The notes under the pieces: generated by a model
Seen by the model: only the letters and a program-made list of their open reading frames with translations
Databases searched by the model: none
What the model was told of the DNA's origin: nothing
Part shown: positions 1 through 23,225 of the stretch, in pieces
How positions within the stretch are numbered: position 1 is the stretch's first letter
Layout: every line of letters starts with the position of its first letter
Source: a virus
IMG/VR virus record: IMGVR_UViG_3300035698_006323
Coordinates: 1-23,225 of that record
DNA: 23,225 nucleotides
Direction: 5' to 3' (one strand)
Made by a program: the position numbers and the translations under genes

Positions 1-1273
1 AAAGAGTTGTAATTGAATCTGTTATTCCTTTAAGACGAGCAAGTTCCGTAAGCGAAGGATATGTCGCTACCGCTAAGGTCTGGACATAACCAGAAGCGTC
101 AAGAGCTAATATCTCTGAAACCGTTAAATCTGCGAAGTCAATGTTACCTGTAAGCGTTGCCCCTGTTACTGAAATGTCCGTCGCCACTGGGCTTATTAGT
201 GTCCAATCGGTTACTGTGACAACATCATCTATCGTCGGTGAAGCCCATGTACCGCCTAACTCTCCACCTGGAACCTCTGTTGCATTATAAACTGCGTTAC
301 CACCTTCTGTAAGCGTAGCACCTTCGATCGTACCTAAAGCAGTAACACCCCCGTCTGTGGTGACAGCGCCATTCGGGCCGACTTGAAATACCGTGTTTGG
401 TGTACCGCCCATATCTTCACGGCATCGGATATAATGACCGTATATGCCGTCATCTTCGTTGTAAGTAACGTCCAGCATATAAATTGCCTGCCCTAAACTA
501 GCAGTGTTCGCTAACGTCATGAAGGTATCGCTATCTTGAAGTGTGGTATATGTAGCAGTTTCCCCGTCAGCAAAAGATATTGAACCCGCTGCGTCTGGGT
601 CGCCTATATCGTCATAAGCTACTGAAGCTGTTATGTCGTCTGGAATATGTGCGTCCGTGAGGGCGGTGAAGGCTACTGCTCCCCCGCCATTATCCATTAG
701 AAATGTATTTGCCGCACCCCTGGCTGTAGGCAAAATATAATCCGCTGCCCCCGGCCCGATAGTCATTTTCCCGTCAGCTCCTAGTTTCCATACGAGGTCG
801 CCGTTGTTATCTCTCGCTTCTAAAAATGTTCCGTTAATAGATCCATCGTCTGTATGCTGTAATGTAAGCAGTACGACTTCATTATCAAGGTCGGTGTCGG
901 TATTTTCGATCATAAGAACAGACGTATTTTCTCCGTCTATCGTGGACGAAAACACGGTTTTGTATGTGTCTAACGCTATTGCTGTATCACCATCAGGATC
1001 GCCTATATCGTCCCAGGCCGTCACTCCGGCTTCGAGAACGAGAGCTTCTATCTTATCATATATAGCATTTTGAGAAGGGGCTGTGTATATAGACCCATCC
1101 CAACTTGCGCCGTAAACATCATCAGAAGGTTGGTAGAGAGATGAATCCGCAACGACCCAATCCAGACGTCCTGTATGGGGGTTGAATCTCATCTTATAGT
1201 CCGTTGCGTACGCGGATGTTACGAAGAATAGAAACAGAATCGCTAAGTGAAATATTCGCTTTTTAAAGACCAT
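1..1273 (-). CDS. Tail-fibre-like protein with N-terminal signal peptide (partial, runs off left edge)
   Basis: The frame is open for 424 codons from the ATG at 1273 to the window edge, so the C-terminus is missing. GGAGG sits 4 nt before the ATG, and the gene overlaps the end of the 77-aa gene by 31 nt. Residues 1-23 are a textbook signal peptide: KKR, then a hydrophobic stretch, then AYA before TDYK. After that come patterns I recognise from phage tail fibres: YTAPSQNAIYDKIEAL (63-78), GELGGTWASPTIDD (337-350), and a VATYPSLTELARLKGIT stretch (402-418) near the edge. An internal repeat starts at WDDIGDPDG (87-95) and YDDIGDPDA (220-228); each copy runs about 90 residues and ends in a GxDGKMTIG or GPNGAVTTD motif. 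Fibre assignment is inferred from these motifs and from gene position. The signal peptide is unusual for a virion protein. The protein could instead be an exported or surface-displayed product. Confidence 0.8.
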   Translation of the reverse strand, partial: MVFKKRIFHLAILFLFFVTSAYATDYKMRFNPHTGRLDWVVADSSLYQPSDDVYGASWDGSIYTAPSQNAIYDKIEALVLEAGVTAWDDIGDPDGDTAIALDTYKTVFSSTIDGENTSVLMIENTDTDLDNEVVLLTLQHTDDGSINGTFLEARDNNGDLVWKLGADGKMTIGPGAADYILPTARGAANTFLMDNGGGAVAFTALTDAHIPDDITASVAYDDIGDPDAAGSISFADGETATYTTLQDSDTFMTLANTASLGQAIYMLDVTYNEDDGIYGHYIRCREDMGGTPNTVFQVGPNGAVTTDGGVTALGTIEGATLTEGGNAVYNATEVPGGELGGTWASPTIDDVVTVTDWTLISPVATDISVTGATLTGNIDFADLTVSEILALDASGYVQTLAVATYPSLTELARLKGITDSITTL

Positions 1274-1476
1274 ATCGCCTCCCCCACTGATTCAGTTTGA
1301 GTTAAGAAATTAGAAGCGTCGTAAGTAAATTTTATAATTACCCAAACAGCGGAATCTTCTGAAGAACCTTTTGCGGCGTACCCTAGATACTCCGGCTGTC
1401 CATCTGTACGAGTGCCGTAATCAAGTAACTGCACGCGATTTGGTATATCACGGAAATAAGCGTCAGCTAATCTCAT
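1243..1476 (-). CDS. Small conserved-looking tail-locus protein, 77 aa
   Basis: The 77-aa ORF has a strong RBS (GGAGGGGG, about 6 nt before the ATG at 1476). Its last 31 nt overlap the start of the downstream fibre-like gene, so the two are probably translationally coupled. The sequence includes VQLLDYGTRTDGQPEYLGYA, an acidic/serine turn, WVIIKFTYDAS and a final IWSLKSEYF. This RTDGQPxYxGxA ... FTYD ... W layout resembles small proteins that I recall lying next to fibre genes in environmental tailed phages. That is from memory, not a search. The protein is soluble, beta-rich in appearance, with no signal peptide or membrane segment. A minor tail or fibre-adaptor role is a guess from position. 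Confidence 0.7.
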   Translation of the reverse strand: MRLADAYFRDIPNRVQLLDYGTRTDGQPEYLGYAAKGSSEDSAVWVIIKFTYDASNFLTQTESVGEAIWSLKSEYFT

Positions 1477-1490
1477 CTATAACCCCCTCC

Positions 1491-1904
1491 TTATTCTTTT
1501 CCAAGAGAAGCCAGTAACTTGTTTTTGTACCCTTTCTTTTCTTTCTCAAGGGCGGCTATCCGCTGTTTAAGATCCTCGTTACGATTTTTATAATCATCTT
1601 CCTTTTCGTCCAATAGAGCTAGACGATCAGACTGTTTTCTCTCAAACACTTTTACCTTTGTCTCTAAATTAGAGACCCCATAAGCGAGATCATTCTCTCT
1701 TTTTTCCAGCTCTTCAGCTGTCTGAATAAGCCTTTCCTTCTCAAGAACGACTTTCTCACGTGCCTCTATAGCAACAAGAGACTCTTGAGCCTGGTTCTGT
1801 CGTTCGATAGCTCGCTTCTTATCTATCCCTGTTTGCTCAATAAGATCCTGTAACACTGCAAGGGCATCTGCAAGATGTTTCAATACCGATTTTACCTGTT
1901 CCAT
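1491..1904 (-). CDS. Coiled-coil protein, 137 aa, in tail-fibre locus
   Basis: The 137-residue protein is almost entirely alpha-helical coiled coil. It is rich in E, K, L, Q and R with heptad-like spacing from about residue 3 (VKSVLKHLADALAVLQDLI) to about 130, and has no Cys or Trp. A GGGAGGGG ribosome binding site lies 4 nt before the ATG at 1904. It sits between the signal-peptide protein (start 2299) and the 77-aa gene, with short gaps on both sides. There is no export signal. Possible roles are a rod-like tail component, a fibre chaperone, or an oligomerisation partner for the neighbouring fibre-like protein. The sequence does not choose between these. Confidence 0.75.
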   Translation of the reverse strand: MEQVKSVLKHLADALAVLQDLIEQTGIDKKRAIERQNQAQESLVAIEAREKVVLEKERLIQTAEELEKRENDLAYGVSNLETKVKVFERKQSDRLALLDEKEDDYKNRNEDLKQRIAALEKEKKGYKNKLLASLGKE

Positions 1905-1933
1905 TTTACCCCTCCCTCTTTTATTAACGCCTT

Positions 1934-2299
1934 TTATTGATACGTTATATTAACACCTAATGTCCCGCCCGATTTATCTATGTCGAGGTATATACCACCG
2001 TCAACCGTTAGAGCTCTTTCCGGGGTATATAAAAAAGTCCCGTGTGCCGCAGGCGCCGCAAAAGTAAAAAATATATCGTCCTGATCTACTGCCCCTACCG
2101 CTACCTCGTTACTAAGAGTAAGCCTATCTCCCGCCGTGACACCTGTATAATACACCGTAGCGTCATAGAGAATCGTAGACGCTGACGTAATCTGCTGGTC
2201 AGAGTCATAATACGCTCTCGGTACCCACCGAGGCGCGGCAAAACATACACCCACTAAAGTTAATAAAATGACTACCGCAAAAAGACCACTTCTTTTCAT
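1934..2299 (-). CDS. Exported small beta-rich protein with signal peptide, 121 aa
   Basis: The ATG at 2299 follows a GGGGGGAGT ribosome binding site. Residues 1-21 form a signal peptide: MKR, a hydrophobic core (LFAVVILLTLVGV), then CFA before APRW. A signal peptidase I cut after residue 21 is likely. The cysteine is not in a good lipobox because V precedes it. The mature ~100 residues contain YYTGVTAGDRLTL, FTFAAPAAHGTFLYTP and GGIYLDIDKSGGTLGVNITY, a repetitive beta-strand pattern like small phage fibre-associated beta domains I recall, although those usually lack a signal peptide. Function is unknown. Its neighbour at the left edge has the same export feature, so the two may act together at the cell envelope or on released particles. 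Confidence 0.75.
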   Translation of the reverse strand: MKRSGLFAVVILLTLVGVCFAAPRWVPRAYYDSDQQITSASTILYDATVYYTGVTAGDRLTLSNEVAVGAVDQDDIFFTFAAPAAHGTFLYTPERALTVDGGIYLDIDKSGGTLGVNITYQ

Positions 2300-2355
2300 A
2301 CTCCCCCCTTAATTATTTACCCACTAATAAAAATTTATGGCGGCGCAATTTACTA

Positions 2356-2553
2356 TTAATTGTTATACTTGATATCGCAATAATCGTTTCCCTTATTCTG
2401 CATTTTACACCAGATGGTCTTTCCGTGTTTCTTAAATCGTCCACTAACCGTGTTACTAACAACAGCCGGTGCCAACAGTCCAGCAACCGTCGCTAACCCG
2501 ATAATCGTAATCATAGCCAACTCACCTTTTTTATTTCTGATTGATTTTAGCAT
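2356..2553 (-). CDS. Small single-membrane-span protein, 65 aa
   Basis: The ATG at 2553 has AGGAG upstream with a 9-nt spacer. The layout is a basic N-terminus (KSIRNKKG, residues 3-10), one hydrophobic segment of about 22 residues (12-33, ITIIGLATVAGLLAPAVV), then a basic, hydrophilic tail with two cysteines (C49, C59). It lies directly downstream of the glycine-rich fibre end and upstream of the signal-peptide protein. The KKGELAMITIIG start slightly recalls prepilin-type leaders, but the glutamate expected at +5 is absent. A holin- or spanin-like lysis role is possible for a small one-span protein in a late operon; nothing specific supports it. Confidence 0.65.
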   Translation of the reverse strand: MLKSIRNKKGELAMITIIGLATVAGLLAPAVVSNTVSGRFKKHGKTIWCKMQNKGNDYCDIKYNN

Positions 2554-2596
2554 GATGTTTTTTCTCCTTTACTATGATTGTACCGCCATAGTTTAA

Positions 2597-3160
2597 TTAC
2601 CATTGAACAATTACGAGACCTGCTATACCCGCCCCACCTGTTTTATCTGTCCCGGTATCACCAGCACCTCCACCACCACAGCCAAAGCCAACGCCAGGAT
2701 TGCCGTTTTCACTTGTACTTCCACCAGCACCACCGGCACCCGTACCGATAGCAACACTGCCGCCGCCACCGCCACCACTATTAGCTGAGCCTGTACTAGA
2801 GCCACCTGCTCCTCCAGCAAAAGATAAATATATAGCATTTCCAGCAGCACCGCTACCATCTGTTGCATCTGCGCCATCTAAATCTGTTGAATTTGCCGAT
2901 GCCCCTGCTCCTCCGGTACCACCGTTAGCACCACTAAGTCCTTTTACACCGCCGGAAACAGGAATGGAATCAAAAGATGTTTCGCCACCTGATACACCAT
3001 CTGCTGCCGCGACCCCACCTGCACCACCAGCGCCGATCGTTACCGTAAGTTCCGTCAGCAGGCGTGACCTTATGAATAAATCTTGAAGACTCACCACCGC
3101 CGCCGCCGCCGCCACCGTCATCACCATCGGCGTTTGTTCCACCGCCTCCGGCCCCGCCAC
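2597..3160 (-). CDS. Glycine-rich C-terminal part of the tail fibre, out of frame with its N-terminal part
   Basis: This frame encodes the continuation of the fibre that starts at 3863. True fibre sequence begins about 3043 (VTIGAGGAGGVAAADG). A collagen-like or polyglycine-II-like glycine-rich region follows and ends in AGIAGLVIVQW, a typical ending for glycine-rich phage fibre tips. The nominal GTG start at 3160 has no ribosome binding site. The first ~37 codons up to the junction overlap coding sequence of the upstream frame and read as a shadow, so an independent protein is unlikely. Joining both frames gives about 421 residues. The break may be a real mutation, a sequencing error in a GC-rich repeat, or a recoding site. 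Confidence 0.6.
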   Translation of the reverse strand: MAGPEAVEQTPMVMTVAAAAAVVSLQDLFIRSRLLTELTVTIGAGGAGGVAAADGVSGGETSFDSIPVSGGVKGLSGANGGTGGAGASANSTDLDGADATDGSGAAGNAIYLSFAGGAGGSSTGSANSGGGGGGSVAIGTGAGGAGGSTSENGNPGVGFGCGGGGAGDTGTDKTGGAGIAGLVIVQW

Positions 3161-3863
3161 CTATCTCGGTGACTAGAACTTCTGTAACCCCAGCCGGGAC
3201 AGTGAATGTGCCGCTGCTGGTAAAAGTCTCCGTAAACGTAGTAGGTGCATTTGCTATATCGCCGTAGTCAATTAACCGGCTACTAACTCCGTCATGATCG
3301 TGTCCAGTATCAATATCGTTGGCCGTACCAATAGCATCTGAGATCGCATTGTCAACATCATCCACGACACTCTCCACATAGTCTGCGTCGTCTGAAGCCT
3401 CCGCCGCTGCCGCAACTGCGGTATCCGCCGAAGCTGACGCTGACGCTACTGCGAGCGGGTCTTGGTCTTCCGAATAGTCAATGGCATCATTAATCTGCTG
3501 GATCTGCATAGCCAGGCGATCAAGAGCATTTTCAATAACTGTCTCGTTAATTCCCGCGCGTGCAGGAAGATCAGCCGTCTGGGTATACGGTATGGCCCGC
3601 AACATCAAAATCTCGTCGTAATCTTCCGGTTCGGCTTCTGTCCAAACCTCGTCAACATATGAGCCTGTCTGAACCGTACCACCTTCCGTTTCCGTGTTAA
3701 TAGTAACCACGTAGTCGGTGTCCAAAACTAACAACGTCACAGCATCATCTGAATCAACACCATAAACCGATATCTCTGTATCGGCAAAAATTTTAAAAGT
3801 GAAATCATAATCATAGCCGGATACAGCTAATTGCGTACGTGCATTTGAGGCATCAACTGTCAT
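2970..3863 (-). CDS. Tail fibre protein, T7 gp17-like N-terminal domain; frameshifted C-terminus
   Basis: Residues 1 to about 120 match the layout of the T7 tail-fibre N-terminal adaptor domain (Phage_T7_tail), which joins the fibre to the tail tube: DYDFTFKIF, then VYGVDSDDAVTLLVLDTDYV, then LMLRAIPYTQTADLPARAGI and a helical NETVIENALDRLAMQIQQI. An Ala/Ser/Asp-rich stretch and a beta region (TFTSSGTFTVPAGVTEVLVTEI) lead into a Gly run. After TPADGTY (about residue 273) the frame yields Trp/Arg/Cys-rich sequence unlike any fibre and stops at 2970. The glycine-rich fibre sequence continues in another frame. The start overlaps the stop of the 1625-aa gene as TAATG, with AGAGGAG upstream. Confidence 0.8.
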   Translation of the reverse strand: MTVDASNARTQLAVSGYDYDFTFKIFADTEISVYGVDSDDAVTLLVLDTDYVVTINTETEGGTVQTGSYVDEVWTEAEPEDYDEILMLRAIPYTQTADLPARAGINETVIENALDRLAMQIQQINDAIDYSEDQDPLAVASASASADTAVAAAAEASDDADYVESVVDDVDNAISDAIGTANDIDTGHDHDGVSSRLIDYGDIANAPTTFTETFTSSGTFTVPAGVTEVLVTEIGGGAGGGGTNADGDDGGGGGGGGESSRFIHKVTPADGTYGNDRRWWCRWGRGSRWCIRWRNIF

Positions 3864-6800
3864 TAAAATACTCCTCTATGGTAGTTAATCATCTCTACAG
3901 ATTGCCCGTATAAGAGGCCGGGCGTGTCAACAGGGTCCCATTCTCCTTCTGAGTGGAGATAGAGCGCCTGTATACTATCTATTATCCCTGAAGGCATACC
4001 CGTTGTCAAGCCAACATCCTGTTTTCCTGCTTTGAAAACTTGCTTCATAACGTCCTCTAATTCGACATCCTCCTCGAAGGCTTTGCGTATCGCTTTCGCC
4101 GTGGTCTTCTTAGCTTTATTCATGGCCTGCACGACAGCAGGACCGGAATCAAAACCCTTATATCCTGTAATAGCCTGAGCCGCGAAAGAACCAATATCGC
4201 CGAGAATCCAGAGACCGGCAAACGGCCCTGTCATCATCTGCGCGCCCAGCATAGCTAGACGTTTTGCCTCGTCTTCCTCATCCTCCGGCGGTGGAACACC
4301 TATCTGAGAGATAGCCCACCTGGCAGCAGGGATATAAACGTGGAAAATGACCATCGTTCTAGCCCACTGCTGAACATTCTTTGCTGAGGGGTCCTTTATC
4401 ATCTTAGTCCAAGAACGGTGATACTGCCTGGCAAACTGCGATACCGCACTTATAAATTGAAACAGATACCTTTGCGGCCCCACCGTAGCAGCACTCTGCT
4501 GTTCCCGAAGAGCCGATTGCTGAGAATTTAGAACGAAATTATCGAGCGCCTCGTACGCCGTATCTATATTGTTTGTGCGATCATACGCCTCTTTAAATAC
4601 CGCCCAGCCACCTATAAGAATACCACCCCTATTACCACCCCGGACGAACATAAAAGCATATTTGTCAAACCAGTTAAATTTATCTCTAAATCGAGTCCGC
4701 TGTAGGCGGATTAGGTCCTGAATTTCCTTCATTTCGATCATGATATTCTTATATCTATTATGCTGAGACAGCGCTTTACTGAGCAACTTATTTGCCCCCG
4801 CTGGATCCCGCATAAAGGAGGCAATACCTTTAACGAAATTAACGTGCCCAATCGACTGGATGGCTGTAAAAGCAGAAGACAGCTGTAGAACAAACTGTTT
4901 AGGCTTGGCCAGAACCGAACGACTCAGATTCCGACGTAACAAATCCATCGCCGGAGGCCGGATATTGTTATCTGTCCTGCCTCTCGAGGCAAGACCTTTT
5001 AGGTGGAAATCCATCATCTTTACATACGAACCATCTCGCCATTCCCCGGTAGCCTTATCCTGAACCCCATCTGTCGCCTCGTTAATAGCATCCCGGACAG
5101 CACGGTTCCTCAGATACCCCTGCATACGAGCTGTGATGTCGTGTGTGGCTATCCAATGACTCATAATGTCCCGGAACCCCATGAATACATCCATCATCCC
5201 TATTTGAGCGAACGGAGCTGTCGAGGTCGTTCGGCGCTCTTTCGTGGAGCCAGGAAAAGGCGTCACGTGAGCCTCGATCATAGAATACTCTGTGAGAAGG
5301 TCCTGGACGGACTTTACGGAAGCGGTTTTCTTAATTCTTGGCATATAAGACTCGATATTTGTCATATCCACGCCTGTAGCACGCGCATACACGGGGTTGA
5401 TCAGCGGCCAGAAGGAGGTAAATATCTTCCTCATTTCCATAGCAAACTGCCTGTCCTGGGGTGTCAGATCAGCGAACATATTTTCTAAAACCTCAGCGGG
5501 GATTGCGTTTCCTTTAATACCCTTCGCCCGTTCGGCCACCTTATCGTCAATACTATCTTCTGTCGCGTTTTCCTGGCCTAATACCTCTGTTCTGTACCCT
5601 GATAATAACTCCTGTAATTTCTCATTCTGCTTTTCTGTAAGCTCTTTACCTGCCTCCATCTTCTGTAAAATTACCTCAACTACCGCTGTTTTTTCACCGC
5701 GTAAAAACTGAGCAATATGACCCCCACCTAATCTCGTCTTCCCACTTCCACCTTCTCCATCATCGACTAACGGGTTGGGTTCAGCAAAAGACATCATGTC
5801 TACAATTTCTCTGAGGTCTTCTAAATCCGAAGTCTGTTTAGCCCCGCTACCTTCTAACTCAGCTTGCGTTCTGATAGCGGCAAGCTCGTTCTCCCCGGTC
5901 AAAGTTTCGTAAGCCTCCGCATCCTGGACACCTTCCCCCTGATATGCAGAAGCATACCAGTAAAGTACGTCCCACCGGGACATCTTGAACTGTTTCGTCT
6001 CTCCGTTATTCAAAACAACGGTGGCTATATATGGCGACACGTTCGGGTCATCCGAGGGCTCAATAGACATGCGCTCAGTGAGGAATTTCACGTACTTCCG
6101 CGTGTTCTGCATAGGGATCTCATAGATATCCAACATGGCCTGCCGGACCTTCCGATCCATCGCTATCTGTATGGCCGCAGTGTTCCGTGAAATCTTCTTG
6201 AGTGGCTGAACAACCATCCGGTCGATAAAAGAACCCTCTTTTCCGCCACCTAGATTGCCCCAAAACTCGCCTAAATTAAATGCCGAAAACTCAAAGAAGC
6301 TACTAATCCCCCTACTCGCTTTCTTAAATATCTTGCCGATCCCTGACTTCGGCTCCCAGCTAACTTTCTTGATTTCAGACACCGTGCTAACCTCTTCAGC
6401 CTTTCTCTGCGCCTTACGAAGCTCCTTAACCACGTCTCGTCCAGTTTGAAATTGAGCTAGTTGCCGGGATATTGCATCGATAGCCGTCTCTAATTCGTCA
6501 GCATTTCGCTGTTCGAGGCCACTTATTTTTGACAAAATATCTGCTCTATACCGCAATTCGTCAGCCGCCTCGCTCTGCCCCTCTCCTAACTCTAACAATT
6601 TCACGATCTGATTATGGACATCCGCAAGCTCTTTTTCTGCGTCCGGCCTGGATAGAGACGCCACTCTTATCACCTCATCAGCTAAACGCTGGATATTGGC
6701 GTTAGCAAAAGCCCCCCTCTTGACACCGTTAACGACCTTGGACCTCATCCTCTCGGTAATCGAAGTTGCCCGCTGGCGTAACTGCTTCGCTCGGACTGTC

Positions 6801-8740
6801 TCACGTAGCTTCTCGACCTCAGCGAAAAACTTCTGGAGCTTCGCCTCTGTCATATCTTTAGCCGCACGGAGAGTAAACTTCTCACGGAGCTTTGCGTTCT
6901 CGGGTCCGGGAAGACGCGCCTGAAGGTATTTAACAAGTGCGGTCCGGCGTTCCTCCGCCTGTGCTTTTTCGTTACGGAATACGGTTTCTGTCTCTGATCG
7001 GGCCATACGCTCTCCCACCTTACGCGCACGTCCGCGAAGAGTCTCTAAAGTCTCACCAGGCAATACGAGTTTTTCTCGAGCCAATTCCTCAGCAGTAGAA
7101 TCTGTGACATCAGATAGCTGGGCATGGACAGACATGAGCTGCTTTGATAGAGATACTAGCTGCTTTTGCTTCTGCTCTACCACCTTTGCAGCCGTCTTGT
7201 CCTCTGATTTCTGAAGCTGCTTTACGTCCTTCTCGAGTGCTGTCATCTCCTTCTCGATCGCGGTGCGCTGGACATCCAACTCAGCCGTACGTCCACGAAT
7301 TAATAGCTCCATCTGCTTCTCGCGGTCTGCTTCTTTAAATTCTTTTGACGAGGTGATCTCATCTACCACCTTACGTTCCGGTGCTGGCTTCGACGCGTCA
7401 AATTCCACGCCACCTTCGCGCTTCTTTATCGTTAGTTGCTCGAGCTCCTCTTTAGATAGCTCGACCTGCGGAAGCGGGGCTGTAGCATCCTCAACAGCTC
7501 TCTCAACCGGGTCAACCTCTTCTCTTAATATCTCCTGCGCCTTGGTCCGTGCTTCAGGAACACCGGCCTTTTTCTTGGCCTGCTGGTATCTATTTAGCGC
7601 AGCAAAACCCTGCTGCATCCCAAGATGAGTAGCACCAGGTACCGCCAAAACACCCATCATAACAGCAAGCTCGTCACCAGAAGGTACGGCTGCAATCATC
7701 CTATCGAGAGTACCACCATCGGACCCGAAATCTTCGACGTTAAAAAAAGCTCTCATCTGGTCCCCCCAAACCTCTTCGAGAACTTCAGGAATGAATCCAT
7801 CCCACCCGGTCTTCGTAAATAACTTTCCAACAGACTCGAGAGGGTGCAATTTCTTAAACATGTCTTTAATAACCTTACCAGTACCGGCAAGAAATTTAGC
7901 ACTCCCCATCTTCTTAAATGCTGGATTGAATATGTACTTCCCCGCCTCTTCGGAGAATACCTCTATATAGACGTCACCCAGAGCCTTCATAAAAGAAGTA
8001 ACCGGAGCCGACTGTACCTGCTCATTTAATTGAAGTCCCTTGTCTGTAGGAGTGAGATTTAAAGCCGCCTCTTGCTCGTAAAATCCAGTCGCCACACGCG
8101 GAGCAAAGACCGTTCCTGTCCTGATCGCCGCAGCCGTGGCCATCTTAGTCGCCCCAGCCGCGAATTTTTGAGCCCCTTTCTTGACACCCATTTTTAACAA
8201 CTGTTTAGCAGTAAACCGAGCCGCAGTCGTGGCACCTGGGTCGGCAAAAAATTTACTTAGTGCAAACTCAACCATATACGCAGGGAGCTGTGCTGCCCCT
8301 TCGACAACCTGTCCACCCCAAGTAAATCCACGAAGCTGTTCCTCGCCGGCGTATTTTATGGCCTTCTCAGCCGTCTCCATATCCTTCACTCTCAACTCGT
8401 CATTGTCTCCATACTCGTCTTTCTGGAGCCTGGTGAAAGAACGCTGAACAGCCGCAGCCTCGTATAATAAAAAAGGCAACCCAACGACGGGAACCTTCTC
8501 CATCTTCTTCATGCGAACGGCCTGTTCAAAATGCCCTATCTTGCCTTTTGCTTTTAGTACATTAGCCTCAGCCTCAGTAAAACTCAGATTACTTAAATCG
8601 AAGTCCTCCTGCTGAACCTTCTGTCCATCCTGCATCGCATTTAAGTCATCCAGGCGAACGGACGTCGTAGGAGCTTTCGCACCTTCTGGTAAAGGAGAAA
8701 CTGCACTCTCTGGTGGAAGTTCATCAAGTCTGATAACCAT
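3863..8740 (-). CDS. Giant internal virion / DNA-ejection protein candidate, 1625 aa
   Basis: It occupies the position of T7 gp16, between the 546-aa ejection protein candidate and the tail fibre, and is of similar or larger size. Hydrophobic or amphipathic segments lie near residues 82-100, 138-165 and 355-385. A long charged coiled-coil region spans about 465-800. A less charged second half includes MTNIESYMPRIKK and a hydrophobic C-terminal part around 1455-1530 (for example MVIFHVYIPAARWAISQIG and GPFAGLWILGDIGSFAAQAI). I see no convincing lytic transglycosylase motif, unlike T7 gp16. The layout also recalls large polyvalent phage proteins delivered with the DNA. Its start overlaps the previous stop (TAATG). 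The ejection role is inferred from order, size and membrane-active segments. Confidence 0.8.
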   Translation of the reverse strand: MVIRLDELPPESAVSPLPEGAKAPTTSVRLDDLNAMQDGQKVQQEDFDLSNLSFTEAEANVLKAKGKIGHFEQAVRMKKMEKVPVVGLPFLLYEAAAVQRSFTRLQKDEYGDNDELRVKDMETAEKAIKYAGEEQLRGFTWGGQVVEGAAQLPAYMVEFALSKFFADPGATTAARFTAKQLLKMGVKKGAQKFAAGATKMATAAAIRTGTVFAPRVATGFYEQEAALNLTPTDKGLQLNEQVQSAPVTSFMKALGDVYIEVFSEEAGKYIFNPAFKKMGSAKFLAGTGKVIKDMFKKLHPLESVGKLFTKTGWDGFIPEVLEEVWGDQMRAFFNVEDFGSDGGTLDRMIAAVPSGDELAVMMGVLAVPGATHLGMQQGFAALNRYQQAKKKAGVPEARTKAQEILREEVDPVERAVEDATAPLPQVELSKEELEQLTIKKREGGVEFDASKPAPERKVVDEITSSKEFKEADREKQMELLIRGRTAELDVQRTAIEKEMTALEKDVKQLQKSEDKTAAKVVEQKQKQLVSLSKQLMSVHAQLSDVTDSTAEELAREKLVLPGETLETLRGRARKVGERMARSETETVFRNEKAQAEERRTALVKYLQARLPGPENAKLREKFTLRAAKDMTEAKLQKFFAEVEKLRETVRAKQLRQRATSITERMRSKVVNGVKRGAFANANIQRLADEVIRVASLSRPDAEKELADVHNQIVKLLELGEGQSEAADELRYRADILSKISGLEQRNADELETAIDAISRQLAQFQTGRDVVKELRKAQRKAEEVSTVSEIKKVSWEPKSGIGKIFKKASRGISSFFEFSAFNLGEFWGNLGGGKEGSFIDRMVVQPLKKISRNTAAIQIAMDRKVRQAMLDIYEIPMQNTRKYVKFLTERMSIEPSDDPNVSPYIATVVLNNGETKQFKMSRWDVLYWYASAYQGEGVQDAEAYETLTGENELAAIRTQAELEGSGAKQTSDLEDLREIVDMMSFAEPNPLVDDGEGGSGKTRLGGGHIAQFLRGEKTAVVEVILQKMEAGKELTEKQNEKLQELLSGYRTEVLGQENATEDSIDDKVAERAKGIKGNAIPAEVLENMFADLTPQDRQFAMEMRKIFTSFWPLINPVYARATGVDMTNIESYMPRIKKTASVKSVQDLLTEYSMIEAHVTPFPGSTKERRTTSTAPFAQIGMMDVFMGFRDIMSHWIATHDITARMQGYLRNRAVRDAINEATDGVQDKATGEWRDGSYVKMMDFHLKGLASRGRTDNNIRPPAMDLLRRNLSRSVLAKPKQFVLQLSSAFTAIQSIGHVNFVKGIASFMRDPAGANKLLSKALSQHNRYKNIMIEMKEIQDLIRLQRTRFRDKFNWFDKYAFMFVRGGNRGGILIGGWAVFKEAYDRTNNIDTAYEALDNFVLNSQQSALREQQSAATVGPQRYLFQFISAVSQFARQYHRSWTKMIKDPSAKNVQQWARTMVIFHVYIPAARWAISQIGVPPPEDEEDEAKRLAMLGAQMMTGPFAGLWILGDIGSFAAQAITGYKGFDSGPAVVQAMNKAKKTTAKAIRKAFEEDVELEDVMKQVFKAGKQDVGLTTGMPSGIIDSIQALYLHSEGEWDPVDTPGLLYGQSVEMINYHRGVF
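3981..4009 (-). promoter_or_regulatory. Leftward promoter candidate inside the 3' end of the 1625-aa gene
   Basis: On the minus strand, TTGACA (4009-4004) is followed after exactly 17 nt by GATAAT (3986-3981): 6 of 6 and 5 of 6 matches to consensus. The expected start near 3974 is about 110 nt before the tail-fibre ATG at 3863. It lies within coding sequence (around residues 1578-1587), so chance cannot be excluded, but its position fits a boost for the fibre locus. Confidence 0.5.
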
Positions 8741-10380
8741 TATCTCGGCTCCACTTGTGCCATACCGTCAGTATCAAACCCAACGATAGTATAGCCCACT
8801 CCGTTATTATATATCACGTTTTTCTCTCCGAGGTATATAGGGAGGCCCATCTTCTTTAGCTGCATCTTACGTTTAGCACTGGTCATCAACTGGTCTATAT
8901 CAACTTGTGGAAGCATTTGTAAATCGTCTTCATTTCTTAAATCTAATCGCTCATCCAGGTCGTCAACGAAAATTTGCATGGTCTCAAAGAGTTGTTGGTT
9001 CCCGTCTTCAGGATTATGCTGACCTATCATATCGGAGAAAATATTTTGGAGTTTTTTAGAACCTGTTAGCTGCCCCTTATCTTCCGCAACTGTGGGCCCT
9101 AACCCAAACCAGCTTTTTTTAGTGGCCAGCTTACTTCCTTTTTTAAACCCTTGTATCTCAGATTGAAAAGCCGCTTGTGTCAACGCAGAATACTTCTTAA
9201 CAAAAGCAGGGTCTAAACTGTCTCTATTTTTTACGAGGTCCTGCTGAAATTTAAACACTTCTTCAAGTGTCGCTTTGAAAGGGGCTTTCAGTCCTTTCTT
9301 TCCAAAAAGCCCAAAGAACCGGGCAGTCATATCTGCCTGTACCTGCTCATCAGGTACAACAAACATGTTACTACGAGACATCTGTGTCCCTCTAATATTC
9401 TCTAGTAACTCTTGATGTTGCTCTAAAACAGCTATCTCTTCGGCGCTTACTTCGCCTATTTTCTCTAGCTCTTTCTTCTTCTCGATCTCGAAGGAAAGAG
9501 AATTAATCTTCTCCTCGGTCGCGGATATGGGCTCATTTAATGCTGCGTCGATATCATAATTGGTTTGTACTGCACCTATCAATGCGTTAGCCGCCGCGTC
9601 GTCTTTCCCTGCTTTAGCCATTGTCGTGGCGGCAGTCTTCATCGCTTTCAATTTTTGTGGGTCGATCAATCCGTTAGTGTCATCAGTAGGCCCAAACTGT
9701 CCACTCTCGATTTCTTTTAAGACCTTAAAAGCATTTCCTTTAGACAACTGGCCGTAGAAATAAGACTTCAACAGACCTTCCTGCCCTTTGTCTATTACCT
9801 GGCCACCCTCTATAACTCCGCCCCACGCCTGGTAAAAATCTTCTCTATCTTTATCTAGTAAATACGCTTTCTCGATAACTTCGTTAAAATTATCTGTCTG
9901 GCCAGCAAAAGCCACGTCATTAGAAATACGATCAAAATGATCTTTCTGAATGAGTCTATTGTTTTCCTGGAAAGCCCAAATCTTATCTAACGCCTGGCCT
10001 TTAACCAAACTCTCAGACCCTAAAGCATCAAACTGAAGTTTAACATCCGGATCAGTAATGCCAACCTTGTATCCCTCAAAAATTTCTTTTCGACGAGCTT
10101 CGAGCTGTTTAACCCCCGCATCCGGAGACGAAAGATTCTCCTGCTTAATCTTTGCTGAGGTGACTGCCATATCAGAATCAAACTGACTAATCTTCTTTGT
10201 AACCTCTGCTCGCTGGAGTAGATTCCTCTGCTTCGTCAGAGCTGCATCAATTTCATTTACAATACCGCCCGCTACCCTGGTAACGGCGTCGCCGATAATA
10301 GCGCCACTCTGATCTGTCGAAGGCACTCCAACCTGTTCGGAAGCCAGCTTCCCTGCTGTGTACGTTGATATTTTTGGCAT
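8740..10380 (-). CDS. Internal virion (ejection) protein candidate, T7 gp15-like position, 546 aa
   Basis: The protein is largely helical and soluble. It begins MPKISTYTAGKLASEQVGVP, followed by AIIGDAVTRVAGGIVNEID and long charged helices (EVTKKISQFDSDMAVTSAKI). This N-terminal style is common in podovirus internal virion proteins that form part of the trans-envelope ejection conduit. It lies between the 145-aa gp14-like protein and the 1625-aa giant protein, the same order as T7 gp14-gp15-gp16. There is no signal peptide or obvious enzyme motif. An AGGA motif precedes the ATG at 10380 by 6 nt, and its stop overlaps the next start by one base. Identity rests on gene order and composition. 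Confidence 0.75.
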   Translation of the reverse strand: MPKISTYTAGKLASEQVGVPSTDQSGAIIGDAVTRVAGGIVNEIDAALTKQRNLLQRAEVTKKISQFDSDMAVTSAKIKQENLSSPDAGVKQLEARRKEIFEGYKVGITDPDVKLQFDALGSESLVKGQALDKIWAFQENNRLIQKDHFDRISNDVAFAGQTDNFNEVIEKAYLLDKDREDFYQAWGGVIEGGQVIDKGQEGLLKSYFYGQLSKGNAFKVLKEIESGQFGPTDDTNGLIDPQKLKAMKTAATTMAKAGKDDAAANALIGAVQTNYDIDAALNEPISATEEKINSLSFEIEKKKELEKIGEVSAEEIAVLEQHQELLENIRGTQMSRSNMFVVPDEQVQADMTARFFGLFGKKGLKAPFKATLEEVFKFQQDLVKNRDSLDPAFVKKYSALTQAAFQSEIQGFKKGSKLATKKSWFGLGPTVAEDKGQLTGSKKLQNIFSDMIGQHNPEDGNQQLFETMQIFVDDLDERLDLRNEDDLQMLPQVDIDQLMTSAKRKMQLKKMGLPIYLGEKNVIYNNGVGYTIVGFDTDGMAQVEPR

Positions 10381-10388
10381 ACGTATTC

Positions 10389-10826
10389 CTATTCAAAAAT
10401 TTCTGATTTATGTGCGGTAGTGCCGATCGTACCGACTCCGGATAGAATACCGGAAACTAACTGGGCCCTACCAGACTTTCTTGTAACAGCGGCCTGCCGG
10501 TGTCCTAGAGTATATTTTGCTGCGCCAGACTTTATAATTGCGTCTATCTCTTTCTGAAACTCATTAAACGTGGCCTCCTGAACAATACCTGGCGTCCCCA
10601 TCAAAGAAACTCCACTCGCAACGTAAGCCATTCTCTGTTCAGCAAGAAACTTTCTACGCTGGTCTGACTTTTGTCCGGCCTCCCGTTCAGACTCAGATAG
10701 CGCAATTTTCGCCTGCTCCTCCTGGAGACTGGCGGTTTCCCCAGCCGCGTTCTTTTTGGCTATCCCAGAATAAATTTGTGATCCGCCGGCTGCGAGACCA
10801 GCAACTAACAAGGCTACTTCGGCCAT
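10389..10826 (-). CDS. Internal virion protein, T7 gp14-like position, 145 aa
   Basis: An N-terminal hydrophobic, Ala/Gly-rich segment (ALLVAGLAAGGSQIYSGIA, residues 4-22) is followed by a charged helix (about 25-65) and a second Gly/Ser-rich segment near the C-terminus (AQLVSGILSGVGTIG). Small Ala/Gly-rich proteins of this type in this slot (T7 gp14, P22 gp7-like) are ejected early and inserted into the outer membrane. The motif RMAYVASGVSLMGTPGIV is typical of such proteins in many podoviruses. The AGGAGG ribosome binding site lies inside the end of the upstream gene, whose stop overlaps this start (TAATG). Family assignment is inferred. Confidence 0.75.
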   Translation of the reverse strand: MAEVALLVAGLAAGGSQIYSGIAKKNAAGETASLQEEQAKIALSESEREAGQKSDQRRKFLAEQRMAYVASGVSLMGTPGIVQEATFNEFQKEIDAIIKSGAAKYTLGHRQAAVTRKSGRAQLVSGILSGVGTIGTTAHKSEIFE

Positions 10827-11266
10827 TAGCTTCCTCCTACTATTGACATCATTATGTGATCCTTTCCGTCATATCCGAATTTTCGTAACCGTCCTTCATA
10901 CGAAAACCCCAATCGTTTAGCAAAATTTAAAAAGAGCTCCTCGTCTCTACAATTTATCTGTACCCTGCGCGATCTCTTAGCCAAAGAACCTAATCCTTTT
11001 TTCAACAGCTTTACCGAACCCAAAATTCTATGACGAAAAAGCTCCGTCGGAAATAACGATACCTCAGCCACACCCTCCCATGCCTGATACCAGCCAGCAA
11101 TAAACACTACCGAGTCACCTTCCCAAACCGTCCAGAACGTCTTACTCTTTTCCATAAGCAACAACACACCGACAATACCATTTGCTAGATTCCATTTCTC
11201 AAACCCTACACCGTTAATTAACTTAGCGTCTACATAGTCTCCCATCTTAAACGGCTTGACTATCAT
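10826..11266 (-). CDS. GNAT-fold acetyltransferase-like protein in T7 gp13 position, 146 aa
   Basis: The C-terminal half has the GNAT signature: VAEVSLFPTE (strand 4, about 66-75), a helix, RVQINCRDEELFLNFAKRLGF (101-121), then YEGRLRKFGYDGKDHIMMSIV (123-143). The acetyl-CoA pyrophosphate loop (R/QxxGxG/A) is degenerate, with FRHRILGS in its place, so catalytic activity is doubtful. GNAT-like proteins at this slot are common in podoviruses, and T7 gp13 is a virion-assembly protein encoded here. It starts within the tail tube B stop (ATGA) and ends within the next start. It is probably a structural or assembly factor rather than an active enzyme. Confidence 0.75.
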   Translation of the reverse strand: MIVKPFKMGDYVDAKLINGVGFEKWNLANGIVGVLLLMEKSKTFWTVWEGDSVVFIAGWYQAWEGVAEVSLFPTELFRHRILGSVKLLKKGLGSLAKRSRRVQINCRDEELFLNFAKRLGFSYEGRLRKFGYDGKDHIMMSIVGGS

Positions 11267-13332
11267 TTTTCTCCGACTTCGACCGTGGCGTTAAAAGCAT
11301 TAAGCATACACGGATACGGGTCGTCCTGGACGTACATAATACGTTTATCCGACGACCACGAATCTGCGTGTGGTAAAGATATCACCCCGGTAACAGGTAC
11401 CGGAGGGGAGTCCGTATCTCCACCTGTCTCCGTTGCAGCGATATCTTCTAAATCGTAAAACGAAGTGCCATACTTTACACCTATCGTATGTGAAACAACA
11501 AGTGCTAAGGAGCTTACATTCTTACCGAAGGATATAGAATTCTGCAACTGCCCAGTCACGACAAGGTTTAACGGGATGACGACACCACGGTATTTATACC
11601 CTACGTGGACGACTTCCGCGTCCCAATCTAAGGTAACTGACCCGTCCGCTACAACTAAAGCAGCATGTATTCTACCGTCTGTCAACGCATAAACTGTCTC
11701 TCCCTCTAAATGCCAAAGCCCAGTAATGGTGTCTGTCTCCGCCCCATCGTAAGTTAAAGAGCTATCAAGATAAATAGCATCCTGCTGTGCAGCAAATAAC
11801 GCAGCATCATAAACAACATCGTCAGCGGTTTCGTTATCTTCACCGGTATAGTAGTCGTCTCGTCGTACACCCTCGTACGGTTCATTGGTGTACTCAGTAT
11901 ACCTCGTCGTCGTACTATTTATCGTTCTTTCAACGACAGCGTATAGCCTATCGTAACCCGTTACCTGCGGCTCAACGGCGATACTTATAACACTCCCACT
12001 ACCACCTAATTTATGCCTGTGCCAACCCGACACATCCTCTTTTGGTTTGATCGTTAGGCAGATCAATACGCCGTCATTACGAACAGCCCAAAGAAGATCA
12101 GTCTTCCACCGCTGAATTGCAAGCTGTTTAATTCCTCCTTGGGTAAGATGAGAAGCGAGAAATTGTCTATCTGTGGATTTATAGTTATCCAATAGAACAT
12201 CGTAATCAAAACTTCGTAACGTGCGACTACCTTTCTGCATATAAAAAATTGACTGCCCGTTAACAACAGGCATGATGCCCTGAACACCAACAGGGTCGAT
12301 AGGTCGGATACGATAATTTGAAGGCGTGATAGCTGCATCCCCGCCACCATCCATACCTAGCACCCCGCCCTCTGTTCCTATCGCTATAAATTCTTGCAAC
12401 CCGGCTAGCCATTGGATATACGCTATATCTCCTGTGCCTGTCGCTACGGAAGTTATGATAGCGTGGTCTGCGTCTTCCCCAGTAGTATAGTCCTCATACC
12501 TAGTAGCCCCCGTAGCTTGCGGTCCTCGCGTACGCCAGAGCCGGTCAGGATAATCATTAGAGCTGCCCATATACAAACACCCTTCGTAAAAAGCCACAGC
12601 GCCAGGGTATTTATCAGCACCGGTAAACGGATCAGCTGTACGGGCGTAGGTAGCAAAAGTCCAAGCCGTAGCACTTACTCGTGTCAACTTATATGGCGCA
12701 TAGCCCCGGCTAACAAAATACGCTATGTTTCCTTCCTGGTCAAATTGGAAGTCTTCTAAATCTGCTTCCGCATAAGGAGAAGTCACTTCATAAACGGGGG
12801 CTGCCGTGCCGGCTGAAGCATACGCTGTATAGTCTGTACTATTCACGGCGTTGCCAAATAAATCTTTTAATGACACTGTGTTAGCACCTAAGTTAACCAC
12901 CCGAAAAAATCGTCCGTTAAGTTCCGTCATACCAACGACTCCGGAAATATAAATTTCATCGTTAGTCGTTAAAGCATGTCCGGTGATTGTTAAAACACAG
13001 GGCCCTGCTTGAGTAGCGCCAGCAATCGTTTCGGTAGTTGCCGCACTAGTAGTGATCGCTGCATCCTCGTAGATACGTAACTTCGCATCCGTGAATTCTA
13101 AGATGTATACCTGTTCGTCGTTATGCTTAAATCGTTCGATACGGGATGTTTTCTGAAGACGGGAAGGGTGCACATACGTAGATCCACCACGATATTGCGC
13201 GGGGCCTTGGATCAGAGAAAAGAAATTTTCACAACGTGCTAAAGCATTTTTATAGAGCTCGGAATCGTAGCGACCGAAGATTTCTTCAGAAACCTCCCCA
13301 CCAGAGAAATTAGATAGGAATTGTTCAAACAT
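11263..13332 (-). CDS. Tail tubular protein B (T7 gp12-like nozzle protein), 689 aa
   Basis: The N-terminus (LSNFSGGEVSEEIFGRYDSE, then YKNALARCENFFSLIQGPAQ and a YRGGSTYV motif) is characteristic of the podovirus tail nozzle / tail tubular protein B family. Size (689 aa) and beta-rich composition fit; T7 gp12 is of similar length. A later run such as YTGEDADHAIITSVATGTGD and IQWLAGLQEFIAIGTEGGVL matches the propeller-like central region seen in these proteins. It directly follows tail tubular protein A with a 9-nt gap, and overlaps the GNAT-like gene by 4 nt (ATGA). It forms the distal tail to which fibres and ejection proteins dock. Confidence 0.88.
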   Translation of the reverse strand: MFEQFLSNFSGGEVSEEIFGRYDSELYKNALARCENFFSLIQGPAQYRGGSTYVHPSRLQKTSRIERFKHNDEQVYILEFTDAKLRIYEDAAITTSAATTETIAGATQAGPCVLTITGHALTTNDEIYISGVVGMTELNGRFFRVVNLGANTVSLKDLFGNAVNSTDYTAYASAGTAAPVYEVTSPYAEADLEDFQFDQEGNIAYFVSRGYAPYKLTRVSATAWTFATYARTADPFTGADKYPGAVAFYEGCLYMGSSNDYPDRLWRTRGPQATGATRYEDYTTGEDADHAIITSVATGTGDIAYIQWLAGLQEFIAIGTEGGVLGMDGGGDAAITPSNYRIRPIDPVGVQGIMPVVNGQSIFYMQKGSRTLRSFDYDVLLDNYKSTDRQFLASHLTQGGIKQLAIQRWKTDLLWAVRNDGVLICLTIKPKEDVSGWHRHKLGGSGSVISIAVEPQVTGYDRLYAVVERTINSTTTRYTEYTNEPYEGVRRDDYYTGEDNETADDVVYDAALFAAQQDAIYLDSSLTYDGAETDTITGLWHLEGETVYALTDGRIHAALVVADGSVTLDWDAEVVHVGYKYRGVVIPLNLVVTGQLQNSISFGKNVSSLALVVSHTIGVKYGTSFYDLEDIAATETGGDTDSPPVPVTGVISLPHADSWSSDKRIMYVQDDPYPCMLNAFNATVEVGEK

Positions 13333-13341
13333 AGATAATCC

Positions 13342-13995
13342 TTAGTCATATTCAAAATCAAACTCATAATCCCCAGCAACCCCGTTAACACCGGCTGAAG
13401 GATTTAATCCAGCATTTACAATTCGACTACTCTCATACCTATACGGCGCTCTTACTTGCCCATCCATAGCCCGCGCCAAACGTCGTGTCTCTAACCTATC
13501 CTCTTTAATGTCTTTCATAATACTCGCGCGGGCAGTTAGTTTTTTACCCAAAACAATAGCCAGCTCTTCAGAAAATAATTTTATAAACAGGGCTGGGTAA
13601 AGAGATACCGTCGTTTCGTCTTTGGTGTACCATATATCCAGGGTGTCTTCTTCATCGTTATTATAATAAAGCCCATTCCCCTGTATCTCAAAATCTCTTC
13701 TGCTTAAAGGTATGTCGGGATCAGTAATAGCTCGTAATTTCAAAAGGTCGTTAGGGAGTGTATAGTAGTCGGTAAAATTAGTTATGGTCGGTGTTCCTCC
13801 CCGATTAGCAGCCGCACTCTTCAAAGCAAAATTCCAGTTATACGCAGAAAGAAGAGCCTGCCGCATCAAGACATACCAACGCGCACAAAGAGCTTCGACT
13901 TTAGTAACCGGGGTGGAGATGATCGTGATAGGTGCCTCTTTAAGGAGATCGAGTGCCAAGTTGCATATAGCAACATCGCTGCCGGGTCTAGCCAT
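13342..13995 (-). CDS. Tail tubular protein A (T7 gp11-like gatekeeper), 217 aa
   Basis: Motifs DVAICNLALDLLKEAPITII, then EALCARWYVLMRQALLSAYN and WNFALKS are diagnostic of the tail tubular protein A / gp11 adaptor family. YYTLPNDLLKLRAI and a helical C-terminus (LSEELAIVL-like region, TARASIMKDIKEDRLETRR) complete the pattern. I choose the ATG at 13995 (MARPGSD) because AGGAGG lies 5 nt upstream. A 10-codon in-frame extension to 14025 would run through an intrinsic terminator hairpin and has no ribosome binding site. The protein forms the ring between portal and nozzle. It is the first gene after the terminator that closes the capsid module, so its expression depends on read-through or a local promoter. 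Confidence 0.88.
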   Translation of the reverse strand: MARPGSDVAICNLALDLLKEAPITIISTPVTKVEALCARWYVLMRQALLSAYNWNFALKSAAANRGGTPTITNFTDYYTLPNDLLKLRAITDPDIPLSRRDFEIQGNGLYYNNDEEDTLDIWYTKDETTVSLYPALFIKLFSEELAIVLGKKLTARASIMKDIKEDRLETRRLARAMDGQVRAPYRYESSRIVNAGLNPSAGVNGVAGDYEFDFEYD

Positions 13996-14012
13996 ATACC
14001 CTCCTAAATAAA

Positions 14013-14046
14013 AGAGCGCACGCAAGCGATAACTCGCGTGCGCTCT
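14013..14046 (-). terminator. Strong intrinsic terminator downstream of the 171-aa structural-type gene
   Basis: Read on the minus strand, AGAGCGCACGC pairs perfectly with GCGTGCGCTCT (11 bp). Three more pairs (one G-U) extend it to 14 bp around a 6-nt loop, and TTTTATTT follows at once. It sits between the stop at 14067 and the tail tubular A start at 13995. The plus strand lacks a T-run on the other side, so it acts leftward only. It must limit transcription from capsid genes into tail genes. Confidence 0.88.
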
Positions 14047-14066
14047 AAATTACAATAGAACGCTAC

Positions 14067-14582
14067 TTATTGCTGGTCGATAGTCCATAACATAACGGTT
14101 ATCGTTCCAGCGCCTGTGATCTCTGAGTTGTAAGTTAATACAACATCATAAGAGTCAGCCGGGATCTTACCGATAGCGTCATCAGTGGCCACGTCGTTAG
14201 CAATTTCAAGAAACGATAAAACACCTCGCTCTTCAACACCAAGAGCCGCAAGACCATCTGTCGCTGACGCCCAAGCAATACCGGCGTTGATATCGGTACC
14301 ATCCATCAAAGCGTCGGCGTCAACAACCGCCCCACCTACACCTGGACGATAAAGACCAACATCGAGATCAGTTAGCCCTGCAACAGCGTCATTAATGATC
14401 TTACACTCAACAGGAATTTCATGAGCCCCGACGGTAAAAAGACGTCTGATATCGTTAATATCATCTGCCACCAACGTCTCAAACGTAATGGTTCTCAACC
14501 TCAAATTAACGCCGCTAGACTCATGCGCTCTAGCCGGTAATCCGCTTTGTCGTTGAGAATCTGCATATTGATCAGTTGACAT
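14067..14582 (-). CDS. Structural protein of unknown function next to major capsid (possible head decoration), 171 aa
   Basis: The protein is acidic and beta-rich in appearance. It has LRLRTITFETLVADDINDI near the N-terminus, LDVGLYRPGVGGAVVDADAL in the middle (Y/R-P-G turn), and YDVVLTYNSEITGAGTITVM at the end, which looks like a jelly-roll or Ig-like edge. It lies 50 nt downstream of the major capsid gene and 20 nt before a strong terminator. It therefore shares the capsid promoter and is probably made in large amounts. That context suits a head decoration or stabilising protein; I do not recognise the family. GGAGTG lies 7 nt upstream of the ATG at 14582. Confidence 0.7.
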   Translation of the reverse strand: MSTDQYADSQRQSGLPARAHESSGVNLRLRTITFETLVADDINDIRRLFTVGAHEIPVECKIINDAVAGLTDLDVGLYRPGVGGAVVDADALMDGTDINAGIAWASATDGLAALGVEERGVLSFLEIANDVATDDAIGKIPADSYDVVLTYNSEITGAGTITVMLWTIDQQ

Positions 14583-14620
14583 AAAAACACTCCTTTGTTA
14601 GAAATCGTTAAAAAGTAATT

Positions 14621-14638
14621 GACTAAAAAAGATTAGTC
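14621..14638 (-). other. Small AT-rich hairpin at the 3' end of the major capsid gene
   Basis: GACTAA and TTAGTC form a perfect 6-bp inverted repeat around a 6-nt T-rich loop, and the capsid stop codon lies in the first arm. A TTTTT run follows about 7 nt downstream on the minus strand. The stem is too AT-rich to be a strong terminator. It might protect the capsid mRNA 3' end or weakly attenuate transcription into the 171-aa gene. Confidence 0.35.
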
Positions 14639-15517
14639 GGTTGTTGTAACTTTTTGAACCAAGACGCCTTCAGTACGTACAGCACCAAGGGTCCAATTCA
14701 CCTGCACCTGCTTCGTCTGCACCAAATCAGTTCGATCTTGAACAACGATCTCAAACTGTTTTGGCATAGCATAACACAGACCGCGAGAGCTCATGGCGAT
14801 ACAATCACGAACACCACTAGCTACGCTCAAGATCGGATCTGTTGCATTTGCGGCAAACTTAATCAAACGTAAACCAGTAGCTTCCTGGATAGCACCTTTA
14901 TCAATACTATACTGACGACTGTAATCACCAGACGTCAATTCAATTTCTTTCATCAAGGCTGTATGCTCGTCACCAGAAACACAGAAGATAAAATCTTCCA
15001 TCATATCGTTGCCAACATCGGCATCGATAAAATTCTGAATGGTTTCAAGCAGCTTTTCATACGTCAACCCGGCAGTAGCTGTAACTGTCTGTCCACCGTC
15101 AGCAGCAAACGCGACGGTTGTATCCATATCCTCGCCAGTAGAAACTGACGCCAAAGAAGCCTCAACACCAATACGGTCATAAACACGAGCCATCGCCATG
15201 GCGCAAGCCTGTGAATATTCAGCTTCCTGGTTGATAAGAACCTTTGACGCGTCGTCTTCATCAAACGGAAGGGTAAGAGAAAATCGACGTCTACCAATTT
15301 TACGTCTGGTAACTTTCAGATCAGAAAAAGTAACGCGGTTAAAACGGCCACTTAACTCTTGGGCCTCGATCGATCCGATGCCGTCGTAAGCAAAGGATTT
15401 TCCTGTCAACTGCTTGACAGGGAACAACGGTGCAAAACGAGCCCTCATCTGTTGTGCAGCGAGATGAACGGCGGAAGAAAACTGTATTACCTGAGCGGTT
15501 TCAATTTGTGCGGGCAT
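14633..15517 (-). CDS. Major capsid protein (HK97 fold, Phage_capsid_2-type), 294 aa
   Basis: The N-terminus (ETAQVIQFSSAVHLAAQQ, RARFAPLFP) and the following motifs fit the capsid family common in podoviruses of environmental bacteria: SFAYDGIGSIEAQE, a basic RVTFSDLKVTRRKIGRRRFS, YSQACAMAMARVYDRIGVEA and FCVSGDEHTALMKEIEL. The C-terminus (QVQVNWTLGAVRTEGVLVQK) is the typical last strand (E-V-V region) of this type. Length fits, and the scaffold gene is immediately upstream. AGGAGG is 5 nt before the ATG at 15517. It has its own promoter and structured leader, and a terminator closes the two-gene unit, consistent with very high expression. Confidence 0.88.
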   Translation of the reverse strand: MPAQIETAQVIQFSSAVHLAAQQMRARFAPLFPVKQLTGKSFAYDGIGSIEAQELSGRFNRVTFSDLKVTRRKIGRRRFSLTLPFDEDDASKVLINQEAEYSQACAMAMARVYDRIGVEASLASVSTGEDMDTTVAFAADGGQTVTATAGLTYEKLLETIQNFIDADVGNDMMEDFIFCVSGDEHTALMKEIELTSGDYSRQYSIDKGAIQEATGLRLIKFAANATDPILSVASGVRDCIAMSSRGLCYAMPKQFEIVVQDRTDLVQTKQVQVNWTLGAVRTEGVLVQKVTTTD

Positions 15518-15566
15518 GTAGCCTCCTATGGTAAAACTCTTTAAACACGTTTAGAAGGTACGCTCC

Positions 15567-15632
15567 CCGAGACCTCTCGGACGTGTCGCCATAAGGCAGG
15601 CTTGACCGCGGATATCTTTCGATACTCCCCGC
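15567..15632 (-). promoter_or_regulatory. Structured 5' leader of the major capsid mRNA
   Basis: The predicted transcript from the promoter at 15642-15670 starts near 15635. At 15632-15608 it folds into a hairpin at its very 5' end: GCGG pairs with CCGC, and TATC pairs with GATA around a GAAA tetraloop. Downstream, CCGAG and CTCGG (15580-15567) form a second tight hairpin. This is flanked by ACACGT (15586-15581) and ACGTGT (15550-15545), which can pair around it. A 5'-terminal stem-loop is a known mRNA-stabilising device; that role here is inferred. Confidence 0.5.
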
Positions 15633-15641
15633 TCTATTTAT

Positions 15642-15670
15642 ATTTAACTAGAAAACAAACAGCTTGTCAA
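15642..15670 (-). promoter_or_regulatory. Sigma70-like leftward promoter for the major capsid gene
   Basis: On the minus strand, TTGACA (15670-15665) is separated by exactly 17 nt from TTAAAT (15647-15642), in the 166-nt gap between scaffold and capsid. The -35 is perfect, the -10 matches 4 of 6, and the surroundings are AT-rich. The capsid ATG lies about 118 nt downstream of the expected start. This is the longest gap in the late block, as expected for a dedicated promoter. Confidence 0.65.
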
Positions 15671-15683
15671 CAAAAATAACAAC

Positions 15684-16550
15684 TTATTTCTTCATCTCCG
15701 AAATTTGCTTAAATATATCCCGGACCTTCTGCTTTGCTGCATCGTGTCCAGCAGCACGGAAATTCTTATACGTGTCGCCCTTCATGATGCCCTCAGCCTC
15801 GGCCTGTAGCGATCCCGCATCACCTCCGACATTGTCACCACCACCGGGAGGAGTATCCTCAGCGATATACTTTTTGTGAACCCCTTCTAAAACAGCAGTG
15901 AGAGCAAACAACGTCTCATTAGATACATCTTTCAAAACAGCAGTGACTTTCTCCTTCAACTCCGGAGTCACCATTTCGGTCATGAGTTTCTTTGTACGCT
16001 CGATTACATTCTGCTTCTCGCCTTTGTACTCTGTATCTAAAAGACCCTCAAACTCTGTTTCTCTTGCAGCCTTCTGTTCTCCAGTTTGAGTTGCCTGTCC
16101 CTCTACCCCGTCTGCTAGAAATTTCTCAAAACCAGAAAGAATAGCTGTTGCCTGACGTTTATTAACATTCGCATCAAAAAGGACATCTTTAACGGCTTTG
16201 ACATATTCATCACTCCGCCCTTTCTCCTTAGAAAATTCGGTTTCCGGAAGCTCATACTCGTCACCTGATTTAGGCCGGAGAGAGCTTAGGAACGTCCCCC
16301 ATTCTGCATCTGAAGCGTCTTCTGCCGGGATTCCTGCCGGTCGCTGCCCAAGAAGGGTTTGTAAATTGACATGGTCCTTAACTAGATCAGGGAACGTCTT
16401 ATCTTTAAAATACGGTTTATCTCGAAATTCTGGCGGTATCGCCTCTTGTAAATTCAGGTCTGGGGGTGTGTAACCCGCATTGGGGTCCGCCGCACTATGG
16501 TCTACTTTTACTGATACCTTCGGGTCCACATTTGGTTCTGGGTCTGGCAT
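15684..16550 (-). CDS. Capsid assembly scaffolding protein, 288 aa
   Basis: The protein is highly charged and helical with a low-complexity acidic N-terminus (PDPEPNVDPKVSVKVDHS). A conserved-looking EAIPPEFRDKPYFKDKTFPD block (about 35-55) and a LLGQRP(A)GIP-like turn are typical of scaffolds in this capsid family. A long helical region and a basic C-terminus (AKQKVRDIFKQISEMKK) follow; the C-terminus would contact capsid subunits. It lies between portal/Bbp19-like genes and major capsid, the standard scaffold position. AAGGAG is 6 nt before the ATG at 16550. A maturation protease domain is not evident. Confidence 0.82.
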   Translation of the reverse strand: MPDPEPNVDPKVSVKVDHSAADPNAGYTPPDLNLQEAIPPEFRDKPYFKDKTFPDLVKDHVNLQTLLGQRPAGIPAEDASDAEWGTFLSSLRPKSGDEYELPETEFSKEKGRSDEYVKAVKDVLFDANVNKRQATAILSGFEKFLADGVEGQATQTGEQKAARETEFEGLLDTEYKGEKQNVIERTKKLMTEMVTPELKEKVTAVLKDVSNETLFALTAVLEGVHKKYIAEDTPPGGGDNVGGDAGSLQAEAEGIMKGDTYKNFRAAGHDAAKQKVRDIFKQISEMKK

Positions 16551-16559
16551 GGTGTCTCC

Positions 16560-16820
16560 TTATTGTTCTATTTTTTGTTTTATTTTTTCACTCATGGCGC
16601 GTCTGATCTTGAGATATATCCCCTGTGCGTAAGCCTGGCAAACTGAACCTAATGTGTTGATCTCGAAAGTTTGCGGATTTCCTACGATCGTACTACGATT
16701 CGCATGGCACTGATTCGCTAACCAACGGAAAAAGAGTTGGCCGGCCTGTGTTTCGGCTATCTGATTGATTGCGCGAGCCAGCTCTAATGACTCCTTTTTC
16801 TTAGCCTCTTGGTCGGCCAC
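16560..16820 (-). CDS. Bbp19-like small head protein, 86 aa
   Basis: The core GQLFFRWLANQCHANRSTIV (about 27-46) plus GNPQTFEINTL resembles the Bbp19 family of small proteins named after Bordetella phage BPP-1. Those proteins carry an FRWLL...F(T)GN...T(F)FNEG pattern and lie beside the portal. A basic helix (LKIRRAMSEKIKQKIEQ) ends the protein. The start is GTG at 16820, preceded by AAGGAG, and the gene overlaps the portal end by 20 nt in another frame. Function of the family is not well established; association with head assembly is inferred from consistent position. Confidence 0.65.
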   Translation of the reverse strand: MADQEAKKKESLELARAINQIAETQAGQLFFRWLANQCHANRSTIVGNPQTFEINTLGSVCQAYAQGIYLKIRRAMSEKIKQKIEQ

Positions 16821-18534
16821 TTATAGCTCCTTGTTTCATGCTCTGTGCCTGGGCAACTTTCATACCTATATCCGCCCCAACCTGAGCCTGTTGAACCTGC
16901 ATAGCTTGTTCCTGCGCCTGGGCCCGCATCTCCTGTAACTTCGTAACTACCTCAAACGATCTTAAAACCTCTTCGTCAACACCGGACAGCTCGTTTATCT
17001 TCTTAACCAGCTTCTCAGGATCATACCAATCAGCCATCTCTGGAAAGGAAGGAGCCGCACCAAGTGTAATATCTAGCGCCTGAACAACCCCCTGTAGCTC
17101 TTCAGTCCGCATGATGCGGCTTGCGGGTGAGACATACTTAATATCATATACCTTTTGCCCTCTCTGCATAGCCTTTGCGATGTCTCCTGGGATATGTAGA
17201 GGAACCAGACCGGCAGCTAAAATCCGTTCCTCCGCAGCACTCCCGCGGATAACCCCCAGCAACCCTTCCTCAAGAAGCATGTTATAAGTTGTTCTGACGA
17301 ACTTACTAAAAAATTCTGTCTCCTGGCGCTTGAATATGGAATTCAATCCCTCGCCACGAATACGGTCTCTGATCTGAGCCTCCCCTAAAGTCATGCGGGA
17401 ATCCTTGTTGAGGTCCATAAGCTGATCGATGAAGAAAGCCTGTGTGATATCGTTAACCAAAGTCTCTGCGATCGGGTAGATATCCTGAAGCAGGCCCACA
17501 TCAAAAAGCGTACCCACAGGTGATTTCTCCCCCATTCCAGATACGCTGAAAGTATTTATCGCCCTTGGTGAGGTGTCAATAGTATCTCCACCAAGAACGC
17601 CGTTATCAAGTAAATAGAGCGGTGGGTCAAGTTTCTTCTCCCCTGCACGCATCAACAACTCCCACACAACATTGAGGCGCATAATCGCTGGAATAGCGAA
17701 CATAGCGGGAGACCGTCCCTGCTTCTCACCCATAGCTTTCAAGAACCGAGATATGACAACAGGCATATTCAAGTACCCGCTATCGCGTAAAATCTTTTCG
17801 CTATCAAATTCAAAATGGAAGGATGTGAAAGGGTACTCGGTATTCTTCCGTGGCCGGATCGGAGCGTTCTTTCTAGGTTCAATTATCTGTACGACCTTAA
17901 ATGTCGTCTTGATATCAAAACTCTCGTGCGCCTCTTTAACTCTTATGGATACATTTTTAATTCCATACTCTTCAACGATCTGTTTGGCTGTCCATACCTT
18001 ATCAACAAATACCGTATCGACGAATCCGTCTTTATCTTCATCGATCAGGAAATACTTTACGTTCAGAGCCGATACCCGAAGCGGGTCTGTGAGGTCTCCG
18101 GTCTTGTTTACCTGGACACCTGAAATACCAAAAGCCCCTTGGTCCAGCATGTATTCCTGAAGTGCTGTCATCGTCCCGGTTTCCGGAGCGTCAAGAACAT
18201 CAACAAAGATATCTGTCTGCTCATCGTAGAAATCTTTATTTTCTTTTGTATTGGGAATATTACGTGGCCGAACAAGACGAACAGAACGCGCGCCATTAGG
18301 CCAGAGGTTCCCGATCATGGCGGATGCCATACGCTGATTTGAGTTAGGTGCTACGGAAGAAAAAAGCTGTTCAGTTAAGAACTCACCGGGCTGACCCGAT
18401 ATCTGAAAATTCTGTTTGCGGGTCATAACGTACTCGCCGATCAACTGGTACATCGGATGCCACTGTCGTTTTTCGGCGTATAATTTATTGTACCTGAATT
18501 TATAAAGTCTAACTTTAGACGGCTTATTGGCCAT
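16801..18534 (-). CDS. Portal protein (head-tail connector, T7 gp8-like), 577 aa
   Basis: The N-terminus contains WHPMYQLIGEYVMTRKQNF (26-44), LTEQLFSSVAPNSNQRMAS (53-71) and MIGNLWPNGARSVRLVRP (73-90), the signature of podovirus head-tail connector proteins. The C-terminal half has DSRMTLGEAQIRDRIRGEGL and YVSPASRIMRTEELQGVVQA, also family hallmarks. The end is a Gln/Ala-rich helix (QAQEQAMQVQQAQVGADIG), as in portal barrels. Length is close to T7 gp8 (about 536) and relatives. It forms the dodecameric DNA entry ring at one capsid vertex and docks the terminase. AAGGAG lies 4 nt before the ATG at 18534. Confidence 0.92.
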   Translation of the reverse strand: MANKPSKVRLYKFRYNKLYAEKRQWHPMYQLIGEYVMTRKQNFQISGQPGEFLTEQLFSSVAPNSNQRMASAMIGNLWPNGARSVRLVRPRNIPNTKENKDFYDEQTDIFVDVLDAPETGTMTALQEYMLDQGAFGISGVQVNKTGDLTDPLRVSALNVKYFLIDEDKDGFVDTVFVDKVWTAKQIVEEYGIKNVSIRVKEAHESFDIKTTFKVVQIIEPRKNAPIRPRKNTEYPFTSFHFEFDSEKILRDSGYLNMPVVISRFLKAMGEKQGRSPAMFAIPAIMRLNVVWELLMRAGEKKLDPPLYLLDNGVLGGDTIDTSPRAINTFSVSGMGEKSPVGTLFDVGLLQDIYPIAETLVNDITQAFFIDQLMDLNKDSRMTLGEAQIRDRIRGEGLNSIFKRQETEFFSKFVRTTYNMLLEEGLLGVIRGSAAEERILAAGLVPLHIPGDIAKAMQRGQKVYDIKYVSPASRIMRTEELQGVVQALDITLGAAPSFPEMADWYDPEKLVKKINELSGVDEEVLRSFEVVTKLQEMRAQAQEQAMQVQQAQVGADIGMKVAQAQSMKQGAISGRPRG

Positions 18535-18541
18535 AATCTCC

Positions 18542-18814
18542 TTAGAGAGTCGTCAAGAACGACCGGGCTAAATTAGTGTTGGGACCAAACCCAGAAGTGG
18601 GTTCCGCAAATAACGTACGACGAGCAGCCGATGTCTCTTTCTCTTTGGCGGTTTCTTGTTTTAGTTTCTCTGCCTCGGGGCTATCCGGACCGGTTCCTAC
18701 AGGGGTCTCTTCTTTACCCTTACCTTTAAACGCGGAGACCGTACCTTTGGCAGTTTCCTCTATGCCCTTACTAACGAAAAACATAACAGCTATATTAGCG
18801 ACTGCTTCTGCCAT
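18542..18814 (-). CDS. Small protein of unknown function between terminase and portal, 90 aa
   Basis: The protein starts with a short hydrophobic/Ala-rich segment (EAVANIAVMFFVSKGIEE, residues 3-20), moves to a Lys/Glu/Pro-rich middle, and ends ARRTLFAEPTSGFGPNTNLA followed by a short hydrophobic tail. Proteins with an Arg/Lys-rich middle and a Leu-rich GxxNxxRxxL ending beside podovirus portals are common, but I cannot name a family. It is preceded by AAAGGGG and by its own promoter candidate (18836-18864), and the portal ATG follows 8 nt after its stop. A minor virion or membrane-associated role is possible. Confidence in coding is high, in function low. Confidence 0.75.
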   Translation of the reverse strand: MAEAVANIAVMFFVSKGIEETAKGTVSAFKGKGKEETPVGTGPDSPEAEKLKQETAKEKETSAARRTLFAEPTSGFGPNTNLARSFLTTL

Positions 18815-18835
18815 AGGTAATCCCCTTTCATTTTT

Positions 18836-18864
18836 ACTCTAGCGAACAAAAGGAGTTATGTCAA
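18836..18864 (-). promoter_or_regulatory. Leftward promoter candidate before the 90-aa and portal genes
   Basis: On the minus strand, TTGACA (18864-18859) and TAGAGT (18841-18836) are spaced 17 nt apart in the 60-nt gap after the terminase stop. The -35 is perfect; the -10 matches 4 of 6. The 90-aa start codon lies about 15-20 nt downstream of the expected start site, leaving just enough leader for its AAAGGGG ribosome binding site. Confidence 0.5.
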
Positions 18865-18874
18865 ACATATTTTA

Positions 18875-20464
18875 TTATTTTTGTCTAAGACGGTTCAGTG
18901 TGGTGAGGGCGCTTGAGGACTTGGACTGCGTGACATTCCTGGCTCGACGGGGTTGCCGGCCTCCCTCTCTGAAGTTATGTGCTACGGGAAAAGCGAATGT
19001 CAGGACAAAAGAATCATCGATGTCCGGACTAACTTTACTCTTTGCCTTGATCTCTGGTTTTGGAGGTAGAAACATTCTATGAGTGGGTGTCTCTTTTTCC
19101 TGCGGAATTAACAATAGATCGAACACGAACTGGTCATCATCGGGGATGCTCGTCTCGCCTTCCTCGACCCAATCCCGGGCCAGGCCGTGCATCTCAGCAC
19201 GTTTGTTCAAAAACCGAACGTCGTCGATGGGGCGCTGTTTAAAATTGATACCCATGACTTCCTTCTTGTAGCCGAGGGTGTGCAGCCCGTCGATAACGCC
19301 GTAGCCGTAACCGACGTCGATAAAGCATTTAGCAACACCATACCGATCGATCAGGCGAGCAGCGATACTGATAAGTTGTTGTGTCGGAGCCTGACCTTCT
19401 GCTCTCAAATCCTTATGAACCTCGTAATGGATAACAGCCCGCCCTTGCCGGAGGGTAAATACCGAACGGTCATTCGTACGCGCGCAATCGACACCCATAA
19501 TGATAGGTGCGTTTGGCGAGGTGGCCGTACATCTCCGGGCAGCCATCAGAGACTCTTTGGTGTAGAATGTCTCACCGGACATCAGGAAGGCTTCCTCTGG
19601 GGTGAACGGATATTCCTGTTGGAACTTCCAAAGCCCGCCCTTAGTAGAGGCGATCTTCATACGACGCCAGTACATCTGGGACAGGTCCAGCTTGTAAGCC
19701 TGCATTAGGTTAGATTCTTCCTCCGTTGGAGAAAACCCGGCAGGAGGCGGCAGGCGGTATTCCCTTTGCCAGTACCAGGGGATGAACACCAACTGCTCAA
19801 GGCTGACACCCGCTTGCGCCTTCATAGCTCGTTCGTGGAACATATTCCCAAGGCCATTAGCTGTGGACTCAAGTATAATCTCGGTTCCCGGCATATCGGC
19901 AACAGCCTGAAACAGACCGGTTTCCAGCTCATCGGTCCTGGCGTAGAACGCTACCTCAGAGCAGTGAAGGTATTTAATGGTCATCGATCGACCGATATCC
20001 TCATTCCCCGCGGTTCCGACCGTATACTCAGACTCGGTGCCGCTGAACTTTAATTGGTTTTTATTAGATGTATCCAGGCCCGGGCTCATGCCGGGGGGTA
20101 GGTGATCGACAAAACGCTTGACCATAGAGAATAAGGCTGCGGTAGATTTCGTTTCGTGGGATAGGATGAAGGATGTGGACCCGCGGCCAAGAAGGGTTTG
20201 CTGGAAGTACCGGGCGGCAGTGTAGGTGGACATCCCCTGCTGGCGCCCTTTTAGGACCACGGCACGCACAAACCCCTGGGTTTTCTTCTGCTCTTCGAGC
20301 TTCCTGTGGATATACCTTTGAGCTTCATTAAACACCAAAGGCACGATATTCCCCTGCTTGTCTCTGATCTTAAGACAGTTTTCAGCAAAGGTGGGCAGGT
20401 CTTCTAAGAGTAGCTTGAAAGCCCGCCGTCGTTCCTCCTGGATGTCTTTAGGCCGTTGGGTCAC
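18875..20464 (-). CDS. terL: Terminase large subunit (ATPase-nuclease DNA packaging motor), 529 aa
   Basis: Packages phage DNA through the portal using ATP, then cuts it. The ATPase half shows a deviant Walker A, LKGRQQGMST (71-80), in which the lysine precedes the loop rather than the usual GKS/T. It also shows a Walker B-like strand ending in HCSEVAF with catalytic Glu at about 170, and the coupling motif ESTANG (199-204). The nuclease half has acidic residues in GVDCARTND (D326), FIDVGYG (D383) and DIDDSFVL (481-484), the metal-binding set of RNase H-like terminase nucleases. The start is GTG at 20464 within the stop of the upstream gene (GTGA), with GGAGG 5 nt before. Length fits the family. 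Confidence 0.95.
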   Translation of the reverse strand: MTQRPKDIQEERRRAFKLLLEDLPTFAENCLKIRDKQGNIVPLVFNEAQRYIHRKLEEQKKTQGFVRAVVLKGRQQGMSTYTAARYFQQTLLGRGSTSFILSHETKSTAALFSMVKRFVDHLPPGMSPGLDTSNKNQLKFSGTESEYTVGTAGNEDIGRSMTIKYLHCSEVAFYARTDELETGLFQAVADMPGTEIILESTANGLGNMFHERAMKAQAGVSLEQLVFIPWYWQREYRLPPPAGFSPTEEESNLMQAYKLDLSQMYWRRMKIASTKGGLWKFQQEYPFTPEEAFLMSGETFYTKESLMAARRCTATSPNAPIIMGVDCARTNDRSVFTLRQGRAVIHYEVHKDLRAEGQAPTQQLISIAARLIDRYGVAKCFIDVGYGYGVIDGLHTLGYKKEVMGINFKQRPIDDVRFLNKRAEMHGLARDWVEEGETSIPDDDQFVFDLLLIPQEKETPTHRMFLPPKPEIKAKSKVSPDIDDSFVLTFAFPVAHNFREGGRQPRRARNVTQSKSSSALTTLNRLRQK

Positions 20465-20928
20465 AAATCCTCCACATCGGTTATGGGTGAAACCTCAGCA
20501 GGGACATCAACGGTCTGGACACGGGTCTTCTCGGCCACTTTGTCCAGGAACTCATTTAGGTCCCCGGTCAGGTTGACAGACTCGGATTTGATGTTTTGTT
20601 GAGGTTTGCCCATCACACGGTCCAGGACAATCTCCCTAGCGCTGGGCATCCCGGCTGCGGCGTCTCGCGCGAGATTAACCATCGTAGCCTCACCATTGGT
20701 CAATCCCTGCAACGCTGGGTCTTTCCCATCATACGGGAGGTCTAAGACCTTCATCAATAGGGCCTCCATAGAACTCTTTGGTGCCGCTGATAGACGAACG
20801 GGGGCATTGGCAAGGGTAGGTATGCCATCAACCCAGATGATCTCAGCACGGTAGTCTACCAGGACAGGCGCCAAAGGGTCATCGTCTGCCCTGAGAGCTA
20901 GAGCTCGGAGTTTCTCGAATTCACTCAA
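20461..20928 (-). CDS. Putative terminase small subunit or packaging-associated protein, 155 aa
   Basis: It lies directly before the large terminase and overlaps it by 4 nt, the usual small-terminase position. The central NGEATMVNLARDAAAGMPSA (78-97) followed by REIVLDRVMGKPQQ resembles the helix plus A-x-x-x-LDRxxGKPxQ motif found in DUF5681-type and other small terminase-like phage proteins. An acidic flexible C-terminus (VPAEVSPITDVEDL) could contact the large subunit. The start is TTG at 20928, nested in the stop of the 70-aa gene (TTGA). No clear helix-turn-helix is seen, so the DNA-recognition role is inferred from position. Confidence 0.6.
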   Translation of the reverse strand: MSEFEKLRALALRADDDPLAPVLVDYRAEIIWVDGIPTLANAPVRLSAAPKSSMEALLMKVLDLPYDGKDPALQGLTNGEATMVNLARDAAAGMPSAREIVLDRVMGKPQQNIKSESVNLTGDLNEFLDKVAEKTRVQTVDVPAEVSPITDVEDL

Positions 20929-21137
20929 TATACCACCTTTACGTTTTTTACCCTCTTATCTAACCGGACAGGAAGTCCGTTCCAAAGAGCTTCAGTCGGT
21001 CTCCTGACGTAAGGGACTGAGAAACCGTCTCTCACTGCACGCCAGAACTTCGGGTTGACCCTAACAAAGCGAGCCGGGGGTGGCATAGAGTCAACCATTC
21101 TTTTCACCTCCCTTAGTTTCTCGAGCGTTAGACACAT
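20925..21137 (-). CDS. Small protein of unknown function, 70 aa
   Basis: The protein is basic. It has an N-terminal helix (LEKLREVKRMVDSMP), a PPARFVRVNPKFWRAVRDGF stretch and a C-terminal beta-like ALWNGLPVRLDKRVKNVKVV. The GLPVRxD ending resembles short phage proteins often seen before packaging genes, from memory only. It is coupled on both sides: its ATG lies in the upstream stop (TAATG), and its TGA overlaps the next start (TTGA). No membrane segment or enzyme motif is visible. Confidence 0.65.
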   Translation of the reverse strand: MCLTLEKLREVKRMVDSMPPPARFVRVNPKFWRAVRDGFSVPYVRRPTEALWNGLPVRLDKRVKNVKVVY

Positions 21138-21823
21138 TACAGGTCGCCTACTTCCAAATCATCGTTTGACGCTTCTGGTGCCGGTTCCAAAACTGGGGGC
21201 TCATCATCCATTGGGGCCATATCACCATCACGGATCTGCTCGGCAGCCAAACCAGCAAGCCTGTCATCCGTCTTTTTAGCAAGCTGCGCGGAGTTGGAAG
21301 CCTTCGGCTGTGCGGGGGTATTCCCCACAGAAGCTACAAACCCGTTAGCCCCACCACTCTCAAACAGCTCAGGGTTGGCCTGGGCCATCTCAAGGTCAAG
21401 ACGCAGGTCAGGTTCCCTCAAAGCGAATTGCTTCTTATAACCCTTTGGGTCTTCCTTAGCCAACTGCACAGCTTCACGCAACCGGAATAGATTAGGATAA
21501 TACTCCACCTGGACAGGAAGAGCATTGTCCTTCACATAATCAATGATCGTCGCTCTGTCCATGAAACTGATCTCTACTTTACGCATACTGGCTTTTGACT
21601 TTTCATCCAACGGCACGATCTCGACGATGTTATAAGTGAGATAAGTTACGTAGTCAGGATACTTCTTAGCCAGAGCGGGAGCAAGTAACTTGTTCTTGAC
21701 GACAGACAAAGCAGCAGTCACCGTCGGGATATTACCTTCAATCTCGTAATTCTTTTTCACCTTCTCTTTCTCCATCACCCCTGAGCGGGCAACATACTGT
21801 CCTACAACTTTAACATGAAACAT
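21137..21823 (-). CDS. First gene of the leftward late block, unknown function, 228 aa
   Basis: The protein is soluble and starts FHVKVVGQYVARSGVMEKEK. A positively charged first half includes MRKVEISFMDRATIIDYVKD and LPVQVEYYPNLFRLREAVQL, with an apparent alpha/beta pattern. Past residue ~160 comes a Pro/Ala/Asp/Glu-rich disordered tail (MAPMDDEPPVLEPAPEASND). I recognise no family. AGGAGG lies 5 nt before the ATG at 21823, and the leader is short after the promoter at 21864-21893, so it is the first product of the late transcript. Its stop overlaps the next start. A role at the start of late gene expression or packaging is possible but unsupported. Confidence 0.75.
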   Translation of the reverse strand: MFHVKVVGQYVARSGVMEKEKVKKNYEIEGNIPTVTAALSVVKNKLLAPALAKKYPDYVTYLTYNIVEIVPLDEKSKASMRKVEISFMDRATIIDYVKDNALPVQVEYYPNLFRLREAVQLAKEDPKGYKKQFALREPDLRLDLEMAQANPELFESGGANGFVASVGNTPAQPKASNSAQLAKKTDDRLAGLAAEQIRDGDMAPMDDEPPVLEPAPEASNDDLEVGDL

Positions 21824-21863
21824 CTTTACCTCCTGTTTGTTGGTTTGTTGTCTTATTACTAGA

Positions 21864-21893
21864 ATGGTACCACATAAAAGGGCTGCATGTCAA
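21864..21893 (-). promoter_or_regulatory. Main leftward late promoter with A-tract UP element and extended -10
   Basis: On the minus strand, TTGACA (21893-21888) is followed after 18 nt by TACCAT (21869-21864), which is preceded by TGG as an extended -10. Just upstream, positions 21919-21897 read as runs of A interrupted by T, a classic UP element for the RNA polymerase alpha subunit. The first late gene begins about 35 nt downstream of the expected start site. Confidence 0.7.
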
Positions 21894-21922
21894 CGATTTT
21901 TTTATTTTTTATTTTTTGAAAC

Positions 21923-21962
21923 GGCTATACTTTCGTGTGCGGGTATAGCTAAGGTATAGCTA
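21923..21962. repeat. TATAGCTA repeat array upstream of the late promoter
   Basis: GGTATAGCTA occurs twice as a direct repeat (21942-21951 and 21953-21962), with starts 11 bp apart, close to one helical turn. An inverted partner, GGCTATAC, lies at 21923-21930. The array is adjacent to the UP element of the leftward promoter, about 35-70 bp upstream of its -35. This layout is typical of a protein-binding site for an activator or repressor. Confidence 0.6.
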
Positions 21963-22210
21963 CGGCGGGGGTGGCGTGGGGTACGGGTTCCGAAACGAAT
22001 TTAAAAAAATCACATAATATATCCAGCGGGCGTGGTGGACCTGGTTCGCCCGGCCTCAATATTTGATAGGGGTGGGGGTGCTTTTTAATTTCTCCATGAG
22101 TGCGGGGCATGGGGATCACGCATCATGGGAGTGTAGTCTCATTATCATAATGTAAAATATTTTAACAACGTATTTTTTAGGCCCGCAACTTACAGGAATG
22201 CACACGCAGC

Positions 22211-22237
22211 TACAGCCCCACCATACAGCCCTACAGC
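22211..22237. repeat. Three TACAGC repeats
   Basis: TACAGC occurs at 22211-22216, 22224-22229 and 22232-22237; the first two copies continue into CCC. The repeats border the AT-rich centre of the control region. They may be a protein-binding or replication element; function is not shown. Confidence 0.35.
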
Positions 22238-22322
22238 TATATAATTACATTATTATCTAAATCTTAGAGGGTAATGAGTACATAATTAAAATACCAAATC
22301 ACCCCTTCCCTATATACACCCG

Positions 22323-22344
22323 GCAAGCCCCGCAAGCCCCGCAA
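22323..22344. repeat. Tandem 9-bp repeat GCAAGCCCC
   Basis: Two full copies (22323-22331, 22332-22340) and a partial third (GCAA, 22341-22344) lie head to tail in otherwise AT-rich non-coding DNA. Possible roles are an iteron-like binding site or simple slippage. Confidence 0.5.
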
Positions 22345-22431
22345 TCGTGGCACACATAAACCGGAGGACTTACAACAATTCACCCTCTCACAACCCCAAA
22401 AACGCCATTTCCAAATATAACAACCTCTAAT

Positions 22432-22576
22432 TGTCGTCTCATTGACCTTTTTCAAATGTACATTCGTCTTTTCCCGCTGTACGTTCTTAAATAAGTAACC
22501 GTCCTATAAATAAGCATACATTTCATTGTCGAACCATTAAACGAATGAACAAGCTAGAACGGTAAATGAGACGACA
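22432..22576. repeat. Perfect 12-bp inverted repeat bracketing 121 bp
   Basis: TGTCGTCTCATT at 22432-22443 is matched by its exact reverse complement, AATGAGACGACA, at 22565-22576. Between them, TGTAC(A/G)TTC occurs twice 21 bp apart (22457 and 22478). ACGTTCTTA occurs at 22481-22489 and again outside the pair at 22640-22648. The arrangement suggests regulator sites or a looping element upstream of the rightward promoter. Confidence 0.55.
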
Positions 22577-22617
22577 TTTCAAGTGCTCAAAATATTTGTA
22601 GTTAACAATAATATGTA

Positions 22618-22638
22618 CGCTTTTTAGCCCTAAAAGCG
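22618..22638. promoter_or_regulatory. Operator-like palindrome upstream of the rightward promoter
   Basis: CGCTTTTTAG and CTAAAAGCG form a near-perfect palindrome (one extra T in the left arm) around a CC centre. It lies 31 bp upstream of the -35 at 22669. No T-run follows in either direction, so a terminator is unlikely; a regulator site is more plausible. Confidence 0.45.
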
Positions 22639-22668
22639 CACGTTCTTAGAAATAAATGAACAAAACAC

Positions 22669-22697
22669 TTGACACGTTTTAAAAATGGGTGTATATT
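22669..22697 (+). promoter_or_regulatory. Consensus sigma70-type rightward (early) promoter
   Basis: TTGACA (22669-22674) and TATATT (22692-22697) are separated by an ideal 17 bp. The expected start near 22704 leaves a leader of about 32 nt carrying CAGGAGG, just ahead of the 32-aa ORF at 22736. It is oriented away from the late block, so it is probably the early promoter of the other genome arm. Confidence 0.8.
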
Positions 22698-22735
22698 TAT
22701 AGTATGAATCGAACCGGAAACAGGAGGCACAAAAC

Positions 22736-22834
22736 ATGAATTACAGAATTAAACATCATTTAATAGAGGTTTGTGGGATTGCTTTATTTGTCGTCGGGAT
22801 GTATATTTTCATGATTACAATATTATCATTTTAA
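22736..22834 (+). CDS. Membrane micropeptide, 32 aa
   Basis: The short ORF runs from the ATG at 22736 to the TAA at 22832-22834. It is preceded by CAGGAGG with an 8-nt spacer and is the first ORF after the consensus rightward promoter. It has a short basic head (NYRIKHH, residues 2-8) and then one hydrophobic span (about 12-32) with few polar residues, so an inner-membrane peptide with its N-terminus inside is likely. Being first in the probable early operon, it might act on the host membrane or in superinfection exclusion; this is inference. It is below usual gene-calling length. Confidence 0.6.
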   Translation: MNYRIKHHLIEVCGIALFVVGMYIFMITILSF

Positions 22835-22854
22835 CAAAAGCGGAGGGTATTGTT

Positions 22855-23007
22855 ATGGCAAAGAAAAAAGAAAAACATTTAATTGATGTTATTATAGGGA
22901 ACGTGCTGAAATTGAAATACATTGAGACCGTAAAGGGAAAATCATTCCTTGAAAACGCTTTAACGATTGCCAAGGCGGAATACGAGGGGTATAAAAAAGT
23001 ATTTTAA
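22855..23007 (+). CDS. Small basic protein, 50 aa, probable early gene
   Basis: I choose the ATG at 22855 because CGGAGGG lies 7-8 nt upstream. An in-frame extension to 22771 overlaps the 32-aa ORF and has no ribosome binding site. The product starts MAKKKEKHLIDVIIGNVLKL and ends YEGYKKVF. It is basic and probably helical, without membrane span or known motif. It sits between two other small genes, each with its own AGGAGG-type site. Function is unknown; host takeover or DNA binding are guesses from charge and position. Confidence 0.65.
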   Translation: MAKKKEKHLIDVIIGNVLKLKYIETVKGKSFLENALTIAKAEYEGYKKVF

Positions 23008-23036
23008 AAACCAGTAGAAAACAGGAGGGAAAAACC

Positions 23037-23225
23037 ATGGAAACAGTACACGAAGAGGAAAGAGGAAGTTTTACCATTAAGATCATGCCGGACGATGACG
23101 CGCAAAGCCCGGAAGAGTACGGGGACGAAAGTCTTTTTCTTGTGGGGTATCATAATAGTTTCTTTGTTGAGGGCCCTTGTGCCTTGATCCCGGAGCACTT
23201 GCGGGAAGTCACACACAAAAGCTAC
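23037..23225 (+). CDS. Conserved-looking small acidic phage protein (partial, runs off right edge)
   Basis: The frame is open from the ATG at 23037 to the window end (63 codons); ACAGGAGGG lies 7 nt upstream. The sequence FTIKIMPDDDAQSPEEYGDE followed by LFLVGYHNSFFVE resembles a widespread group of phage proteins with an IxI..D.D..SPREW...G.MV..HRRY layout. Those have no known function that I can name. Here Y replaces W in the SPREW-like motif. It is the third gene after the rightward promoter. Its C-terminus lies outside the window. Confidence 0.7.
   Translation, partial: METVHEEERGSFTIKIMPDDDAQSPEEYGDESLFLVGYHNSFFVEGPCALIPEHLREVTHKSY

Follow-up and report, generated by a model that had tools for sequence, protein, structure and literature searches.

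Exported and adsorption proteins of known phages

Tailed-virus particles are generally understood to assemble within the cell, which makes secretion signals on tail genes odd. The filamentous phages assemble in the membrane, and their adsorption protein pIII, a coat protein, passes through Sec, is trimmed by signal peptidase and has a C-terminal membrane anchor. The fibre described below resembles pIII as a phage adsorption-type protein with a Sec leader, its export being predicted here, but it belongs to a tailed podovirus and most of its relatives have no C-terminal anchor. ORF22 of the Thermobifida phage P1312 combines a predicted leader with a carbohydrate-binding domain and was proposed to act outside (PMC4569894); it has other domains than the present fibre and comes from another phage group, and its outside role was inferred by the authors. 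The protein gp38 blocks adsorption, with no leader reported (PMC12946066).

A tagged cassette in a podovirus late region

The window, that is the whole stretch of DNA analysed, is an entire IMG/VR record of 23,225 bp. It covers a podovirus late region (terminase, portal, capsid, tail tubular proteins, internal virion protein and T7-type fibre) whose gene order is that of the HTVC010P-like phages. The order common to the window and to the HTVC010P-like and related podoviruses (Lederberg EXVC029P, MW202898, MW202485) is terminase, portal, capsid, tail tubular A and B, acetyltransferase, internal virion proteins and T7-type fibre. The fibre region distinguishes them, with a tagged protein, meaning one that bears a predicted Sec leader, in MW202898 and none seen in Lederberg or MW202485. 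MW202898 (Podoviridae sp. ct8d5349) is a complete, circular genome syntenic with the window, and its tagged fibre of 917 aa lies directly after the T7-type fibre, at the same locus as the window's. No further relatives of this 917-aa fibre were found in the phage collection.

The window features listed with coordinates in this paragraph, and the leader and ribosome site of the fibre gene, lie on the minus strand. The conventional T7-type tail fibre (2597..3863), recognized by phrog_863 and Gly_rich_2, has a virion-attaching N-terminal domain and a Gly-rich C-terminal domain and occupies two overlapping frames. Both frames match consecutive parts of Pfam Gly_rich_2 and phrog_863 (400-456, then 465-603), and the frameshift, near 3040-3060, may be a sequence error, a real mutation or a programmed event. 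This fibre is followed, in order, by a small hydrophobic protein (65 aa, with a hydrophobic N-terminal segment; 2356..2553), a second signal-peptide protein (1934..2299), a coiled-coil-like protein (1491..1904), a 77-aa ORF (1243..1476) and the tagged fibre-like gene (2..1273). The second signal-peptide protein, of 121 aa, begins with a strong predicted Sec leader, MKRSGLFAVVILLTLVGVCFA, with APR after the predicted cut; no relatives of this gene were found among the viral contigs searched. The 77-aa ORF has no family match in Pfam or PHROG and shares 31 bases with the beginning of the fibre gene, to which it is probably translationally coupled. Two strong leaders are present within this one cassette and none on head or core tail genes; tail tubular protein B (11263..13332), identified by family match, has no signal peptide in the leader scan.

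Leader and start of the fibre gene

The fibre-like ORF, correctly placed by the first-pass annotation, encodes 424 aa and is open to the contig edge; the 3' end of the gene is missing because the window is the whole record. Its predicted N-terminal Sec signal peptide is of the textbook type, MVFKKRIFHLAILFLFFVTSAYA followed by TDYK, with MVFKKR as n-region, LAILFLFFV as h-region and TSAYA as c-region. It spans residues 1-23 (1205..1273), and the cut by signal peptidase I is predicted after A23, between SAYA and TDYK. The n-region is basic, the h-region uncharged and the residues at -3 and -1 small, as in substrates of Sec and signal peptidase I, and the cleavage region has no lipobox Cys at +1 of the kind that would mark a lipoprotein (superinfection-exclusion type, e.g. 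Llp). Signal-peptide calls were rule-based with a measured background. The leader scores 5.06, compared with 4.78 for E. coli OmpA, and a score of at least 4.7 was reached by 16 of 200,000 random N-termini drawn with the window's own composition (about 8e-5). The Sec leader ending in AYA that was proposed at first pass looks genuine. The start proposed on the strength of a ribosome binding site stands as well. The site GGGGGAGG (1274..1287, 5' of the ATG) is found four bases before the ATG and the upstream sequence reads ...CAGTGGGGGAGGCGAT-ATG, so the ribosome site of the fibre gene is real, whereas M28, the only other Met near the start, has no such site when read from the sequence.

The leader could in principle be an artefact, produced by a wrong start, by a chimeric assembly or by a chance hydrophobic N-terminus. 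The gene is indeed metagenomic and truncated at a contig edge, and the sequence at Met28 (MRFNP...) is similar to MSMKFNP, with which other phage proteins natively start. This reading has against it the ribosome site at the leader start, the chance rate of about 8e-5 and the same arrangement in many separate contigs as well as in a complete public genome; it is largely refuted by this recurrence and is considered extremely improbable. Behind the window leader, the segment M[KR]FNPxTGxLD corresponds to the native N-terminus, MSMKFNPITGKLD, of untagged 165-aa proteins from another phage group, a likeness that concerns a short motif and is only suggestive.

From the sequence, we conclude that the leader is most probably a real export tag on a tail appendage protein. 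Leaders of this kind are read as working Sec signals because of their short hydrophobic cores, their Ala-X-Ala-like sites and a character conserved despite divergence, and export of the fibre is accordingly rated as likely.

The fibre body and its relatives

Residues 45-110 of the protein match the solved phage tail fibre 9k09 (E 4e-4), over a short stretch of 66 residues that surrounds TAPSQNAIYDKIEAL. A D-x-YG-x-x-W-x-G...YDKIE-type segment is common to both, but the window protein has a Sec leader about 20 residues ahead of it. The body further contains two copies of a TAWDDIGDPD-type domain common to 12 viral contigs, and GELGGT-W/Y-like segments are found again in its relatives; with the 9k09 match, these recurring segments confirm that the fibre motifs pointed out earlier are real. 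The 424-aa protein has no match among Pfam or PHROG families. A virion-attaching N-terminal domain of the T7 gp17 type is absent from this protein, which begins with the leader, and sits instead in ORF 2970-3863. The predicted structure (mean pLDDT 44) is too poor a model to judge a trimeric fibre fold.

The scan of viral contigs provided 12 loci with the TAWDDIGDPD domain, 11 of them with an intact start. A comparison of homologues with and without the leader had been proposed by the first-pass annotation; a signal peptide is present in 9 of these 11 relatives, with lower scores for L011 and L013, and the homologues do not start uniformly after residue 23. In the two untagged relatives, L006 and L010, a coiled coil is fused at the fibre start instead. 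In L003, L004, L008 and L011, as in the window, the tagged fibre has a coiled-coil gene upstream of it, and no sequence homology was detected between these coiled coils. A C-terminal membrane-like segment is absent from the full-length fibre relatives, the window gene being cut before its end. In L003, a small tagged protein (5495-5680) and the adjoining tagged fibre (5677-7215) have PVVxYGKDSTGAxY in common behind the leader, a pattern that looks like a duplicated N-terminus.

Leaders as a recurrent trait of external tail genes

The tagged neighbours found in the related loci comprise fibres, LamG proteins, a beta-helix protein and small tail proteins. Under a strict rule (score of at least 3.9, ORFs of at least 200 aa), tagged ORFs amount to 10 of 35 in the fibre set (A) and 23 of 87 in the nozzle set (B), versus 2 of 745 in 159 control podovirus loci. 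The corresponding Fisher p values against the controls are 5e-13 for set A and 4e-22 for set B, in a comparison where ORFs within one locus, and related loci, are non-independent, and where set A was picked via the fibre, which makes its own fibre counts non-independent, and set B via the nozzle. The control figure bears out the earlier claim that leaders are abnormal for virion fibres. The idea of a trait general to podoviruses was rejected, as T7-type fibre loci at large have no tagged large proteins.

Among the clearly assigned families of set B, tags occur on external tail genes only. No convincing leader was found in the capsid, adaptor, acetyltransferase and internal virion families of this set, the one capsid-side flag (L028 1201, score 3.2) being devoid of the usual hydrophobic leader. 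Tagged ORFs are also rare outside the tail cluster in two near-whole records, G001 and G003. The pattern is that of a recurrent trait of some uncultivated podoviruses, in which export tags sit on external components of the tail (fibres, lectin-like proteins and the nozzle of one clade) and head, adaptor and internal proteins are untagged.

If these leaders work, a large share of the external tail is exported in the related uncultivated podoviruses, which could either finish tail assembly outside the cytoplasm or field secreted adhesins from tail genes. An exported fibre acting alone outside the virion would coat the cell or its surroundings, bind the receptor, and block the re-adsorption of progeny or the entry of rival phages. 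Because the window encodes a conventional T7-type fibre as well, the tagged fibre may not belong to the virion at all; it lies in an accessory cassette placed after the conventional fibre, next to a second protein predicted to be exported. Relatives carry tagged beta-helix proteins and tagged lectin-like LamG proteins, and a membrane-like segment stands at the C-terminus of two LamG proteins. A role of this kind was given by inference to ORF22 of phage P1312 (PMC4569894). No receptor-blocking activity is known for the fibre family, however, and an independent role leaves unexplained the leader on the sole nozzle copy of three related phages. This explanation is possible, and we hold it only tentatively.

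Several smaller observations accompany these results. The LamG proteins L002 9520-10389 and L025 16151-17071 start with a signal peptide and carry at the C-terminus a hydrophobic segment with basic residues behind it, a layout that resembles a surface-anchored lectin and would suit a cell-surface role over a virion role. The only large tagged ORFs among the controls, L103 11299-12810 and L110 11449-12906, form a related pair of about 500 aa at the end of the fibre module in HTVC010P-like phages. Disulphide formation as a reason for export was rejected, the cysteine counts having no bias to even numbers.

A tagged nozzle in related phages

The nozzle family, which is not a gene of the window, is phrog_3287, with the PHROG label virion structural protein. 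Its profile matches the podophage nozzles solved by cryo-EM, 9nwi (E 9.5e-21), 8zkm and 8zkk (both about 5e-12), the first of which is the nozzle of phage Pa223 (PMC13299392). The nozzles of L022, L023 and L028 are homologous to these three, but a complete predicted Sec leader is added exactly and directly before their normal M-x-YQPFLI start. Untagged homologues (L024, L025, L026 and L029) have 51-54% identity to L022, and the tagged nozzles constitute one clade (support 95/99). The letters of the L022 and L028 leaders have diverged and their leader character has been kept. The small gene located after the nozzle displays the same tagged/untagged contrast. This clade is a natural experiment, in which the same protein is encoded at the same gene place with and without a leader. 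No description of tagged versus untagged nozzles was found in the open-licence papers searched, and no nozzle relatives were found in the phage collection.

Each of the three tagged records has one nozzle copy, and the proposal of a tagged decoy beside an untagged second copy was rejected for all three. In G001, two nozzle matches proved to belong to a single ORF that an inserted domain interrupts. The tagged nozzle of L022 (9001-11097) contains an inserted F5/8 type C (galactose-binding-like) domain absent from its relatives, and a further nozzle-like protein, encoded by L005 at 4001-6205, is also tagged (hhalign probability 82%). The predicted structure of the nozzle has a mean pLDDT of 45. 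The StenR_269 tip protein and the window tail tubular protein B were considered as members of the nozzle family and rejected, no link being found for either. The first-pass annotation had offered two meanings for the fibre leader, export for an action outside or addition to the virus in an unusual compartment; its view of the leader as genuine and abnormal holds, and it had overlooked a recurrent trait that reaches a single-copy nozzle in related phages.

The nozzle also bears on the proposal that the leader is an uncleaved hydrophobic N-terminal anchor, by which tail parts would be kept at the inner membrane during assembly or inserted into the host membrane at infection. Since the nozzle exists in one copy and has a virion part as its homologue, assembly would be simplest with a form that the virion retains. 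The hydrophobic stretches are nevertheless short, of about 8-12 residues, with an Ala-X-Ala or similar site behind them, which is the pattern of cleaved leaders and not of anchors, and the divergence of L022 and L028 with leader character preserved equally opposes an anchor. This proposal is regarded as improbable.

A proposed export followed by late addition

The preferred reading is that the fibre is exported, stays in the envelope and joins completed heads when the cell lyses or later, and we put it somewhat short of an even balance. The Sec signal peptide would stand in place of the virion-binding N-terminal domain, the chain would pass the host Sec translocon, signal peptidase I would trim it after Ala23, and the protein would fold outside the cytoplasm, to be held in the envelope before joining the heads. 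The leader itself, its recurrence, its confinement to external parts and its exact addition to a single-copy nozzle are observed; translocation, cleavage and late addition of the fibre are steps that we infer.

Late addition to the particle fits with the tagged nozzle. A leader on a lone, essential-looking virion protein is hard to explain if the tagged proteins are dispensable decoys; as the trait reaches this single-copy protein, some weight therefore shifts from a dispensable decoy to virion parts that cross the envelope. The difficulty is that heads, once filled, would stay unsealed up to lysis if the nozzle were exported across the inner membrane, a situation hard to reconcile with podovirus assembly. 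The broader proposal, in which some tailed phages would export the external tail, from the fibres up to the nozzle, via Sec and finish the virion outside the cytoplasm, during lysis or later, is rated as rather unlikely. A Sec-exported external tail, if true, would break with the rule of cytoplasmic completion of tailed virions.

Host search and a recurrent neighbour

A host search with the nozzle profile against genome contigs gave no match, and the capsid profile matched a single short contig from a Deltaproteobacteria MAG, which is insufficient for naming a host. In distant podoviruses, an acetyltransferase-like gene lies close to the genes of the tail protein and of the internal virion protein: at 10826-11266 in the window, 28588-29019 in L017, 9934-10389 in L020 and 18572-19057 in L028, and it is annotated as such in L017 and L020.
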